Assembly: GCF_017352155.2 (NCBI RefSeq)
Contig: NZ_CP071462.1
Span: 1,426,001 to 1,490,000, forward strand
From: Haloterrigena alkaliphila
GTDB lineage: Archaea > Halobacteriota > Halobacteria > Halobacteriales > Natrialbaceae
Direction of reading: 5' to 3'
DNA: 64,000 bases
A program made the position numbers and the translations under genes. Positions 1-64,000 of this stretch are shown here, piece by piece. The notes beneath the pieces are model-generated. The model ran no database searches. It was given only the letters and a program-made list of their open reading frames with translations, and had not been told where the DNA came from. How positions within the stretch are numbered: position 1 is the first letter of the stretch; the number at the start of each line of letters is the position of its first letter.

Positions 1-815
1 AACCGCTGTCGCCGGACTCGCCGCTGCTCGAGCACGACGACATCATCGTCACGCCCCATCTGGGCGCCTCGACGGAGGCCGCACAGGAGAACGTCGCCAC
101 CTCGACGGCCAGTCAGGTCAGCGCCGCGCTCGCCGGGGAACCGGTCGCGAACGCCCTGAACGCGCCGTCGATCGACGAGAGCGCGTTCCCGCGCCTCGAG
201 CCCTACATCGACATCGCCGAGACCGCCGGCAAGATCGCGGCCCAGCTGCTCGAGGGTCGCATCGAGGACGTCGAGGTCGTCTACGAGGGCGACATCGCCG
301 ACGAGGACGTCGAGTTCGTCACCGCCAGCGCCCTGAAGGGCGTCTTCGAACCCCTCGAGTGGCAGGTCAACGCCGTCAACGCGCCCCAGATCGCCGAGGA
401 CCGTGGCGTCGACGTCACGGAGTCCAAGACTCGACAGGCCGAGGACTTCCAGAGCCTGATCTCCGTGACCGTCAGCAACGACGACGACGAGGTCTCCGTC
501 GACGGCACCCTCTTCGCCGGCGACGACCCGCGGATCGTCCGCGTCGACGGCTACCGCGTCGACGCCATCCCCCACGGCAAGATGGTCGTCACGCGCAACA
601 CCGACGAACCCGGCGTCATCGGCCTCATCGGGAGCGTCATGGGCCAGCACGGCGTCAACATCGCCGGCATGTTCAACGCCCGCGAGACCATCGGCGGCGA
701 GGCCCTGACCGTCTACAACGTCGACAGCGAGATTCCCGACGCCGCCCGCGAGGAACTCGAGGCCGACGAGCGCATCATCGGCCTCAACTACATCACGCTG
801 AACGGCCAGGCCTGA
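1..815 (+). CDS. serA: D-3-phosphoglycerate dehydrogenase, 3' part
   Basis: SerA oxidises 3-phosphoglycerate with NAD+ in the first committed step of serine synthesis. The reading frame enters at base 3 with no start, so the N-terminal catalytic part lies outside the window. The first visible residues include TPHLGAST, the motif that carries the catalytic histidine of D-2-hydroxyacid dehydrogenases. A substrate-binding/regulatory domain follows. A C-terminal ACT domain begins near base 585 (TRNTDEPGVIGLIG) and runs to the TGA at 813-815. This is the long serA type with an allosteric ACT domain, which in the family can respond to serine. The assignment is firm; only the start is missing. Confidence 0.95.
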   Translation, partial: PLSPDSPLLEHDDIIVTPHLGASTEAAQENVATSTASQVSAALAGEPVANALNAPSIDESAFPRLEPYIDIAETAGKIAAQLLEGRIEDVEVVYEGDIADEDVEFVTASALKGVFEPLEWQVNAVNAPQIAEDRGVDVTESKTRQAEDFQSLISVTVSNDDDEVSVDGTLFAGDDPRIVRVDGYRVDAIPHGKMVVTRNTDEPGVIGLIGSVMGQHGVNIAGMFNARETIGGEALTVYNVDSEIPDAAREELEADERIIGLNYITLNGQA

Positions 816-849
816 TCGGGTCGTTCGGCCACGTACGGTGTCGACCCCT

Positions 850-981
850 TCACGGTCGTCTCGAGTCCGGTCTCGAGGGAAGCGTCTGCAGGCAGTTTCG
901 GCAGTACGTGTAGAAGTGGTCGTTTTTCGTGTCGCACACTCGGCAGGTGACTGGCTTGTCGGTTCGGCTCCGAGAACTCAT
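850..981 (-). CDS. small zinc-ribbon protein (43 aa)
   Basis: A short frame fills the serA-hisI gap on the opposite strand. The ATG at 979-981 is preceded by GGAG nine bases upstream, a usable ribosome-binding site. The product carries CRVC, ten residues, then CRNC, a compact two-knuckle metal site like those of the zinc-finger micro-proteins known in haloarchaea. Two longer in-frame starts exist, but their extra residues look like the antisense of hisI. Function is unknown; such proteins usually bind a partner or nucleic acid. The cysteine spacing and ribosome-binding site are seen directly. That it is a gene is inferred. Confidence 0.55.
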
Positions 982-1102
982 CACCGACGGCTCCGGCCTC
1001 GAGGCGGATAGCCGCCGCGCTGACGTTTGCAAGGCCGGGATCGCCGTCTCGCCGACCGGCGGACACTGGGCCGGCTTCCCGACGTCGACGCCGCGGCAAA
1101 AG

Positions 1103-1110
1103 ACATATCG
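1103..1110 (+). promoter_or_regulatory. TATA-like box of hisI
   Basis: The AT-rich octamer ACATATCG stands about 27 bases before the hisI ATG in otherwise GC-rich DNA. That spacing places the transcription start at or next to the start codon, so a leaderless mRNA is likely. Confidence 0.45.
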
Positions 1111-1133
1111 GCGTCCCAACCAACCCGCTAGCC

Positions 1134-1505
1134 ATGGACGACGACGTTGCGGTCGACTTCGGCGAGGACGGCCTCGTCCCCGGCGTGGCACAGGACGCGG
1201 AGACCGGCGAGGTGCTCATGCTCGCGTACGTCTCCCCGGAGGCCCTCGAGCGCACGCGCGAAACGGGGGTGGCCCACTACTACTCCCGGAGCCGCGAGGA
1301 ACTCTGGCAGAAGGGCCAGAGCAGCGGCCACGTCCAGGACGTCGAGGAGGTCCGAGTCGACTGCGACGCGGACACGCTGCTCTATCTGGTCGATCAGGAG
1401 GGCGGCGCCTGTCACACCGGCCATCGGTCGTGTTTTTACCGGACGATCGAGGGGGAGAACGTCGGCGAACGGGTGTTCGATCCCGACGCAGTATACGACG
1501 ACTGA
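1134..1505 (+). CDS. hisI: phosphoribosyl-AMP cyclohydrolase
   Basis: HisI opens the purine ring of phosphoribosyl-AMP in the third step of histidine synthesis. The 123-residue product has the normal length of the single-domain archaeal enzyme, without the HisE pyrophosphohydrolase fusion found in many bacteria. The metal-binding stretch DCDAD lies at residues 76-80, and the zinc cysteines C93 and C100 lie in CHTGHRSC. A weak TATA-like box about 27 bases upstream suggests a leaderless transcript. The next gene starts six bases after the stop, so the two may be cotranscribed. The other his genes here (hisA, hisB, hisG) lie tens of kilobases away. Confidence 0.95.
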
Positions 1506-1511
1506 CAGCCC

Positions 1512-2690
1512 ATGAGCGAACGCGCCCACCGCGCCGGCACCGACGCCGGCTCCGGTTCCGGCGACGATCGAACCCCGCTCGAGACACTCGAGGCGGCCCG
1601 CGAGCGCTTCGAGCGGGCCGACGCGCGGATCGAGGACCACGGCGGCGACGCGGTCACGGCGGCCGCCGAGGCCTACCGGGACGCGACGACGCTGCTCGAG
1701 GACTACGTCGACCGGGCGACGGGTACCGGCCGGGAGAACTTCAAGGCCTACATCGAACTCGAGGGCCAGTTCGACTCGCTGGTCGAGAGCCTGGACGACG
1801 AGCTGAAAGGGCGGGAGGCCTTCGAGGAGGCGCTCGACGCGATCGACAAGCGCCGACTCAGCGAGGCGGACTTCGAACGGGCTCACGAGGCCCTCGAGCC
1901 CGCCGAACGGTACGCCGAGTTGCTCGACGAGCGCGAGGCCGCCCGCGAGGCGATCGACGAGGCGCGGACGGCCGCCGCCAAGCGCCGCCGGGAACTCGGT
2001 CGCGAGATCTCCGACCACGAGCGCCTGCTCGAACTCGGGAACGCCGACCTCGAGGCGCCGGTCGAGGACCTCCGCGAGCCCATCGCGGCGTACAACGAGG
2101 CCGTCGAGGCGGCGTTCGAGGAGTACCGTCTCGAGGCCTCCGCGCGCGAGGTGTTCGACCTGCTCGAACGGAGTCGCTGGTACCCCTTCGTCGACTACAC
2201 CCAGCCGCCGGACGATCTGGCCGCCTACGTCCGCGAGGATCCGGCCGGCGAGTACACCATCCCGGAACTGCTCGAGTACGCCGACTACTCCCGGTCGAAA
2301 CTCGAGCACTACGTCGACAGCGCGGACGAACTCAAGCGGCGGGTGGCGACCCAGCAGACGTTCCTCGACGGAATCGACGCCGCGCCGCTGACGATCCCGT
2401 GGCCGCCGGGGCGAGCGGGAGTCCTCCGGCGCCGGATCCGCGAACTCCGCCCCTTCGTCGCCCGCGTCGCCGACGAGGAGGTCGTCGCGACGCTGCGGTC
2501 GATCCGGCGGCTCACGACCGATCCCGGCTTCGAGTACGACCAGCTTCAGACCGCGGCGCAGGCGGTCGCCCAGCTCTCCGCCGACGAACGCGAGCGGCTG
2601 GCCGACGGCCGGGTCGCCGCCGAACTCGAGGCCATGCGGACCGAGCGGGAGGCCCTCGAGGCGGCGCTCGAGGTCGAAGATCCGGTCTGA
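1512..2690 (+). CDS. haloarchaeal coiled-coil protein, unknown function
   Basis: This 392-residue, strongly acidic protein is almost wholly helical and has no signal peptide or membrane segment. Residues about 25-150 and 165-225 are rich in Glu, Ala, Arg and Leu with heptad-like spacing. A more globular middle part contains SRWYPFVDYTQPPDDLAAYV, then more helices to the C-terminus. It starts six bases after hisI and reads in the same direction. No catalytic motif was recognised. It resembles conserved haloarchaeal hypothetical proteins. A structural or scaffolding role is only a guess. Confidence 0.85.
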   Translation: MSERAHRAGTDAGSGSGDDRTPLETLEAARERFERADARIEDHGGDAVTAAAEAYRDATTLLEDYVDRATGTGRENFKAYIELEGQFDSLVESLDDELKGREAFEEALDAIDKRRLSEADFERAHEALEPAERYAELLDEREAAREAIDEARTAAAKRRRELGREISDHERLLELGNADLEAPVEDLREPIAAYNEAVEAAFEEYRLEASAREVFDLLERSRWYPFVDYTQPPDDLAAYVREDPAGEYTIPELLEYADYSRSKLEHYVDSADELKRRVATQQTFLDGIDAAPLTIPWPPGRAGVLRRRIRELRPFVARVADEEVVATLRSIRRLTTDPGFEYDQLQTAAQAVAQLSADERERLADGRVAAELEAMRTEREALEAALEVEDPV

Positions 2691-2768
2691 AGACGAAACA
2701 CGCAGCGAGTCTTACCGAACTCATTCTTCGGCCCGCTGTTCGTCCCGCGAATGATCAGTATCGGGACG

Positions 2769-4322
2769 CTACGGAGCGGACTCAGTCACTGCTGGGAGCG
2801 TAAACGAGAACGTCGATCCTTCACCAGGTTCGGACTCGACCCATATCTCCCCATCGTGACGTTCGATGATACGGTTACAAACTGCGAGGCCGATTCCCGT
2901 GCCTGCATAGTCCTCGCCGCCGTGCAACCCCTCGAAGACCTCGAATATCTGTTCGTGATCGTCGGGGTCGATGCCGATTCCCTGGTCGGCGACAGAGACG
3001 ATCCACTCTTCGCCGTTCCGTTCGGCGGAGACCTGTATCCGCGGCGGCTCCTCACCGCTGAATTTGATCGCGTTCGACAACAGATTCTGGAACACCTGGC
3101 GCAACTGGTTTTCGTCCCCGATAACACGAGGAAGCCGATCGACGGTTATCTCGGCCCCGCTATCTTCGATCTTCATCCGTAAGTCCTCAGATACGTCGTC
3201 GAAAACGGCATCGAGATCGACCGGTTCGAACTCGTCGCCCATCGTCTCGATTCGGGAATACTGGAGCAGGCCGTCGATCATCGAGCGCATTCGCTCGGCT
3301 CCGTCCACGGCGTACTCGAAGAGTTCCTCCCCCTCCTCGTCGAGTTCGTCCCCGTATCGGCGTTCGATGAGCTGGAGGTAGGTAGAAACCATCCGCAGCG
3401 GTTCTTGCAGGTCGTGCGAGGCGGCGTAGGCGAATTGCTCCAGGCGCTCGTTCGATTCCTCGAGGTCGGCGACCAACTGTTCGAGTTTCGCCTCGTACTG
3501 CTTGCGCTCGGTGATGTCCTGAGTCATCGCTAAGATGGCGTAGACGTCGCCGTCCTCGTCGGTCAGCGGGTGTGTGCGGAACTCGAACGTTCGTCCCTGA
3601 ATCTCCTGCTCGAATTTGGTCGGCTCTCCGTCGAGTGTCGTCCGGTAGTTCGGTTCGATGACCTGTAAGATATCATCCGAGTAGATGTCCTGTACCCGTT
3701 CACCGTGAAGATCAGCGGCGCTCAAGTCGACCTTCTCGAAGCCCTGCCCTGCAACGAGTGTATACCGCAGCTCGTCGTCCAGCAACCCGACCGCTCCGTT
3801 CGGAAAGTTCTCCGCGAGCGTGCGGTAGCGCTGCTCGGATTCTTCGAGTCGGGTGACGGTTTCTTCGAGTTCCGACTGTGTCTGCTGTAGCTCCTGGTTA
3901 CGCTGCTCGAGCGTATACGTGCGCGTTTTGGCTCGCGCTTCGTGCCTACCAGCGCCAACGCCGGCGACGGCAGCGAGCGCCGGCAGGATGAGAAAGTTGT
4001 GGGCTGGATCGTTCAAATGAGCGACGAGACCGATGAAGACGAGGATACCGACCATTACTCCGACTGCGCGGAAACACCAGCTGGCGACGGTAGCGAAGAA
4101 TTCGGGTCGAATATCGCTCTGCGGCAGGCGATAGCCCCAATAGAAGAGGATGAGTCCAGCCCCGCCGACCAGGATGGACACGATCAGTTCCTCCTCGAGT
4201 GGTGACCGTCGCGGACGTCTCACGAACGGCCACACGACACTCAGTACGATATAGACACTTCCGAGACCCAAGATGGCGCGCCGCCCGCCGATATCTGAGA
4301 AGACGTCAGTGAGAGACTTCAT
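2769..4322 (-). CDS. membrane PAS-domain sensor histidine kinase
   Basis: A 517-residue sensor kinase. Four hydrophobic segments lie near residues 14-36, 47-63, 77-101 and 108-125, followed by a short coiled coil (about 135-165) and a PAS domain (about 165-275). The dimerisation/phosphoacceptor helix has the H-box ASHDLQEPLRMV with His303. The ATPase domain shows the N-box QNLLSNAIKF, G1 DQGIGI and G2 GTGIGLAV. It presumably passes a signal to an unlinked receiver, since no response regulator is adjacent. Its gene looks less GC-rich than its neighbours, as if acquired. The partial kinase at the right end of the window has nearly the same C-terminus. Confidence 0.92.
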   Translation of the reverse strand: MKSLTDVFSDIGGRRAILGLGSVYIVLSVVWPFVRRPRRSPLEEELIVSILVGGAGLILFYWGYRLPQSDIRPEFFATVASWCFRAVGVMVGILVFIGLVAHLNDPAHNFLILPALAAVAGVGAGRHEARAKTRTYTLEQRNQELQQTQSELEETVTRLEESEQRYRTLAENFPNGAVGLLDDELRYTLVAGQGFEKVDLSAADLHGERVQDIYSDDILQVIEPNYRTTLDGEPTKFEQEIQGRTFEFRTHPLTDEDGDVYAILAMTQDITERKQYEAKLEQLVADLEESNERLEQFAYAASHDLQEPLRMVSTYLQLIERRYGDELDEEGEELFEYAVDGAERMRSMIDGLLQYSRIETMGDEFEPVDLDAVFDDVSEDLRMKIEDSGAEITVDRLPRVIGDENQLRQVFQNLLSNAIKFSGEEPPRIQVSAERNGEEWIVSVADQGIGIDPDDHEQIFEVFEGLHGGEDYAGTGIGLAVCNRIIERHDGEIWVESEPGEGSTFSFTLPAVTESAP

Positions 4323-4481
4323 CGCTTACCGAAAATCACTCCAATTAGTTATGGTTGCTGAACCACGTCCGCGGTAGCCCCGTTTCCTCAGTGATAGAGA
4401 CCTGATATGAGGGTCATTTTTCCCCTGAATATCGCGACATTCACACCCCTCGTCGAACACGCCGGGAAATTCGCGGACGAT

Positions 4482-4524
4482 GTGAGCGAATCGGCTGGGG
4501 AGGTCGTGCTATTAACTAGCACGA
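4482..4524 (-). repeat. dispersed repeat copy E, truncated
   Basis: Read on the minus strand, the box CCCCAGCCGATTCGCTCAC matches the core of the repeats at 7056, 22293, 22548 and 34251. Next to it are the self-complementary arms TCGTGCTA (4504-4511) and TAGCACGA (4517-4524) around a five-base loop. The rest of the element is absent. It lies upstream of the histidine kinase. Confidence 0.55.
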
Positions 4525-4594
4525 TCGAACCGGTCGCTTCCGTCTCGATTTCCACGGACGAACCGTTCAACTCGCGGAATCTCTTCCGATCGGG

Positions 4595-5659
4595 TCACTC
4601 CTCGCTCTCCTCGAGGCCCGCTTCGTCTTCGAAGTCCACGCGCGGAACGAACGGGCCGAAGTCGGCCGTTCGGGACGCGATCGAGGCGATCCGGAACGTG
4701 TAGACCAGCAAGACCGTAAACGGGAGGAAGACGAAGGTGACGACGCCGCTGACGACGAGCACGAGCACTGCGGGCGTTCCGACGGCCTCGATGATCATCG
4801 AGTACGTCATCAGGAAGATTCCGCCGCCGAGCAGCGTCGGAAAGCCGACGACCAGCAGCACCTTCGAGAGGTGCGCGAGTTCGTACTGCATGTACAGCGT
4901 CTTGAACGTCTGGCGAGCGATCGCGAGCTGGCCGAGCAACTCGACGATCGCGTCGAGCGTCTCGAGGTCGTCGTCCGAGAGCGCGTCGGCGTAGTGGGCC
5001 CGGATCTGCCGGGCCGCGTACAAGTGCGCCCCGTTGAAGTGGCCGAGCACCGCCGACAGCGTCTCGAAGGTGCCGAAGTCCGAGTCCTCGAGCGAGGCGG
5101 AGACGAGTTCGCCCTCGGTCTCGACCGCCTCGACGAACTCCCTGATGACGGCGGCGCGGTCCGGATCCGTCATTCGATCGGCGACCGTCTCCAGCCGCTC
5201 GGTCCGTTCGACGACGGTGTCGACGACGAGTTGCAGGAAGTCTGCGGGTGCGGCCGGGCTGACCGCCGTTTCCGTCAGGGATTCGATCTCCCGGCGGAAG
5301 GTCGCCATCGCCTCGAACCGATCCGAGAGGTCGCCCGGCCAGCCCAGTTCCTGCGAGAGGACCAGCTGGTTGATCGCGAGCACGATGGTGATGAAGGGGA
5401 GGGTCCCACCGACGATGGCCGCGACGAGCGTCGTCGCGGTGCCGGGGTCGGTGACCGGAATGTACCCCGCGAAGCCGATGGCGGCACACGCGGCGAAGAC
5501 GACGAGCGAGAACAGTCCCGCGATCGCGTACCGGTTCCCGTCGAGCATCACCCACCGTTTGATCGGCGACTCGCGAAGCCGCTCGTGAACGAGATCGCTC
5601 CGACTCACCGCCTCGTCGATCCGTTCTTCCTCGTCGATCCCGGGCTCGTCCGCGTTCAT
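4595..5659 (-). CDS. four-helix membrane protein, unknown function
   Basis: The frame is open much further upstream, but that part is the antisense of the uspA gene. The chosen ATG at 5657-5659 gives 354 residues starting MNADEPGIDEE. Two transmembrane helices lie near residues 45-105, then a soluble helical domain of about 150 residues, then two more helices near 255-320. The 2+2 arrangement around a large cytoplasmic domain recalls bestrophin-like or DUF4239-like membrane proteins, but no signature was recognised. The gene is divergent from uspA, with 181 bases between the starts. Confidence 0.8.
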   Translation of the reverse strand: MNADEPGIDEEERIDEAVSRSDLVHERLRESPIKRWVMLDGNRYAIAGLFSLVVFAACAAIGFAGYIPVTDPGTATTLVAAIVGGTLPFITIVLAINQLVLSQELGWPGDLSDRFEAMATFRREIESLTETAVSPAAPADFLQLVVDTVVERTERLETVADRMTDPDRAAVIREFVEAVETEGELVSASLEDSDFGTFETLSAVLGHFNGAHLYAARQIRAHYADALSDDDLETLDAIVELLGQLAIARQTFKTLYMQYELAHLSKVLLVVGFPTLLGGGIFLMTYSMIIEAVGTPAVLVLVVSGVVTFVFLPFTVLLVYTFRIASIASRTADFGPFVPRVDFEDEAGLEESEE

Positions 5660-5840
5660 GCCGTTGTTCTCAATGGTGTGTCGGAAAAGTGTGCGCACAG
5701 CTTCGGTTCCGAGTGCGTCTCCCGTCGATCGCGTCGATTCCGTGGCGTCCTCGCCGCGAGACGAACCGGCGGCTCGGGCCCGTCCTCGAGCCCCCGTCCT
5801 CGAGGCCACGACTGAAGGCGCCGTCCGTCGTAGGGCCGGT

Positions 5841-6251
5841 ATGACCAGACACCTGCTCGTTCCGATGGACGACTCCGAACGGGCGCGAGCGGCGCTCGAG
5901 CACGCGCTCGCCGTCTTCCCGGACGACGAGATCACCGTGATCCACGCCATCGACGACCTCGAGGCGGGGTACGGCGGCGGCCAGCCGGTGACGTCCGACG
6001 ACGCCGACGCGACCGAACCCGACTTCTTCGCCGACGTGCGGTCGATCGCCGCCGAGTACGACCGGACCGTCGAGACGGTCGTCGTCGAGGGGACGTCGGC
6101 CGACGCGATCCTCGAGTACGCCGACGAGGCGGGCGTCGACGGGATCGTGATGGGCAGCGAGGGCCGATCCGGCGTCTCCCGGATGCTGCTGGGGAGCGTC
6201 GCGGAGGCGGTCACGCGGCGCGCGTCGGTGCCGGTGACGATCGTTCCCTGA
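5841..6251 (+). CDS. universal stress protein, UspA family
   Basis: A single-domain Usp protein of 136 residues with the Rossmann-like start RHLLVPMDDSERA. It carries the full nucleotide-binding signature G-x2-G-x9-G-S (GSEGRSGVSRMLLGS) near the C-terminus, so it probably binds ATP. The ATG at 5841 was chosen because homologues begin at this conserved first beta strand. The longer open frame upstream lacks family similarity. The physiological role of most haloarchaeal Usp proteins is unknown. A second Usp lies at 31589-32014. Confidence 0.9.
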   Translation: MTRHLLVPMDDSERARAALEHALAVFPDDEITVIHAIDDLEAGYGGGQPVTSDDADATEPDFFADVRSIAAEYDRTVETVVVEGTSADAILEYADEAGVDGIVMGSEGRSGVSRMLLGSVAEAVTRRASVPVTIVP

Positions 6252-6392
6252 TCGCCGCCGTCCGCTGCCCTCCACGTTCTCGGTCCGTCCCTCGGAAACC
6301 GACCGATCGTCCCGAATTAGCGCTCGAGACACTCGAGAAGTTGACAACTGTCGAACCGTCGGGTTTTTCGCCCGTCTCACGAATCGTCCGCC

Positions 6393-6902
6393 ATGGACGA
6401 TCGGACGGGGACCACGCTCCACACGGGCCTGCTCATCTCGACGACGGCCCTGATGGCGTGGCTCTCCGGCCTCCCGCTGCTCTTCCCGAGCCTCGGCCCC
6501 TCCGCGTTCGTGCTCGCGCTGTTTCAGGACAGCGAGGCGACCGCCCCGCGGCGGGTGATCGGCGGCCACGCGATCGGCGTCGCCGCCGGTCTGCTGGCCT
6601 ACCACCTCCTCGGCGTCACCACTTCGATCACGGCCGGGGCCGATCCCGGCTCGCTCGAGGCCCTGCTGCTGGGCGCCAGCGGCGTCGCGGCCACGATGCT
6701 GACCGCGGGCGGGATGCTCGCGACCGACACCCGCCACCCGCCGGCCTGCGCGACGACGCTGATCGTCTCTCTCGGCCTGCTCTCGAGTCCCCTCGAGGGG
6801 GCGCTGATCGTCGCCACCGTCGTGGTGCTCGTCGTCGCCCACCAGCTCCTGCTCGCGACCGAACGGATCGGCGCGCGCTACGGCGAGCGACTTCGATCGT
6901 AG
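6393..6902 (+). CDS. HPP-family membrane protein
   Basis: A 169-residue integral membrane protein with four or five hydrophobic segments. It shows the two marks of the HPP family: FPSLGPSAFVLA near residue 35 and the name-giving HPPA in DTRHPPACATT near residue 115. Some cyanobacterial HPP proteins transport nitrite; the substrate here is unknown. A GGTTTTTCG box about 27 bases before the ATG fits a leaderless promoter. Its stop is followed by a 376-base convergent gap that holds a dispersed repeat. Confidence 0.88.
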   Translation: MDDRTGTTLHTGLLISTTALMAWLSGLPLLFPSLGPSAFVLALFQDSEATAPRRVIGGHAIGVAAGLLAYHLLGVTTSITAGADPGSLEALLLGASGVAATMLTAGGMLATDTRHPPACATTLIVSLGLLSSPLEGALIVATVVVLVVAHQLLLATERIGARYGERLRS

Positions 6903-7055
6903 GAACCGGTATTTTCGTCGGGCATCTTAACGCCGTGATGAGACCGTCGTCGGGGGTGAGCGGTCGACTCGTCGAATGTACTCTCGTTTTCGGAGGGATC
7001 TGACTGCGATCTGACTGACTCGAGTAGAACGGGTGATTCGAACGATCCGCTCACA

Positions 7056-7165
7056 CTGGCAACGGGGAGTCGCCACGCCCTCCCCAGCCGATTCGCTCAC
7101 TCGCAAGCTCGTTCGCTCATCCCTCGCGCGCTATCGCCGGCCGACAGCGCGCGCCACCGCGCACG
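7056..7165 (+). repeat. dispersed repeat copy A
   Basis: It fills the convergent gap between the HPP gene and glmM. It starts CTGGCAAC, has the core CCACGCCCTCCCCAGCCGAT, then CATCCCTCGCGC, and ends with CAGCGCGCGCCAC. The arms GCGCGCT (7126-7132) and AGCGCGC (7146-7152) can pair around 13 bases. The rest of the gap (6903-7055 and 7166-7278) shows no gene. Confidence 0.75.
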
Positions 7166-7278
7166 GCTTGATCCGTTCCGAAATAGCGATTCAGTACCTG
7201 GCGCGGTATCTGAGCGATCGAAATAGCGTTCGAAAACGACTGACGGGCGTCCGAATCAGACCTCGACGGACGGCCGAC

Positions 7279-8643
7279 TCAGGCCTCGGCCTTCGCCTCG
7301 GCCAGCGTCTCGTACATCTCGTCAGCGAGTTCGCGGGCGCGGTCGGCGTTGCGGGCCTCGGCGTAGATGCGGACGAGCGGTTCGGTGCCGGAGGGGCGGG
7401 CGAGCACCCACGCGTCGCCGTGGTCCAGCCGGTAGCCGTCGCGCGTGTTGAGTTCGGCGTCGGCGGCGTGTGCGTGGTTCGCCGCGGCGTCTAACATCGC
7501 GTCGCGTTCGGCCGTCGACTCGTACTCGATGTTGTGACGAACGTTCGCGTAGTCGTCGTAAGGGGCGACGATCTCGCTGACCGGTCGCCGGGCGACGAGT
7601 TCGAGGAACCGCGCGGCGGTGAATGCGCCGTCCCGGGTCAGCCGGTAGGCCGGGAAGAAGATCCCCCCGTTGCCCTCGCCGGCGATCGGGACGCGCTGGC
7701 CGTTGGCCTCGAGTTCCTCGATCCGGGTGATGATGTTCGTCGAGCCGATGGGGGTGAGTTCGAGGTCGGCGCCGACCTCGTTTACCACGTCGACCAGCCG
7801 TTGGGAGACGTTGACCGCCGAGACGGTGGTGTCGCCGGCCTCGAGTTCGGCCGCGGCGAGGGCCGCCAGCGCGGCGTCGCCCTCGACGTACTCGCCGGTC
7901 TCGTCGTAGAAGATGGCGCGGTCGGCGTCGCCGTCGTGGGCGATCCCGACGTCGGCGTCCGTGGCCCGGACCAGTTGCCCGAGATCCTCGAGGTTCTCGG
8001 GGACGGGTTCCGGATCGCGACCGGGGAAGTGGCCGTCGGGCTGGCCGTTGACGGTGACGACGCGACAGCCCAGTTCGCGGAAGAACTCGGGGCTGGTGAG
8101 CGCGCCGGCGCCGTGGCCCGGATCGAGCGCGACGGTGAGGTCGGCGTCGGCGACGGCCTCGCTTTCGGCCGCCGCGAGCAGTTCGTCGACGTAGGTCGCC
8201 CTGACGCCCTCGACCTCGCGAACGCGGCCGGTCCGGTTCCACGGAGCCACGTCGAACCCCTCCGCGAGCAGCACTTGCTCGATCTCCTCGAGGTCCGAGA
8301 CCGCGAGTTCGATCCCGTCGCTGCCGACGAGTTTGACGCCGTTGTACTGGGGCGGGTTGTGCGAGGCCGTGATCACTATGACGGGGATCCGTTCCCGGTC
8401 GGCGTAGGCTTGTGCGCCCGGCGTGGGAACGATCCCGAGCCGGTCGACGTCCGTACCCGTACTCGCGAGCCCGCTGGCGGCCGCGTCGGCCAACATCCGG
8501 CCGGTGTACCGCGTGTCGCGCGCGATCCCCACCCGGTCGACTCCCCAGGCCGTACCGGCCGCCTTCGCGACTCGAAGGACGAATTCGGGCGTCAGCTCTT
8601 CGTTGGCGACGCCGCGCGTCCCGCTCGATCCGAACACTTGCAT
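7279..8643 (-). CDS. glmM: phosphoglucosamine mutase-type phosphohexomutase
   Basis: This enzyme of the alpha-D-phosphohexomutase family moves phosphate between C6 and C1 of a sugar, most likely glucosamine, on the way to UDP-GlcNAc for surface glycans. The 454 residues contain the phosphoserine loop TASHNPPQYNG (Ser94), the Mg-binding loop DGDADRA, the sugar-recognition loop GEGNGG and the phosphate-binding loop RPSGTEPLVRI near the C-terminus. All four domains are complete. Phosphomannomutase activity cannot be excluded from sequence. It is divergent from the beta-propeller gene at 8726, which is often its neighbour in haloarchaea. Confidence 0.9.
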   Translation of the reverse strand: MQVFGSSGTRGVANEELTPEFVLRVAKAAGTAWGVDRVGIARDTRYTGRMLADAAASGLASTGTDVDRLGIVPTPGAQAYADRERIPVIVITASHNPPQYNGVKLVGSDGIELAVSDLEEIEQVLLAEGFDVAPWNRTGRVREVEGVRATYVDELLAAAESEAVADADLTVALDPGHGAGALTSPEFFRELGCRVVTVNGQPDGHFPGRDPEPVPENLEDLGQLVRATDADVGIAHDGDADRAIFYDETGEYVEGDAALAALAAAELEAGDTTVSAVNVSQRLVDVVNEVGADLELTPIGSTNIITRIEELEANGQRVPIAGEGNGGIFFPAYRLTRDGAFTAARFLELVARRPVSEIVAPYDDYANVRHNIEYESTAERDAMLDAAANHAHAADAELNTRDGYRLDHGDAWVLARPSGTEPLVRIYAEARNADRARELADEMYETLAEAKAEA

Positions 8644-8725
8644 CGGTCGCTAGTCCGACCGGACACCTCAAAGGGATTCCGGAGCAGACGGAACCCTTTC
8701 GGCGCGCGGTCCCGACCCTCCACGT

Positions 8726-9604
8726 ATGGATTCGATCGAGGAGAAACGCGTCTACGGCGACCGGGAGGGCGCCCTCGAGGTCTACGTCGCCAGTTCGATC
8801 GGCGTCGTCCGCGTCCGGGTCGCCGACGAGGCCGTCGGCGAGTTCGGCCTCTGTGACCGCTGTAACGCCCGCGACATCGCGGCGACCGAGGGGACCGTCG
8901 CGATCGCGACCGACGAGGACGTCCGCGTGCTGGACCTCGAGCGCGACCCCGACGCCGCCGGGACCGACGATGCGGCGTTCGCCGACACCGGATTCGGCCC
9001 CGCCGTCGCCGTCGGCGCTGACGAGTCGGGACTGATCGCCGCCGGCCCGGACGGCGACGTCGCTCGCCTCGAGTCGGCCGCCAGTTCGGACGGCGAGTGG
9101 ACCTTGCTGGAAAGCGACGGCGTCGCAACGGTCCGGGCGATCGACGGCGACCTCGTCGGCACCGACGGCGGCGTCTACCGCGTCCACGACGGCGCCCTCG
9201 ATCACGCCGGACTGACGGACGTGAGGGACGTCTCCGCGGCCGGCGTCCCGCTCGCCGCCACCGCCGAGGGCCTCTACAAACTCGGCAACGGCTGGATGGA
9301 GGCCCTCGAGGGCGGATTCGAGACGGTCGCCGCGGACCCGCGTAGCGAGCGCGGACGGCTGCGACGAGCGCACGCAGTGTCGGGGGAGACGGTCTACGCC
9401 TACGACGCCGACGGCGACCGGTGGGGCGAGCACGACCGCTCGAGCGCTGCCATCGTCGGAATCGGCTACGCCAGCACGGTCTACGCCGTCACCGAGCGGG
9501 GCCGATTCCTCTCGGCCACGCCGGACGACGGGACCGGCCCGTGGCGCTCCCAAACTCTCGGCGTCGGCGACGTGACCGGACTCGCGGTGCCCGCCGCCGA
9601 GTGA
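8726..9604 (+). CDS. HVO_0234-type beta-propeller protein
   Basis: A 292-residue acidic protein made of repeating short beta-strand blocks (for example GALEVYVASSIGVVRVRVAD, then GTVAIATDEDVRVLDLE). This fits a beta-propeller and the haloarchaeal family named after HVO_0234. A CDRCNARD motif near residue 40 could bind metal. There is no signal peptide, so it should be cytoplasmic. It sits 82 bases from the divergent glmM start, an arrangement I recall from other haloarchaea, which hints at a link to amino-sugar metabolism. No function is known. Confidence 0.8.
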   Translation: MDSIEEKRVYGDREGALEVYVASSIGVVRVRVADEAVGEFGLCDRCNARDIAATEGTVAIATDEDVRVLDLERDPDAAGTDDAAFADTGFGPAVAVGADESGLIAAGPDGDVARLESAASSDGEWTLLESDGVATVRAIDGDLVGTDGGVYRVHDGALDHAGLTDVRDVSAAGVPLAATAEGLYKLGNGWMEALEGGFETVAADPRSERGRLRRAHAVSGETVYAYDADGDRWGEHDRSSAAIVGIGYASTVYAVTERGRFLSATPDDGTGPWRSQTLGVGDVTGLAVPAAE

Positions 9605-9726
9605 GAGCGGTCGCGGCGAGTCGAGACGTCACCGTCAGCCGTGCGGTCACGGCGGCCGCGAGCACCGGGCCGCGAGCGCGATGTCTGACGAACGTTTAAC
9701 TACCGCGAATACTCTCTGTTTCTTAT

Positions 9727-10257
9727 ATGAGTGATCTACCTTCGAGCGATCTACCACGCCGCCGACTGCTGGCCGTCTCCGGCACCGCCCTCGCGGGGGG
9801 CCTCGCCGGCTGTTCGAGCGACGACGGAAACGGCAACGGCGACGACGGCGGAAACGGTGACGATGCGGAGAACGAGGACGAACCCGAGGAGACCGAGACC
9901 GAGAGCACGACGGACCTCGAGGGAACCATCCTCGGGGATATCACCGTCGACAACTCGAACGAGTCCGCCCGCACGGTCGACGTGCTCGTCGAGTTCGACC
10001 GCGAGATCGAGTCGTGGGAGACCGTGGACCTGGCGACCAACGAGGAGGCGACCCTCGAGCGCGAGTGGCCGACCGATCCGGGCAACTTCCGCGTGACGGC
10101 GCGCCTCGACAGCGAATCGCTGGTTCAGGTCACGCCGGCCAAGTGGAACGAACCGGACTGTCTCAACCTGCTGGTCCGAATCAACGGCGATGGAACGCTG
10201 ACGATCCACGGCAATACCGACGGCGGGCCGTGTGGCACCGGCGACGCAGACGCGTGA
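9727..10257 (+). CDS. Tat-exported lipoprotein, unknown function
   Basis: The N-terminus has a twin-arginine signal (PRRRLLAVSGTALAGG) ending in the lipobox LAGC, so the 176-residue product should be exported folded and lipid-anchored at Cys29 or so. An Asp/Glu/Asn/Gly-rich linker (about residues 30-60) leads to a single beta-sandwich-like domain of about 110 residues containing ITVDNSNESARTVDVLVEF. A late Cys pair (DCLNLL, GPCGTG) could form a disulfide. The TATA-like stretch TTCTTATA lies just upstream. The function is unknown. Confidence 0.85.
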   Translation: MSDLPSSDLPRRRLLAVSGTALAGGLAGCSSDDGNGNGDDGGNGDDAENEDEPEETETESTTDLEGTILGDITVDNSNESARTVDVLVEFDREIESWETVDLATNEEATLEREWPTDPGNFRVTARLDSESLVQVTPAKWNEPDCLNLLVRINGDGTLTIHGNTDGGPCGTGDADA

Positions 10258-10270
10258 TTTTCGGCGACCG

Positions 10271-10351
10271 GTGACGCTCCCGCGGTTCCGACGATCGGTG
10301 GCGCTCCTGCGGTCCCGACTATCGGGGACGCTCCCGCTGTCGATTCCTTCG
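10271..10351 (+). repeat. 27-bp tandem repeat, three copies
   Basis: Three degenerate 27-base units begin at 10271, 10298 and 10325. They share the pattern G-G/T-G-ACGCTCC-GC-GT and a central CCGAC-ATCG. They lie between the lipoprotein stop and the prs promoter and do not continue a coding frame of either gene. Confidence 0.6.
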
Positions 10352-10407
10352 ATCCCGAGTGCGATCGACGGCGAGAACGAACGGCGTCGACGACGAGAAC
10401 GAAAACG

Positions 10408-10416
10408 GGTTTAGCC
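10408..10416 (+). promoter_or_regulatory. TATA-like box of prs
   Basis: GGTTTAGCC lies about 27 bases before the prs ATG at 10437, the distance expected for a leaderless haloarchaeal transcript. Confidence 0.45.
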
Positions 10417-10436
10417 CCCGCGCTCTCCCCTCGAGT

Positions 10437-11291
10437 ATGACCACGATCGTCGGCGGCTCCGCCTCCCAGGCGCTGGCCGCCGCCCTCGCGGACGAACTCG
10501 AGGTATCGCTCGCCGCCGTCGAGTACGACCGGTTTCCCGACGGCGAACGGCTCGCGGCCGTCCCCGATTTCGACGACGACCGGGCCGTCGTCGTCGCCTC
10601 GACCGTCTCGAGCGACGCGCACCTCGAACTCCTCTTGCTACAAGACGCCGTCCGAGAAGCCGGCGCCGAGGAGGTCGTCACCGTCCTGCCGTACATGGGC
10701 TACGCCCGCCAGGACGAGGCCTTCGAGGCGGGCCACCCCGTCTCCGCCCGCGCCGTCGCCCGCGCCGTCTCGACCGGCGCCGACCGCGTGCTGACGGTCA
10801 ACCCTCACGAGGACGCCATCTGTGACTTCTTCGAGCCTACGGCGACGGCCGTCGACGCGGCCGGCCGACTGGCCGAGCCGTTGCCCGATGTCCTCGAGGA
10901 TCCGGTCTTCCTCTCGCCCGATGCGGGCGCGATCGCCCTCGCGGAGACGGTCCGGGACGCCTACGGCGACGGCGAGACGGACTACTTCGAGAAGACACGC
11001 CACTCCGGGACCGAGGTCGAGATCAGCCCCAGCGACGTCGACGTGGACGGCCGCGACGTCGTCGTCACCGACGACATCATCGCGACGGGGTCGACCATGA
11101 GCGAGGCCGTCGGCGTCCTCCGGGATCGCGGCGTCGGCCGGGTGTTCGTCACCTGCGTTCACCCGCTGCTCGCGCGCAACGCCGTCACGAAGCTCTCGAA
11201 CGCGGGCGTCGAGGCGATCTACGGCACCGATACGATCGAGCGCCAGTCGACGGCCGTTTCGGTCGCGCCGACGCTCGCGGAACGGCTCTGA
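10437..11291 (+). CDS. prs: ribose-phosphate diphosphokinase
   Basis: Prs makes PRPP from ribose 5-phosphate and ATP, the common precursor for histidine, nucleotides and salvage. The 284 residues show DRFPDGE near the N-terminus, the flexible-loop region YMGYARQDEAF, the NPHEDAICDFF segment and the PRPP-binding loop VVTDDIIATGSTM. The start at 10437 matches the conserved first strand (TTIVGGSAS); the longer frame upstream looks non-coding. The length is that of the shorter archaeal class. HisG (60566) and Upp (43234) in this window use its product. Confidence 0.94.
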   Translation: MTTIVGGSASQALAAALADELEVSLAAVEYDRFPDGERLAAVPDFDDDRAVVVASTVSSDAHLELLLLQDAVREAGAEEVVTVLPYMGYARQDEAFEAGHPVSARAVARAVSTGADRVLTVNPHEDAICDFFEPTATAVDAAGRLAEPLPDVLEDPVFLSPDAGAIALAETVRDAYGDGETDYFEKTRHSGTEVEISPSDVDVDGRDVVVTDDIIATGSTMSEAVGVLRDRGVGRVFVTCVHPLLARNAVTKLSNAGVEAIYGTDTIERQSTAVSVAPTLAERL

Positions 11292-11309
11292 TTTTCGGCT
11301 CGGGACGGT

Positions 11310-13469
11310 TCAGCGTCGGCGCCGCCGACCGACCGCTGCGATCGCGACGACGAGGCCGATCGCGACGGCCCCGGCGGCGACGCCGAACCCGGGCATCGAC
11401 TCGAGGTTCGACCCGATTCCGCCGACGCGGACCGTCGTCGACCGGTCGCTGACGCCGATCTCGTGCCTGCCGTCGCCCGCGAAGGATATCGTCGCCTCGA
11501 CGCTCCCGGTCTCGCCGGGTGCGAGCGCGATCGGTTCCGCGATCGTCGTCTCCTCGGCCGTCCGGATCCGGAGCGCGCCCGCGGCGGGGAACGGGTCGGC
11601 GGTCGCGACCGTCGCGGTGACCGTCACCGGGTCGCCGGGAGCGACGCTGTCGGGGGCGGCCTGCAGGTCGGTGACGGTCAGGCTCGGCGTCGATCGGACG
11701 AACACGGTCAGGCGGTCCGTTCCGACCCGGACGTCGTAGACGCCGGGATCGGTCGGCGTCCACGAGAGCACCGTCGTCGCGGTCGCGCCGGCCTCGAGGA
11801 CGCGTCGATCGGCGTCGACGATGTCGCCGTCGACCTGCAGGGACGCGTCGGCGGTGCCCGCGCGGTCGTCGTCGTTCGCCATCGCGACGGGGACCGCGAC
11901 CCGTTGGCCGACCGGCACGGCCAGGACGTCGCCCCGGCCGACGTCGGCGGCGGGACCCGCGAGGTCGTCGCGATCCCAGCGCTCCCACTCCTGCCCGGCG
12001 ACCTCGAGCGGCGCCGGGCCGAGGCCGTACTCGATCGCCGCCCGCGGCTGGTCGAACGCCGCGCGGTGTTCGAGTTGGCTCCACGCGTCGGGCGTCGCCG
12101 TCGTTCGCGTGTACGTCTCGGCGGCGTCCCGCACGCCCGTTCCGCCCATCTCCTCGAGCGCCGCGAGGAAATCGGCGGCCGTCACCCGGCTGTTCTGCGC
12201 GTTCAACTGCCGGAGGACGTCGTCCATGCGCCGGTCGCCGTCGGTCGCCGCTCGGAGTCGCCGATCGAGGTCGCCGTAGACCAGCGGCCCCTTGACGTAG
12301 TCGGTGTCGGGATCGCTCCACGTCGTCCGATCGGCGAGGGCGCCGTCGGCGTACGGCGAGCGCTCGCCGCGCTCGAGTTCGTCCCGGAACTCGGTGAACG
12401 AGATCCGCCCCTGCTCGTAGGCGAGCAGGGCGGCGTAGTACTCGGCGCCGCCCTCGACGAGCCACCGGGCGTCGCTCGCGACGTCGCGGTCGGCGAACCC
12501 CTGCCGGACGTGGACGTACTCGTGGAGCCAGACGTTCGACGCCTCGTCGAGCGGGGCGTCGGCGGCGACCCACGCGTCCGACTCGCCGTACTGGATGCCG
12601 CGGGGGCCCCAGTCGACGTCGGTCGGCGCGGCGACGAACAGCATCTCTTTCTCCCGCGACCCGACGTCGAGGCGCTCGTCCGCGTCGGCGATCGACTCGA
12701 GGATGTCGGCCGGTCGCTCCCGCAGGTCGGCGGCGTCGGGAACGGCCAGCGTGACCGTCCCTCCGTCGACGGCCCGCTCGTACTCGGTTACCGGGCCGAA
12801 GACGGCGATACTGGTGCCGGCGGCGCCGGGGCCGTCGACGGTGACCGTCCGTTCGATGCCGATCTCGACGGAGCTGTCCCGGCGAAAGGTGATCCCGACG
12901 TCGGGAACCTGTACGATGCCCCACTCGCCGGTGTCGACGAAGGTGTAGCCGCCGCCCCCGGCCGCGGCGTCGGTCATTGTCCCCGCCGCCGGGGACTCCT
13001 CACCGTCGCGGGCGCCATCGCCGCGCCGATCGGCGGGCATTCGGAACCGGATCGACGGCGCGTCGGTCTCCTCGGTCCACTTGTAGGTGCCTTTCTCGGT
13101 CGCCTCGAAGCCCATGGTCGACCGGACGTCGGCTTCGGAATCGAGTTCGATCTCGAGAGCCGACATCGGCTCCGGGATCTCGAAGGTCATCTCGGCCTCG
13201 AACTCGCCCGGTCGATCGGGGAGGTGGCGGAGTTCGGTCGTCCGGTGCATGACGTCGTCGGCGTCGGCCATCGTGGTCGAACCGCCGCGGGCGTCGGTCG
13301 AAATCGACGGCGACGGCGCGCTCACGGCGACTTCGCGGTCGGTCGTCACCGGAACGCCGGCGCCACCGCTGCCAGCGCCGACGACACCGGCCGGAACGGT
13401 TCCGATCAGCAGACAGACAGTCAGGAGAACGGCGAACCGGGATGTCACTACCCGTCTCTGTCGAGTCAA
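11310..13469 (-). CDS. surface gluzincin metallopeptidase with PGF-CTERM
   Basis: A 719-residue secreted protein. A Sec-type signal covers about residues 8-32. The middle holds the zinc motif HEYVH at 316-320 followed after exactly 18 residues by Glu339 in the WLVEGGAEYY stretch; this HEXXH-x18-E geometry defines the gluzincin (M1/M61-like) metallopeptidases. Beta-sandwich domains of CARDB type follow (about 500-680). The C-terminus SMPGFGVAAGAVAIGLVVAI plus RRRRR matches a PGF-CTERM sorting signal, cleaved and lipid-anchored by archaeosortase A. It probably digests protein or peptide at the cell surface. Substrate is unknown. It is convergent with prs, 18 bases away. Confidence 0.85.
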   Translation of the reverse strand: MTRQRRVVTSRFAVLLTVCLLIGTVPAGVVGAGSGGAGVPVTTDREVAVSAPSPSISTDARGGSTTMADADDVMHRTTELRHLPDRPGEFEAEMTFEIPEPMSALEIELDSEADVRSTMGFEATEKGTYKWTEETDAPSIRFRMPADRRGDGARDGEESPAAGTMTDAAAGGGGYTFVDTGEWGIVQVPDVGITFRRDSSVEIGIERTVTVDGPGAAGTSIAVFGPVTEYERAVDGGTVTLAVPDAADLRERPADILESIADADERLDVGSREKEMLFVAAPTDVDWGPRGIQYGESDAWVAADAPLDEASNVWLHEYVHVRQGFADRDVASDARWLVEGGAEYYAALLAYEQGRISFTEFRDELERGERSPYADGALADRTTWSDPDTDYVKGPLVYGDLDRRLRAATDGDRRMDDVLRQLNAQNSRVTAADFLAALEEMGGTGVRDAAETYTRTTATPDAWSQLEHRAAFDQPRAAIEYGLGPAPLEVAGQEWERWDRDDLAGPAADVGRGDVLAVPVGQRVAVPVAMANDDDRAGTADASLQVDGDIVDADRRVLEAGATATTVLSWTPTDPGVYDVRVGTDRLTVFVRSTPSLTVTDLQAAPDSVAPGDPVTVTATVATADPFPAAGALRIRTAEETTIAEPIALAPGETGSVEATISFAGDGRHEIGVSDRSTTVRVGGIGSNLESMPGFGVAAGAVAIGLVVAIAAVGRRRRR

Positions 13470-13556
13470 GAACTAAGACTTTTATGGCATTCTTAGTGTC
13501 ACTGAGAACAGATAGACACGCGAAGCGAAACGGTGATCGGGGGATCGCGGGTTGGA

Positions 13557-13646
13557 CTACGCCGACGCTTCAGCCGTCGCCAGCGGTTCGGTCCCGATCT
13601 CGGCATCCACCGTTTTCTCGTCGGGTTCTCTCCTGTGCTCGCGGTT
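13557..13646 (-). pseudogene. decayed copy of the ileS 3' tail
   Basis: Read on the minus strand, this stretch encodes HRREPDEKTVDAEIG and then TEPLATAEASA followed by TAG. The true ileS tail reads HRKEWDVEGVSMEIG, IEPLAAAEASD, stop. About 17 of 26 positions are identical. A TGA at 13647-13649 closes the frame upstream, so only the last 30 or so codons survive. It lies about 265 bases beyond the real ileS stop in the same orientation, which points to an old duplication or a displaced gene end. Confidence 0.65.
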
Positions 13647-13661
13647 TCACCGTTCGCATTC

Positions 13662-13906
13662 CGCGGCGCTACGCGCCGCGCATCCGCTCACCGCTCCGAA
13701 AAATCCGAACCAAAAAACGCCTCGTGCTGCTCACGGCTCACGTCGTTCACCGTCTGTTCACGGGCGCTGCGGGACGGCGAAGCCGTCCCGACAGTCGCGG
13801 CGCATAGCGCCGCGCTCTGCCCGTTCGCATGGTCCGCGGGACCTTCGATCCCGCGCTATTCGCTTCCGAGGGCTTCGCATTCGCTCAGCCCTCGCGCCGC
13901 TCGGCG
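13662..13906. repeat. cluster of six GC palindromes
   Basis: Six hairpin-forming palindromes are packed between the ileS-tail copy and ileS. CGCGGCGC/GCGCCGCG with a 3-base loop occurs twice (13662-13680 and 13796-13814). GGGACGGC/GCCGTCCC has a GAA loop (13771-13789). CGCGGGA/TCCCGCG is at 13835-13855, CGAGGGCT/AGCCCTCG at 13867-13894, and a short CGCCG/CGGCG at 13895-13906. No gene fits the stretch. Confidence 0.7.
13699..13717 (-). terminator. possible ileS terminator (two T runs)
   Basis: On the minus strand, runs of six (13712-13717) and five (13699-13703) T residues lie about 195 bases past the ileS stop, just after several GC palindromes. T-rich tracts are the usual archaeal termination signal. 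The long distance makes this tentative. Confidence 0.35.
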
Positions 13907-13910
13907 GCGA

Positions 13911-16900
13911 CTAGTCAGACGCCTCAGCAGCCGCGAGCGGTTCGATTCCGATCTCCATCGACACGCCCTCGACGTCCCACTCCTTGCGGTGACCCTCGCC
14001 CTCGAGCGATCCAATCTCGTCGGCGCGGACCTCCTCGCGGATGAGGTCCTCGCGCTCGGCGACCAGCGTGGCGACGCGGTCGTCGTCGATCGCGAGATCC
14101 AGCGCGATGCGTTCCTCGACGTCGAGATCGAGGTCCTTGCGCATCTCCTGGACGCGGCGGATGACCTCGCGGGCGTAGCCCTCGCTCTCGATGTCGTCGG
14201 TCAGCGAGGCGTCGACGTAGGCGACGCCGCGGTCGTCGCCGTCGAGGCCGAACGCGGTGCCCGCGACGCCCTCGGGGGTCTGCGTGACGAACGAGACCAT
14301 CTCCTCCGTGATGGATTCGTCGTCCTCGAGCACGTCGCCGACGCCGTCCTCGATGGCCTCGAGGCTCGACTCGTCGATCCGGGCCTCGTTGAGCGCGTTC
14401 ATGACCTGGCCGGCGCGGTCGCCGAAGGCCGGCCCGAGTTCGCTCATGTCGGCCTCGGCGCTGTACTGGAGTTCGCCCCAACGGTCGTCGGGCGAGACCA
14501 GTTCGATCTCGCGGGCGTTGAGCCGGTCCTCGAGCAGCGGGGTGTGGCGCTCGACGGCCTCGACGACGCGCTGGTCGTCGGCGGCGACGACGACCCGCGG
14601 GACGGGCCAGCGCAGTTTCCGACCGGCCTGCTGGCGGGCGTTCGCGCCGGCCTCCTCGATCGCTCGCAGGAAGGCGACGTCGTCCTCGAGTTGCTCGTCC
14701 TCCCAGTACTCGTCGACCGCGGGCCAGTCCTCCATGTGGACCGTCGGATGACCCTCGTCGCCGGTCAGCGTCCCGTAGATCTCCTCGCTGATGAACGGGG
14801 CGTAGGGCGCGAGCAGGGCGACGCTCTCCCGCAGGACGCGGTAGATCGTCGCGTACGCGGCCCGTTTGGAGCCGCTGTCCTCTTCGGCCCACATGCGCTC
14901 GCGGACCGCCTGCACGTAGAACCGGGAGACGTCCTCGACGACGAACTCGATCAGGGCGTCGAGCGCGCGGTCCTGCCGGCGGTCCTCGAAGTGGTCGGTC
15001 ATCTCGGCCTTCGTGGACTGGAGGCGGGCGAGCACCCACTCGTCGATGAGTTCGAGGTCGTCGTCGACGTCCTCGAGCGTCGTCTCCTGCGGGTCGAAGT
15101 CGTCCAGCCGCATGTACGGCAGCGGGAACCGGAAGACGTTCCACAGCGTCCGGAGGTGGTTCTCCATCGTCTGCATCCCGTCCCAGGAGAAGCGCATGTC
15201 GTCGCCCTGCGGGTTGTTCGAGAGCAGGAACATGCGCATGACGTCCCGGCCGTGGCGGTCGATGGCCTCGTGGGGGTCGATCAGGATGTCCTTGGACTTG
15301 CTCATCGCGCGGCCGTCGGGCATGAGCGCGTGGCCGTGCATGAGGACCTCCTTGTACGGGCTCTCGCCGAGCGCGGCGGTCCCCATTCCCAGCTGGGACC
15401 AGAACCAGCCCCGGGTCTGGTCGTGGGCCTCGAGGATGAAGTCGGCGGGCCAGAGTTCGTCGAACCGGCTGTCGTCCGCGGGGTAGTTCAGCGTCCCCCA
15501 CGTGGCGACGGAGGAGTCGAGCCAGACGTCGAAGACGTCGGGCACGCGCGTGTACGTGGTTCCATCCTCGGTGATGGTGAGATCGTCGACCGTGTCCTTG
15601 TGAAGGTCGACGGTTTCGGGATCGATCTCCTGATCGACGCGTTCGGCGAGTTCCTCGCGGTCGCCGACGACGATTCTGTCCTCGTCGTCGTCCCTCTCTT
15701 CCGGGGTCCAGACGGGTAGCGGGATGCCCCAGTAGCGCTGCCGGGAGACGTTCCAGTCGGGGGCCTCCTCGACGAAGTCCCGGAAGCGGTTGTCGCGGGC
15801 CCAGTCGGGGTGCCACTCGCTGTCCTCGATGTTCTCGAGGAGTTCGTCCTTCACGTCGGTGATCGTGATGAACCACTGGTCGGTGACGATCTGGAGGATG
15901 CCCGTGTCACAGCGCCAGCAGTGGCCGTAGCTGTGCTGGACGGTGCCCGAGGCGAGCAGCGCGCCGTTGTCCTCGAGGTCGGCCGTGATCTCGTCGTCGG
16001 CGTCCTTGACGAACTGCCCCTCGTACTTGCCCGCTTCTGCCGTATAGACGCCGTCGCCGCCGACCGGACAGAAGATCGGGAAGCCCAGTTCCCGGCCGCG
16101 CTCGAAGTCGACTTCACCGTGACCGGGTGCGGAGTGGACGAGGCCGGTGCCGTCGCCCTCAGTGTCGACGTAGTCGGCCGCATACACTTCGCGTGCGCCC
16201 TCGTGGTCGGGATGCTCGGGGACCTCCTCGGCGAGCGGGTGGTCGTAGGACCAGCCGAGCAGCTCGTCGCCGGTCAGCTCTTCGACGACCTCGTACTCCT
16301 CGTAGCGGCCCTCCCGCAGGACTTCCTCGTGTTTGGCCTCGGCGACGTACAGCAGTTCTTCCTCACCATCCTTCTCGGCGCGGACGCCGACGTAGTCACC
16401 CTCCTCGTCGACGGCGACGAAGGTGTTCGCCGGAATCGTCCACGGCGTCGTCGTCCAGATGACGATCGAGCCCTCGCGCTCGGCGAGGTCGAATTTGACG
16501 TAGATCGAGGGGTCCTCGACGTCCTCGTACTCGACCTCGTTGTTCGCGATGGCGGTCTCGCAGCGGGGACACTGCGAGATCGAGCGGTGGCCCTTCTCGA
16601 CTAAGCCGCGCTCGGCGGCCTTCTCGAAGCCCCACCAGGCGGCCTCCATGTACTCGGGGCTGACGGTCCGGTAGGGGTCGTCCCAGTCCATCCAGACGCC
16701 GAAGTCCTGGAAGTCCGCTTGCAGGCCCTCGAGTTGCTCGTCGGCGTAGTCCTTGCACTCCTGGATGAAGTTCTCCTCGCCGAACTCCTCGATGTCCTGC
16801 TTGTTTTCGAAGCCCAGCCGCTCCTCGACGCGGGTCTCGATGGGCAGGCCGTGCATGTCGTACCCCGGCCGGTCGGTGACGTCGTACCCCTGCATCCGGT

Positions 16901-17120
16901 GGAACCGGAGGTAGACGTCCTTCAGCGACTTGTTCCATGTGGTTCCCATGTGCGCCGAGCCGGACGTGTACGGCGGCCCGTCGACGAAGAAGTAGGATTC
17001 GCCGTCCGATCGGTGCTCGACCGTCTTTTCGTAGGCGTCGACGTCGTCCCAGTAGTCGAAGACCCGCCCCTCGAGGGCGTGGGGATCGTACTGGTCGTCG
17101 ACCTCGTCGAATCTGCTCAT
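13911..17120 (-). CDS. ileS: isoleucyl-tRNA synthetase
   Basis: IleRS charges tRNA-Ile. The full-length 1069-residue class I enzyme has the ATP-site HIGH-type motif as GSAHMGTTWNK near residue 50, a long editing (CP1) insertion, zinc-type cysteine pairs (SQCPRC near 165 and CWRCDTG near 400), and the KMSKS loop as AMSKSKD near residue 605. The C-terminal anticodon-binding domain is complete and ends EPLAAAEASD. The start at 17120 matches the conserved FDEVDDQYDP opening. A decayed duplicate of its tail lies downstream at 13557-13646. Confidence 0.97.
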   Translation of the reverse strand: MSRFDEVDDQYDPHALEGRVFDYWDDVDAYEKTVEHRSDGESYFFVDGPPYTSGSAHMGTTWNKSLKDVYLRFHRMQGYDVTDRPGYDMHGLPIETRVEERLGFENKQDIEEFGEENFIQECKDYADEQLEGLQADFQDFGVWMDWDDPYRTVSPEYMEAAWWGFEKAAERGLVEKGHRSISQCPRCETAIANNEVEYEDVEDPSIYVKFDLAEREGSIVIWTTTPWTIPANTFVAVDEEGDYVGVRAEKDGEEELLYVAEAKHEEVLREGRYEEYEVVEELTGDELLGWSYDHPLAEEVPEHPDHEGAREVYAADYVDTEGDGTGLVHSAPGHGEVDFERGRELGFPIFCPVGGDGVYTAEAGKYEGQFVKDADDEITADLEDNGALLASGTVQHSYGHCWRCDTGILQIVTDQWFITITDVKDELLENIEDSEWHPDWARDNRFRDFVEEAPDWNVSRQRYWGIPLPVWTPEERDDDEDRIVVGDREELAERVDQEIDPETVDLHKDTVDDLTITEDGTTYTRVPDVFDVWLDSSVATWGTLNYPADDSRFDELWPADFILEAHDQTRGWFWSQLGMGTAALGESPYKEVLMHGHALMPDGRAMSKSKDILIDPHEAIDRHGRDVMRMFLLSNNPQGDDMRFSWDGMQTMENHLRTLWNVFRFPLPYMRLDDFDPQETTLEDVDDDLELIDEWVLARLQSTKAEMTDHFEDRRQDRALDALIEFVVEDVSRFYVQAVRERMWAEEDSGSKRAAYATIYRVLRESVALLAPYAPFISEEIYGTLTGDEGHPTVHMEDWPAVDEYWEDEQLEDDVAFLRAIEEAGANARQQAGRKLRWPVPRVVVAADDQRVVEAVERHTPLLEDRLNAREIELVSPDDRWGELQYSAEADMSELGPAFGDRAGQVMNALNEARIDESSLEAIEDGVGDVLEDDESITEEMVSFVTQTPEGVAGTAFGLDGDDRGVAYVDASLTDDIESEGYAREVIRRVQEMRKDLDLDVEERIALDLAIDDDRVATLVAEREDLIREEVRADEIGSLEGEGHRKEWDVEGVSMEIGIEPLAAAEASD

Positions 17121-17224
17121 ACGGGTGCAATCTCACTCCGGGAGTAAAGGGGAATCGGTCCGCCGGGCGTCGCAACTGTCGACTCGAGGCGCCACGGGAG
17201 AACCAGCGGATTCGGAGCCGTCGG

Positions 17225-17464
17225 TTACTGTGCGACGGTGGCGAACTGCGCGAGGACCTTCCGGTAGCCGATGCTGTACGCGGCGTAGAGCATCACGCAG
17301 CCGATCGCGGCGAGCCACGCGCCCACCATCGCCTCGCCGGCGCCGAGGTGCTGGAGGCTCGCGTACTCGGCGGCGAGGCCGCCGGCGGTCAGGAGGCCGC
17401 CGGCGACCGCGTAGATAACGAGCGGGAGCAGTTCCGTGAGGAGTTCCGGGGTAGCCGATGCCAT
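17225..17464 (-). CDS. small two-helix membrane protein
   Basis: A 79-residue protein with two clear hydrophobic helices (LLPLVIYAVAGGLLTAGGLA and GAWLAAIGCVMLYAAYSIGY) and a short polar tail. Its hydrophobic, low-charge make-up and haloarchaeal codon bias support a real gene. It lies 104 bases downstream of the ileS start on the same strand. The function is unknown. Confidence 0.75.
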   Translation of the reverse strand: MASATPELLTELLPLVIYAVAGGLLTAGGLAAEYASLQHLGAGEAMVGAWLAAIGCVMLYAAYSIGYRKVLAQFATVAQ

Positions 17465-17559
17465 TGCCGGTTGAAAGCAACCGGGGGGAGGTAAACCTGT
17501 CCCCTCACGTCCGACGCGACGCCGAGCGACCTAACTCCCTCGAGGCCGTCCGGTCTCGT

Positions 17560-18231
17560 GTGTCTCCGTCGCCCTCCGAATCCGACTCGACGCCCCCTCG
17601 AGAGCCGCCGTTCCCGACGACGCGAAACGTCCTCCAACCGAATTGCCAGCGCTGTCCGGCGCTGGTCGAGCATCGAGAGTGTATCTCGTGGGGCACCGGT
17701 CCCCTCGACGCGAGCGTCCTCGTGGTCGGCGAAGCGCCCGGCGCCGGCATCCCCGAGGCCGACCGCTGGCAGGGCGGCAACTGGACCGGGAAGGCCTACA
17801 CCTCCCGACACTCGGGCCGGCGCATCCGCCGCATGCTCGAGCGGGTCGACTACGGCGACGACGCCTACTACACGAACGCGGTGAAGTGTTTTCCCGCCGA
17901 TCCGGACGATCCGACCAGCAATCGCGAGCCGACCCCCGAGGAGCGGACGAACTGCCGAACGCACCTGCTGACCGAGATCGAGACGATCGATCCCGACGTG
18001 GTGCTGGCGACCGGGAAACACGCGACGACGAGCGTGCTCGCGGCCGAAGACCGGGAGCTCGAGAGATTCATCGAGACCGTCCTCGAGCCCGTCCGCTGCG
18101 AGCGACTCGAGACGACCCTCGTGCCGATTCTGCACCCCTCCTACCAGGACGTCTGGATCGGCCGCCTCGGGTACGAACCCGAGGCGTACCTCGCGGCGAT
18201 CGGCGAGACGCTCGAGGACCTGTGCGGGTAG
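17560..18231 (+). CDS. uracil-DNA glycosylase, family 4/5 type
   Basis: This enzyme removes uracil from DNA and starts base-excision repair. Motif A reads VVGEAPGAG and motif B HPSYQDVW. Four cysteines fit a [4Fe-4S] site: CQRC near the N-terminus, then C in NAVKCFP and C in TNCRTHL. The enzyme is complete at the C-terminus. The frame is open from an ATG at 17458, but that overlaps the start of the divergent gene (17464) and adds unconserved residues. The GTG at 17560, giving 223 residues, is preferred but not certain. Confidence 0.88.
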   Translation: MSPSPSESDSTPPREPPFPTTRNVLQPNCQRCPALVEHRECISWGTGPLDASVLVVGEAPGAGIPEADRWQGGNWTGKAYTSRHSGRRIRRMLERVDYGDDAYYTNAVKCFPADPDDPTSNREPTPEERTNCRTHLLTEIETIDPDVVLATGKHATTSVLAAEDRELERFIETVLEPVRCERLETTLVPILHPSYQDVWIGRLGYEPEAYLAAIGETLEDLCG

Positions 18232-18297
18232 CGGCCGACGGCTCCCGCGCTATTTCATCGGTTTTCGTACGAATGCTCGCGCTCGCGGCGCTGTGCG

Positions 18298-19029
18298 CTA
18301 CTCCGCTCGCGATGACCGTTTCGGCCGCTCCGACCGCTCCGCCTCGAGCGTCGCCTGCAGCGAGGGCGGCGCGACGTCCCAGCGGTCCGCGGTGACCCCG
18401 TCGACGCCGGCCTCGTGGAGCGCTCGAACGTGCTCGGGCGTCCGCGCGGCCTTCCAGGCGATGACGTCGAACCCGCGCTCGCGGGCGGCGGACACGACGT
18501 CGGTCTCGAGACAGAGGTCGTAGTGGGGGAACACGTGCGTACAGTCGAGGTCGGCGGCTCGAGAGAGGTTCGCGTCGGCTTCGTCGCCGAAGAGCAGGCC
18601 GTTGGGAACGTCGAGGTAGTCCGTCTCGATTTCGGCGAGCGCGTCCGGGAGAAACGACGAGACGCGGACGTCGGCGCCGGCCGTCATCGCCAACTGCAGC
18701 GTATCCGACGCGATCCCCCGTTCTTTCAGTTCGAGCTGGACGGTGACGTCGTCCGGGACGGCCCGCAGGACCGCCTCGAGGCGGGGAATCGATTCGGCCG
18801 ACTCGAGGACGGTCAGGTCGCGGAGGTCGGCCCACGGCGTCTCGTCGACCCGCCCCGACGCGTCGGTGACGCGCTCGAGGGTCTCGTCGTGAAACGCCAC
18901 CAGTTCGCCCGATCCGCACCGCCGGACGTCGACCTCGACCGCGGGGAGTCGACGGGCGGCGTCGCGGATCGCGAGGAGGGTATTCTCCGGACGCTGCTCT
19001 GCACAGCCACGATGGCCGATGATCTCCAT
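18298..19029 (-). CDS. glycerophosphodiester phosphodiesterase
   Basis: A GDPD-family TIM-barrel enzyme of 243 residues that hydrolyses glycerophosphodiesters to glycerol 3-phosphate and an alcohol. The signature is intact: IIGHRGCAEQRPENT at the N-terminus, EVDVRRCGSGELVAFHD with the metal-binding Glu/Asp and catalytic His, and later QLELKE. There is no signal peptide, so it acts in the cytoplasm. Downstream of the two transferase genes on the same strand, it may be part of a glycerophosphate-handling group. It converges with the UDG gene 66 bases away. Confidence 0.9.
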   Translation of the reverse strand: MEIIGHRGCAEQRPENTLLAIRDAARRLPAVEVDVRRCGSGELVAFHDETLERVTDASGRVDETPWADLRDLTVLESAESIPRLEAVLRAVPDDVTVQLELKERGIASDTLQLAMTAGADVRVSSFLPDALAEIETDYLDVPNGLLFGDEADANLSRAADLDCTHVFPHYDLCLETDVVSAARERGFDVIAWKAARTPEHVRALHEAGVDGVTADRWDVAPPSLQATLEAERSERPKRSSRAE

Positions 19030-19227
19030 CTACCGGGTTCCAACAGCCAGCGGCCATCAACATTGTGGTTTCGGCGTCTGACACCGGTCTCTCCTTCGAA
19101 CTGTCGCCGAACACCGAGTATCTCCGTGGCGGATAGGTGGGTAGTCCGAACGGTGCCGGTAGTCCAACGACCGTCGACCGTCGGTAGCGCGCGGTATCAC
19201 AGCGGACTGGATCCGCTCGGAACGGTA

Positions 19228-19908
19228 TCACGCGGACCGGATCCGCTCGGAGTCGAGCCACGCACGCGCCCGCTCGAGGTCGGCCGGTCGATTGACTTCC
19301 ACGTGTCGTTCGGCCGGGATCAACAGCGGTCGGGTCGGCGTCCGGGGGTAGATGCACGGATACCAGTCGTCGAGTCGCTCTCGCAGGACCTGCATCGCCG
19401 CCGTCCGGTGGTCGCGGCTCACGATCCCGAACCCGGCGTGCTGGTGGCCCTCGATGAGGCCGTAGGCCGACACGCGTCCCGTCTCGTCCCAGCGGATCGC
19501 CGTCTCCGCGCTCTGGATTCCCGGGATACATCCGACGAGGTTGAGGCGGCGGCTGAGGGCCTCGAACGCTTCCGTCAATCGCCCGACTTCCCGCTCGTCG
19601 ACGAGCACGTCGCCGTTGAGCACCAGCAGGTCGTCGTCGATGCGCTCGAGCGCGAGGAGCAGCGAGGCGGCGTTCTCGTAGCGGTCCCACCCCTCGAGGA
19701 CGATCGGATCGGCGGGATCGTACCGCTCGAGGACGGTCTCGTGGCGATAGCCCAACACGACGCTCGTGCCGTCGACGTGCGGCTCGAGCAGGGCGCGCTG
19801 TCGGTCGTACAGCGTCCGGCCGTCGAACTCGAGGAACGCCTTCGGGACGTCGTCGGTGTGCCGGCCCATGCGCCGGCCCTCGCCCGCCGCCAGAATCACG
19901 CTCTGCAT
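19228..19908 (-). CDS. sugar/alditol-phosphate nucleotidyltransferase
   Basis: A GT-A fold nucleotidyltransferase of 226 residues. The N-terminal nucleotide loop is VILAAGEGRRMG, followed by PKAFLEFDG, whose Lys contacts the phosphate. The metal-binding NGDVLVDE lies near residue 90 and ENAASLLLAL just before it. The ENAASLL stretch recalls the choline/alditol-phosphate cytidylyltransferase branch (LicC-like), so CTP may be the donor. The start overlaps the end of the transferase gene by 13 bases, a sign of translational coupling. The substrate is inferred from this neighbour. Confidence 0.82.
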   Translation of the reverse strand: MQSVILAAGEGRRMGRHTDDVPKAFLEFDGRTLYDRQRALLEPHVDGTSVVLGYRHETVLERYDPADPIVLEGWDRYENAASLLLALERIDDDLLVLNGDVLVDEREVGRLTEAFEALSRRLNLVGCIPGIQSAETAIRWDETGRVSAYGLIEGHQHAGFGIVSRDHRTAAMQVLRERLDDWYPCIYPRTPTRPLLIPAERHVEVNRPADLERARAWLDSERIRSA

Positions 19909-20882
19909 TTACACACCTCCCTGGCGGCGCGTTCGCCGGCCCGACCGTCCATCGGAATTTCGAGGGACTCGAGCCACGACTCGCGTCGGCGCGTCGCGGC
20001 CGCGGACTCGCCGTTCCGGTACAGGTCGTCGACGAGCGCGAGGTCGAGCGCGTCGGTCGTGGTGCCGATTTCGGGTACCTCGCGGTCCGGCGCGTCGATA
20101 TCGGTCAACTGAACGAGCGGGCGGCCGGTGTGGAGCCACTCGGTGATCGTCCCCGAGTAGTCCGAGACGAGGACGTCGGAGCGGCGCATGCTCTCGCCCG
20201 GCGTCGTAGTCGTATCGAAGACGACGTTCGGGAGGTCGGCGATCCGCTCCCGGCACTCGCGCGTGACGGGCAGGCCCGGCCCCTCGCGCCTGTCGGTGGG
20301 GTGGGGCCGAAAGAGGAGTTCGTACGTCGAGTCGGCGAAACACTCCACGACCGAGCGGGCGGTGTTCGCGTACGCGCCGCGGCCGACCATGTAATTGGTC
20401 GGCGCGTACAGCACCCGTCGCTCGCGGGGAGCGGGTGCGCCGACCAGCGCGTCGGCTTCCGGAATCCCGACGACGGCTACGGTTACGTCCGGGGGTGCGG
20501 CGGCGCGGTAGGCTCTCGCCCACCGCTCGCCTGGCGCGAGCGCGGCGGCGACGTGCTCGAGCATCGTCTCCGCGGTGACGTCGATCTCGCCGCGGCCGAT
20601 CGACGCGCCGTGGCGGAGGTGAACCAGCGGGTATTCCTCGTAGAAGGTGAACCGCTCGATGCCGAACCGGTGGTTGTAGACGACGACGGACGGGTCGATC
20701 GCCCGCACGTTCTCGTCGACCGCACCGGGGTCGTCCACCGGGAGTTCCTCGATGCGGTCGCTACAGCCGCGTGCGTCCGTCCGAACCGGGATGAACGCCG
20801 ACGTGACCTCCACGTGGCGGTCGATCGCTTCGAACGTCTTCCGCATGAACGGTCGCTCGATGGCGTACAGTACCTCGACCAT
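19896..20882 (-). CDS. CDP-glycerol glycerophosphotransferase-like protein
   Basis: A 328-residue protein of the TagB/TagF-like transferase family, which in bacteria moves glycerol phosphate (or ribitol phosphate) from a CDP-alditol to an acceptor in teichoic-acid synthesis. The signature is the donor-site stretch DVLVSDYSGTITEWLHTGRP, preceded by FRPHPTDRR, with the His and Asp/Ser positions typical of the family. No membrane anchor is present. It is coupled to the nucleotidyltransferase downstream and near a GDPD. Archaea lack classical teichoic acids, so the acceptor is open. Confidence 0.82.
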   Translation of the reverse strand: MVEVLYAIERPFMRKTFEAIDRHVEVTSAFIPVRTDARGCSDRIEELPVDDPGAVDENVRAIDPSVVVYNHRFGIERFTFYEEYPLVHLRHGASIGRGEIDVTAETMLEHVAAALAPGERWARAYRAAAPPDVTVAVVGIPEADALVGAPAPRERRVLYAPTNYMVGRGAYANTARSVVECFADSTYELLFRPHPTDRREGPGLPVTRECRERIADLPNVVFDTTTTPGESMRRSDVLVSDYSGTITEWLHTGRPLVQLTDIDAPDREVPEIGTTTDALDLALVDDLYRNGESAAATRRRESWLESLEIPMDGRAGERAAREVCKCRA

Positions 20883-21422
20883 ATGCTACCAGTCACCCGA
20901 AAACCGGGTCCGCGAGCAGTCTCGTCTCGGTCCCGTGCCGACGCGCGGTGTGCGTGCAGTTACCGTGATGGCGATAGGCACACGTAGGCCGGTCAGCGTA
21001 ATAAGACTTGCAGCCTCTCATGGTAAGGCTACACGAACGTATACAATTATGGGATATGATTTAGTGAATTTTCCCTCGGGCCTACTTCCGCTCTCGGCCC
21101 CGTTCTCGAGTCCACACGTTATCGAGAATCGACGACGGTCGGGAGCGAAAAAATCGGCGGGGGTGTGTCCGTGTGTCGTGGTTCCAGTTCGGGTGCCTTC
21201 CGGCTCAGGGTCGATACGACGGTGCCCCAGTGGGCACTCGTCCGGAGGTGGCCGTCGGTATTGAACGCGAGCAATCGTCCAGCGCGATTCTCGGCAGGTG
21301 CCTCGAGTTACCGTGACTTCACCGCAGTTCACGCGGGTTACGACCGATGACGGTAACGGGTCGATACCGTGACCGCGCTCGAGCGAGTAAGCTTCATACA
21401 GCGGGCCGACGCACACGCACAC
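20883..21422. other. 540-base gap without a recognised gene
   Basis: Divergent region between the transferase and the HIT gene. An unusually AT-rich patch lies at 21030-21070. A run of A residues at 21149-21154 could be a minus-strand T-run. Reading frames exist on both strands but look random, and I support no gene here. Confidence 0.5.
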
Positions 21423-21842
21423 ATGAGTACGATCTTCAGCCAGATCGTCGAGGGGGAGATCCCCGCTCGAGTCGTGTACGAAGACGAGACGACGATGGCC
21501 TTCCTCGACGCCAACCCGCTGGCGCCGGGGCACACGCTGGTCATCCCGAAAGACGAGTACGAACGGCTGAACGACGTCCCCGACGACGTGGCGACGGACC
21601 TCTACGCGACGATCCATCGCATGGTCCCCGCGGTCGAAGACGCCGTCGACGCGGACGCGACGACCGTCGCGTTCAACAACGGCGAGGAGGCCGGCCAAGA
21701 AGTGCCCCACGTCCACTGTCACATCGTTCCCCGCTTCGAGGACGACGACCACGGCCCGATCCACTTCCTGTTCGACGGCCAGCAGGACCTCCCCGACGAC
21801 GAACTCGACGACATCGCCGACGCGATCGAGTCTCGGGCCTGA
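21423..21842 (+). CDS. HIT-family nucleotide hydrolase
   Basis: A 139-residue member of the histidine-triad family, which hydrolyses or transfers nucleotidyl groups from AMP-type substrates (Hint/FHIT relatives). The triad HVHCHIVPR is intact near residues 96-104, and the N-terminal fold is complete (FSQIVEGEIPARVVYEDE; NPLAPGHTLVIPK). Length is typical of Hint-type proteins. The natural substrate is unknown. Confidence 0.93.
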   Translation: MSTIFSQIVEGEIPARVVYEDETTMAFLDANPLAPGHTLVIPKDEYERLNDVPDDVATDLYATIHRMVPAVEDAVDADATTVAFNNGEEAGQEVPHVHCHIVPRFEDDDHGPIHFLFDGQQDLPDDELDDIADAIESRA

Positions 21843-21908
21843 GGGCGGGCTAGGGCTCGAGGCCGGGTCGAATCGAAGGCCGGTCGGCGGACCCGGCGAC
21901 GCCCGTGA

Positions 21909-21917
21909 CGTTTTTAC
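21909..21917 (+). promoter_or_regulatory. TATA-like box before 21940 gene
   Basis: The T-rich box GTTTTTACC stands about 27 bases ahead of the ATG at 21940, compatible with a leaderless transcript starting at the ATG. Confidence 0.4.
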
Positions 21918-21939
21918 CGCTCGCCTGCGAGCGTCGCGT

Positions 21940-22167
21940 ATGATCGCCGGAATCGCCGCCCAGTTTCGGGCCCACCCCGTCGCCACGGCCCTCGAAGTCG
22001 GCAGCCTCCTCGTCTGCGTGGGGCTGTTCGCGGCCACCCTCGCTCTCCTCGTGAGCGGCGCTCCGACCGGCCGGGGCGATGCGTGGTTCGCCCTGATCGG
22101 CGTCGGCGCGGTCTTCGTCGTGTTCTGGACGGCGCTGGTGCCGCTGTACGAACGGCTGGTGTACTGA
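21940..22167 (+). CDS. small two-helix membrane protein
   Basis: A 75-residue protein with two hydrophobic helices (EVGSLLVCVGLFAATLALLV and FALIGVGAVFVVFWTALVPL) and short polar ends. A TATA-like box at the right distance supports expression. It follows the HIT gene by 97 bases. The function is unknown. Confidence 0.75.
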   Translation: MIAGIAAQFRAHPVATALEVGSLLVCVGLFAATLALLVSGAPTGRGDAWFALIGVGAVFVVFWTALVPLYERLVY

Positions 22168-22292
22168 GCCTCGAGTGCTTCATCGCCCCTGACGGATCGA
22201 CAGTCCATTTTACCGCTCGAGACGAATCTCATCCGGCGACTCGCTCCGATTAGCACCGACGAATCACCGCGGACTGATGAACCGCTAGTGCG

Positions 22293-22419
22293 GTGGCGCG
22301 CGCTGGCGACGCGTCTGAGTATCGCGAAGACGCGTCGGTACGTTCGTGCGAGGGATGAGAGAGTGACTGAAAGGAACGAGCGAATCGGCTGGGGAGGGCG
22401 TGGTGATTCCCTGTTGCCA
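22293..22419 (-). repeat. dispersed repeat copy B
   Basis: Minus-strand copy. It ends (low coordinates) with GTGGCGCGCGCTG, the complement of the conserved 3' box. The arms CGACGCGTCT (22307-22316) and AGACGCGTCG (22328-22337) pair perfectly. The core CGAATCGGCTGGGGAGGGCG and the outer GTTGCCA box are present. With copy C it forms an inverted pair. Confidence 0.75.
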
Positions 22420-22547
22420 CGATACGCAAGACGGTATTCATCGTCCTTCACTTCACTCGCGGCCGCGGTTCTATCCGTACCGTCGAGTCGTGTTTAACAA
22501 CACGGTCGCGAGCAACAGTGGAAGCGCTCAGAAGCGTTCTGCTCAGT

Positions 22548-22680
22548 CTGGCGGTCAGGGATTGCCACACCCTCCCCAGCCGATTCGTTCGTTCACTCCG
22601 TTCACTCACTCATCCCTCGCGCAGTAACGTCGATCGGTCCTCGAGTCCTCGGACCGATCGACAGCGCGCGCCACTGCACG
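22548..22680 (+). repeat. dispersed repeat copy C
   Basis: Plus-strand copy with the core CCACACCCTCCCCAGCCGAT, then CATCCCTCGCGC, a perfect 12-bp hairpin (GTCGATCGGTCC at 22629-22640 and GGACCGATCGAC at 22651-22662), and the terminal CAGCGCGCGCCAC. The 603-base convergent gap 22168-22770 holds only this copy, copy B and about 130 bases of unassigned sequence between them. Confidence 0.75.
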
Positions 22681-22770
22681 TGGACCGGTCGGTCCGGAGT
22701 GACGCCTCGGCTGCCGATATCGTCGACGAATAGTGTCAGGATCGCTCGAACTCGAGTCGATAAGAGGCGA

Positions 22771-23805
22771 TCAGAGGAGCGTCCCGACGAGCAGGTCGCC
22801 GTAGGCCAGCGCGATCACCAGGCCAGCGAACACCGGGACGAGAAACGGCGTGCCCGGCGAGATCCAGACGGTGTCTTTCTCGGCGAGCACCTCGAGGCCC
22901 TCCCGGAGGTCGGCGGCCGTCGTGCCGTAAGCCGTCCCGTCGATGTCTTCGAGGAAGGCGTCGGCGCCCCACGGGTCGTCGGAGGCGTGGTCGTCGGCGC
23001 TCGCGGCGGCGTCCGAACCGCTCGCCGCGGAGTCCCCGTCGTTCTCGACCGCGAGTTCCGCGCCGCCGTCGCCCCGGACCGGGGCTGCGGTCACGGCGCC
23101 GTCGGTCGGCGGGTTCGGGTCCTCGGGGAGGGTCGCCGGATCGCGGTACCGGTCGGGGGCCTCCCGGACGTCGGCCAGCGTCAGGCCGCGCCAGCGCAGG
23201 TACATCCGGAGGGCGTCGAGGTCCAGCCCCCCGCGGGAGGGACCCTCGGGCGTCTCGAGCAGTCGCCCGTGGGTCTCGGGGATATCGTTCCACGAGACGG
23301 GCCAGCCGATGGCCATGACGGACGTCACGCGGCCCGCGGCGGCGTTGCGAACGACGAGGAGGATCGGCACCGCGAGGCCGACGACGACGGCGTTGGTCAG
23401 GATGGTAAACGAGAACGTCTCGACGGGCGTGGCCGTCAGCGGCAGCGTCACCGACCCGACGGCGTACTGCGGGTACGTGGGGAAGAACAGCGCGAGCACG
23501 AGCAGCGCCTTCGCGTCGGCGCCGCCGAAGCCGCCGAACCACCAGAACAGGTACGCGATCGGAACGACGAAGCCCAGACCCACCGCCGTCGGCACGAGGA
23601 AGTCGTGCGTCCAGGCGTAGCCGCCGGCGCTCCAGGCGAGCCAGCCGTCCCAGGCGAGCAGGACCGCGCCGAGCAGGGCGAGGGGGATCCAGACGGTACT
23701 CGAGACGCGCCTGGTCTTGATATCGCGCACGGCGACCCAGGCGAAGACGGGGACGGCGATGAGCCGCAGGAGGTCCGGAATCGTCGCGACGTCGGCGAGT
23801 GTCAC
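22771..23805 (-). CDS. A24-family prepilin peptidase-like protein
   Basis: A polytopic aspartic peptidase of the type IV prepilin/preflagellin peptidase family. The two catalytic aspartates are in VRDIKTRR near residue 28 and in the signature FGGADAK near residue 95. About six membrane helices are spread along 344 residues. A long acidic, Ala/Ser/Asp-rich cytoplasmic insertion (about 195-300) separates the main helices from a last C-terminal helix; this is much longer than PibD or FlaK. No pilin genes are adjacent, so whether it is the cell's general PibD or a specialised paralogue is unclear. Confidence 0.86.
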   Translation of the reverse strand: MTLADVATIPDLLRLIAVPVFAWVAVRDIKTRRVSSTVWIPLALLGAVLLAWDGWLAWSAGGYAWTHDFLVPTAVGLGFVVPIAYLFWWFGGFGGADAKALLVLALFFPTYPQYAVGSVTLPLTATPVETFSFTILTNAVVVGLAVPILLVVRNAAAGRVTSVMAIGWPVSWNDIPETHGRLLETPEGPSRGGLDLDALRMYLRWRGLTLADVREAPDRYRDPATLPEDPNPPTDGAVTAAPVRGDGGAELAVENDGDSAASGSDAAASADDHASDDPWGADAFLEDIDGTAYGTTAADLREGLEVLAEKDTVWISPGTPFLVPVFAGLVIALAYGDLLVGTLL

Positions 23806-24062
23806 AGATGCCCCTCTCGAAGCGGGGGAGTGTTATCCTTTCGGCTGCGCCCCGCTCGAATCTCGACCCCGGTTCCCTCGCTAGAGCGCTCTTGCTGCGT
23901 CTGGGGGCGACTGCTCTCGATATCGAGGGACGAAGCGTAGCGAGGAGCGAAGTACGGAGGAGCGAAGCACCTGGCGCGAAGATCAGAGAAACCGCGAACC
24001 GAGGAACCGCGGGTCGTTCGGGCCCAGAGACGGGCACGAACCGCCGGCGAACCGCCGGCGCG
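23806..24062. other. gap with degenerate GAGCGAAG repeats
   Basis: Between malK and the peptidase, bases 23925-23990 hold imperfect repeats of the type AGGAGCGAAG followed by ACGG or CACC, and a doubled GAACCGCCGGCG near 24039-24060. No gene is seen. Confidence 0.45.
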
Positions 24063-25208
24063 TCAGTGGGCCGGCTGATCGATCTCGTCTTCCTCGAGGC
24101 GCCGATTGTGCAGCGCCTCGCCGGTCGCCCGGTCGAAGACGTGGATCGCGTCTTCGGGGATGCCGACGGTCACCTCGTCGCCGCTCTCGAGGCGGCGCAT
24201 CCCGTCGACGGTGGCGACCAGCGAGAGATCGACGTCGTCGAGGTCGAGGTAGACGACGTTGTCGTCGCCCGTCGGTTCGATCACGTCGATCGTCGCCGCC
24301 ACGGTGTGCTCGTCGGCGGCCGATCCGCCGTCGATCTCCACGTCCTCCGGCCGAACGCCGAGGACGAGGTCCGTCGCGTCGCCGAGATTCGCCGCCACGT
24401 CCGCCGCGAGGGGATAGGTGAGTCCCCCGTCGGTCGTGACGAGCGCGTCGTCGCGCCGCGTGACGTCCACGAAGTTCATCGACGGATCGCCGATGAAGTC
24501 GGCGACGAAGCGGTTCGCCGGCCGGTGGTAGCACTCGAGGGGCGTCCCGACCTGCATCAGTCGGCCGTCGTTGAGGACGGCGATGCGGTCGGACATCGTC
24601 ATCGCCTCGGTCTGGTCGTGGGTGACGTAGATCGTCGTCACGCCGAGTTCCTCCTGGATCCGCTGGAGTTCCGTCCGCATCTGCGAGCGCAGTTTGGCGT
24701 CCAGATTCGACAGCGGTTCGTCCATCAGGAACACGTCGGGGTCGCGGACGATCGCCCGTCCGAGCGCGACCCGCTGTTGCTGGCCGCCCGAGAGGTCGCT
24801 CGGTTTCCGGTCGAGCAACTCCCCGATCCCCATCATCTCCGCGCTCTCCTCGACGAGTCGGTCCATCTCCTCGTCGCCGAGGTCCGTCGACTCCTCGAGT
24901 CCGAAGCGCATGTTCTCCCGGACGGTCATGTGCGGGTACAGCGCGTAGGACTGGAACACCATCGCCACGTTCCGGTCCTTGGGCTGGCGGTGCTCGATCG
25001 ATCGGCCGTCGAGTCGGATCGAGCCGTCGGTGACCGTCTCGAGGCCGGCGACCATCCGCAGGGTCGTCGACTTGCCACAGCCCGAGGGGCCGACGAGGAC
25101 GAGGAACTCCCCGTCCTCGATCTCGATCGTTACGTCGTCGACGGCGACGATCTCGCCGTTGCTGTCCTGAAACGTCTTCGTTACGCCGTCGATCGTGACT
25201 TCTGTCAT
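24063..25208 (-). CDS. CUT1 sugar ABC transporter ATPase
   Basis: The ATP-binding subunit that powers the adjacent permeases, of the MalK/UgpC type. Walker A is GPSGCGKST, the Q-loop FQSYALYPH, the signature LSGGQQQR, Walker B VFLMDEPLSNLD and the H-loop VTHDQTEA. The C-terminal OB-type regulatory domain (about 240-381) is present (GVRPEDVEI). An ATG 33 bases upstream would overlap the permease gene. The ATG at 25206-25208 is preferred because the family begins MTEVTIDGVTK. It is last in a four-gene operon. Confidence 0.93.
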   Translation of the reverse strand: MTEVTIDGVTKTFQDSNGEIVAVDDVTIEIEDGEFLVLVGPSGCGKSTTLRMVAGLETVTDGSIRLDGRSIEHRQPKDRNVAMVFQSYALYPHMTVRENMRFGLEESTDLGDEEMDRLVEESAEMMGIGELLDRKPSDLSGGQQQRVALGRAIVRDPDVFLMDEPLSNLDAKLRSQMRTELQRIQEELGVTTIYVTHDQTEAMTMSDRIAVLNDGRLMQVGTPLECYHRPANRFVADFIGDPSMNFVDVTRRDDALVTTDGGLTYPLAADVAANLGDATDLVLGVRPEDVEIDGGSAADEHTVAATIDVIEPTGDDNVVYLDLDDVDLSLVATVDGMRRLESGDEVTVGIPEDAIHVFDRATGEALHNRRLEEDEIDQPAH

Positions 25209-25227
25209 CTGTCGTCTCTCTCGTAGC

Positions 25228-26136
25228 TCATACGGTTGCACCTTTCGCGAACTGTTCTCCGAACGCGATGTAGACGAGCAGCGTCGGTAACGCCGCGAGG
25301 AACGCGCCGGCCATCTGGACGTTGTACATGCTCTGCATCGATCCCGCGAGCGCGTTGAGTTCCAGCGTCACCACGAAGTTCTCCGGCGAGTTCAGCAGCA
25401 CCAGCGCGATCAGGAAGTCGTTCCAGATCTGGGTGAACTGGTAGATCAGCGTCACCGCGAACATCGGCACGGACAGCGGCAGCACGATGCGGCGGTAGAC
25501 CCGCCGCTCCGGCGCGCCGTCCAGCCGCGCCGCCTCGAGAATCTCGTCGTTCAACTTCTGGTAGTACGATCGGAAGAGGACCGTACAGATCGGGATCCCG
25601 TAGGCCGTGTGGGTGACGATCAGCTCGAACAGGCCGGTGCGAGCGGCGAGCGCGTCGCCGACGACCGGGATCAGTTCGAGCGTGTGCTCGAGGCCGACCA
25701 TCGTCCACCCCTGTCGCAGGGGGACGAGGACCGCCTGGTACGGGATGAAGACCGCCGCGAGCAACAACACGACGACGACGAGCTGGCCGCGCCAGTCGAT
25801 CTTCGTGAGGCCGTAGGCCGTCATGCTCCCGAACAGCGCCGAGAAGACCGTCGCCGGGATCGCGACCGCGGCGCTGTTTATCATCGCGCCGCCGAGCCGC
25901 GAGAACGCGGTCGACCACGGCTCGAGCGTCGCGACGTCGGGCGACGGCGGGACGAACGGCAGGGTGGTCGCGAACGCGTTGCCGCCCTTGAGCGACGTCA
26001 TCAGCCCGCTCACGAGGGGCACGAGGAAGAGAACGGCGACCGCGCCCAGCAGCCCGTAGAGGCCGATGCGCCGGTAGTTCAGCTTGTCGAACCGCGATTC
26101 TGCCGTCTCTTCCGTCGACGGTCGTGCGTTGCTCAT
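25228..26136 (-). CDS. CUT1 ABC permease, MalG type
   Basis: A 302-residue inner-membrane permease with six hydrophobic segments. The cytoplasmic coupling motif EILEAARLDGAPERRVYRRI matches the EAA loop that docks on the ATPase. Its ATG overlaps the stop of the MalF-type permease as ATGA, showing translational coupling. The sugar substrate cannot be told from the permease. Confidence 0.92.
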   Translation of the reverse strand: MSNARPSTEETAESRFDKLNYRRIGLYGLLGAVAVLFLVPLVSGLMTSLKGGNAFATTLPFVPPSPDVATLEPWSTAFSRLGGAMINSAAVAIPATVFSALFGSMTAYGLTKIDWRGQLVVVVLLLAAVFIPYQAVLVPLRQGWTMVGLEHTLELIPVVGDALAARTGLFELIVTHTAYGIPICTVLFRSYYQKLNDEILEAARLDGAPERRVYRRIVLPLSVPMFAVTLIYQFTQIWNDFLIALVLLNSPENFVVTLELNALAGSMQSMYNVQMAGAFLAALPTLLVYIAFGEQFAKGATV

Positions 26137-27245
26137 AGGTCACCTCGTCGGTACTGCGCGAAGGCGTAGGGGGCGATCACGGCGAGCGCCAGGACGAACA
26201 GCACCATCGCGACGGCGGAGCCGTACGCCCACTCGGGGGTTCCGGCGAACGCCTCGCGGTACATCATGATGCCGAGGATGTCGGCCGAGGGGCCCGGCTG
26301 GCTGCCGCCGTAGATGACGTAGATGAAGTCGAACGCCTTCAGCGCGAAGACCACGAGCACGACCGTCGCGCCCATCGTCGCCGCGCGGAGCTGCGGGATA
26401 ATTACGCGCCGGTAGAGCCGCAGGGTCGTCGCGCCGTCGACGCGGGCCGCCTCGTAGTGGTCGTCCGGGATGGCTCGCAGCGCCGCCAGGTAGACGATCA
26501 TGCAGTAGCCGCTGAACTGCCAGATCAGCGCGATGACGACCGCCCACAGCTTGAATCGGGGATCGCCGAGCCAGTTGGGCGCGATCGCGCCGAGGCCGAT
26601 CGCCTCGAGGGTCACGTTGATGACGCCGTCGGAGGCGTTGTACATCCACTTCCAGAAGATGGCGGTGACGACGAACGAGAGGCTCATCGGCAACAGGTAG
26701 ATCGTCCGGAAGCCGTTGCCGAAGCGGATCTCTCTGTCCATCAGGATCGCCAGTAGAAGCCCGACGATCAGCGAGACGCCGGTGAACGCCACCATCAGCA
26801 CGATCGTGTTCCACGTCGCGTTGTGGAACGCGCCGTCCCGGAGGAGCTGGACGTACGTATCCAGCGAGAGATTCGTGTAGTCGGGGTCGCCCAGTCCGGA
26901 CCAGTCGGTCAGCGAGATCAGGAAGTTCCACCCGATCGCGCCGTAGACGAACGCCCCCACGAGGAGGAACCCGGGGAGCCAGAAGGGAATCGACTGCACG
27001 AACTCGCTTCGGCGGATCGACCCGAGCGTCGATTCCGACTCGGGACCGGTCTCGTCCGGTCGGCCGAGGCCGGACTCGGCGGCGTCGACCCCGCCGGGCC
27101 GCTCACCGCCGTCAGAGCGAAGCTCCGACGAGGATCGCGGCTCGTTGAGCCGCTCACCGCCGTCGGATCGGAGCGGTCGGCCGGAGTCCGCGTCCGCATC
27201 CGAGTCCGACGACTGCCGGAGGGAGCGAACGAGCCGTTCGATCAT
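26133..27245 (-). CDS. CUT1 ABC permease, MalF type
   Basis: A 370-residue permease with six helices and the EAA coupling loop YEAARVDGATTLRLYRRVII. The first 85 or so residues are an acidic, Ser/Asp/Gly-rich cytoplasmic extension in which RSDGGER occurs twice, about 20 residues apart. Such a tail is not needed for the permease fold and may be a recent repeat expansion. The gene lies between the binding protein (30-base gap) and the second permease (4-base overlap). Confidence 0.9.
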   Translation of the reverse strand: MIERLVRSLRQSSDSDADADSGRPLRSDGGERLNEPRSSSELRSDGGERPGGVDAAESGLGRPDETGPESESTLGSIRRSEFVQSIPFWLPGFLLVGAFVYGAIGWNFLISLTDWSGLGDPDYTNLSLDTYVQLLRDGAFHNATWNTIVLMVAFTGVSLIVGLLLAILMDREIRFGNGFRTIYLLPMSLSFVVTAIFWKWMYNASDGVINVTLEAIGLGAIAPNWLGDPRFKLWAVVIALIWQFSGYCMIVYLAALRAIPDDHYEAARVDGATTLRLYRRVIIPQLRAATMGATVVLVVFALKAFDFIYVIYGGSQPGPSADILGIMMYREAFAGTPEWAYGSAVAMVLFVLALAVIAPYAFAQYRRGDL

Positions 27246-27275
27246 GTGTTCGAAGTGCCGTGCCGGTGTGTCATC

Positions 27276-28607
27276 TTACTCGAGCGCGTCGACGATGCCG
27301 CTGTAGGCCTCGTCGGCGTCCCAGTTTTCGGCCATCGCCGTCATGACGCCCTCGACGTCCGACTGCTGCCCCGGCGACAGCGCCAGTCCGTGGGCCATCG
27401 ACGGCGGCTGTTCGTCGGAGGACTGGAACTGCTCGATCTGGCGCTGGTGGAAGGCGGTGAACTCGGACGTGTCGACGTCGTTCCGCGGCGGGATCGACCC
27501 CTTCTGCAGGTTGAAGCGCCGCTGTGCGTCCGCCGTCCCCGCGTACCGGAGGAACGCGAGCGTCGCGTTCGGCGACGGGTTGTTCTTCGGGAAGACGAAC
27601 GAGTCCATGTTCAGCGCGTACATGCCGTCGGTTCCCGGGAACGGGATGTAGTCCCAGTCGTCCTCGAAGTCGAACCCGTCCTCGCCGAGGTACTGGCCGG
27701 CCGCCCAGTCGCCGTTGTGGTGGAAGGCCGCCTCGCCGGCGATGACGTCGCCGTTGGCCTCGTCCCACGCGGCGGAGCTGGCGTCTTCGGGGAAGTACTC
27801 CGAGAACTCGACGACCCGCTCGAGCGAGCTTCGGACGACGTCCTCGTTGTCCGAGACGTTTCCGTTGATGACCGCGTCGTAGGTATCGACGCCGCCCTCC
27901 GAAAGCAGCGTCGCGGCCCACAGCTGGACCATCATGAACGTCGCGGTCGACTGCGCGAAGCCGGTGTAGCCGGCGTCGTCGACGGCCGCGAGCGCAGTGG
28001 CGAAATCGTCGATGCTCTCGAGGGACGAGGGGTCGACGTCCGCGTCCTCGAGCACCGACACGTTGTAGAACACGTTGTTGAGTCGGTGGATGTTGATCGG
28101 GACCGCGTAGTAGGTCCCGTCGATCTGGGCCTGCTCCTCGGGGCCCGAGAGGTAGGCGTCTTGCATGTCGCTCTCCCAGACGTGTTCCCCGATGTCGAAC
28201 AGGAGGTCGTCGTTGGTGTACGTCGTCAGCGCCTGTCCGGGCCAGATCTGGAACGTGCTCGGCGGATCGTTGTCGACGAACCGACTCCGAACGTCGGTCT
28301 CGAGCGCGCTGCCGCCCCCGCCTGGTGACTCCTGCGGTTCGACGTCGATGTCGGGATGTTCCTCTTCGAACCCGGAGATGAGGGCATCGAACGCGTCCTT
28401 CTCGCCGCCCGCGGTCCACCAGTGACCGATCTCGAGCGTCTCGTACTCGCTCTCCTCGAGGTCCTCGTCGATGGCCTCGTCGAGCGAATCGGCGTCCGAT
28501 TCGCCGCCGCCGAGACAGCCCGCGAGCGCTAACCCACCCGCTGCACCCATCGCACCCAGAACGCGACGCCGTCGAAGCGTCCGACCGCTGTCGTTCTTAT
28601 CGCTCAT
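27276..28607 (-). CDS. sugar-type ABC substrate-binding lipoprotein
   Basis: First gene of the operon and its extracellular receptor. The 443-residue product has a Tat signal (RRRRVLGAMGAAGGLA) and lipobox LAGC, then an acidic linker and a family-1 solute-binding fold (LEIGHWWTAGGEKDAFDALI). Late stretches such as AFLRYAGTADAQRRFNLQKG are typical of maltose/multiple-sugar binding proteins. The ATG at 28605-28607 was chosen because it places the signal at the N-terminus. The ligand is unknown. A TATA-like box lies about 40 bases upstream. Confidence 0.92.
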   Translation of the reverse strand: MSDKNDSGRTLRRRRVLGAMGAAGGLALAGCLGGGESDADSLDEAIDEDLEESEYETLEIGHWWTAGGEKDAFDALISGFEEEHPDIDVEPQESPGGGGSALETDVRSRFVDNDPPSTFQIWPGQALTTYTNDDLLFDIGEHVWESDMQDAYLSGPEEQAQIDGTYYAVPINIHRLNNVFYNVSVLEDADVDPSSLESIDDFATALAAVDDAGYTGFAQSTATFMMVQLWAATLLSEGGVDTYDAVINGNVSDNEDVVRSSLERVVEFSEYFPEDASSAAWDEANGDVIAGEAAFHHNGDWAAGQYLGEDGFDFEDDWDYIPFPGTDGMYALNMDSFVFPKNNPSPNATLAFLRYAGTADAQRRFNLQKGSIPPRNDVDTSEFTAFHQRQIEQFQSSDEQPPSMAHGLALSPGQQSDVEGVMTAMAENWDADEAYSGIVDALE

Positions 28608-28640
28608 AGCGAATTTTGTCACGGGCGAGTATCTACCGTC

Positions 28641-28662
28641 TCCCATAATAAATATTGGTGTT
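28641..28662 (-). promoter_or_regulatory. promoter of the sugar ABC operon
   Basis: On the minus strand, ATATTTATTATG (28643-28655 region) is the most AT-rich patch upstream of the binding-protein gene. Its position implies a transcription start around 15 bases before the ATG, so this mRNA probably has a short leader. Confidence 0.45.
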
Positions 28663-28797
28663 ATTAATTCGCAGCTGAGTAAGGTTTGACAGAGAGTCTC
28701 TCGGCCGCCAGGCTCGGTGTTCGAGTCCAATTCGAAACGAGCCGCTGTCACCACGCTCCGCTATGGCAGCGGCTGGCGCTCACGAACTCTCTGTACG

Positions 28798-28822
28798 CTG
28801 TTCGAGTCCCGGACTCGAACAG
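28798..28822. repeat. perfect 12-bp-arm palindrome
   Basis: CTGTTCGAGTCC and GGACTCGAACAG face each other around a single C at 28810. It lies between the ferredoxin terminator and the operon promoter. It could be an operator or a DNA hairpin; it is not a tRNA T-arm, as no tRNA body surrounds it. Confidence 0.6.
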
Positions 28823-28872
28823 AGTAGCACCTACTTCGGACGTACGTGCGCCCGGTCACTCGATCCCGGTCG

Positions 28873-28878
28873 AAAAAA
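28873..28878 (-). terminator. T6 terminator of ferredoxin gene
   Basis: Six T residues on the minus strand begin about 20 bases after the ferredoxin stop, in GC-rich context, matching the simple T-run terminators of archaea. Confidence 0.45.
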
Positions 28879-28897
28879 TCGTCGCTACCACGTACCC

Positions 28898-29287
28898 TTA
28901 GATGACGCGGTTCTGCAGGTAGTCGAGGTGTTTCGCGTTGTAGACGATCTTGACCTCGTCGGTCTCGGCGGAGCCGATGCAGGTCAGTCGGACGTTCTTC
29001 TCCTCGACTTCCTCGTCCGAGAGGATCTGCTGCATGTCCATGTCGATCTCGCCCTCTCGGACGATCGCCGCACAGTTCGCACAGGCGCCTGCACGGCAGG
29101 AGAAGGGCCAGTCGTAGCCCTGGGCCTCGGCGGCCTCGAGGATGTACTCGCCCTCGGCGACGTCGAGGGTTCCGTAGTCCTCGTCGTCGAGACCGGCGTC
29201 GGCAGCCTGCTCGAAGAGGTCGTCATCATCCATGTCCCAGCCCTGGTCGTCCAGTACTTCGTAGTTGAGGTATTCTACCGTGGGCAT
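28898..29287 (-). CDS. halophilic [2Fe-2S] ferredoxin
   Basis: A plant-type ferredoxin of 129 residues, the length of the abundant haloarchaeal protein. The cluster is held by CRAGACANC and a later Cys in VRLTCIGS. It has the extra acidic N-terminal domain (about residues 10-40, [20 protein letters not shown]) that sets haloarchaeal ferredoxins apart. It accepts electrons from 2-oxoacid oxidoreductases. The start at 29287 gives the conserved [10 protein letters not shown] opening; the longer frame is unconserved. The gene stands alone with its own T-run terminator. Confidence 0.95.
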
Positions 29288-29414
29288 CACCCGAAGCTTC
29301 ACGTCCCGCACTGGTATAGCTTGCTGTTCAGTCCTAAATTGTCTTTGACTCGGAATTCGAAAGTTCGAACCAAAGAACGTCACCAAACGTAAACTACCGT
29401 GGCGCAAAACGGGT

Positions 29415-29432
29415 GGGAAAAAAGAAAATATC
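29415..29432 (-). terminator. T-rich terminator of phosphate permease
   Basis: On the minus strand, ATATTTTCTTTTTTCCC lies about 100 bases after the Pit stop, the clearest T-tract in this gap. Confidence 0.45.
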
Positions 29433-29527
29433 CACCGAACCGGTCCCTGGCCCGCGTCGTTTGCCGCTTCCCGCGCTGACGGTGGCGGTTTCCGCCGACT
29501 GGGTGGCCGCCGGTCTCCCGTCGGCCG

Positions 29528-30712
29528 TCAGAAGCCGAAGATCGGGACGAACCGGAACGTGATGTACGCGCCGACCGTCGAGATGAGCGGCACGACGTTT
29601 TGCATGAGGATGACGCGGGCCGTCGTCGAGGGATCGAAGAGATCCGACGCCTTCGGGATGTCTTCGGGTTCCTCCTCGCCGATGCCGGGCGACTGTTCGC
29701 CCTCCTGCTCGGCGGTGAGGGCGCCGACGGAGACGCGAGTCTCCTCGCCGCGGGCGGCGTCTGACAGCGTCGTCGTCCGGGTGGCCCGTCCCCAGCCTAA
29801 CCCGACGATGCTCATCGTCGCGATGACGACGAAACTCGCGGGAATGCCGATCGCGGAGAGGCCGACGACGATGGTCGAACTGATGACGGCGACGACGATC
29901 GCGGCCGTCAGCGGGAGGTTCGTGATGTCGTTGCCGAGCGTGTCCAGCGTCCGGCGGGCGATGGTGAAGCAGCCGACGGCGACCGCCGCCGAGCCGATCA
30001 GAATCAGCGGCACCATGTCGACGTCGCCGGTGCCGTAGATCGGCGCGATCGCGTTGGCGATGTTGCTCGTCCCCGAGGAAAAGCCCATCAGACAGCCGAT
30101 GCCGACGACGACGAACGCGCCGGTGATCTCCCGTCGATCGCCGTCGCCGCCGAACTGGAGCCGCGGGACGGTGCCGGACCGGTCGACGGATATCATCGGC
30201 TCGCCGTCCGTACTCCCCTCGATGGCGACCCACGCGTTGATCCGCGGGTAGAAGTAGCGGCCGACGACGCCGGCCACCCAGAAGCCGATGATCGGGGCGA
30301 CGATCCACCAGACGACGATCTCGCCTAACACCGACCAGTCGAGTTCCCCGGTCGCCAGGCCGAGCGCGGCGATGGCGCCGACGGCGGTCATCGACGTCGA
30401 CGCCGGGACGCCGGCGTAGTTGCCGACGAACAGCGCGCCCCCGATGAAGAAGAGGACGGCGACGTTCGACCGCATCGTGAAGATGGCGGTGTCGGTGACG
30501 AGTTCCTCGCCGAGCGTCGTGACGACCTGCGGGCCGATGGTGTAGGCCCCGATGAAGAAGAAAATCGACATCAGCCCGGCGGCCATCACCTTCGTAATCA
30601 CGTCGGCACCGACGGCGGGCCCGAACGCGGGCCCGGTCGTCGAGCCGCCGATGTTGTAGCCGACGAAGATCGCCGTGAGAATCCCGACGATAAGCAGCGG
30701 TTCCGCGTTCAC
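29528..30712 (-). CDS. pitA: Pit-type phosphate permease, copy 1
   Basis: A 394-residue polytopic permease of the inorganic phosphate transporter (Pit) family, which couples phosphate or metal-phosphate uptake to the ion gradient. The duplicated family signature is visible: YNIGGSTTGPAFGPAVGAD near the N-terminus and SSGTSNIANAIAPIYG in the second half. About ten helices flank a central soluble loop. It is closely related to copy 2 at 32061 (shared DAARGEE/DAIRGDV and ATRTTTLS-type stretches), so the pair probably arose by duplication. Confidence 0.92.
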   Translation of the reverse strand: MNAEPLLIVGILTAIFVGYNIGGSTTGPAFGPAVGADVITKVMAAGLMSIFFFIGAYTIGPQVVTTLGEELVTDTAIFTMRSNVAVLFFIGGALFVGNYAGVPASTSMTAVGAIAALGLATGELDWSVLGEIVVWWIVAPIIGFWVAGVVGRYFYPRINAWVAIEGSTDGEPMISVDRSGTVPRLQFGGDGDRREITGAFVVVGIGCLMGFSSGTSNIANAIAPIYGTGDVDMVPLILIGSAAVAVGCFTIARRTLDTLGNDITNLPLTAAIVVAVISSTIVVGLSAIGIPASFVVIATMSIVGLGWGRATRTTTLSDAARGEETRVSVGALTAEQEGEQSPGIGEEEPEDIPKASDLFDPSTTARVILMQNVVPLISTVGAYITFRFVPIFGF

Positions 30713-31007
30713 GTCCGACGCTTACGCGATCCGGTACTAAAAACGCGCTCATTCGCCGCCGCACCGGGGCCGACCTCACGCCCGGGTCCGCCGTTGCCAC
30801 CGACGCACGCCGGTGGCGCCTTGCAGCCTCGATCCCAAACGTTTCGACGCGTCGCTTCGTACGGGCAGCTATCATGTTGCCACGCACACCGCCGATTCCG
30901 GAACGTAATCGATCGCGGCACGGAGCGGGCCCGTCTCAGCCTCGAGCGGGATCGCGGCCGCGGTCGCAAAGCACGTCGATCGATACGGATTCGACCAGCG
31001 AGCAGCC
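30713..31007. other. 295-base divergent gap
   Basis: Holds the promoters of pitA copy 1 and the 31008 gene. Apart from GC-rich sequence with short inverted repeats such as CCACCGACGCACGCCGGTGG near 30797, nothing was recognised. Confidence 0.4.
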
Positions 31008-31508
31008 ATGAGACCGGCGCGCATCGACGCGCTGATCGACCTCGCGTACGGCGCCCTGATCTTCATCTCGATCGCGCTGATCGCCACGCTGGACCTTCGG
31101 ATCGGGCTGACGTTCGGGCTGGGCGTGTTCGCCTCGTACATCCTCCACGTCGTCTGGAAGATGGCCCGATTCGATCCCGACTGGATGACGACGTCCGTCA
31201 AGGAGACCGTCGAGGAGTCGGTCGAGGAATCGGTCGGGCAGACCGTCGAACAGCAGGTCGAGCAGACGGTCACCGACACCGTCGAGGAAACCGTCAACAG
31301 TACCGTTGAGGAGACCGTCAGCAGTACCGTCGAGGAAACCGTCAGCGACACTGTCGAGGAAACCGTCGAACAGACGGTCGGCGACCAACTCGACGAGGTC
31401 CAGGCGCAGGTCGAGTCCGTCGACGAGCGCGTCGACCGCCGTCCCCGCGAGGACGAGATCGAGGACCTCCTCGAGGAGTCCACCGAGGGTGAGGAAGTCG
31501 AGAACTGA
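31008..31508 (+). CDS. membrane-anchored TVE-repeat protein
   Basis: A 166-residue protein. Two hydrophobic helices (about residues 8-45) anchor it. From about residue 60 to 125 it consists of repeats in which TVEE or TVEQ alternates with TVSS, TVSD or TVNS. This gives Val every fourth residue and Glu between, a long amphipathic helix or coil. A coiled-coil tail DQLDEVQAQVESVDERVDRR follows. It lies between two Pit permeases and could be a scaffold or partner of them; that is inferred from position only. The stop codon is inside a 17-bp tandem repeat. Confidence 0.78.
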   Translation: MRPARIDALIDLAYGALIFISIALIATLDLRIGLTFGLGVFASYILHVVWKMARFDPDWMTTSVKETVEESVEESVGQTVEQQVEQTVTDTVEETVNSTVEETVSSTVEETVSDTVEETVEQTVGDQLDEVQAQVESVDERVDRRPREDEIEDLLEESTEGEEVEN

Positions 31509-31567
31509 GCCGAGTCGAGAACTGAGCCGAGTCGAGAACTGAGCCGAGTCGAGAACTGAGCCGAGCC
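31500..31567 (+). repeat. 17-bp tandem repeat containing the stop codon
   Basis: Four head-to-tail copies of GAGAACTGAGCCGAGTC start at 31500, 31517, 31534 and 31551; the last ends CC instead of TC. The first copy supplies the final codons (Glu-Asn) and the TGA of the 31008 gene. Confidence 0.9.
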
Positions 31568-31588
31568 GGGTTCCTGCGACCACGCTGC

Positions 31589-32014
31589 TCACCGGACGAC
31601 GGTCACTGGAACCGGCGACTGTCGGACCACCTTCTCCGCGACGTTGCCGACGAACAACCGGTCCGCGAGGCTGCCGCTGTGACTGCCGACGACGATCGCA
31701 TCGTGGTCGCCTGCCCGGTCGAGAATCGCGCGGACCGGATGACCCAGCTCAACGACGGTCTCGAGCGTCGGTTCCCCGTCGGACGCCTCGACGAGGTCTC
31801 GCGCGCGGTCGAACACCGCTTCGGCGTGCTCCTCGGCCATCGCCTCGAGGTCGTCGGCCAACGCCAGCCCCGTCGCTTCGCCCCACAGCGGAGACGGTTC
31901 GCCGACGACGGTGAGCACCGTGATCTCGGCGTCCGGGTGGGCCGCGAGGGTGTACTCGAGGGCGTGCTCGCTCATTTCGGAGCCGTCCATCGGCACGAGA
32001 ACGCGGGAGATCAT
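31589..32014 (-). CDS. universal stress protein, UspA family
   Basis: A 141-residue Usp starting ISRVLVPMDGSEMSEHALEY. The nucleotide site is GSHSGSLADRLFVGN; the second Gly of the usual G-x2-G is Ser, so ATP binding may be altered. It lies directly downstream of Pit copy 2 (46 bases), and a transporter-Usp pairing is common in archaea, suggesting regulation of the permease. It converges with the TVE-repeat gene. Confidence 0.9.
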   Translation of the reverse strand: MISRVLVPMDGSEMSEHALEYTLAAHPDAEITVLTVVGEPSPLWGEATGLALADDLEAMAEEHAEAVFDRARDLVEASDGEPTLETVVELGHPVRAILDRAGDHDAIVVGSHSGSLADRLFVGNVAEKVVRQSPVPVTVVR

Positions 32015-32060
32015 ACGTCAGTTCCCACGGCGAGGGGAATAAACGCGGCGGGCTGTTCAC

Positions 32061-33224
32061 TTAGACGAACGGTACGGCGACGAAGAAGGCGTAGGCGAGG
32101 ATCGTCGACATCGACGGCCCGATGATCCACATCGAGACGTACTTCATGATCGCCCGCGGGTTGAACAGGTCGCCCGCGTTCAGGACTTCGTCGGACTCCG
32201 CTTCACCGATCTTGGTCACCGGGGCCTCCGGTTCCGCCTTCAGCGCCCCCATCGACATCTCCGCGTCGACGTCGCCGCGGATCGCATCTCGAGCCGTCAC
32301 GGGTCGGGTCGCCCGTCCCCAGCCGAGGCCGACGATGGTCATTACCGACCCCATCACGAGGCTGATCGGGATCCCCATCCAGGAGAGGATCGTCGTGATC
32401 GTCGAGGCGGTCGTCATGACGACCAGCGCCGCCAGCAGCGGGATGTCGCTGAGTTCGCTGCCGACCGACTCCATCGTCCGACGGGCGATGGTGAAGCCGC
32501 CGATGCCGATCGCGATCGTCGCGAGGACGATCGCGTTGTCGGCCCCGAGCGCGCCGCTGCTGACCAGCGGCGCGACGGCGTTGGGGACGTTGCTCGCACC
32601 GGCGCTGAAGGCCATGTAACAGCCGATGACGAGGACGAGGATCGTCCCGACGAACTCCTGGGTGGTCGTGTTCGGTCCGTACGCGGGTTTCGGGACCGAT
32701 CCGCCGCGGTCGAGAACCAGCAGCGGTCCCTCCGAGGACCGAATGTTGAACCGGCGGTTGAGTTCCGGGTAGACGTAGCGCCCGATCGTGGCACCGACCC
32801 AGAGGCCGATGATCGGGGTGACGACCCACCACGAGATGATCCAGCCGATCGTGTCGAAGTTGAGCGTGTTCGTCGCGAGCCCCAGTCCGGCGATGGCGCC
32901 GACGGTCGTCATCGACGTCGGCACCGGAACGCCGAAGACGTTCGCGATGAGGATGCCGAAGCCGATGAAAAAGAGCACGGCGACGCCCGCGGCGAGCGAG
33001 ATGTCGATCGCGATGATGTCGCCGGCGAGCGTGTCCATCACGTTCCGACCGACGGTCCAGCCGCCGAGGAAGACGAAGACGGTCATCAATCCGGCGGCGG
33101 TGGTCTTCCGGAGGAGTCCGGCTCCGACGGCGGGCCCCCACGCGATCCCGGTCGACGAGCCGCCGATGTTGAAGCCGACGAACAGCGACGCGACGATCCC
33201 GACCAACAACACGGTTTCGACCAT
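32061..33224 (-). CDS. pitA: Pit-type phosphate permease, copy 2
   Basis: A 387-residue paralogue of copy 1. The signatures are FNIGGSSTGIAWGPAVGAG and SAGASNVPNAVAPLVSSG. The frame is open 63 bases further upstream, but the ATG at 33222-33224 aligns with the start of copy 1 (both begin just before a first helix ending NIGGS-TG). It is followed by a Usp gene and divergent from hisA. Confidence 0.92.
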   Translation of the reverse strand: MVETVLLVGIVASLFVGFNIGGSSTGIAWGPAVGAGLLRKTTAAGLMTVFVFLGGWTVGRNVMDTLAGDIIAIDISLAAGVAVLFFIGFGILIANVFGVPVPTSMTTVGAIAGLGLATNTLNFDTIGWIISWWVVTPIIGLWVGATIGRYVYPELNRRFNIRSSEGPLLVLDRGGSVPKPAYGPNTTTQEFVGTILVLVIGCYMAFSAGASNVPNAVAPLVSSGALGADNAIVLATIAIGIGGFTIARRTMESVGSELSDIPLLAALVVMTTASTITTILSWMGIPISLVMGSVMTIVGLGWGRATRPVTARDAIRGDVDAEMSMGALKAEPEAPVTKIGEAESDEVLNAGDLFNPRAIMKYVSMWIIGPSMSTILAYAFFVAVPFV

Positions 33225-33402
33225 TGGGAGTGGATATCTGAGGGTTCCTGAAATAAGTACTGGGACAGCCGGATACGACATTCGCATGCGATTGCAGCCG
33301 GCGACGGTACCGACCCGGACACTCGCCGTCGGCTCCGGCGTCGTTCGACGAGCCGTCGCCTCGAGGCGACGCTCACGGTTCGGTCGCTCCCGAAGTCGGT
33401 GG

Positions 33403-33409
33403 CTTTAGG
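33403..33409 (+). promoter_or_regulatory. TATA-like box of hisA
   Basis: CTTTAGG stands about 27 bases before the hisA ATG, compatible with a leaderless start. Confidence 0.4.
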
Positions 33410-33433
33410 CCCGCGCCCGGCCTCCGCTACCGT

Positions 33434-34168
33434 ATGAGCGAGTTTCCGACATTTCAGGTGATTCCCGCCGTCGACGTCCAGGACGGCGAGGTCGTCCAGC
33501 TCGTCCAGGGCGAGCGCGGGACCGAGAAGCGCTACGGCGACCCCGTCGACGCCGCCCGCCGGTGGCTCGACGAGGGCGCCGAAGCGCTCCACCTCGTCGA
33601 TCTGGACGGCGCCTTCGAGGGCCAGCGGGCCAACGCCGACGCCATCGACGACGTCCTCGAGACCGTCGACGTCCCGACGCAACTGGGCGGAGGCATCCGA
33701 ACCGCCGACGACGCCGTCGACCTGCTCGAGCGCGGCGTCGACCGGGTCATCCTCGGAACGGCGGCCGTCGAGAATCCCGAGATCGTCGCCGAGATCAGCG
33801 AGCGCCACCCAGACAGCGTGGTCGTCAGCCTCGACGCCAAGGACGGCGAGGTCGTCGTGGAGGGGTGGACCGAGGGCGCGGGAATCTCCCCGGTCGAAGC
33901 GGCGGAGCGGTACGAAGAGCTTGGCGCCGCCGCGATTCTCTTCACCAACGTCGACGTCGAGGGCCAACTCGAGGGCGTCGCCACGGAACCGGTGCGGGAA
34001 CTGGTCGACGCGACCGCTATCCCGGTCGTCGCCAGCGGCGGCGTGGCCACGCTCGAGGACGTTCGCGACCTGAAGGACGCCGGCGCGGCCGCCGTCGTGG
34101 TCGGCAGCGCGCTCTACGAAGGGAAGTTCACGCTCGAGGAGGCGCAGTCTGTCGTCGACGATAGCTGA
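33434..34168 (+). CDS. hisA: HisA isomerase (ProFAR isomerase)
   Basis: HisA converts ProFAR to PRFAR by an Amadori rearrangement, the fourth step of histidine synthesis. The 244-residue (beta/alpha)8 barrel shows both half-barrel signatures: VIPAVDVQDGEVVQL with the N-terminal catalytic Asp, and later VVASGGVATLEDV and VVGSALYEGKF for the two phosphate sites. It is the normal length. It is convergent with trkH across a gap that holds a dispersed repeat, and hisB lies 2.6 kb further on. Confidence 0.95.
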   Translation: MSEFPTFQVIPAVDVQDGEVVQLVQGERGTEKRYGDPVDAARRWLDEGAEALHLVDLDGAFEGQRANADAIDDVLETVDVPTQLGGGIRTADDAVDLLERGVDRVILGTAAVENPEIVAEISERHPDSVVVSLDAKDGEVVVEGWTEGAGISPVEAAERYEELGAAAILFTNVDVEGQLEGVATEPVRELVDATAIPVVASGGVATLEDVRDLKDAGAAAVVVGSALYEGKFTLEEAQSVVDDS

Positions 34169-34250
34169 ATTGGCGCGGAACGATCTGTCGACTAGGGGTT
34201 GCTGACCCAGTTTTCACTGACGTTCCGAATATTCGAACGTACTGCTCGCT

Positions 34251-34320
34251 CTGGCATCGAGGGATTCCACGCCTTCCCCAGCCGATTCGTTCGCTCGCGC
34301 TCACGGCGCGAGCCGTGAGC
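34251..34320 (+). repeat. dispersed repeat copy D
   Basis: In the convergent hisA-trkH gap. It starts CTGGCATCGAGGGATTCCAC and continues CCTTCCCCAGCCGATTCG. Instead of the CATCCCTCGCGC section it runs into the perfect hairpin GCTCACGGC (34299-34307) / GCCGTGAGC (34312-34320). Confidence 0.65.
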
Positions 34321-34383
34321 CGGGCCCCAGAGGGGCCGGAACGGAGGGAGGAGTGTCCTCGTGAACGGAGTGAACGAGGGCTC

Positions 34384-34425
34384 GGAAGACGCGAAGCGTC
34401 TTCCGGTGCTTTTAATCGAATTTTT
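34384..34425 (+). terminator. hairpin plus T runs after hisA
   Basis: GGAAGACGC-GAA-GCGTCTTCC (34384-34404) is followed by TTTT and TTTTT within 21 bases. This has the form of an intrinsic terminator for transcripts coming from hisA, although it is 215 bases past the stop. The T-runs alone would suffice in archaea. Confidence 0.45.
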
Positions 34426-34430
34426 GCCGA

Positions 34431-34451
34431 GGGCGCGGCGACGCCGCGCCC
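34431..34451. repeat. 21-bp GC palindrome
   Basis: GGGCGCGGCG and CGCCGCGCCC surround a single A at 34441, about 20 bases from the trkH stop. It resembles the palindromes near ileS. Confidence 0.55.
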
Positions 34452-34470
34452 GCGGAGCAAAACTTCGTTC

Positions 34471-36003
34471 TTAGGATTCCCAGAACGCCGGCGTCAGTAA
34501 CACGAGCACGGGAATGATCTCGATGCGGCCGATCCACATCATGACGATCATCACGGTGCGCGTGGTGGTCGGGAAGCCGGCGTAGTTGTCCATCGGGCCG
34601 GCCATCCCGAAGGCGGGGCCGATGTTCAGAAAGATCGAGGCGGAGGCGCTGAGGGCCTCGAACTCGCTGACGTCGGGGTCGGCGAAGCGGACCGCGTCCA
34701 CGACGACGAAGACGGTCAGCAGGGCGAAGATGCTGATCGCCAGCATGAGATACGAGAAGATGTCGCTGATCGTCTCCTCGTCGACGACGTCGTCGCCCAG
34801 CCGAACGGGGCGGACCGCCTGCGGGTGGATCGTGGTGAAGAAGGAGCGCCGGAACGCCTTGAACGCCACGAGCCAGCGCAGCGTCTTGATCGAGCAGGTC
34901 GTCGAGCCGGCCATGCCGCCGATGAACATACACAGGAACAGCAACTGGGTCGCGGCGGCCGACCAGTAGTTGAAGTCCGTCGACGCGTAGCCGGTCGTCG
35001 TCAGCATCGAGACCACGTTGAACAGGCCGTGTCGGATCGTCGCCTCGAGGCCCGCTTCGATCGACGGATCGATCCAGAGGATCGCCGCGACGAGCGCGCC
35101 GATTCCCGCGAGCAGGCCGATGTAGAACCGGAACTCCTCGGACTCGAGGGGGCGGCGAAACTCCCCCTGGGTGAGCGCGTACAGGAGAACGAAGTTGGTC
35201 GCGCCGAGGATCATGAAGGGGATGACGGCCCACTGGACGGCCGGCGCGAACGCGCCGACGCTCTCGCCTTCCGGCGAGAAGCCGGCCGTCGCGACGCTCG
35301 TCAGGGCGTGGGAGACGGCGTTGAAGAGAGTCATGTTCGGGGCCGCGCCGAGCAGGTGGAGCGCGTAGAAGGTCGCCGCGGCCAGCGCCGTGAGGCCGAC
35401 GTACAGCCCCCAGATGAGCCGGGCGGTCTCGCCGATCCGAGGACGAAGTTTCTGGACGCTCTTCGTCTGCGTCTCGGTTTCCATCAGCTGTGCGCCCCCG
35501 ACCAGCAGGTTCGAGAGGAGGCCGATGGCGACGATCAGGATACCCAGTCCGCCGAGCCACTGGAGGAGCTGCCGCCAGAGGAGGATCGCACGGGACTGGT
35601 TCTCGAAGTCCCAGCCGCTCATCACCGTCGCACCGGTGGTCGTGAGCCCGCTCATGCTCTCGAAGGTCGCGTTGACGACGCCGTCGACCGAGAGGGCGAA
35701 CGCGGATGCCGAAGGCGCGCCGACGCCGACGAGGACGAACGGCACCGTCCCGACGAGGGCGACGGTCAGCCACGTCAGCGAGACCATCAGAAACGCCTCC
35801 CGCTGCTCGAGCGTCGGCTCGTCGCGCAGTCCCTCGAGGGCGAGGCCGACGGCGACCGTCGTGACGATCGCCGCGACGAACGGGATCGGATCCTCGCCGT
35901 CCAGCAACGCCAGTGCGAGCGGGGCGGCGAGCGGGACGGTGAGCCACTTCAGGACGGTCCCGGTGAGGCTACAACTCGAGCGCCAGTCGACACGAATCTG
36001 CAT
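34471..36003 (-). CDS. trkH: TrkH-type potassium uptake protein
   Basis: A 510-residue potassium-translocating subunit. The four-fold pore motif is visible: SGLTTTGATVM near residue 120, SVATAGFSP near 240, LTTTGYAS and the last loop with NIGPAFG. About ten helices are present, as in TrkH/KtrB. Potassium uptake is central to the salt-in strategy of haloarchaea. No trkA (NAD-binding gating subunit) is adjacent, so it must be encoded elsewhere. Confidence 0.93.
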   Translation of the reverse strand: MQIRVDWRSSCSLTGTVLKWLTVPLAAPLALALLDGEDPIPFVAAIVTTVAVGLALEGLRDEPTLEQREAFLMVSLTWLTVALVGTVPFVLVGVGAPSASAFALSVDGVVNATFESMSGLTTTGATVMSGWDFENQSRAILLWRQLLQWLGGLGILIVAIGLLSNLLVGGAQLMETETQTKSVQKLRPRIGETARLIWGLYVGLTALAAATFYALHLLGAAPNMTLFNAVSHALTSVATAGFSPEGESVGAFAPAVQWAVIPFMILGATNFVLLYALTQGEFRRPLESEEFRFYIGLLAGIGALVAAILWIDPSIEAGLEATIRHGLFNVVSMLTTTGYASTDFNYWSAAATQLLFLCMFIGGMAGSTTCSIKTLRWLVAFKAFRRSFFTTIHPQAVRPVRLGDDVVDEETISDIFSYLMLAISIFALLTVFVVVDAVRFADPDVSEFEALSASASIFLNIGPAFGMAGPMDNYAGFPTTTRTVMIVMMWIGRIEIIPVLVLLTPAFWES

Positions 36004-36171
36004 CGCGTGATCACAGGTGCCACAGCGAGGGCATTAGTTCGTCCGATTCGAGACCCAGTGGCGTCCGGTCGAACGCGACCGCCGGTCGCCGGCCTCGGCT
36101 GTCGGTATCGTGATCGCGCGTCGGCGTCGTCCCTGCTCGAGTCGGGTCGGCGGGTTACTCGGCCCGAGGGC

Positions 36172-36441
36172 TCACTGGTTGTGGCCGTGGCCGAGGTAGA
36201 GGGCGAAGACGTTGACCGCGAGCAGGGCGATGAACGTGAGAGTGACCTGCGGATCGCCCAGTCCCTGCGTGAGGAGGGGGAGGTGCACGAATGGAAGGGC
36301 GATCGCGATCCAGAAGGAGAGGAACTGTGCGGGTGCTTTGACTGAGCGAGCGAGCTGGCGGGCGCGCTGCTCGTGCTGACGGTCCGGTTCAGGGCCTGAC
36401 GGACCGAGCGATTCGTTCGAGAGCGGGGAGGGGCTGGACAT
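36172..36441 (-). CDS. small two-helix membrane protein
   Basis: An 89-residue protein. A charged N-terminal third (DRQHEQRARQLARSVKA) is followed by two helices (FLSFWIAIALPFVHLPLLTQ and LTFIALLAVNVFALYLG) and a His-rich end, GHGHNQ. A TATA-like ATTATATGATG lies about 50 bases upstream on its strand. It is 168 bases downstream of the trkH start on the same strand. The function is unknown. Confidence 0.72.
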   Translation of the reverse strand: MSSPSPLSNESLGPSGPEPDRQHEQRARQLARSVKAPAQFLSFWIAIALPFVHLPLLTQGLGDPQVTLTFIALLAVNVFALYLGHGHNQ

Positions 36442-36786
36442 CGATTCGGTTCACCTCTTCGTACAGACGACATTCAGCCTACTCATCATATAATGGGCCG
36501 AATCTTGGCGTGGTTTCGCTTCGTTTCACTCCGATAATGGTTCCGAAACGACCATTCGAAACGGGACGAAAAACGTTTAGACATTTTATGGGCGTATCTA
36601 TGGCGTTTATCGGGCCTGTCCGTCGGCGCGGTCGAAATCGCGGTTGCACGTCCGTCCCGATCGCGACACGCGAGCGAACCCGGTCTAAATACCGCGCGGA
36701 GCGGCCCGTCAGTGCGACGCGCGCGAGTCGCTCCCGGCGAGCGGGCGAGCGCAACCCCCTTGTACCGGCGGTCCAATCGGTGTGAC
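36442..36786. other. 345-base gap upstream of hisB
   Basis: The left part (36480-36600) is AT-rich and holds the promoter of the 36172 gene (CATTATATG region). TCTAAATACC near 36684-36693 is a possible hisB promoter, which would give a leader of about 70 bases. Open frames here look random. Confidence 0.4.
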
Positions 36787-37377
36787 ATGAGCGAGCGAAC
36801 GGCGACCGTGACGCGCGAGACGGCCGAGACGTCGATCGAGTGCGCGCTCGAGATCGACGGCGACGGCGAGGTCGACGTCGACACCGGGATCGGTTTCTTC
36901 GACCACATGCTGGCGTCGTTCGCCAAACACGGGCTGTTCGACCTGCGCGTCGAGTGCGACGGCGACCTCGAGATCGACGATCACCACACCGTCGAGGACG
37001 TGGCGATCGTCCTCGGCGAGGCGTTCGACGAGGCGCTGGGTGACCGGGCCGGCATCGTTCGCTACGCCGACCGAAAGGTCCCCCTCGACGAGGCCGTCGT
37101 CGGCGCCGTCGTCGACGTGAGCGGCCGTCCACGCTTTTACTTCGACGGGACGTTCTCGCAGGCCGAGATCGGCGACTTCACGAGCGACATGGCCCGCCAC
37201 TTCGGCGAGTCGCTGGCGATGAACGCCGGGCTGACCGTCCACCTCGAGGTCGTCGCCGGCGAGAACGCCCACCACGAGGTCGAGGCGCTGTTCAAGGCGC
37301 TCGCGCGGACGCTCGACGACGCGACGCGACGCGACGAGCGGCGATCGGGGACGCCGAGCACGAAAGGGACCCTCTGA
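36787..37377 (+). CDS. hisB: imidazoleglycerol-phosphate dehydratase
   Basis: HisB dehydrates imidazoleglycerol phosphate, the sixth step of histidine synthesis. The 196-residue protein is the stand-alone dehydratase, without the phosphatase domain of enterobacterial HisB. The two manganese-binding motifs are DHHTVED near residue 62 and [12 protein letters not shown] near residue 160. FFDHML near residue 38 is also family-typical. It converges with the 37387 gene, nine bases away. Confidence 0.95.
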
Positions 37378-37386
37378 CGCTCCGGT

Positions 37387-38103
37387 CTACGGGCGGCGCA
37401 GTTTGCCCTGCTTCTCCACGAACTCGCCGTTTTCGACCGCGTGATCGACGATCGCGTCGACCTCGTCGGCCTCGAGGTCGTAGGCGCCGGCGGCCAGGTT
37501 CTCGACGGCGCTGCGTTTCATGGGGAACTCGCGGTTTCGCAGCAGTCGGAGTACCTTACCGTACCCGTTCGGCGGCCGGGTCGCGTCTCCGCTCCCCGAG
37601 TCGTCGTTCGTCTCGTCGGTTGCACTCTCATCGAAGTCGATCGCCTCGTCGTCGGCCTGCGTGGCCGCGGCCGTCTCCGATTCGTCGGATTCGTTTCGTT
37701 CGAAGGAGATTCCGTCCTCGAGGACCGAGTCGGACGGTGATTCGTCGTCAGCGCCGTCGGTATCGCTGGCGCTGTCGGTGATGCCGGCGTCGGCGTCCGA
37801 GACGGTCGCGTTCGGGCTCGAGGTCCGCGAGCGCTTCCGGGTGGACTCGTCCGCGGACGCGACGACAGCCCCGCTCTCGCCGGCGGTTTCGCCGCCGCCG
37901 CTCTCGTCGCCCGAGCGGTCGCCGACGTCGACGCCGGCTCGGGCGAGCAGCGGTTCGAGGAGGGTCTCGAGTCGGTCCTTGCAGTCGTTACAGCAGACGA
38001 CGCGACGCTGTTCGGCCTCGGTCGGCTCGAGTTCGGGCGGGACGACGGCGAAGGTACCGACGGCGTCGGCCCCACAGAAGTCACAGCTCCGGAGTTCGCG
38101 CAT
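37387..38103 (-). CDS. zinc-finger / winged-helix type protein
   Basis: A 238-residue protein in three parts. The N-terminus has a zinc site made of CDFC and CCNDC. The middle (about residues 60-170) is an acidic Ser/Asp/Glu/Thr-rich disordered linker. The C-terminus (about 175-238) is helical (YGKVLRLLRNREFPMKRSAVE, then EADEVDAIVDHAVENGEFV) and resembles a winged-helix domain. A regulator or nucleic-acid binder is likely but not proven. The ATG at 38101-38103 was chosen because it precedes the Cys motif. Confidence 0.78.
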   Translation of the reverse strand: MRELRSCDFCGADAVGTFAVVPPELEPTEAEQRRVVCCNDCKDRLETLLEPLLARAGVDVGDRSGDESGGGETAGESGAVVASADESTRKRSRTSSPNATVSDADAGITDSASDTDGADDESPSDSVLEDGISFERNESDESETAAATQADDEAIDFDESATDETNDDSGSGDATRPPNGYGKVLRLLRNREFPMKRSAVENLAAGAYDLEADEVDAIVDHAVENGEFVEKQGKLRRP

Positions 38104-38209
38104 GCGTAGACGGTACTGACTGGATCGCCAAAAATCGTCCGTCAGACGCGGATCGCGTCTCGGCCACGATCGGCAGCGATCACCGGACATTATACCTCGC
38201 CCCTCGTAT

Positions 38210-38725
38210 ATGCGGGAACGAATGTTCGACGAGATCATGGAGAAGTTCGAGGGCTCGCCGAGTCAGCAGGCGGTCATTCGCCTGTTACTGGAGCGGGGGT
38301 TCTCGGTCAACGACGACGGCCGCGTCGTCTCGGGCGGGATCGAGATCCCGAACACCGGCATCGCCCGCGAGATCGGCGTCGATCGGCGCGTGGTCGACTC
38401 GACGACCGACGTCATTCTCGACGACCCGGAACTGCGTCGCATCTTCCAGAACATCTCGCAGGTGCCGAGCCTGATGGATCTGGCGCCGGTGCTCGATCTG
38501 ACGGTGCTGTCGGTCGCGGTCCACGACGCCGAACAGGAGGGGATCGTCGCGCAGGTCACGGGCACCCTCGCCGAGAACGGCATCTCGATTCGCCAGACGA
38601 TCAGCGAGGACCCCGAGTTCACCGACGAGCCGATGCTCTACCTGATCACCGACCAGGACCTGCCGGGCGCGGTGATCACCGAGATCCGCGACCTCGAGTT
38701 CGTCCGGAAGATCGAACTCCAGTGA
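38210..38725 (+). CDS. HTH plus ACT-type amino-acid-binding protein
   Basis: A 171-residue protein with an N-terminal helix-turn-helix-like half (SPSQQAVIRLLLERGFSVN; GIAREIGVDRRVVDSTTDVI) and a C-terminal ACT domain (VLSVAVHDAEQEGIVAQVTG; NGISIRQTISEDP). This is the make-up of a small ligand-sensing transcription regulator. The ATG at 38222 (MFDEIMEKFEG) could also be the start. Amino-acid sensing near his genes would make sense but is only suggested by position. It is divergent from the zinc-finger gene. Confidence 0.85.
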   Translation: MRERMFDEIMEKFEGSPSQQAVIRLLLERGFSVNDDGRVVSGGIEIPNTGIAREIGVDRRVVDSTTDVILDDPELRRIFQNISQVPSLMDLAPVLDLTVLSVAVHDAEQEGIVAQVTGTLAENGISIRQTISEDPEFTDEPMLYLITDQDLPGAVITEIRDLEFVRKIELQ

Positions 38726-38734
38726 GCGCCGGCG

Positions 38735-39151
38735 TCAGTCGTCGGTCTCGGGCTCGGCGGCGTCCACCGAGTCCGCGAACTCCTCGAGCACCGACTCGAG
38801 TGCGCTCGTGAGTTCCTCGAAGCGCTCCATCGACATGTCGTCCGTCGTCACCCAGACGCCGTGGGGGCCGCGGATCACCCGCGAGAGGTAGCCGTTCTCG
38901 AACATCCGGATGGTCGCCTCGTAGTCGCCCAGCTGGGTGTTGCGGTACGCCGACTGGGAGCGAAAGCCCAGCCGCTCGTGATCGGCGAACCCGATCAGAT
39001 CGGCGGTCTGCTCTAAGTCCGATCGGAGGTAGAGCTGTTCGACATCGTCCGCCGTGAAGTACGTGATGCTCCGCAGTTCGTCGCCGACCGTCGTCCGGCA
39101 GAGGCTTCGCAGTTCGTCCGCGAGCGTCGGATCGATGGCATCGCCGTCCAT
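38735..39151 (-). CDS. conserved haloarchaeal protein, unknown function
   Basis: A 138-residue acidic protein starting MDGDAIDPTLADELRSL. It has an alpha/beta pattern (SITYFTADDVEQLYLRSD; VIRGPHGVWVTTDDM) and an acidic C-terminus, and resembles haloarchaeal proteins without known function. The frame is open to 39226, but the upstream 25 residues (Pro-rich) are unlike the rest. It converges with the ACT-protein gene, nine bases apart. Confidence 0.8.
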   Translation of the reverse strand: MDGDAIDPTLADELRSLCRTTVGDELRSITYFTADDVEQLYLRSDLEQTADLIGFADHERLGFRSQSAYRNTQLGDYEATIRMFENGYLSRVIRGPHGVWVTTDDMSMERFEELTSALESVLEEFADSVDAAEPETDD

Positions 39152-39348
39152 GCCCGGTGTCTCCACACCGGGGACCAAGAGCGTAGGGGGTTTCAGCGGG
39201 CTGACTCCATTCGGATTCCGTGACATACCAATATCACTGGAGATCGCTTCCCGAACGGTCCCGAACGATCCCGTTCGACGGACTGCGCGTGCCGGCTTCC
39301 CGACGGACCGACGCGCTCTTTTCGCCCGCGCTCGAGTCGTCGAGTATC

Positions 39349-39984
39349 GTGAGCGGGACCTACCGGACCGTCGCGGCGCCGGCCTCCGCCGAGTTCGTCG
39401 TTCAAGGGTCGGAGTTCGTCGGCCACGTTCGCCCCGTCGAGTCCGTCTCGGCCGCCGAGGCGTTCGTCGACGCGGTCGCCGAGGAGTACGCCGACGCGAC
39501 CCACAACGTGCCGGCCTACCGCGTGCGAACGGGCGGTGGCGACGGTGGGGGCGACGATGGGACTGGCGGTCACTTCCTCCGGGAGTACTCGAGCGACGAC
39601 GGCGAACCGTCCGGCTCCGCGGGAAAGCCGGCGCTGAACGTCCTCACCCAGCAGGACCTCGAGAACTGCGCGGTCGTCGTCACGCGCTACTACGGCGGGA
39701 CGAACCTCGGCGTCGGCGGCCTCGTCCGGGCGTACTCGCGCGCGGTGAAAGACGCCGTCGAGGCGGCCGGCATCGTCGAGGAGCGACCCCACGAGCGCGT
39801 CTCGGTCACCGTCGACTACGACGATTCGGGGACGGTACGGGGCATCCTCGAGAGCGAGGGCTACGAGTTCGAAGCGGACTACCAAGCCGAGGTTTCCTTC
39901 GCCGTTCGGGTGCCCCTTGAGGAGGCCGGCGCGTTTCGGGATCGACTGCGGAGCGCGACGAGCGGCCGGGTCGACCTCGGGTAA
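39349..39984 (+). CDS. IMPACT/YigZ-family protein
   Basis: A 211-residue member of the UPF0029/IMPACT family. The signature is VVVTRYYGGTNLGVGGLVRAY near its middle; the N-terminal strand SEFVGHVRPVESVSAAEAF and the C-terminal ferredoxin-like domain are both complete. IMPACT relatives bind ribosome-associated factors in eukaryotes; the archaeal role is unknown. The GTG at 39349 fits the conserved N-terminus. The 43 codons before it in the open frame are Ser/Arg-rich and unconserved. A Gly/Asp loop (GGGDGGGDDGTGG) is inserted near residue 65. Confidence 0.85.
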   Translation: MSGTYRTVAAPASAEFVVQGSEFVGHVRPVESVSAAEAFVDAVAEEYADATHNVPAYRVRTGGGDGGGDDGTGGHFLREYSSDDGEPSGSAGKPALNVLTQQDLENCAVVVTRYYGGTNLGVGGLVRAYSRAVKDAVEAAGIVEERPHERVSVTVDYDDSGTVRGILESEGYEFEADYQAEVSFAVRVPLEEAGAFRDRLRSATSGRVDLG

Positions 39985-40150
39985 CTGCATTCCGGCCGCC
40001 GTCCTCGAGCGCGGCTCCGCCGGTCGAGTTTCGCACAGCCGTACTCGAGGAACGGCCAGCCAGTGGCGAAATCCTCACGGCGTTGGGAACGGGCTGCCGG
40101 GGCCGCCGGAGTCGACGTCTAGCGGGTGCGGCGCCCTGCCGCGGTACCGA

Positions 40151-40158
40151 GGTATTTG
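40151..40158 (+). promoter_or_regulatory. TATA-like box of S9 peptidase
   Basis: GGTATTTG lies about 27 bases before the ATG at 40182 in GC-rich surroundings, fitting a leaderless promoter. Confidence 0.4.
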
Positions 40159-40181
40159 GTCCAGCGGATGCGACGTCGGAT

Positions 40182-42371
40182 ATGAACCGGATCGAGGCGG
40201 CCGACTACCGCGAAATCGTTCACACCGAGGAACCGCGGATCTCCCCGAACGACGAGCGCGTGGCGTTCGTCCGCCGGACGCCCGCGGACGACGAGTCGTA
40301 TACGGCGTCGATCTTCGTCGTGCCGGTCGGCGGCGACGAGACGACGCAGTTCACCGCCAGCGACGGCGTCGACAGTCAGCCCCGCTGGAGTCCCGACGGC
40401 GACCGACTCGCGTTCGTCAGTACCCGCGGCGACGGCGACCGGCAGCAGGTCTGGCTCGTCCCGACCGACGGCGGCGAAGCGCGCCGACTCACGGCCGTCG
40501 TCGGCGGCGTCGACGACCTCGAGTGGAGTCCGGATGGCTCCCGACTGCTGTTCACCCAGCGCGTCACCCCCGCGGACTGCGAGGCGGGTCGGGACCGTGC
40601 GGTCGATTCCGACTACGAACACGAGGACCCCGATCCGCGGGTGATCGACCGGATGAGCTACCGCGCCGGAACCGAGTACGCCGACGGTCGGCGGCGCCAC
40701 GTCTACCTCCTCGAGGTCGATGAAGCGCTCTCTGTGTCGCCGGAAGACGATCCCGCAGGCGATGCGATCACCCGGCTCACCGGCGACGGGCCGGCCGACG
40801 CAGCGGTCGACTACGTCTCCCCCACGTGGGGCGACGACGAGACGATCTACTACGCGGCCAAGGCCGCGGCGGCGGGCGAGGAACCCGACGACACGCTGAC
40901 GTACGATCTGTACGAACACGACGTGGAGAGCGAGGCGCAACGCGCCTCGGACCAGCGAGCGGGGAGCGAAGCGACCCGTGAGAGCGGCGATATCGAGGCG
41001 TTCACTCGGACGACGGGCTGGCTCGAGTCCGGCTCGATCGACGCCACCGACGACGGCCGGGTCGCCTTCGAGTGGACGCCCGAGGAGCGGCCCTCGATGC
41101 GCCAGACCGAAATTCGGGTCCACGACCGCGAGACGGGCGCGGAACGGACGCCGACGGAGGCGCTCGATCGGACCGTCGGCCACCGCTGTGGGTTCCAGTG
41201 GGCGCCCGACGGCGAGACGCTGTACTTCACGACGCCGGACGAGGGCTCGCGAGCGTGCTGGTCGGTCCCGAGCGATGCGAGCGCCGAGCCGACGCGAGTA
41301 CTCGGCGACGGTGCGACGATTTCGGACTTCGACGTCGGCGAGAACGCCGTCGCCGCCGTCTACAGCGAGTGGGACCACCCCGGCGACGTCTTCGTCACCA
41401 CGCGGGGGGGCAACGAGGAGCATCGGCTGACGCGGGTCAACGGCGACTACCTCGCCGATCGGCCGGTCCGCCAGCCCGAGGAGGTGTGGTTCGAAAGCGA
41501 CGGCAAATCAATTCAGGGCTGGCTCCTCACGCCACCGGAGTTCGACGCCGACGCCGCGTCCGACGAGTCGTACCCGCTCGTCGTCGAGATTCACGGCGGT
41601 CCCCACGCCCACTGGACGACCGCCGGGACGATGTGGCACGAGTTCCAGACGCTGGCGGCGCGGGGGTACGTCGTCTTCTGGTGCAACCCGCGCGGGTCGA
41701 CGGGCTACGGCGAGGACCACGCGACGGCCATCGAGCGCGACTGGGGCGCAGTCACCCTGACCGACGTCCTCGCGGGCGTCGAGACGGTCTGCGAGCGCGA
41801 CTACGTGGACGACGACGAGGTGTTCGTTACCGGCGGCAGCTTCGGCGGGTTCATGACCGCCTGGGCGGTCACCCAGAGCGACCGCTTCGAGGCGGCCGTC
41901 TCCCAGCGCGGCGTCTACGACCTCACCGGCTTCTACGGCTCGACGGACGCGTTCAAACTGATCGAGGGCGACTTCGACGCGACGCCGTGGGAGGAACCCG
42001 CGTTCTTCTGGGACCAATCGCCCGCGGCACACGTCGCCGACGTCGACACGCCGACGCTCGTGATGCACTCGGATCGGGACTACCGCACGCCCGCGAACAC
42101 GGCGGAACTGTTCTACCTCGGGCTCAAGAAACACGGCGTCGACACGCGACTGGTCAGGTATCCGCGGGAGGGCCACGAACTCTCCCGCTCGGGCGAACCC
42201 GCCCACGTCGTCGACCGCCTCGAGCGCATCGCCCGCTGGTTCGACGGCTACTCGGCCCATCGCGAGGCACCGCCGGCGCTCGAGCGCGACCCCGACGGGG
42301 GGCTCTCGAGCGCCGGCGGCGAGACGAACGGCGGTGAGAGACGCGACGGCGACGACGCTCGAGCGGAGTAA
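40182..42371 (+). CDS. S9-family prolyl oligopeptidase-type peptidase
   Basis: A 729-residue serine peptidase of the acylaminoacyl-peptidase/prolyl-oligopeptidase clan, which degrades peptides. A beta-propeller (about 20-440, with repeats such as SQPRWSPDGDRLAFVSTR) covers a C-terminal alpha/beta hydrolase. The triad is Ser553 in GGSFGG, Asp633 in HSDRDYRTP and His665 in EGHEL. There is no signal peptide, so it is cytoplasmic. A perfect palindrome (40931-40949) inside the propeller encodes part of a charged, low-complexity segment SEAQRASDQRAGSEATRES that breaks the propeller pattern. Confidence 0.93.
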   Translation: MNRIEAADYREIVHTEEPRISPNDERVAFVRRTPADDESYTASIFVVPVGGDETTQFTASDGVDSQPRWSPDGDRLAFVSTRGDGDRQQVWLVPTDGGEARRLTAVVGGVDDLEWSPDGSRLLFTQRVTPADCEAGRDRAVDSDYEHEDPDPRVIDRMSYRAGTEYADGRRRHVYLLEVDEALSVSPEDDPAGDAITRLTGDGPADAAVDYVSPTWGDDETIYYAAKAAAAGEEPDDTLTYDLYEHDVESEAQRASDQRAGSEATRESGDIEAFTRTTGWLESGSIDATDDGRVAFEWTPEERPSMRQTEIRVHDRETGAERTPTEALDRTVGHRCGFQWAPDGETLYFTTPDEGSRACWSVPSDASAEPTRVLGDGATISDFDVGENAVAAVYSEWDHPGDVFVTTRGGNEEHRLTRVNGDYLADRPVRQPEEVWFESDGKSIQGWLLTPPEFDADAASDESYPLVVEIHGGPHAHWTTAGTMWHEFQTLAARGYVVFWCNPRGSTGYGEDHATAIERDWGAVTLTDVLAGVETVCERDYVDDDEVFVTGGSFGGFMTAWAVTQSDRFEAAVSQRGVYDLTGFYGSTDAFKLIEGDFDATPWEEPAFFWDQSPAAHVADVDTPTLVMHSDRDYRTPANTAELFYLGLKKHGVDTRLVRYPREGHELSRSGEPAHVVDRLERIARWFDGYSAHREAPPALERDPDGGLSSAGGETNGGERRDGDDARAE

Positions 42372-42475
42372 TCCTCGCAACGGGGGACAGTTTCGACTCG
42401 GTCTCGACCGGAAACGAAGGGGTTCGGTCGGCTGCAGGGATCACTCCTACGGGCGTCCCGCCCGTCCGATCGCGC

Positions 42476-42676
42476 ATGGATAGAAACGTCGGCGGATTCG
42501 ACCGCACGCTGCGCGTCGTCCTCGGAATAGTGCTGTTGCTCGTCGGCTACCGGAACCGGGATCGGACGGCCGGCACGCTCGCCTTCGTCGCCGGCAGCGA
42601 CATCGTCGCGACGGCGGTCATCCAGCGCTGTCCGGTCAACGCCCTCTTCGGAATCGACACGTGCGCCGCTGAGTGA
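42476..42676 (+). CDS. DUF2892 (YgaP-type) membrane protein
   Basis: A 66-residue protein with the family hallmarks NVGGFDRTLRVVLGIVLLLV at the N-terminus and CPVNALFGIDTC at the C-terminus. Two hydrophobic segments lie between them. In bacteria the same domain anchors the YgaP sulfurtransferase in the membrane; here it stands alone. The paired cysteines could take part in sulfur chemistry, but this is untested. Confidence 0.9.
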   Translation: MDRNVGGFDRTLRVVLGIVLLLVGYRNRDRTAGTLAFVAGSDIVATAVIQRCPVNALFGIDTCAAE

Positions 42677-42799
42677 GGGTCCCTTCGACTCGAGCGAAAA
42701 GGGGCCTCCTCGAGACGAGAGCGAACCCGTCCGCTCGACTCGAGCGGGAACGCGAACTGACTGCGACTGCGGCTGCGACTCGAAACGAGGGCGGTCGCG

Positions 42800-43177
42800 C
42801 TACTCGTCGGCGTCGTAGGGAACGGCGTCGTCGCTGGCCGGCGGCGCGCCGATGGCGACCACTTCGACCGCGCTTTCTGCGTCGTCGGGGTTGTACGCGC
42901 GGTGAGCCGACTCGGGTTGCGCGGCGAACATATCGCCCGCCGGAACCTCGAACTCGCCCTCGGGCGTCTCGACGTGCAGGGTCCCCGAGAGCACGACGAA
43001 CGCCTCCTCCTGTTGCTCGTGGTAGTGGTAGGCCAGCGGCAGTTGCTCGCCGGGTTCGGCGCGAAACCGGTTGATCGCGACGTTCTCGAGGCCGGCCGCG
43101 TCGCTCAGTCGGCGCAGGTCGCAGGGGCGGTCCTCGACTGCCTCGAGTTCGTCGGGATCGACGACGGTGTACTCCAT
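42800..43177 (-). CDS. cupin-domain protein
   Basis: A 125-residue single cupin. Motif 1 is YHYHEQQEEAFVVLSGTLHV, with two His and a Glu for metal, and motif 2 is GDMFAAQPESAHRAYN. It could be a small sugar/acid-binding enzyme or sensor. The ATG at 43175-43177 gives the conserved opening MEYTVVDPDELEAV; the long frame upstream lies antisense to other sequence. It is 56 bases downstream of upp on the same strand. Confidence 0.9.
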   Translation of the reverse strand: MEYTVVDPDELEAVEDRPCDLRRLSDAAGLENVAINRFRAEPGEQLPLAYHYHEQQEEAFVVLSGTLHVETPEGEFEVPAGDMFAAQPESAHRAYNPDDAESAVEVVAIGAPPASDDAVPYDADE

Positions 43178-43233
43178 AGGAGTCGATTGCCGTTCGGCCA
43201 CAAAAAGTCGACGGCAGCGGTACGGTGGCGCGG

Positions 43234-43911
43234 TCAGGTCGTGCGGAACGCCCGGTCGCCGGCGTCGCCCAGTCCGGGGACGATGAAGCCGTCCTCGTCG
43301 AGGCGGTCGTCGATCGAGACCGTCAGCAGGTCGGCCTCGGGGCACGCCTCGCCGACCCGGAGCAGCCCCTCGGGGGCCGAGACCGCCGAGAGGACGATCA
43401 GGTTCTCCGGCTCCGGCGAGTTCTCGACGACGTGCTCGAGGACGGTACACATCGTGCTCCCGGTCGCGAGCATCGGGTCCGCGACGATCACGGTGTCCTC
43501 CTCGGTGATCTCGGGGAGTTTCACGTAGTCGACGGTGATGGGGAACGAGCCGTCGTCCTCCCGGCCGGCCTCCTCGTTGCGACTCGCGCTGATGACGCCC
43601 TGTCGCGCACGCGGGAAGGCCTTCAGCAGTCCCTCGACGAACGGCGTCGCCGCGCGCAGGACGTTGATGATCACGACGTCGTCGAGGCCGCGCACCCGCT
43701 CGCCCATCGTGGTCTCCAGCGGCGTCTCGATCTCGACGTACTCGGTCTCCATCCGGCCGTCGATGATCTCGTAGCCGCAGATCCGACCCAGCTTGACCAG
43801 TCCCTTCCGAAAGCTGACCTGCTCGGTTTCGACGTCGCGGATCCGGCTCAGCGTGTCCTTCGCCAGTGCGTGGGTGACGAGATGGGCGTTGTCCCGGTCT
43901 TCGATCGTCAT
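43234..43911 (-). CDS. upp: uracil phosphoribosyltransferase
   Basis: Upp salvages uracil to UMP using PRPP. The 225-residue enzyme has the PRPP loop [12 protein letters not shown], the uracil-recognition end [14 protein letters not shown] and the conserved [14 protein letters not shown]. Length and motifs are those of archaeal Upp. The cupin gene follows it on the same strand. Confidence 0.95.
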
Positions 43912-44019
43912 ACCCGTACTGGCTGTCCCGGATAGTTCACGTTATCGATCAGCCGCGACCGTGACGGGGGTGGGTCGCCGTTCCGGCGGCGAACCGGTGA
44001 TCGCCATCCGGCGGCGGGC

Positions 44020-44475
44020 TTCAACCTGTGGATCGCCCTCGAGGACTTCAGCGAACTCTCGCACGTCGCCGCGTGGTACGCCTCGCAGTGTGCGACCGGG
44101 GATCCGGAGCTCGGAACCTGTGCCCGCGTTTGCCAGGACCTCGCCGAGATCGCCGCCGTGAACGAGCTGCTGATCGCCCGCGACTCGGCGTTCGGTCCGG
44201 AGATGGCGGACGCGTTCATGCGGGTCGCGGTCGAGGGCGCACAGACGCTCCGACAGCACCAGCAGCGCCACCCCCACGTCCGCGAGACCGCCGCGACGAT
44301 CGAGCGAACGATGAACTCCTGTGAAGCCCTCCTCGAGCGGTCGGTCGGCGGCTCTCGAAGCGGCAGTCAGCAGGCGAGTCGAGGAATGCAGGGACTCCCG
44401 GAACAGGGGCAGTACGGTCAGGGAACGAGCGGCCAGCCGAGGGGTGGGTCCGCGATGACCGGTCAACGATACTGA
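44020..44475 (+). CDS. Csp1/DUF326-like four-helix protein, no clear start
   Basis: The translated helices match the four-helix-bundle copper-binding family found in haloarchaea: SELSHVAAWYASQCATGDPE, then GTCARVCQDLAEIAAVNELL, ARDSAFGPEMADAFMRVAV and TAATIERTMNSCEALL. Only about four Cys remain where family members line the bundle with many, so copper storage is doubtful. A Gln/Gly/Ser-rich tail follows. No ATG, GTG or TTG precedes the first helix in frame; the first is GTG 44158, which cuts off half of the bundle, and a TAG lies at 43933-43935. It may be a pseudogene, a frameshift or an unusual start. Confidence 0.55.
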   Translation, partial: FNLWIALEDFSELSHVAAWYASQCATGDPELGTCARVCQDLAEIAAVNELLIARDSAFGPEMADAFMRVAVEGAQTLRQHQQRHPHVRETAATIERTMNSCEALLERSVGGSRSGSQQASRGMQGLPEQGQYGQGTSGQPRGGSAMTGQRY

Positions 44476-44507
44476 CTCGATCGCGGCCAGTATTGCGCAG
44501 CACCGAA

Positions 44508-44515
44508 GTTTATAG
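44508..44515 (+). promoter_or_regulatory. TATA-like box of DUF5828 gene
   Basis: GTTTATAG lies 31-38 bases before the ATG at 44546. It is one of the clearest TATA-type boxes in the window and implies a very short leader. Confidence 0.5.
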
Positions 44516-44545
44516 CCGTTCGCCACTTAGGACCGGGGCAACCGA

Positions 44546-45268
44546 ATGGAAGAGAGTATCTCGGGATTCAAGGTTCGCGGTGACTGGGGCGACGTCGTCG
44601 AACACGGCGAGCGCATCACCCGCGCGCTGCGTGACGCCGGCGTCCACGACGGCGAGGACGAGTCCGACGTCGACTTCACTCCCGCTTTCGAGGAGTGGGA
44701 GGAGTGGCGACCCAAGGCCCACGAGACGCTCGACAGCGACGTCAGCGAGAAGACGGCCGATCAGGCCAGCGTCGAGGAGGGCAAGGGCGAAAAGGCGGGG
44801 AAGAACCCCGACGAGGACATCAAGACCGCCGGCGAGAAGCTCTCGGAGTCCTACGAGCGACTCGAGGACGACGACGCCGAAGGAGCGGTCGGTAACTGGC
44901 GAGAGTCGATCGATTACGTCGCGCGCGCGGCCGACTCCGCGAGTCGCAAGGCGCTCCGGCGCGTCGAGGACACGGTCTACCAGAACGTGATGACCCAGCT
45001 GGCGCCGTACTACTTCGACAACGAACTGATCAGCGCTAACATCCAGCAGGCTGCGCGCAACGGCGGAAACGGCGAGCAGTTCGTCTTCGAGGTCAACGTC
45101 AACGATGACGTCCTCAAGGACGACGTCTCCGACCGACTCGCCGAGTACGAGGACGAGGTCGACCGCTGGCACGTCGGCGTCGAGAAGGACACCGACGCGG
45201 CCGAGGCCATCGAGGGCGCCGAACCGCCGCCGGAGCCCGACGACGACTCGCGGTCGACGACGAACTGA
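44546..45268 (+). CDS. DUF5828-family haloarchaeal protein
   Basis: A 240-residue, very acidic soluble protein. It begins MEESISGFKVRGDWGDVVEHG, has a charged Lys/Glu linker (about 70-95), a helical middle (RVEDTVYQNVMTQLAPYYFD) and an alpha/beta C-terminal half (FVFEVNVNDDVLKDDVSDRL; VDRWHVGVEKDTDAAEAIEG). I recognise it as the DUF5828 family, known only from haloarchaea. No function is assigned. Confidence 0.85.
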   Translation: MEESISGFKVRGDWGDVVEHGERITRALRDAGVHDGEDESDVDFTPAFEEWEEWRPKAHETLDSDVSEKTADQASVEEGKGEKAGKNPDEDIKTAGEKLSESYERLEDDDAEGAVGNWRESIDYVARAADSASRKALRRVEDTVYQNVMTQLAPYYFDNELISANIQQAARNGGNGEQFVFEVNVNDDVLKDDVSDRLAEYEDEVDRWHVGVEKDTDAAEAIEGAEPPPEPDDDSRSTTN

Positions 45269-45314
45269 ACCGCGTCGAACGGCGCGTGCCGATGGCGAGG
45301 CTGCGCCGCCGCCG

Positions 45315-46349
45315 CTACTCGGCCGTCCCCTGCTGGCGCCCTTCGGCCCGTCCCAGGCCGGGGATCGCGACCCGGCGCTCGACGCGGCTCATGACGTTCG
45401 TCGCCGAGAGGACGAGTCCGAGGTAGACCAGCCCGAGCAGGACGTAGATCGGCGTGTACTCGAACGTCGACGACGCGATATCGCTGGCGCGGTAGTACAG
45501 CTCCGGCACCGTGATAAAGCCCGCCAGCGAGGAGTACTTGATCAGGTAGACGAGCTCGTTCGTCCACGCCGGAATCCCGTAGCGCAGCGTCTGCGGCAGG
45601 ACGACGTGGCGGATGCCCTCGAGTTTCGAGAGACCGATGGCCCGGGCGGCAGTCAACTGCCCCTCGTCGACGCTCTCCAAGGCGCCGCGGATGTACTCGG
45701 CCTGGTAAGCCGAGCCGTTGATGGTGAAGCCGACGATGGCGATCCAGAAGGCGTATCCGGGGACGAAGCCCCGGCCGATGAGGTCGACCTCGCTGAGCGG
45801 GACCGCCAGGTAGGGCGTGTAGTAGAGCACGAACAGTTGGGCCAGCAGCGGCGTCCCGCGGATCAGTTCGGTGTAGGCCAGCGCGAGCCACCGGAGCGGA
45901 CCGCCGTAGACTCGGACCACGGCGACCGGGACGGCGATGACGAGCCCGAGCGCGATGCTGGCGATCGTCAGGACGATCGTGTACCACGCGCCCGCGGCCA
46001 ACGCGGGCGCGATCTCGATCCCCAGCGCGATGCCGTTCAGTAGGCTCGCGAGCCAGTCCATCGGTACGACGAGCGGACCGAGCTCCACCGACGTCAACGG
46101 AACGGGAACCGGACCGTACACCGCCACCGTGTCTTCGAATATCGCCGCCATCGACTCGAGGGGGGCGACCGAGACGAACTGCTCGCCGGCGCCCGGACCG
46201 ACGCCCAGTCGGCTGATCACCCAGTCGTAGAGCCAGCGCGCGAGCAGCCAGCCCCAGAAGATGACGCCGACGACGACCGCGAGACTGCGGTCGACGTCGC
46301 CGATCGTGCCGCGGAGTCGCTCCAAGCCGAACGCCTTCGACGCGCTCAT
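45315..46349 (-). CDS. polar amino-acid ABC permease, subunit 2
   Basis: A 344-residue permease of the HisM/GlnP family. The coupling loop EGQLTAARAIGLSKLEGIRHVVLPQ is intact. Its N-terminal region is about 100 residues longer than in the partner permease, with an extra helix (VVVGVIFWGWLLARWLYDWV). It is the last gene of the operon; the ATPase stop lies 42 bases before its ATG. It pairs with the permease at 47186 as a heterodimer. Confidence 0.9.
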   Translation of the reverse strand: MSASKAFGLERLRGTIGDVDRSLAVVVGVIFWGWLLARWLYDWVISRLGVGPGAGEQFVSVAPLESMAAIFEDTVAVYGPVPVPLTSVELGPLVVPMDWLASLLNGIALGIEIAPALAAGAWYTIVLTIASIALGLVIAVPVAVVRVYGGPLRWLALAYTELIRGTPLLAQLFVLYYTPYLAVPLSEVDLIGRGFVPGYAFWIAIVGFTINGSAYQAEYIRGALESVDEGQLTAARAIGLSKLEGIRHVVLPQTLRYGIPAWTNELVYLIKYSSLAGFITVPELYYRASDIASSTFEYTPIYVLLGLVYLGLVLSATNVMSRVERRVAIPGLGRAEGRQQGTAE

Positions 46350-46391
46350 CGAGCGGTCGCCCCCGTTCGCGTTCGGATCGGTATCGCGTCC

Positions 46392-47189
46392 TCAGTCATG
46401 ACGGATGCTCTCGAAGAACTCGGCCGTTCGGTCGTGCGTCGGATTCTCGAAGAGTCTCTCGGGCGGTCCGCGCTCGACGAGTTGTCCGTCGGCGAGGAAC
46501 GAGATATTGGTCGCGCCGCCGCGGGCGAAGCGCATCTCGTGGGTGACGACGACCATCGTCATCCCCTCGGCGACGAGACCGCGCATCACCTCGAGCACCT
46601 CGTTGCTCAGTTCGGGGTCGAGCGCGCTCGTCGGCTCGTCGAACAGCATGACCTTCGGGTCCATCGCGAGCGCGCGGGCGATGCCGACGCGCTGTTTCTG
46701 GCCGCCCGACAGCTGTGCCGGGTAGGAGTCGGCCTGATCGGCGAGGCCGACGCGCTCGAGTTCGGCGTCGGCCCGCTGGCGGGCCTCGGCCTTGGGGAGG
46801 CCCTTCACCTTGCGGAGCCCGAGCGTGACGTTCTTGCGCGCGGTGAGGTGCGCGAAGAGGTTGATGTCCTGAAACACCATTCCGATCTGCTGGCGCACCT
46901 CGTCGGGGTCGGTGTCCGGCGCGGTCACCTCCAGATCGCCGAGGTAGATGTCGCCGCTGTCGACCTCCGTCAGTCGGTTACAACACCGCAGCAGCGTCGA
47001 CTTGCCGCTGCCGCTGGGGCCGACCAGCACCTCGACGTCGCCGCGGTCGATCTCGAGGTCGATCCCCTTCAGCACCTCCTCGTCGCCGTAGGACTTGTAG
47101 AGGTCGTCGATGCGAAGCAGCGGCCCGTCCGCCGCCCGCGTCGTTGCGTGGTCGGTGCCGCCGGCGTCGTCGGTTCGGTGTTCGGTCAC
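46392..47189 (-). CDS. polar amino-acid ABC ATPase
   Basis: The 265-residue ATPase of the GlnQ/HisP type. Walker A is GPSGSGKST, the Q-loop is FQDINLFAHLTA, the signature LSGGQKQR, Walker B VMLFDEPTSALDP and the H-loop VTHEMRFA. A 25-residue acidic N-terminal tail precedes the conserved LLRIDDLYKSYG. It overlaps the upstream permease gene by four bases. Confidence 0.95.
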   Translation of the reverse strand: MTEHRTDDAGGTDHATTRAADGPLLRIDDLYKSYGDEEVLKGIDLEIDRGDVEVLVGPSGSGKSTLLRCCNRLTEVDSGDIYLGDLEVTAPDTDPDEVRQQIGMVFQDINLFAHLTARKNVTLGLRKVKGLPKAEARQRADAELERVGLADQADSYPAQLSGGQKQRVGIARALAMDPKVMLFDEPTSALDPELSNEVLEVMRGLVAEGMTMVVVTHEMRFARGGATNISFLADGQLVERGPPERLFENPTHDRTAEFFESIRHD

Positions 47190-48019
47190 GAAGATTCACC
47201 CGGAATTGCGAAGCGGTTGTTCACGTAGTCGAGCGTCCGATTCGTCGTGAAGGTCAGCACGAAGTAGAGCAGGCTGATGAAGACGATGACCTCGAGGATC
47301 GCCGTGGTCTGTTCGATGAACAGGTCCTCGCTGCGCTTGAGGAGTTCGGCGAGTCCGATCGCGAAGGCGATCGAGGTGTCTTTCAGCACGATCGTGAACT
47401 CGTTCTGAAAGCCCGGTACGCTGCGCCGCAGCGCCTGCGGGACGATCACGTGTCGGATCGCCTCGAGTCGGCTCATCCCGATCGAGCGGGCGGCCTCCAT
47501 CTGGCCCTCGTCGATGCTCTGTAACGCGCCGCGGAAGATCTGCGACTGGTAGGCCGCGCTGCGAAAGCCGAGCGCGAGCGTCGCCGCGACGAACGCACCG
47601 GGAACGTCGACGGCCGCGGTGAACGGCGTCGGTCCGAGGACGAAATCGAGCGCGCCGAGGAGCGCTTCGACCGCGCCGTGGACGATACCATAAGGAAGCA
47701 CGAAGAACGTGACGAGCATGATGACGAGAATCGGCGTCCCTCGGAGCAGGACGCCGAACTTTCGGACGAACGCCCGCGAGTAGCCGCTCCCGTAGGTCTC
47801 GATCGCGCCGGCCGGAAAGCCGGCCAGGAAACCGAGCAGAATGCTGGTGACCGTCAGGAGAACCGAGATGACCGCTCCCCACAGCAGATACTCGGCGTTG
47901 CGGTAGACGAACTCCACGTCCTCGCCGAGCAGCCGGCCGACCGTCTCCTCGCCGATCGGCAGGAGTTGCCCGACCGGAAGCGTCACCGCGGCGTCTGCCG
48001 CCTGTACTGCGAAATCCAT
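47186..48019 (-). CDS. polar amino-acid ABC permease, subunit 1
   Basis: A 277-residue HisM/GlnP-type permease with about five helices and the coupling loop EGQMEAARSIGMSRLEAIRHVIVPQ. It starts 11 bases after the binding-protein stop and overlaps the ATPase gene, so the genes form a tight operon. Confidence 0.93.
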   Translation of the reverse strand: MDFAVQAADAAVTLPVGQLLPIGEETVGRLLGEDVEFVYRNAEYLLWGAVISVLLTVTSILLGFLAGFPAGAIETYGSGYSRAFVRKFGVLLRGTPILVIMLVTFFVLPYGIVHGAVEALLGALDFVLGPTPFTAAVDVPGAFVAATLALGFRSAAYQSQIFRGALQSIDEGQMEAARSIGMSRLEAIRHVIVPQALRRSVPGFQNEFTIVLKDTSIAFAIGLAELLKRSEDLFIEQTTAILEVIVFISLLYFVLTFTTNRTLDYVNNRFAIPGESS

Positions 48020-48030
48020 TGCCGATCAGC

Positions 48031-48843
48031 TTACTCGCCGAACCACTCCTGCGTGATCTCTTCGTACTCGCCCGACTCCTGGACGGCCGCGATCCCCTCG
48101 TTGAGCGCCTCTCGGAGGTCGTCGTCGTCCTGTCGGACCCCGAGACCGTACTCCTCGCCGGTCTCGAACGTGAAAGCGATCTCGACCTCGCGGTCCGCCT
48201 CGAACGACTCGGCGACGGGCTGGTCGATGACGATGGCCTCGATCCTCCCTTGCTCCAGTTCCTGGACGGCGTAGACGTAGTTTTCGTACGATTGGTAGTC
48301 CGGATCTTCGACCTCGTCCTCGATGATTCCTTCGCCCGTGGTTCCCGACTGCGCGCCGAGCGTTCGGCCCGCGAGGTCGTCGAGGTCCGAGGGCTGGAAG
48401 CCGCCACCGGTCTGGACGAGCACCGACTGATTGGCGCTGTAGTAGGGGTCGGTGAACGCGATCTGCTCTCTGCGCTCGTCGTTGATCGTCATGGCCGCCG
48501 CGATCACGTCGATGTTGCCGTTGTTGAGCGCCTGAATCAGCGTATCGAACTCAAACTCCTCCCAGCCAGTCAGTTCGTAGTCGGTCTCATCGACGACCGC
48601 CTCCAGGTGGTCGATGTCGAATCCGACCAGTTCGCCGTCTCGGTTCATCTCGAACGGCTGGAAGCCGGGCGCCGTTCCGGCGATGATTTCGTTCTCGCCG
48701 GAGGCACCGTCGCTTTGATCCCCCTCATCGTTTCCGTTTCCGGCGTCTTCGAGACAGCCGGCGAATCCCGTCGCGGCGATCCCCGTGACGCCCGTTAGCT
48801 TCAGGTAACTCCGCCTGTCGAACGTTTCGGTTTCGTCGGTCAT
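48031..48843 (-). CDS. polar amino-acid ABC binding lipoprotein
   Basis: First gene of the operon. The 270-residue receptor has a Tat-like signal (DRRSYLKLTGVTGIAATG), lipobox FAGC and acidic linker, then the family-3 solute-binding fold: PFEMNRDGELVGFDIDHLEA, MTINDERREQIAFTDPYYSA and LGAQSGTTGE. This architecture serves polar amino acids. Which one is not evident. On the minus strand, the AT-rich stretch AAATAAAACCTTAAC about 50 bases upstream may be the promoter. Confidence 0.93.
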   Translation of the reverse strand: MTDETETFDRRSYLKLTGVTGIAATGFAGCLEDAGNGNDEGDQSDGASGENEIIAGTAPGFQPFEMNRDGELVGFDIDHLEAVVDETDYELTGWEEFEFDTLIQALNNGNIDVIAAAMTINDERREQIAFTDPYYSANQSVLVQTGGGFQPSDLDDLAGRTLGAQSGTTGEGIIEDEVEDPDYQSYENYVYAVQELEQGRIEAIVIDQPVAESFEADREVEIAFTFETGEEYGLGVRQDDDDLREALNEGIAAVQESGEYEEITQEWFGE

Positions 48844-49018
48844 CGATTACGTACTACTCGACCGAGTCGGGTTAGTTGTTAAGGTTTTATTTCGCCTGTT
48901 GAACAATATTTACCACTGATATGCGGGAATAGTAACCGATCGTACGTCGAAATCGGATCGGGACGGCGCACTCGCAGGTCGGCACACACTTGTAGGGCTA
49001 GCTGGTAAGCCGGAACAG

Positions 49019-50212
49019 ATGGTCGAGCTCGTGACGATCGCGACGTTTTTGGTGGCCGCCCTCGCCAGCCTCTTCATGGCCTGGGCGATCGGCGCCGGCT
49101 CGAGCGGCTCGACGCCGTTCGCGCCGGCGGTCGGCGCCAACGCGATCTCGGTGATGCGAGCGGGTTTTCTCGTCGGCATCCTCGGATTCGCCGGCGCCGT
49201 GTTGCAGGGGGCGAACGTCTCCGAGGCGGTCGGCGCCGACCTGATCGGCGGGGTGACGCTGTCGCCGATGGCGGCGACGATCGCGCTGGCGATCGCGGCC
49301 GGACTGGTCGCGATCGGCGTCTTCGCCGGCTACCCGATCGCGACCGCGTTCACGGTGACCGGCGCGGTCATCGGCGTCGGCCTCGGGATGGGCGGCGACC
49401 CCGCGTGGGCGAAGTACACCGAAATCGCCACGCTCTGGATCCTGACGCCGTTCGTCGGCGGCGGCATCGCGTACTCGATCGCCCGCGCGCTCCGCGCCGA
49501 ACTGATCGACGAGAAGTATCTCATCGTCGTTCTGGCGGCCTTCGTCGGCGTTCTCGTCGCCAACATCGAGTTCGCGATCCTCGGGTCGGGCGCGGGCGGC
49601 GGCGCGTCGATCGCCGAGGCCTCGAGCGGGTGGGTTCCCGGTTCCGCAGTCGTCGGCGTCGTCGCGATGACGACCCTGATCGCGGCCCTCTGGGCGGTCG
49701 TGGTCGGGCTCGATCTCCGGAGCGGCCTCGAGAGCGGCGAGCGCCACTTCCTGCTCGTGCTGGGCGGGCTGGTCGCGTTCTCGGCGGGCGGCAGTCAGGT
49801 CGGGCTGGCGGTCGGTCCGCTGCTCCCGCTGTCGGGCGACCTCGAGATTCCCCTGATGGCCCTGCTCGTCGGCGGCGGCTTCGGCCTCCTGCTGGGGTCG
49901 TGGACCGGCGCCCCGCGGATGATCAAGGCGATCTCGCAGGACTACTCATCGCTGGGGCCGCGGCGTTCGATCGCCGCGCTCATCCCCTCGTTCATGATCG
50001 CCCAGTCGGCCGTCCTCTTCGGGATCCCCGTCTCGTTCAACGAGATCATCGTCAGCGCGATCATCGGGAGCGGCTACGCCGCGGCCGGCGCCGGCGGCGG
50101 CGTCAGCGGCCGGAAGATGGCGTACACCGTCCTCGCGTGGATCGGTTCGCTCGCCGGCTCAATCGCCCTCTCGTACGTCGGCTTCACGGCGATCTCCCTC
50201 GTGCTGGGGTGA
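49019..50212 (+). CDS. pitA: Pit-type phosphate permease, copy 3
   Basis: A 397-residue polytopic permease of the Pit family with about ten helices. The first-half signature is AIGAGSSGSTPFAPAVGANAI and the second-half one FSAGGSQVGLAVGPLLPLSG. It is clearly more distant from copies 1 and 2 than they are from each other, and its second signature departs from the family pattern, so it may carry another oxyanion. Its stop codon abuts a 110-bp MITE-like element. Confidence 0.87.
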   Translation: MVELVTIATFLVAALASLFMAWAIGAGSSGSTPFAPAVGANAISVMRAGFLVGILGFAGAVLQGANVSEAVGADLIGGVTLSPMAATIALAIAAGLVAIGVFAGYPIATAFTVTGAVIGVGLGMGGDPAWAKYTEIATLWILTPFVGGGIAYSIARALRAELIDEKYLIVVLAAFVGVLVANIEFAILGSGAGGGASIAEASSGWVPGSAVVGVVAMTTLIAALWAVVVGLDLRSGLESGERHFLLVLGGLVAFSAGGSQVGLAVGPLLPLSGDLEIPLMALLVGGGFGLLLGSWTGAPRMIKAISQDYSSLGPRRSIAALIPSFMIAQSAVLFGIPVSFNEIIVSAIIGSGYAAAGAGGGVSGRKMAYTVLAWIGSLAGSIALSYVGFTAISLVLG

Positions 50213-50321
50213 TACTGTCGGACAGAGCTATTCGAAGATCGGTCGCTCAACTGCGGCCGTTACCTGAGGGAACGACCGCGAACTCGCGACCGACTTCTCA
50301 CTGACTTCTGTCCGACAGTAT
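50212..50321. mobile_element. 110-bp MITE-like element with 15-bp TIRs
   Basis: ATACTGTCGGACAGA at 50212-50226 and its exact complement TCTGTCCGACAGTAT at 50307-50321 bound the element. Inside, GAAG-A-TCGGTCGC (50234-50246) pairs with GCGACCGA-CTTC (50286-50297), so most of the element can fold on itself. GTG flanks both ends, a possible 3-bp target duplication. There is no coding capacity. The left end begins on the last base of the Pit stop codon. Confidence 0.65.
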
Positions 50322-50375
50322 GTGGCGGGCGGTCGACATCGAACAGGCTTTACACGACGGGTCGCGAGTGCCAGT

Positions 50376-51113
50376 ATGGACGAGGACGCGATGGGGGAGT
50401 CGACCGATCCCGAAACGATCCAGTGGCGACGGGACGGCTCGACCTCCCGGACCGTCCGCCTCCTCTGGTCGCTCGGCGTCGGCACGTTCTTCGCCGCGAT
50501 CACCATCATCGTCTTCTGGCGGCTGTACGACCTCGCCAGACAGGCCGACGCCGGTGCGGTCGTCGTCGGGGTGTTCGCTGCGCTCGTCGCGACGATTCTC
50601 GCGTTCGCCGTCGCCAGCGACACCACCGGCCGACTCGAGGCGCTCGCTCGACGCTTCCCCGTCGATACGCAGTCCGAACGGGGCCTCGAGCGGGCGATGG
50701 ACGCCGCCCTCGGGATGGTCGCGATGCTCGCCGTCATCGGGTCGCTGATGGCGATCGGCCGGGTCGTCTCCCAGCAGGACCTCCTGGGTGGGGTCGGCGC
50801 CGGCCCGTTCACCGGCGCGGCCGCGTTGTCGCTCCCGCTCGCCCTGGTCGCGCTCGTGTGCGCTTCCTTCCTGCGATCGGTCGGCGCGCTCGACCGCGAG
50901 GAGGGCGTGCTCTACCTCTACGATCCCGACCAGGCGATCGACCTCGACGTCATCGTGGACGTCTCGACGCGCCGGGTCGGCGACGCGGCGATTCTGAAAC
51001 TCGAGTACGCCCAGCCCGACGGCCAGTACGTCGCCGGCCCGCGGCGGATCGTGGTGCCCCCAGCGGTCGCCCGGGAACTCGAGTCGCTCCTCGAGCGCCG
51101 GGCGTCGGCGTGA
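50376..51113 (+). CDS. haloarchaeal membrane protein, unknown function
   Basis: A 245-residue protein. Four hydrophobic helices lie near residues 30-50, 60-80, 110-135 and 145-170 (for example LGVGTFFAAITIIVFWRLYD), followed by a soluble C-terminal domain of about 75 residues with beta strands (AILKLEYAQPDGQYVAGPRR). The ATG at 50376 was chosen since the open frame before it crosses into the MITE-like element. The function is unknown. Confidence 0.78.
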   Translation: MDEDAMGESTDPETIQWRRDGSTSRTVRLLWSLGVGTFFAAITIIVFWRLYDLARQADAGAVVVGVFAALVATILAFAVASDTTGRLEALARRFPVDTQSERGLERAMDAALGMVAMLAVIGSLMAIGRVVSQQDLLGGVGAGPFTGAAALSLPLALVALVCASFLRSVGALDREEGVLYLYDPDQAIDLDVIVDVSTRRVGDAAILKLEYAQPDGQYVAGPRRIVVPPAVARELESLLERRASA

Positions 51114-51206
51114 GCGAATCCTCGGATAGTTAGCCGCCCGATACCGTCGAACGGTTTGACGTATTTGTCACAATAGTTTTCCCGGAATCCGTGGCCCGGG
51201 ACGGGT

Positions 51207-53453
51207 ATGGGAGACGGTGACAGTAATCCGTTCGACCGCGACGAATCGGAATCGTCCCGCAGACGCGTCCTTCGATCGCTCGGTGTGGCGTCCGCCGCCG
51301 GACTCCTCGGTGCGGGGGCCGGTCCGAGCGGAATCGCGGCGGCCGACCCCGACGGCTGTCCCGGCGCGAACAACCTCGAGTCGCCCCGTCCCGGCCCGGA
51401 CGTGCTGTACGACGATCCCGTCACGGCGCCGCAGTTCGAGGTCGACGACCGCTGGGACGCGGAGCCGCTGCTCGTCAGCGGGTACGCCGCGTACGACGAC
51501 GGCGAGTTCCTCGCGCAGGGCTGGCCGTTCGACGACCGCGGCGCGCAGAACGAGCGCTCGTATCCGGACGACGACCGCTACGCCAACAACGCGGCCGATC
51601 TGCTCGAGATCCGCGCCCAGCCGACCGACGAGGGCGTCGCCTACCGGGTCGCGCTGAACGCGATGGTCGAGCCCGACGCGGCCGTCGTCGCGATCGGAAT
51701 CGATACCGGCGGCGACGGCCGAACCGACTGGGGCCACGGCCTCGGCGAGCTCGGCGCGCCGGTCGATCACGTGCTGGTCTGCTGGGGGACCGGCGCGACC
51801 CTCGACGGCGACCCGCTGCCCGACGACGCGTACGCGGTCGACGTCGAGCGCAACCGCCTCGAGGTCGAGGTGCCCCTCGAGCCCGGCCGGGAGACGTGGC
51901 GCCACTACGCCGTCTCGGGGGTCCACGACGGTGACGGCGGCTTCTCCCGGGAATCGGGGCCGTTCGGACCGGACGAGCCGCCGGTGTACGAGGTCGGCTT
52001 CCGAACCGTCCGCGACGAACCGCTCGAGGCCCGCGAGGCGGACCGCGACGTCCTCTCGGAGACGGGGGAGTACCACGTCCTGCTCACCGACGGTGAGGGG
52101 ATGTGGCGCTCGGCCGGGCAGGCCGAGGCGCTCTCCGAGCGGGACATCTCGGAGCTGGGAGCGGACGTCGACTTCGGCCGACTGGAGGACGGCGACGTCG
52201 GCCGGTCGGTTCCGCGGGCGGGCTACCACAACCGACTCTACGCCTCGCGGTACGACCTGGGGCCGGGGATCGACCTCGAGGATCCCCGCGAGATCTATCA
52301 GAGCCGGGTCCAGCCCTACTCGGTGTACGTCCCCGAGAGCTACGAGCCCGGCGAGCCGACCGCGCTCGTGGTCCTGTTGCACTCGCTGGGGGAGAACTAC
52401 AACCAGTACTCGGCCTCGCCGAACATGCTCGCCCAGCTCGGCGAGCAGCGCGACGCCATCGTGTTGATGCCTCACGGTCGCGGTCCGTCGGGCTGGTGGA
52501 AGAACGAGGCCGAACTCGACCTCTTCGAGGCCTGGGCGGACCTCCGCGCCCGGTACGATATCGATCCGGATCGAGTCACCGTCAGCGGCTACTCGATGGG
52601 CGGCCACGGCACCTACCGGATCGGATCGCTGTATCCCGACCTGTTCGCCCGCGGGTTCGCCGTCGTCGGGCCCGCGGACGAGTCGATCCTCGGCGGGCCC
52701 ACGGACGGGCTCTACGGCGAATACGCGACCTCATCCGAGAACCCCCAGAACATGATGCGCGTGACGGACAACCTCCGGCACGTGCCGCTGCTCATGTGGG
52801 CGGGGATGCTCGACGAACTCGTCCCCTACGCCGGCGTGCGAAACTACCGCGACGACCTCGTCGAACACGGCTACCGCCACCGGCTCGACTCGTTCCCGGA
52901 GGACGACCACTTCTCTTTCTTCGCGAAGGACGAATGGGGCCCGGGCCGGGACTACCTCGGGGCCGCCACCGTCGACCGCCGGCCCGCCCGCGTCACCTAT
53001 CGGGCCGTCCCCGAGTTCGGCAACGAGACCTACGACATCCGCCACGACGGCGCCTACTGGGTTCACGATATCACGGTCGCGGACGACGCCGAGGACGGCC
53101 TCGTCGACGCGCTCTCGCTGGTCGACGGCTACGGTGACCCCGTCGCCGAGGAGTTCACCGAGGAGTCGACCGAGCCGCGACCCAACACCCGCGAGGGGAT
53201 CCGCTGGCGCGATCCGCTCCAGCGCCGACCCGCCGAGAACGCGATCGAACTCGAGGCCGAGGCCGTTACCGCGGCCACGCTGTACGTCGACGACGCCGGC
53301 ATCGACACGACGGAGCCGCTCGAGGTCCGCGTCGAGACCACCCATGACCTGACGCTGACCCTCAAAAGCGGCGCCGGCGAACGGACGCTCGAGTTCGGCG
53401 CGGGTGACTCGAGTGAGACGGTCGTGCTCTGTGATCAGGGCCCGGACGCGTGA
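51207..53453 (+). CDS. Tat-exported alpha/beta hydrolase (esterase-like)
   Basis: A 748-residue secreted protein. The twin-arginine signal SRRRVLRSLGVASAAGLLGAG has no lipobox, so it should be released. Residues about 50-340 form a beta-rich domain resembling glucan-binding modules of secreted enzymes (DWGHGLGELGAPVDHVLVCW). Residues about 350-600 are a PHB-depolymerase/LpqC-like hydrolase with Ser in GYSMGGHG, LHSLGENYNQY for the oxyanion region, and probable Asp and His in GMLDELVPY and EDDHFSF. A beta domain closes the protein. The substrate could be an ester-bearing polysaccharide or polyester; this is inferred. Confidence 0.85.
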   Translation: MGDGDSNPFDRDESESSRRRVLRSLGVASAAGLLGAGAGPSGIAAADPDGCPGANNLESPRPGPDVLYDDPVTAPQFEVDDRWDAEPLLVSGYAAYDDGEFLAQGWPFDDRGAQNERSYPDDDRYANNAADLLEIRAQPTDEGVAYRVALNAMVEPDAAVVAIGIDTGGDGRTDWGHGLGELGAPVDHVLVCWGTGATLDGDPLPDDAYAVDVERNRLEVEVPLEPGRETWRHYAVSGVHDGDGGFSRESGPFGPDEPPVYEVGFRTVRDEPLEAREADRDVLSETGEYHVLLTDGEGMWRSAGQAEALSERDISELGADVDFGRLEDGDVGRSVPRAGYHNRLYASRYDLGPGIDLEDPREIYQSRVQPYSVYVPESYEPGEPTALVVLLHSLGENYNQYSASPNMLAQLGEQRDAIVLMPHGRGPSGWWKNEAELDLFEAWADLRARYDIDPDRVTVSGYSMGGHGTYRIGSLYPDLFARGFAVVGPADESILGGPTDGLYGEYATSSENPQNMMRVTDNLRHVPLLMWAGMLDELVPYAGVRNYRDDLVEHGYRHRLDSFPEDDHFSFFAKDEWGPGRDYLGAATVDRRPARVTYRAVPEFGNETYDIRHDGAYWVHDITVADDAEDGLVDALSLVDGYGDPVAEEFTEESTEPRPNTREGIRWRDPLQRRPAENAIELEAEAVTAATLYVDDAGIDTTEPLEVRVETTHDLTLTLKSGAGERTLEFGAGDSSETVVLCDQGPDA

Positions 53454-53799
53454 GCTGCCGTATCGCGGCGAGCGAACCGCGCCGGGAGTGACTCGAGCGG
53501 GAGAGCCGGGTGAGCCGGGTGATCCCGGAGGAGCGATCGAGCTGCCCCTCTCATATCGAACTAGCAACACTATATCTCTGATCGACGAATCGAATATATG
53601 ACAAAAGAGGAATAGGACGAACGGCGGATGCGTCGAGTGATAAACGTTCGGGTTTACTCGCCTGTGCATTTATCTGTCCCCGCCTCATCACAATATCCGA
53701 CAACAGTGATAGCGGAAGTAGCTTCGAGTCGGCGAAAATCTATGTATAATTACAGTTGGTGCATGACCCTGGCCGAGCAATATATGGCTGTGTGATTAC
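53454..53799. other. 346-base AT-rich gap before the BAT regulator
   Basis: The first 80 bases hold a 9-bp direct repeat (GAGCCGGGT twice near 53504). The rest is the most AT-rich stretch in the right half. TATGTATAATTA near 53741-53752 is a good candidate promoter for the regulator gene. No gene was recognised. Confidence 0.45.
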
Positions 53800-55983
53800 A
53801 TGACGGCGGACGACGAGCTCCGCATCCTCCTCGTGGAGGACAATTCGGGCGACGCCCGGCTCATCGAAGAGATGCTTCGAGAGACGTCCGTCCCGCTGTC
53901 CTCGATCGAACGCGGGAGCGACGGCGGCGCGGACGACGCGGGAACCGAGACGGTGGATCTCCACCGCGTCGACCGCCTCGAGACGGCGCTCGAGGAGTTG
54001 ACGGAGACGGCGGTAGACGTCGTCTTGCTCGATCTGGGGTTGCCGGATAGTTCCGGGCTGGAAACGCTCACGACCGTGCTCGAGCACTCGGCGACCGTGC
54101 CGATCGTGGTGCTGACGGGCCTCTCCGACGAGCGGGTCGGCGTCCGCGCCGTCCAGCAGGGCGCGCAGGCGTACCTCGTGAAGGACGAGATCTCCAGCGA
54201 ACTGCTGACCCGCTCGCTCCGACACGCGCTCGAGCGCCACCACCGCGAAACGCAGTTGACCGCGCTGTCGACGGTCTCGCGGGAACTGATGTCGATGACC
54301 TCATTCGACGATATCGCGGAGCGAGCCGTCGTCGCGGCGGCGGAGTCCCTCGACTTCCCCGTCGCGATGGTCTGTCGCTACGACACCGACCACGGCGAGT
54401 TGCGGCCGCTCGCCGCGACCGATCGGGCGGAATCGCTCCTGCTCGCCGAGGACTCAACCGGTGACGGAGACGAGGGCTCGCCCCGGCTGTCGTCGGCCTG
54501 TGCGGAGGTAGTCGGACGGGCCTTCGCTACAAATCGGGTCGTCGTCGACTCCGACGGGGAGACCGACCCTGCCTCCGGGGACGACGAGTTCCCGCTGGCC
54601 AGTCGCATCGTGTTTCCGCTCGCGACGCACGGCGTCTTCCTCCTCGGGTCGGCGACCTCCCCGTCGATTCCGTCTCCCGGCGTCGACTACGCGAAGATCC
54701 TGGCGACGAACACGCAGGCGGCGTTCGAGCGCCTCGAGCGCGAGCAGCGGCTGCAGGAGCGCGAGGCCGAACTCGAGTCCCAGACCGAGTCGCTCGAGCG
54801 GCTCAACGAGATCAACGCCATGATCCGCGACGTCGTCCAGGGCGTCGTCCACGCGACGACGCGATCCGAGATCGAGCAAGCCGTCTGCGATCGGCTGGTG
54901 GACGCCGACTCGTTCCGGTTCGCCTGGATCGGCGTCCACGACGCGCTCACGCGGACGCTCACGCCGCGGGCCCGCGCGGGCGTCGAGGACGGCTTTCTCG
55001 AGAGCGTCACGATCACGACCGACGAGAGTCAGACCGGCCGCGGGCCGGTCGGAACCGCCGTGCGCACGCGAGACCTTCAGGTGGTCGACGACGCGATGCG
55101 GGATCTCTCGCACCCGCCGTGGCGCGAGGAGACGAGGAAACGGGGCTATCGGTCGATCGCGAGCATTCCGCTCGTGTACGCGGAGACGCTGTACGGCGTG
55201 TTGACGATCTACGCCGATCGGCCGGGGATCTTCACCGATCGCGTCCAGGCCGTCCTGTCCGAACTCGGCGAGACGATCGCCCACGCGATCAACGCGGTCG
55301 AGAGCAAGAAGGCGCTGATCAGCGATCGGGTCGTCGAACTCAAATTCCAGGTGCGGGACGCGGACCTCGCGTTTCTGGAGTTGACCGACGCGCTCGAGTG
55401 CGAGTTCGCCTTCGAGAGCGTGGTCCCGCGAACCGACGACCGACTCCGGGTGTTCTTCTCGACGTGCGGGGCATCGGTCGACGACGTGGTCGCGTTCGCC
55501 GGAGGATCGCTCGCGATCGACGACCTCACGCTCGTCGCGGAGCGAGAAGACGACTGCGTCTTCGAGTGTACGCTCCGGGAGCCGAACGTCGTCTCGTTCT
55601 GTCTCGAACAGGGGGTGACGGTACAGACGCTGACGGCCGAAAACGGCGCGGGCCACCTGACGGTCGAACTCTCGAGCGACGCTGACGTCCGCGGGTTCGC
55701 GGAGCGGTTTCAGACGATGTATCCGGAGTCGTCGCTGGTGGCGAGTCGCGAGGACGAGCGATCGGTACAGACGCGACAGGCGTTCCAGACGACGCTCGAG
55801 GACCTGTTGACGGACCGACAGGGCGAAGTCCTCCGGACGGCCTTCTTCAGCGGCTACTTCGAATCGCCGCGCGCGAGCAGCGGCCGGGACGTGGCGGCGA
55901 CGCTGGATATCACGCAGCCGACGTTCAACCACCACCTTCGAGCGGCGCTGCGAAAACTGCTGACGCTGCTCTACGTCGAGTGA
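53800..55983 (+). CDS. receiver-GAF-BAT HTH-10 regulator
   Basis: A 727-residue signalling regulator of the bacterio-opsin-activator type. Residues about 5-135 are a CheY-like receiver: LLVEDNSGD, phosphoacceptor Asp in VVLLDLGLPDSSG, Thr in VLTGL and Lys in YLVKDE. A first GAF domain follows (about 165-305), a short coiled coil, a second GAF (about 345-500), a BAT-type domain and the C-terminal HTH-10 (TDRQGEVLRTAFFSGYFESP and ATLDITQPTFNHHLRAALRK). It should be activated by a histidine kinase and control genes directly. It heads a group of small signalling genes. Confidence 0.92.
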   Translation: MTADDELRILLVEDNSGDARLIEEMLRETSVPLSSIERGSDGGADDAGTETVDLHRVDRLETALEELTETAVDVVLLDLGLPDSSGLETLTTVLEHSATVPIVVLTGLSDERVGVRAVQQGAQAYLVKDEISSELLTRSLRHALERHHRETQLTALSTVSRELMSMTSFDDIAERAVVAAAESLDFPVAMVCRYDTDHGELRPLAATDRAESLLLAEDSTGDGDEGSPRLSSACAEVVGRAFATNRVVVDSDGETDPASGDDEFPLASRIVFPLATHGVFLLGSATSPSIPSPGVDYAKILATNTQAAFERLEREQRLQEREAELESQTESLERLNEINAMIRDVVQGVVHATTRSEIEQAVCDRLVDADSFRFAWIGVHDALTRTLTPRARAGVEDGFLESVTITTDESQTGRGPVGTAVRTRDLQVVDDAMRDLSHPPWREETRKRGYRSIASIPLVYAETLYGVLTIYADRPGIFTDRVQAVLSELGETIAHAINAVESKKALISDRVVELKFQVRDADLAFLELTDALECEFAFESVVPRTDDRLRVFFSTCGASVDDVVAFAGGSLAIDDLTLVAEREDDCVFECTLREPNVVSFCLEQGVTVQTLTAENGAGHLTVELSSDADVRGFAERFQTMYPESSLVASREDERSVQTRQAFQTTLEDLLTDRQGEVLRTAFFSGYFESPRASSGRDVAATLDITQPTFNHHLRAALRKLLTLLYVE

Positions 55984-56114
55984 GCCTCGCCCCCCGTTCG
56001 AACGCCCCCGCCGATCGCCGATATCTCAACTGATAGTGTTCGCTCGAGCGGCCCGCTTTCAGTTGAGCTAGTACGGCTTTCCCGAAAGGTCCCGTTCGTC
56101 ACAATAGATCACAG

Positions 56115-56426
56115 ATGAGCGCAACTGAGCCCACGACCCGACAGTTTTCGCGGAGCGACGAAGTATGTATCACGGTCGCGATGGCGGTCGCAGACGAGAC
56201 GGAAACGCCGGTCGACGAACTGCCGCCGCTCTACACGGCGATCGACCCCGACGCCCTCGATGCGATCGTCCAGCCACGAAGCGACGGTCGGACGGAGGCG
56301 GGACCGCGCGTGTCCTTTACGATCGCGGGATGTACCGTCGACGTCGGCGACGGAACCGTCGTCGTGACGGCGGACGCGGAGACGGCCGCCGACTCGGGCG
56401 CCTCGACGCGCGCCCACGCGAACTAA
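56115..56426 (+). CDS. HalOD1 output-domain protein
   Basis: A 103-residue protein consisting of the haloarchaeal HalOD1 domain (ITVAMAVADETETPVDELPP, LYTAIDPDALDAIV, FTIAGCTVDVGDGTVVV). This domain often ends haloarchaeal response regulators, but here it is alone. It starts 131 bases after the BAT regulator and is probably part of the same response. Confidence 0.85.
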   Translation: MSATEPTTRQFSRSDEVCITVAMAVADETETPVDELPPLYTAIDPDALDAIVQPRSDGRTEAGPRVSFTIAGCTVDVGDGTVVVTADAETAADSGASTRAHAN

Positions 56427-56466
56427 GTGGTGGTCCTGATGGTCCTCGTCAGCCGCGGCGGATTCG

Positions 56467-56670
56467 ATGGATGACGGCGACCCGTCGGCCCCCGCAGCGT
56501 CGGGCGCTCCCGACCGCTGTGCGACGTGCGGAACGACCCTCGATCCGGGACGCTGGCATCCGACCGTCGGGTGGACGGATTCGGACGGGACGTACCGTAT
56601 CGCTCGGTTCTGTAGCGAGGCGTGTCGCGACGAGTGGCGCCCATCCCGGGACGACGCCGATGGCTCGTAA
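56467..56670 (+). CDS. small zinc-finger protein, DUF7576-like
   Basis: A 67-residue protein with CATCG and, 26 residues on, CSEAC: a treble-clef-like four-Cys zinc site (also WHPTVGW between). It looks like the haloarchaeal DUF7576 group, named from memory of the pattern. It lies 40 bases after the HalOD1 gene on the same strand. It may bind nucleic acid or protein. Confidence 0.78.
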   Translation: MDDGDPSAPAASGAPDRCATCGTTLDPGRWHPTVGWTDSDGTYRIARFCSEACRDEWRPSRDDADGS

Positions 56671-56708
56671 CCGACACCGATGGCTGCAGCTGGCGCTCCT
56701 CTTCTCCG

Positions 56709-56852
56709 ATGACCGATACTGAAACTGCGGACGATCGAATTCGCGAAACGTTCCGGGAATTCCCGTCCGACGAAGACGGCGGCGTCATCGCCGATCCGCG
56801 GAACGACCGCGCGTGGATCGCGTCGACGCTCACCTGCACCGTCGAGCAGTAG
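56709..56852 (+). CDS. 47-residue haloarchaeal protein, DUF7331-like
   Basis: A very small protein, MTDTETADDRIRETFREFPS and then a C-terminal GGVIADPRNDRAWIAST. The DRAWI-ST ending resembles a haloarchaeal family of tiny proteins (DUF7331 type). The ATG at 56709 lies 38 bases after the zinc-finger stop. The function is unknown. Confidence 0.6.
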   Translation: MTDTETADDRIRETFREFPSDEDGGVIADPRNDRAWIASTLTCTVEQ

Positions 56853-56912
56853 CCCCTCCAGTCGTTCGGCGCTGCGGTCCGACCCGACGGCATCCGTGTC
56901 CTGCCGACTCCC

Positions 56913-58022
56913 TTACGCCGTCGACCGCCGCTCGAGGACCAGCACGTACCGCGTCAGCGAGCGGTGGACGCGGCGTTCGAAGGTGGCCTCGAGGTCCCAT
57001 CCCGCGGCCCGCGCCTCGCTAGCCCACGAGCGGTCGGCGATCATCACGGCCCGCGGGGCGACTCGCCGCGCCTCCGCGAGTGCGCCGGACACCAGATCCT
57101 CGAGGCGGTGGGTCTCGATCTTCGACTGGCGTCCGTACGGCGCGTCGAAGACGACGCCGTCGACGGCGTCGTCGGCCAGCGGCAGTCGCGTCGCGTCGCC
57201 GCGGGCGACGTGCCAGTCCCCGCGCGCGACGCCCGTCGGCGAGGGGTCGTCGGGCTCGAGGAAGTGTTCGAGGTTCTCCCGCGCGCCCCGAACCATCTTT
57301 TCCTGCGCGTCGGTCCCGATCACGTCCGCGCCCACCAGTCCCGCTTCCACGAGGCCGCCGCCGGTCCCACACATGGGATCCAGAATCGCCGCGCCGGGGC
57401 GGGCGCCCGCGACGTTCGCGACGGCGCGGGCCAGCAGCGGGTCCATGCTTCCGGGCTGGAAGAATGGCTTGTCCGTCGGCGCGCGGTCGCCGAAGTCGCG
57501 GACGCTCTCGGCCGCGAGCCAGCCGAGCGCGCAGACCGAGACGCGTTCCCCGGGCGACGCGTCGCCGTCCGGGTGCGCGAACAGGTCGCCGGTTTCCTCG
57601 TCGGCCTCGAGGGTCCCGCCGCCCTCCAGTTGCCCCTCGGAGAACGTCGCGCGCAGCACGTGGTCCGGCTCCTCGAGGTCGACCGAGAATCCCCGATTCA
57701 CCAGAATCGTGCCGAGTTCGCGCTCCGCACGCGCCGTACTGACGTCCGTCGAGCCGTGGACGTCCGTCGCGCGTACGGCGACGCTCCCCTCGCGGTCGAT
57801 CGGTGCGGTCTCGAGCAGCGCGACTGCGCTCTCGAGGCTGGCGTCGGTCCGTCCGAGCAGGTCGCTCGCGCGGTGGGTGTACGCCAGCCCGCGGACGCGT
57901 TCGGGGACGACGGCGTCGGCGACGGCGAGCCCGGGAGCGATCCGCTGAACGCCGGCCGCGGCGCTTGCCGCCTCGCGGGCCGCGAACGCGTCGTCCTCGC
58001 CGCCGAGCTCGAGTAGGTACAC
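56913..58022 (-). CDS. tRNA (guanine-10-N2) methyltransferase
   Basis: An archaeal Trm-G10-type enzyme that methylates G10 of tRNA. The N-terminal half (about 1-160) contains a THUMP RNA-binding domain. The Rossmann half has motif I ILDPMCGTGGGLVEA, the acidic VIGTDAQEKM and the catalytic DAPYGR in place of the more usual DPPYG. The 369-residue length is standard. It converges with the DUF7331-like gene. Confidence 0.9.
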   Translation of the reverse strand: MYLLELGGEDDAFAAREAASAAAGVQRIAPGLAVADAVVPERVRGLAYTHRASDLLGRTDASLESAVALLETAPIDREGSVAVRATDVHGSTDVSTARAERELGTILVNRGFSVDLEEPDHVLRATFSEGQLEGGGTLEADEETGDLFAHPDGDASPGERVSVCALGWLAAESVRDFGDRAPTDKPFFQPGSMDPLLARAVANVAGARPGAAILDPMCGTGGGLVEAGLVGADVIGTDAQEKMVRGARENLEHFLEPDDPSPTGVARGDWHVARGDATRLPLADDAVDGVVFDAPYGRQSKIETHRLEDLVSGALAEARRVAPRAVMIADRSWASEARAAGWDLEATFERRVHRSLTRYVLVLERRSTA

Positions 58023-58082
58023 GCGTAGTCGTCACCGTGGAGCGAGTATCAGGGTACCGTTTTTCGACACGACGGCTCACAG

Positions 58083-58535
58083 CTAAACATCGATGTCGAC
58101 GTCTCGAGGGACGAGCGTGAATCCGAGCGTCTGAAAGTCGGTATCGAAGGCGAAGACGTGATCGGTAGCGCGCTCGTCCGCCAGCACCGCCGTGAGGTGA
58201 TCGACCAACGTGATTTCCCGATCATCGTACCGTTCGAATTGCCGGCATGCAACTTCGAACTCGTCTTCGGTCGGTCTAACGATCGAAAACGCCGACGAGT
58301 TCCGAATTCGACGGAGACCGCGAACAGCGGTCTCGTGGTCCCGCTTGCGTGCGAGCAACGTCGAGAGTTCGGCGAGGACGTGTGTCGTCGTGTAGAGCGG
58401 TCGATACTGCACCCCTTCCGACGCTATCGCGTCGAAGACGGCGGCCGCTCGATCGTGACGAGACGCACTTTCGTCGTAGTAGGCGTAGAACGCGCCGGTG
58501 TCGACGAACAGCGGAGTCGCTCCGAGTTCGGACAC
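58083..58535 (-). CDS. PIN-domain protein (VapC-like)
   Basis: A 150-residue PIN-domain nuclease. The acidic residues of the active site are present: Asp in LFVDTGAFYAYYD, Glu in VLAELSTLL, Asp in ITLVDHLTAVLADE and Asp in FAFDTDFQTLGF. In toxin-antitoxin systems such proteins cut RNA. It starts three bases after the winged-helix gene stop. The pairing is with a DNA-binding protein rather than a classical VapB, so toxicity is plausible but unproven. Confidence 0.88.
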   Translation of the reverse strand: MSELGATPLFVDTGAFYAYYDESASRHDRAAAVFDAIASEGVQYRPLYTTTHVLAELSTLLARKRDHETAVRGLRRIRNSSAFSIVRPTEDEFEVACRQFERYDDREITLVDHLTAVLADERATDHVFAFDTDFQTLGFTLVPRDVDIDV

Positions 58536-58538
58536 GTC

Positions 58539-58883
58539 TCAGCCCTCAACGTCTCCGTAAACGATGTCGTCGATTTCGTCCTCGTCGGCCGGGTCGTCCG
58601 ACGCGAAGATCGGCTCACCGGAGAAAAATGGGTCGTCCTCCGGAATCGCGTCCTCCCGTTCCGGAGCCGAGAGCCACCAGATGGTATTCCGACCGCCGAT
58701 TTGCTTGCTCTCGACGAACTCCTGCTCCTCGAGTGCACGGAGCCGATTTAGCGTCGATCGACGTTCGATCGGTAGTCGGTCGGCGACCTCTGCTGTCGAG
58801 AGGACAGGATCGTCTGACTCTCGGAGGACTGAGAGGATGTCTTCGTCGGGAACACGGGTATTGCGGCCGCTCGATGAACCCAT
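58539..58883 (-). CDS. winged-helix DNA-binding protein (antitoxin-like)
   Basis: A 114-residue protein with a winged-helix N-terminal half (ILSVLRESDDPVLSTAEVAD, then IERRSTLNRLRALEEQEFV, and the wing SKQIGGRNTIWWL) and a highly acidic C-terminal tail (DDPADEDEIDDIVYGD). It precedes the PIN gene in an operon, the order of antitoxin then toxin. The acidic tail may cover the PIN active site. It probably represses its own promoter. Confidence 0.85.
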   Translation of the reverse strand: MGSSSGRNTRVPDEDILSVLRESDDPVLSTAEVADRLPIERRSTLNRLRALEEQEFVESKQIGGRNTIWWLSAPEREDAIPEDDPFFSGEPIFASDDPADEDEIDDIVYGDVEG

Positions 58884-58920
58884 AATCGCTCTTTGAAGTG
58901 AACGGTTAAGTATCTATTCC

Positions 58921-59000
58921 CTCCAAGGAAACAACCGCCTTCCAAGGAACTAATCTGCGACATTTGGCGCCTGCCGAACGTCGCAGGTGCTCTCAAGGAA
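58921..59000 (-). promoter_or_regulatory. TTCCAAGGAA-type repeats upstream of PIN operon
   Basis: CTCCAAGGAA (58921-58930), TTCCAAGGAA (58940-58949) and TCTCAAGGAA (58991-59000) share CAAGGAA. The first two are 19 bases apart, nearly two helical turns. They lie 38 to 118 bases upstream of the winged-helix start. A promoter-like ATACTTAACC lies between them and the gene. They are candidate operator sites for that protein. Confidence 0.4.
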
Positions 59001-59103
59001 ATCGATTGAATGGGTCTCTGAGGGGCTCTCGCGTGTGAAACTGGCACATTCCGTCGTACGACGGCCGCCGAATATACCGGATATATCAGGTGGCGGTACT
59101 AAC

Positions 59104-59112
59104 CTTTATAAA
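59104..59112 (+). promoter_or_regulatory. TATA box of the TBP gene
   Basis: CTTTATAAA is a near-ideal archaeal TATA box 28-36 bases before the TBP ATG, so the transcript starts within a few bases of the gene. TBP itself should bind here, which allows autoregulation. Confidence 0.6.
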
Positions 59113-59139
59113 CCTTAAATACGTCTTTTTAAGCGACTT

Positions 59140-59700
59140 ATGACGGATCCCAAGGACACCATCAACATCGAAAACGTGGTGGCGTCGACCGGTATCGGGC
59201 AGGAACTCGACCTTCAGAGCGTCGCGATGGACCTCGAGGGCGCCGACTACGATCCCGAGCAGTTCCCGGGCCTCGTCTACCGCACCCAGAACCCCAAGTC
59301 CGCCGCGCTGATCTTCCGCTCGGGCAAGATCGTCTGTACCGGTGCCAAGAGCACCGACGACGTCCACGAGAGCCTCCGCATCGTCTTCGACAAGCTCCGC
59401 GAACTGCAGATTCAGGTCAACGAGGACCCCGAGATCGTCGTCCAGAACATCGTCACCAGCGCCGACCTGGGCCGGAACCTCAACCTGAACGCCATCGCGA
59501 TCGGGCTCGGGCTGGAGAACATCGAGTACGAACCCGAGCAGTTCCCCGGTCTCGTCTACCGCCTCGACGAACCCGAGGTCGTCGCGCTCCTGTTCGGCTC
59601 CGGCAAACTCGTCATCACCGGCGGCAAGAAGCCCGAGGACGCCGAACACGCCGTCGACAAGATCGTCTCCCGACTCGAGGACCTCGGCCTGCTCGAGTAG
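59140..59700 (+). CDS. tbp: TATA-box binding protein
   Basis: TBP nucleates archaeal transcription initiation with TFB. The 186-residue protein is the usual two-fold repeat: repeat 1 (about 1-90) contains YDPEQFPGLVYRTQNPKSAALIF, of which the middle PEQFPGLVYR recurs in repeat 2 (about 91-180). The DNA-contacting SGKIVCTGAKS and SGKLVITGGKK are both present, and the acidic tail is short. Haloarchaea often have several TBP genes; this one keeps all canonical positions. Confidence 0.97.
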   Translation: MTDPKDTINIENVVASTGIGQELDLQSVAMDLEGADYDPEQFPGLVYRTQNPKSAALIFRSGKIVCTGAKSTDDVHESLRIVFDKLRELQIQVNEDPEIVVQNIVTSADLGRNLNLNAIAIGLGLENIEYEPEQFPGLVYRLDEPEVVALLFGSGKLVITGGKKPEDAEHAVDKIVSRLEDLGLLE

Positions 59701-59948
59701 CGCCACCCGTTTTCGGTCGCTCGCGGACCGTCGACTGCGTCGAGTGATCTCCCTCGACGGCGACTCGAGCGACACCGCGTTCGCGACGCGTCGAGCGACG
59801 CCGCCACGACGTTCGGGCCGGACCGAACCGGTTACGCTCGTGACGTTATCGACCGATTTCGGTCGGCATTCCGACCGTTTACGCGACCGGCGCCGACGGC
59901 GCGGTTCGATCCGTTCAGCCTCGCTTACGCCCGCTTTTGTCGCGTTTC

Positions 59949-59974
59949 GATCGTTCAACGCCCGTTGAACGATC
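59949..59974. promoter_or_regulatory. perfect 12-bp inverted repeat
   Basis: GATCGTTCAACG (59949-59960) and CGTTGAACGATC (59963-59974) are separated by CC. It lies about 50 bases upstream of the TATA-like box of the 60035 gene, a position suited to an operator or enhancer. It could also end TBP transcripts. Confidence 0.45.
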
Positions 59975-60020
59975 CATAGTGGGCTAAATCCGGCCCGAGC
60001 GATCGGAACGACTGACCCCG

Positions 60021-60027
60021 TTTATCC
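60021..60027 (+). promoter_or_regulatory. TATA-like box before 60035 gene
   Basis: TTTATCC is only eight bases from the first ATG (60035) but about 29 bases from the second in-frame ATG (60056). This spacing suggests that a leaderless transcript begins at the second one. Confidence 0.45.
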
Positions 60028-60034
60028 ACTCCCG

Positions 60035-60466
60035 ATGACTGAGTTTCAGCTATCGATGACAATCCACACGGACCGGTCGATGTCCGCGCAGAACGCTCAC
60101 GCGCTGGGTCGTCGCAGTCCACTCGAGGAGGCCGTCGCGGCCGACGACTCCATCCCGCTGGCGGCGGTTCGACGCGTCCTGAACAGCGACCGCCGGCGCG
60201 CGGTCCTTCGCTGCCTCATCGACGCGGAGGACTCGCTCTCGCTCTCGACGCTGGTCGCCCGGATCGCCGACGCCGAGGACGACGCGACGGCCGTGACGCC
60301 GCTGCACGACCTCCGCCAGCGCGTGCACGTCTCGCTGTGTCGAACCCACCTCCCGCTGCTCGAGGACCACCGTATCCTCTCGTACGATCGAGGCTGTGGA
60401 CTCGTCGCGCCCGGCGCGCGGCTCTCGGCGTTCGAGTCGGTGTTCGGCGCCGACCTCGAGGAGTGA
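60035..60466 (+). CDS. DUF7344-like winged-helix protein
   Basis: A protein of 143 residues (136 if it starts at the ATG at 60056, which the TATA position favours). It has a winged-helix core of the haloarchaeal DUF7344 type: VRRVLNSDRRRAVLRCLIDA, LSTLVARIADAED, VHVSLCRTHLPLLEDHRILSY. It is likely a small transcription regulator. Its target is unknown. It converges with hisG. Confidence 0.85.
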   Translation: MTEFQLSMTIHTDRSMSAQNAHALGRRSPLEEAVAADDSIPLAAVRRVLNSDRRRAVLRCLIDAEDSLSLSTLVARIADAEDDATAVTPLHDLRQRVHVSLCRTHLPLLEDHRILSYDRGCGLVAPGARLSAFESVFGADLEE

Positions 60467-60483
60467 TCGCCGCCGATCGGCTC

Positions 60484-60588
60484 ACTCGACCAGTCGTTCG
60501 AGCTACTCGACCAGCCGTTCGAGCTACTCGACCAGTCGTTCGAGCTACTCGACCAGCCGTTCGAGCTACTCGACCAGCCGTTCGATCT
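60484..60588. repeat. 21-bp tandem repeat over the hisG stop
   Basis: Five units of ACTCGACCAG-C/T-CGTTCGAGCT start at 60484, 60505, 60526, 60547 and 60568. On the minus strand each reads Glu-Arg/Thr-Leu-Val-Glu and a TAG, that is, a copy of the hisG C-terminus with its stop. The T/C at the variable base alternates in the first four units. Confidence 0.9.
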
Positions 60589-61432
60589 CGGTCACCAGGA
60601 CGTCGCTCGCGCCGGCCTGCTTGACCGCCGTGATCGTCTCGAAGACGTCCCGTTCGTCGACGACGGCGTGGACGGCCACCGTGTCCCCGCCCTCGTCGTC
60701 CTCGTCGCCGGCGATGTCCATCACCGTCGGCCCGCCGAGGCCGGGGATCACGTCCCTGACCGCGTCCAGTTTCGCCCGCGGCACGTTCATCATCAGGTAG
60801 CGCTTGCCCTCGGCTTGCTTGACAGAGGTCAGCGCCGTTCGTACCTCCTCGACCTTGGGATCGTCGAGGACGTCGTCCCGTCCGAACAGGCGGACGGAAC
60901 TCTCGAGTACCTCGTCGACGACCGCGAGGCGGTTCATCTTCAGCGTCGTCCCCGTGCTCGTGATGTCGACGATGGCGTCGGCCATCTCGACGTGGGGGGT
61001 CAGTTCCGTCGCGCCGGTCACTTCGACGATGTCGGGATCGACGCCCGCCTCGGCGAAGAAGTCCCGCGTGATGTTCGGAAACTCGGTGGCGACGGTCTTG
61101 CCCGCGAGGTCCTCGACGGCCTCGATCTCGCCGTCCTCGGGGGCCGCGAGGACGAGGCGACAGCGGCCGAACTCGAGGTCGAGGAGCTCCGAGACGTCGT
61201 CGACGCCGGCCTCGCGGACCTGGTCGTAGCCCGTGATCCCGAGGTCGGCCGCGCCGTCGGCGACGTACTCCGGGATGTCCGCCGCGCGGGCGAAGAGGAC
61301 GGAGACGTCCGGATCGACGGTGTCGGCGTACAGTTTCCGGTCGGCACCGTTCTCGAGGTGGAGCCCCGCCCGCTCTAAGAGGTCGATCGTCGGCTCGTGC
61401 AGGCGGCCCTTGTTGGGAACGGCGATTCGCAT
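60566..61432 (-). CDS. hisG: ATP phosphoribosyltransferase, long form
   Basis: HisG joins PRPP and ATP in the first and controlling step of histidine synthesis. The 288-residue protein is the long form: two catalytic domains ([20 protein letters not shown] at the start; the PRPP-binding [13 protein letters not shown] near residue 160) and a C-terminal ACT-like domain (about 215-288) for feedback by histidine. It needs no HisZ. Its last codons are repeated downstream in tandem. Confidence 0.95.
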
Positions 61433-61574
61433 TGGTCGATGGTTCGGCGTCGGTCGGGAATTGTCTTTTCATCCCGGAGCGGATGGACCGATTCGGTTTT
61501 CGCACCCGGTCCGCGAGCGCCCGGCCCCACTACCTTGGTGCGTGACGTCGTATCGACCGATCGAGGACCAGTTC

Positions 61575-63836
61575 ATGGGAGATCACGATCACCGATCCGA
61601 CGGCGACCCGACCGACGACCGCGAGCGACCGGACCGGGTCGAACAGTCGGCGCTCGAGGACGAAGCCGACGACGCCGAGCGAGGGCGAGCCGAGATTCGC
61701 GACCGACAGGAGCGCGAGGGCGAGCACGCCGGACACGAGCGCGGAGATGACCGGGATGGTCACGGCGCGGAACACGACCACAGCGGCGACAACGGTCACG
61801 GCGACGGCCATAGCGGCGGGATGCACGCCGGCCACGAGACGATGTTCCGGCGACGCTTTTTCGTCTCGACGCTGCTCTCGATCCCCGTCCTCCTCTACAG
61901 CGAGACGCTGCAGGGGTGGCTCGGTTTCACCGTCCCCGCGTTCCCCGGCAGCGAGTGGATATCTCCCGTCTTCGCGGTGATCGTCTTCGCCTACGGCGGG
62001 GTCCCCTTCCTCCGCATGGCCGTCCCCGAACTGCGCGAGCGCGCGCCGGGAATGATGACGCTCATCTCGATGGCGATCACGGTCGCCTTCGTCTACAGCC
62101 TCGCGAGCCTCGTCTTCCCCACCCAGACGGCCTTTTTCTGGGAACTCGTGACGCTGATCGACATCATGCTGCTGGGCCACTGGATCGAGATGCGGAGCGT
62201 CCGGCGGGCCTCGAGTGCGCTGGACGAACTGGCGAAACTGATGCCCGACACCGCCGAGCGGATTACGGACGACGGCGAGACCGAAGAGGTTCCGGCGATC
62301 GACCTCGAGGAAGGGGATCTCGTCCTCGTCCGCCCCGGCGCGAGCGTGCCGGCCGACGGCGTCCTCGAGGAGGGCGAGTCGGACGTCGACGAGTCGATGA
62401 TCACCGGGGAGTCGACGCCCGTCTCGAAGGAGCCCGGCGACGAGGTGATCGGCGGGACCGTCAACGGCGACGGCAGTCTCCGGGTGCGGATCGGCGCGAC
62501 GGGCGAGGAGACGACGCTCGCCGGCATCATGCGGCTGGTCGAGGAGGCCCAGTCGAGCGAGTCGAAGACGCAGGCGCTCGCGGACCGCGCCGCGGGCTGG
62601 CTGTTCTACGTCGCGCTGGGCGCGGCCGTCGTCACGGCCGTCGCGTGGACGGTCGCGACGGGGTTCGACTCGGCGGTAATCGAGCGCGTCGTCACCGTCC
62701 TCGTCATCGCCTGTCCGCACGCGCTCGGGCTGGCGATCCCGCTGGTGGTCGCGATCAACACCTCGCTGGCCGCGCGCAACGGGATGCTCGTCCGGGACCG
62801 GATCGCGATGGAGCGGGCTCGCACCCTCGATACCGTCGTCTTCGACAAGACGGGGACGCTCACGGAGGGCGAACAGGGGCTGGTCGACACCGCGACCGTC
62901 GACGACGTCACGACGGACGAGGCGCTTGCGCTCGCGGCCACCGTCGAAGGTGACTCGGAGCACATGATCGCCCGGGCGATCCGCGAGGCGGCCGACGACC
63001 GCGGCGTCTCGAGGGGGACGGCGGCCGATTTCGAGGCCCTGAAGGGTAGAGGCGTCCGCGCGACGGTCGACGGTGACGAGATCTACGTCGGCGGGCCGAA
63101 CCTGCTCTCGGAACTCGAGGGTGACGTGCCGGCCGATCTCGAGCGGTTCGCGGATCGCGCGGGCGAGAACGCACAGACCGTGGTTTACCTCGTTCGGGAA
63201 GGCGAGCCCGTCGCCGCGTTCGCGCTCGCGGACGTGATCCGCGAGGAGAGCTACCGGGTCGTCGACGCGCTCCACGAGCTGGGACTCGAGGTGGCGATGC
63301 TGACCGGCGACTCCGAGGACGTCGCCCGGGCGGTCGCGGCAGACCTCGGGATCGACACGGTGTTCGCCGAGGTGTTGCCCGACGACAAGGACGAGAAGAT
63401 CACGGAGCTACAGGAACAGGACAAATCGGTCGCGATGGTCGGCGACGGGGTCAACGACGCGCCGGCGCTCGCCCGGGCCGACATCGGCATCGCGATCGGG
63501 AGCGGGACGGACGTCGCGGTCCAGTCGGCCGATATCGTCCTCGTCCAGAACAATCCGATGGACGTCGTTCGGCTCGTGAAACTGAGCCGCGCGAGCTACC
63601 GAAAGATGCGACAGAACCTCGTCTGGGCGGCGGGCTACAACGTCTTCGCGCTCCCGCTGGCGGCGGGCGTGCTCGCGCCGGTCGGGATCTTGCTCTCGCC
63701 GGCCGTCGGCGCCCTGCTCATGTCGCTCAGCACGGTGATCGTCGCGATCAACGCGCAGTTCCTCCGGCGAGTCGATCTCTCCGTCCCGAACCTACCGGAC
63801 GTTGCCGCGCCGCGGGAGCCGCGGCCGGCGGATTGA
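61575..63836 (+). CDS. copB: CopB-type copper P1B-ATPase
   Basis: A 753-residue P-type metal-exporting ATPase. The membrane metal site is CPH (Cys380) in [12 protein letters not shown], which marks the CopB (P1B-3) group rather than the CPC type. The catalytic Asp424 is in DKTGT, with TGES in the actuator, the HP-type loop (SEHMIARAI) and the GDGVNDAP hinge. The first 85 residues are rich in His, Asp and Gly and probably collect copper, instead of HMA domains. The ATG at 61575 keeps this tail; the family tolerates variation there. It likely exports Cu(II)/Cu(I) or Ag(I). Confidence 0.92.
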
Positions 63837-63846
63837 TTCCGCCTCC

Positions 63847-64000
63847 TCACCGATCGCGCTGCGCGGGAAGCGTGAACGAAAACGTCGAGCCCTCGCCGGG
63901 TTCGGAGTCGACCCAGATGTCGCCGCCGTGGCGCTCGACGATCCGTTGACAGAGCGCCAGCCCGATGCCCGTCCCTTCGTACTCGTCGCGACTGTGGAGT
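63847..64000 (-). CDS. sensor histidine kinase, 3' part
   Basis: The last 50 or so residues of a kinase ATPase domain cut by the window edge. Visible are the G2-type [18 protein letters not shown] and the ending [16 protein letters not shown], then TGA at 63847-63849. The end is almost the same as that of the kinase at 2769-4322 ([18 protein letters not shown]), so the two are paralogues. The sensor part lies outside the window. Confidence 0.88.

Follow-up and report, generated by a model that had tools for sequence, protein, structure and literature searches.

Related Systems and the Locus

The wall teichoic acid glycerol and ribitol phosphotransferases TagB, TagF and TarL are of the PF04464 type. 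Enzymes of that family are known to carry glycerol, ribitol and hexose phosphates, and they act on membrane or polymer acceptors. The canonical CDP-glycerol synthases, TagD and GCT, have a fold other than the LicC-like one. A CDP-glycerol synthase and a TagF-like transferase also occur together in Gram-negative capsule loci (Actinobacillus, Bibersteinia). A different type of nucleotidyltransferase, PF12804, is represented by LicC, PntC and CpgD. CpgD, itself LicC-like, acts as a CTP:phosphoglycerate cytidylyltransferase and has the motif Asn110-Gly111-Asp112 (PMC12275187, PMC13228409). In the Caulobacter ceramide diphosphoglycerate pathway (CpgA-D), such a LicC-like cytidylyltransferase is proposed to feed the transfer of a phospho-C3-acid to a membrane lipid.

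The window analyzed here is a 64,000-nucleotide stretch of the Haloterrigena alkaliphila genome. It contains three genes on the minus strand, which we refer to as the trio. The first (19896..20882) encodes a predicted TagB/TagF-type CDP-alcohol:acceptor phosphotransferase of 328 aa (PF04464, GT-B fold), assigned by Pfam, AlphaFold fold search, hhalign and motif alignment. The second (19228..19908) encodes a LicC-like nucleotidyltransferase of the MobA superfamily, 226 aa, found by Pfam (PF12804) and by profile and fold searches. The third (18298..19029) encodes a predicted cytoplasmic glycerophosphodiester phosphodiesterase (GDPD, PF03009) of 243 aa, recognized by Pfam and its catalytic residues. 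The first-pass annotation had the coordinates and strand of all three right, as well as the exact 13-bp overlap (19896..19908, minus strand) in which the transferase stop and the nucleotidyltransferase start share bases. The overlap is kept in most carriers, with the exception of one genome (G387) having a gap of about 25 bp, and it suggests that the two genes may be translationally coupled. The trio is flanked by a uracil-DNA-glycosylase-family gene and a HIT-family gene, both in the opposite orientation. A near-invariant cysteine at the C-terminus of the transferase, C326, is encoded within the overlap; since the nucleotidyltransferase ATG is read there, the start codon, rather than function, may account for this conservation.

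The relationships of the trio to the described systems are partial. Like TagB, TagF and TarL, its transferase has the GT-B fold, the HG, RPHP and SDxS motifs, both key TagF histidines and a partner gene for the CDP-donor. Unlike them, it belongs to a short archaeal subfamily (EWLHTGRP, MDGRAGER) far from the Pfam core, it has no other teichoic genes recognized beside it, and its partner is LicC-like and not TagD-like, being PF12804 without a TIGR01518 match. The nucleotidyltransferase shares with LicC, PntC and CpgD the fold, GxGxR..PK, the N-x-x-S/T cytosine motif and the GD metal site, but it has C-terminal WYP and HxEINxPxD motifs and is partnered with a PF04464 enzyme, not LicD. The Caulobacter pathway differs from the trio in its bacterial sphingolipid acceptor, its lipid kinase CpgB and the lack of a GDPD in the published scheme. 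The Actinobacillus and Bibersteinia loci differ in that their GCT belongs to another kind of CTP:glycerol-phosphate cytidylyltransferase and in having a multidomain polymerase and a full capsule locus.

The Transferase

Against PF04464, the window transferase scores 21.0 bits, slightly below the Pfam cut-off of 22.1. All 21 orthologues scanned match the family, the best at 1.5e-11, and plasmid orthologues are named "CDP-glycerol glycerophosphotransferase family protein" in RefSeq. A sequence search against the PDB gave irrelevant matches only. With the AlphaFold model (pLDDT 88.6), the top PDB fold matches are TagF (3l7m/k/j/i; E 2.6e-10, TM about 0.7). A sequence bridge is provided by a bacterial (Candidatus Fermentibacteraceae) protein, itself a full PF04464 match at 82.8 bits, to which the transferase aligns by hhalign at E 1.7e-13 over 260 columns. 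The conserved residues of the transferase are H91, H194 and S240-D241-x-S243, and of these H91, H194, D241 and S243 are invariant in the alignment with bona fide PF04464 proteins. A haloarchaeal PF04464 protein (from locus L095) that aligns with TagF at E 6e-30 served as a bridge for residue mapping, by which H91 corresponds to TagF H444 and H194 to TagF H584. H444 is named in the titles of the TagF PDB entries, and we take H584 to be a functional residue from the TagF structure work. By fold, motifs and sequence bridge, the protein is of the TagB/TagF type, as had been proposed in the first-pass annotation, and a divergent PF04464 member.

UDP-GlcNAc 2-epimerases are among the next fold matches. 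That identity was rejected, given that TagF scores higher and all scanned orthologues match PF04464. PADLOC returned no match, and a phage-defense reading was dropped.

The Nucleotidyltransferase

The nucleotidyltransferase scores 58 bits against PF12804, and its best profile match is LicC (1jyk) at 3.5e-11. A fold search with its model (pLDDT 90.1) finds mainly CTP enzymes, with PntC, LicC and the Archaeoglobus inositol-1-phosphate cytidylyltransferase (IPCT) among the best. It carries GxGxR..PK, the cytosine motif N79-x-x-S82, N98-G-D100 and E204. The stretch ENAASLL, earlier read as LicC-like, spans residues 78–84 and contains the N-x-x-S motif, and the LicC match bears that reading out. 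R13, K23, N79 and S82 are invariant among 20 orthologues. The NxxS aligns with LicC, IPCT and PntC, and it corresponds by motif to Asn90 and Thr93 of CpgD, two residues in contact with the ribose ring and with N3 of the cytosine (PMC13228409). On these signatures, the enzyme is probably CTP-using and LicC-like.

The residue preceding the GD metal site bears on the cargo. It is Asn (N98) in 20 of 20 orthologues, whereas the aligned residue of PntC is Glu104; the equivalent position in LicC is Asp105, near the substrate amine (PMC6697681). The amine-binding acidic residue of the LicC/PntC type is absent from the nucleotidyltransferase, and having N98 in its place speaks for a cargo with hydroxyl groups and not for choline or ethanolamine, without favoring either glycerol phosphate or phosphoglycerate. 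By the NGD motif, N98 corresponds to CpgD Asn110, a member of the glycerate pocket Asn110/Ser170/Met147/Lys161, the two enzymes being compared by motif alone. A search for canonical TagD (TIGR01518) in the genome found none, the best score being 43.5 bits vs. a cut-off of 165.4, which leaves the nucleotidyltransferase as the obvious maker of the donor.

The GDPD

The GDPD matches PF03009 at 100 bits with the full family signature. H6, E32, D34, H47 and E100 are invariant, and the closest solved relative is 4oec (1.8e-18). Since the protein opens directly with MEIIGHRG and has no signal peptide, the earlier assignment to the cytoplasm is sustained. Its position next to the pair fits a glycerophosphodiester product.

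Conservation, Co-Inheritance and Mobility

The transferase is present in 31 of 392 Halobacteria genomes. At a threshold of E < 1e-100 (next group at 1e-63), an orthologue of the nucleotidyltransferase adjoins it in 30 of those 31 and occurs in 0 of the other 361. At E < 1e-114 (next group at 1e-82), a GDPD orthologue occurs in 27 of the 31 and again in 0 of 361. Fisher tests of co-occurrence with the transferase give 4e-44 for the nucleotidyltransferase and 8e-38 for the GDPD, figures that ignore kinship and overstate independence because the genomes are related. A phylum-wide search, drawing mostly non-carriers, found the transferase subfamily only in four Halobacteria, all among the known carriers.

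Adding 12 named genomes outside those 31 gives 43 carriers, distributed over Natrialbaceae, Haloarculaceae, Haladaptatus, Halorussus and Halobaculum. The first-pass annotation had staked its reading on the three genes being conserved neighbors, and so they are: the pair of transferase and nucleotidyltransferase is contiguous in 42 of the 43, and the whole trio in 38, in the order transferase–nucleotidyltransferase–GDPD on one strand. The exceptions are G384, with the transferase alone; G026, G122 and G286, with the pair but no GDPD orthologue; and G311, in which the pair is plasmid-borne and the GDPD lies apart from it. The three pair carriers imply that the GDPD is dispensable to the module. 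Pairwise distances of the transferase and nucleotidyltransferase correlate at r 0.94, and those of each with the GDPD at 0.88 and 0.91. With dN/dS of 0.18–0.25 for all three genes, and with order and strand kept in 38 of 43 carriers, the trio is not a chance arrangement; it is a real co-inherited unit.

The surroundings are wholly different among Natrialbaceae, Haloarcula, Haladaptatus, Halorussus and Halobaculum, and the trio or pair is what stays constant. Plasmids carry the trio in Haladaptatus and the pair in Halobaculum. Two Haloarcula-type carriers (G300 and locus L058) have a version 77–78% identical to that of the window, whereas the other carriers of the G300 family are at 53–60%, a contrast that fits transfer as a unit.

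Two of the exceptional genomes show further details. In G384 (L038 9152-10213), the lone TagB-like gene is extended at its C-terminus, and the nucleotidyltransferase and GDPD are missing, possibly through decay or a change of partner. The chromosome of G311 (L099 9443-9841) holds the C-terminal part of a TagB-like gene at 56% identity, a decayed or displaced copy, in addition to the intact pair on the plasmid.

Independent Pairings of Related Genes

Six haloarchaeal genomes without the trio transferase have a sister nucleotidyltransferase, 32–38% identical and with the N-x-x-S/T motif retained. In every case, a bona fide, TagF/TarL-like PF04464 protein (31–236 bits) is encoded no more than 2 kb away (loci L092–L097, e.g., L092 8016-9972, L094 7646-9848 and L096 9558-11649). 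The haloarchaeal clade of this nucleotidyltransferase is the partner of PF04464 in two separate settings. The sister loci lie mostly amid glycosyltransferase-like, sulfatase-like and flippase-like genes, labels mostly read from the sequences. This placement, mostly within apparent surface-glycan clusters, suggests that some haloarchaea may make real phosphoalditol-bearing glycans. In the Candidatus Fermentibacteraceae locus (L071 1732-5804), three different PF04464 genes come immediately after one for a LicC-like PF12804 nucleotidyltransferase.

Proposed Function

The families, folds, catalytic motifs, CTP signature and co-inheritance described above were computed. From them we infer the cargo, the acceptor, the addition of a single unit and the role of the GDPD, and we put the probability at roughly 0.6 that the trio works as a small phosphodiester module dependent on a CDP-donor: CDP-glycerol is made, its glycerophosphate is transferred singly to a membrane-bound acceptor, and such diesters are cut by the GDPD. 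The LicC-like enzyme would convert CTP and a small hydroxylated phosphate, most likely sn-glycerol-1- or 3-phosphate, to a CDP-product (CDP-glycerol) and pyrophosphate. At the inner face of the membrane, the TagB-like enzyme with its GT-B fold would then form a single phosphodiester by moving glycerophosphate, with release of CMP, onto a hydroxyl group of a membrane-bound acceptor, which could be an archaeal lipid, a glycolipid or a lipid-linked glycan. Hydrolysis of glycerophosphodiesters of this kind by the cytoplasmic GDPD would serve turnover or salvage.

Of the possible cargoes, glycerol phosphate is the likeliest, because of the GDPD neighbor and the precedent of PF04464. Against the module as proposed stand the different fold of TagD and GCT, the three pair carriers without a GDPD orthologue and the lack of any recognized gene for acceptor synthesis linked to the trio in the loci examined. 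In addition, glycerol-1-phosphate gave no product with CpgD (PMC12275187), and hexose phosphates are also among the possible cargoes of TagF-like domains (PMC8262930).

Phosphoglycerate is a live rival as cargo, even if an improbable one. The nucleotidyltransferase would make CDP-glycerate as CpgD does, and the transferase would attach phosphoglycerate, an anionic group, to the headgroup of a lipid. Asn90/Thr93 and Asn110-Gly111-Asp112 of CpgD do match N79/S82 and N98-G-D100 (PMC12275187, PMC13228409), but neither NGD nor NxxS is specific for glycerate. A control search found a PF04464 signal in Caulobacter as well; on the other side, the neighboring GDPD suits glycerol better than glycerate, and sphingolipid synthesis is not known from haloarchaea. 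Slightly less probable again is some other CDP-activated phosphate, such as that of ribitol, erythritol, inositol or choline/ethanolamine. The LicC-like clan does span choline, aminoethylphosphonate, inositol and glutamine phosphates, and the Archaeoglobus IPCT is a close fold match, but the amine-binding acid is replaced by the invariant N98, a GDPD would not be expected beside an inositol or ribitol enzyme, and the PF04464 precedent is for glycerol, ribitol and hexose phosphates.

We consider it very unlikely that the product is a soluble, osmolyte-like phosphodiester, made and degraded in the cytoplasm (cf. Archaeoglobus diglycerol phosphate). The hosts are extreme halophiles, the trio stands isolated from envelope genes and the GDPD is cytoplasmic; however, PF04464 enzymes have membrane or polymer acceptors, the known archaeal diester-osmolyte pathways rely on membrane CDP-alcohol phosphotransferases, and the main osmolyte of haloarchaea is KCl. 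A true teichoic-acid-like polymer is likewise very unlikely despite the TagF-type fold, since there is a single short transferase and no such polymer was found in the literature searched.

No linkage-unit, polymerase, export or glycosyltransferase genes were recognized beside the trio in neighborhoods of 18–19.5 kb from 20 genomes and 7–11 kb at the named loci, where genes were called by a composition-based caller and most neighbors were not searched singly. Having one transferase and none of these genes recognized nearby fits a single decoration better than a polymer. The trio is not a teichoic-acid operon, and the earlier wording "teichoic-acid-like" was overstated.

The proposed glycerophosphate module suggests a phosphate decoration of lipids or surface sugars not yet described in archaea; the literature searched gave no report of such a CDP-glycerol module in haloarchaea. 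A more specific version, which we rate as less likely than not, is that a mobile haloarchaeal operon uses a teichoic-acid-type CDP-donor transferase to equip archaeal membrane lipids with a glycerophosphate or phosphoglycerate headgroup, giving a new class of polar lipid whose synthesis and breakdown are specified by one operon. If the module is as proposed, some haloarchaea attach small alcohols through phosphodiester links to their lipids or surface glycans, and the CDP-donor chemistry of bacterial cell walls is at work in haloarchaea with its genes moving as a cassette. With three named genes and culturable hosts, lipidomics and 31P NMR would offer a direct way to find the product. Unidentified lipids of Natrialbales have been reported by mass spectrometry (PMC10704169), and we offer only as a suggestion that the trio could explain some of them.

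Other Neighboring Genes

In one group of carriers, some of them without the GDPD, an endonuclease/exonuclease/phosphatase (EEP)-family gene adjoins the pair (L039 10656-11827, L043 10355-11618, L040 8210-9088, L046 7893-9011 and L098 1024-2263 are the EEP-family loci). It is usually accompanied by a gene of 93–95 aa without a known family, and in G311 both are near the unlinked GDPD. The EEP-family phosphatase was considered as a fourth member and rejected, the family being broad (128 of 392 genomes) and beside the pair in some lineages only. Elsewhere in the window, there are three PHO4-family (PiT-type) phosphate transporter genes within at most 21 kb (29528-30712, 32061-33281 and 49019-50212).
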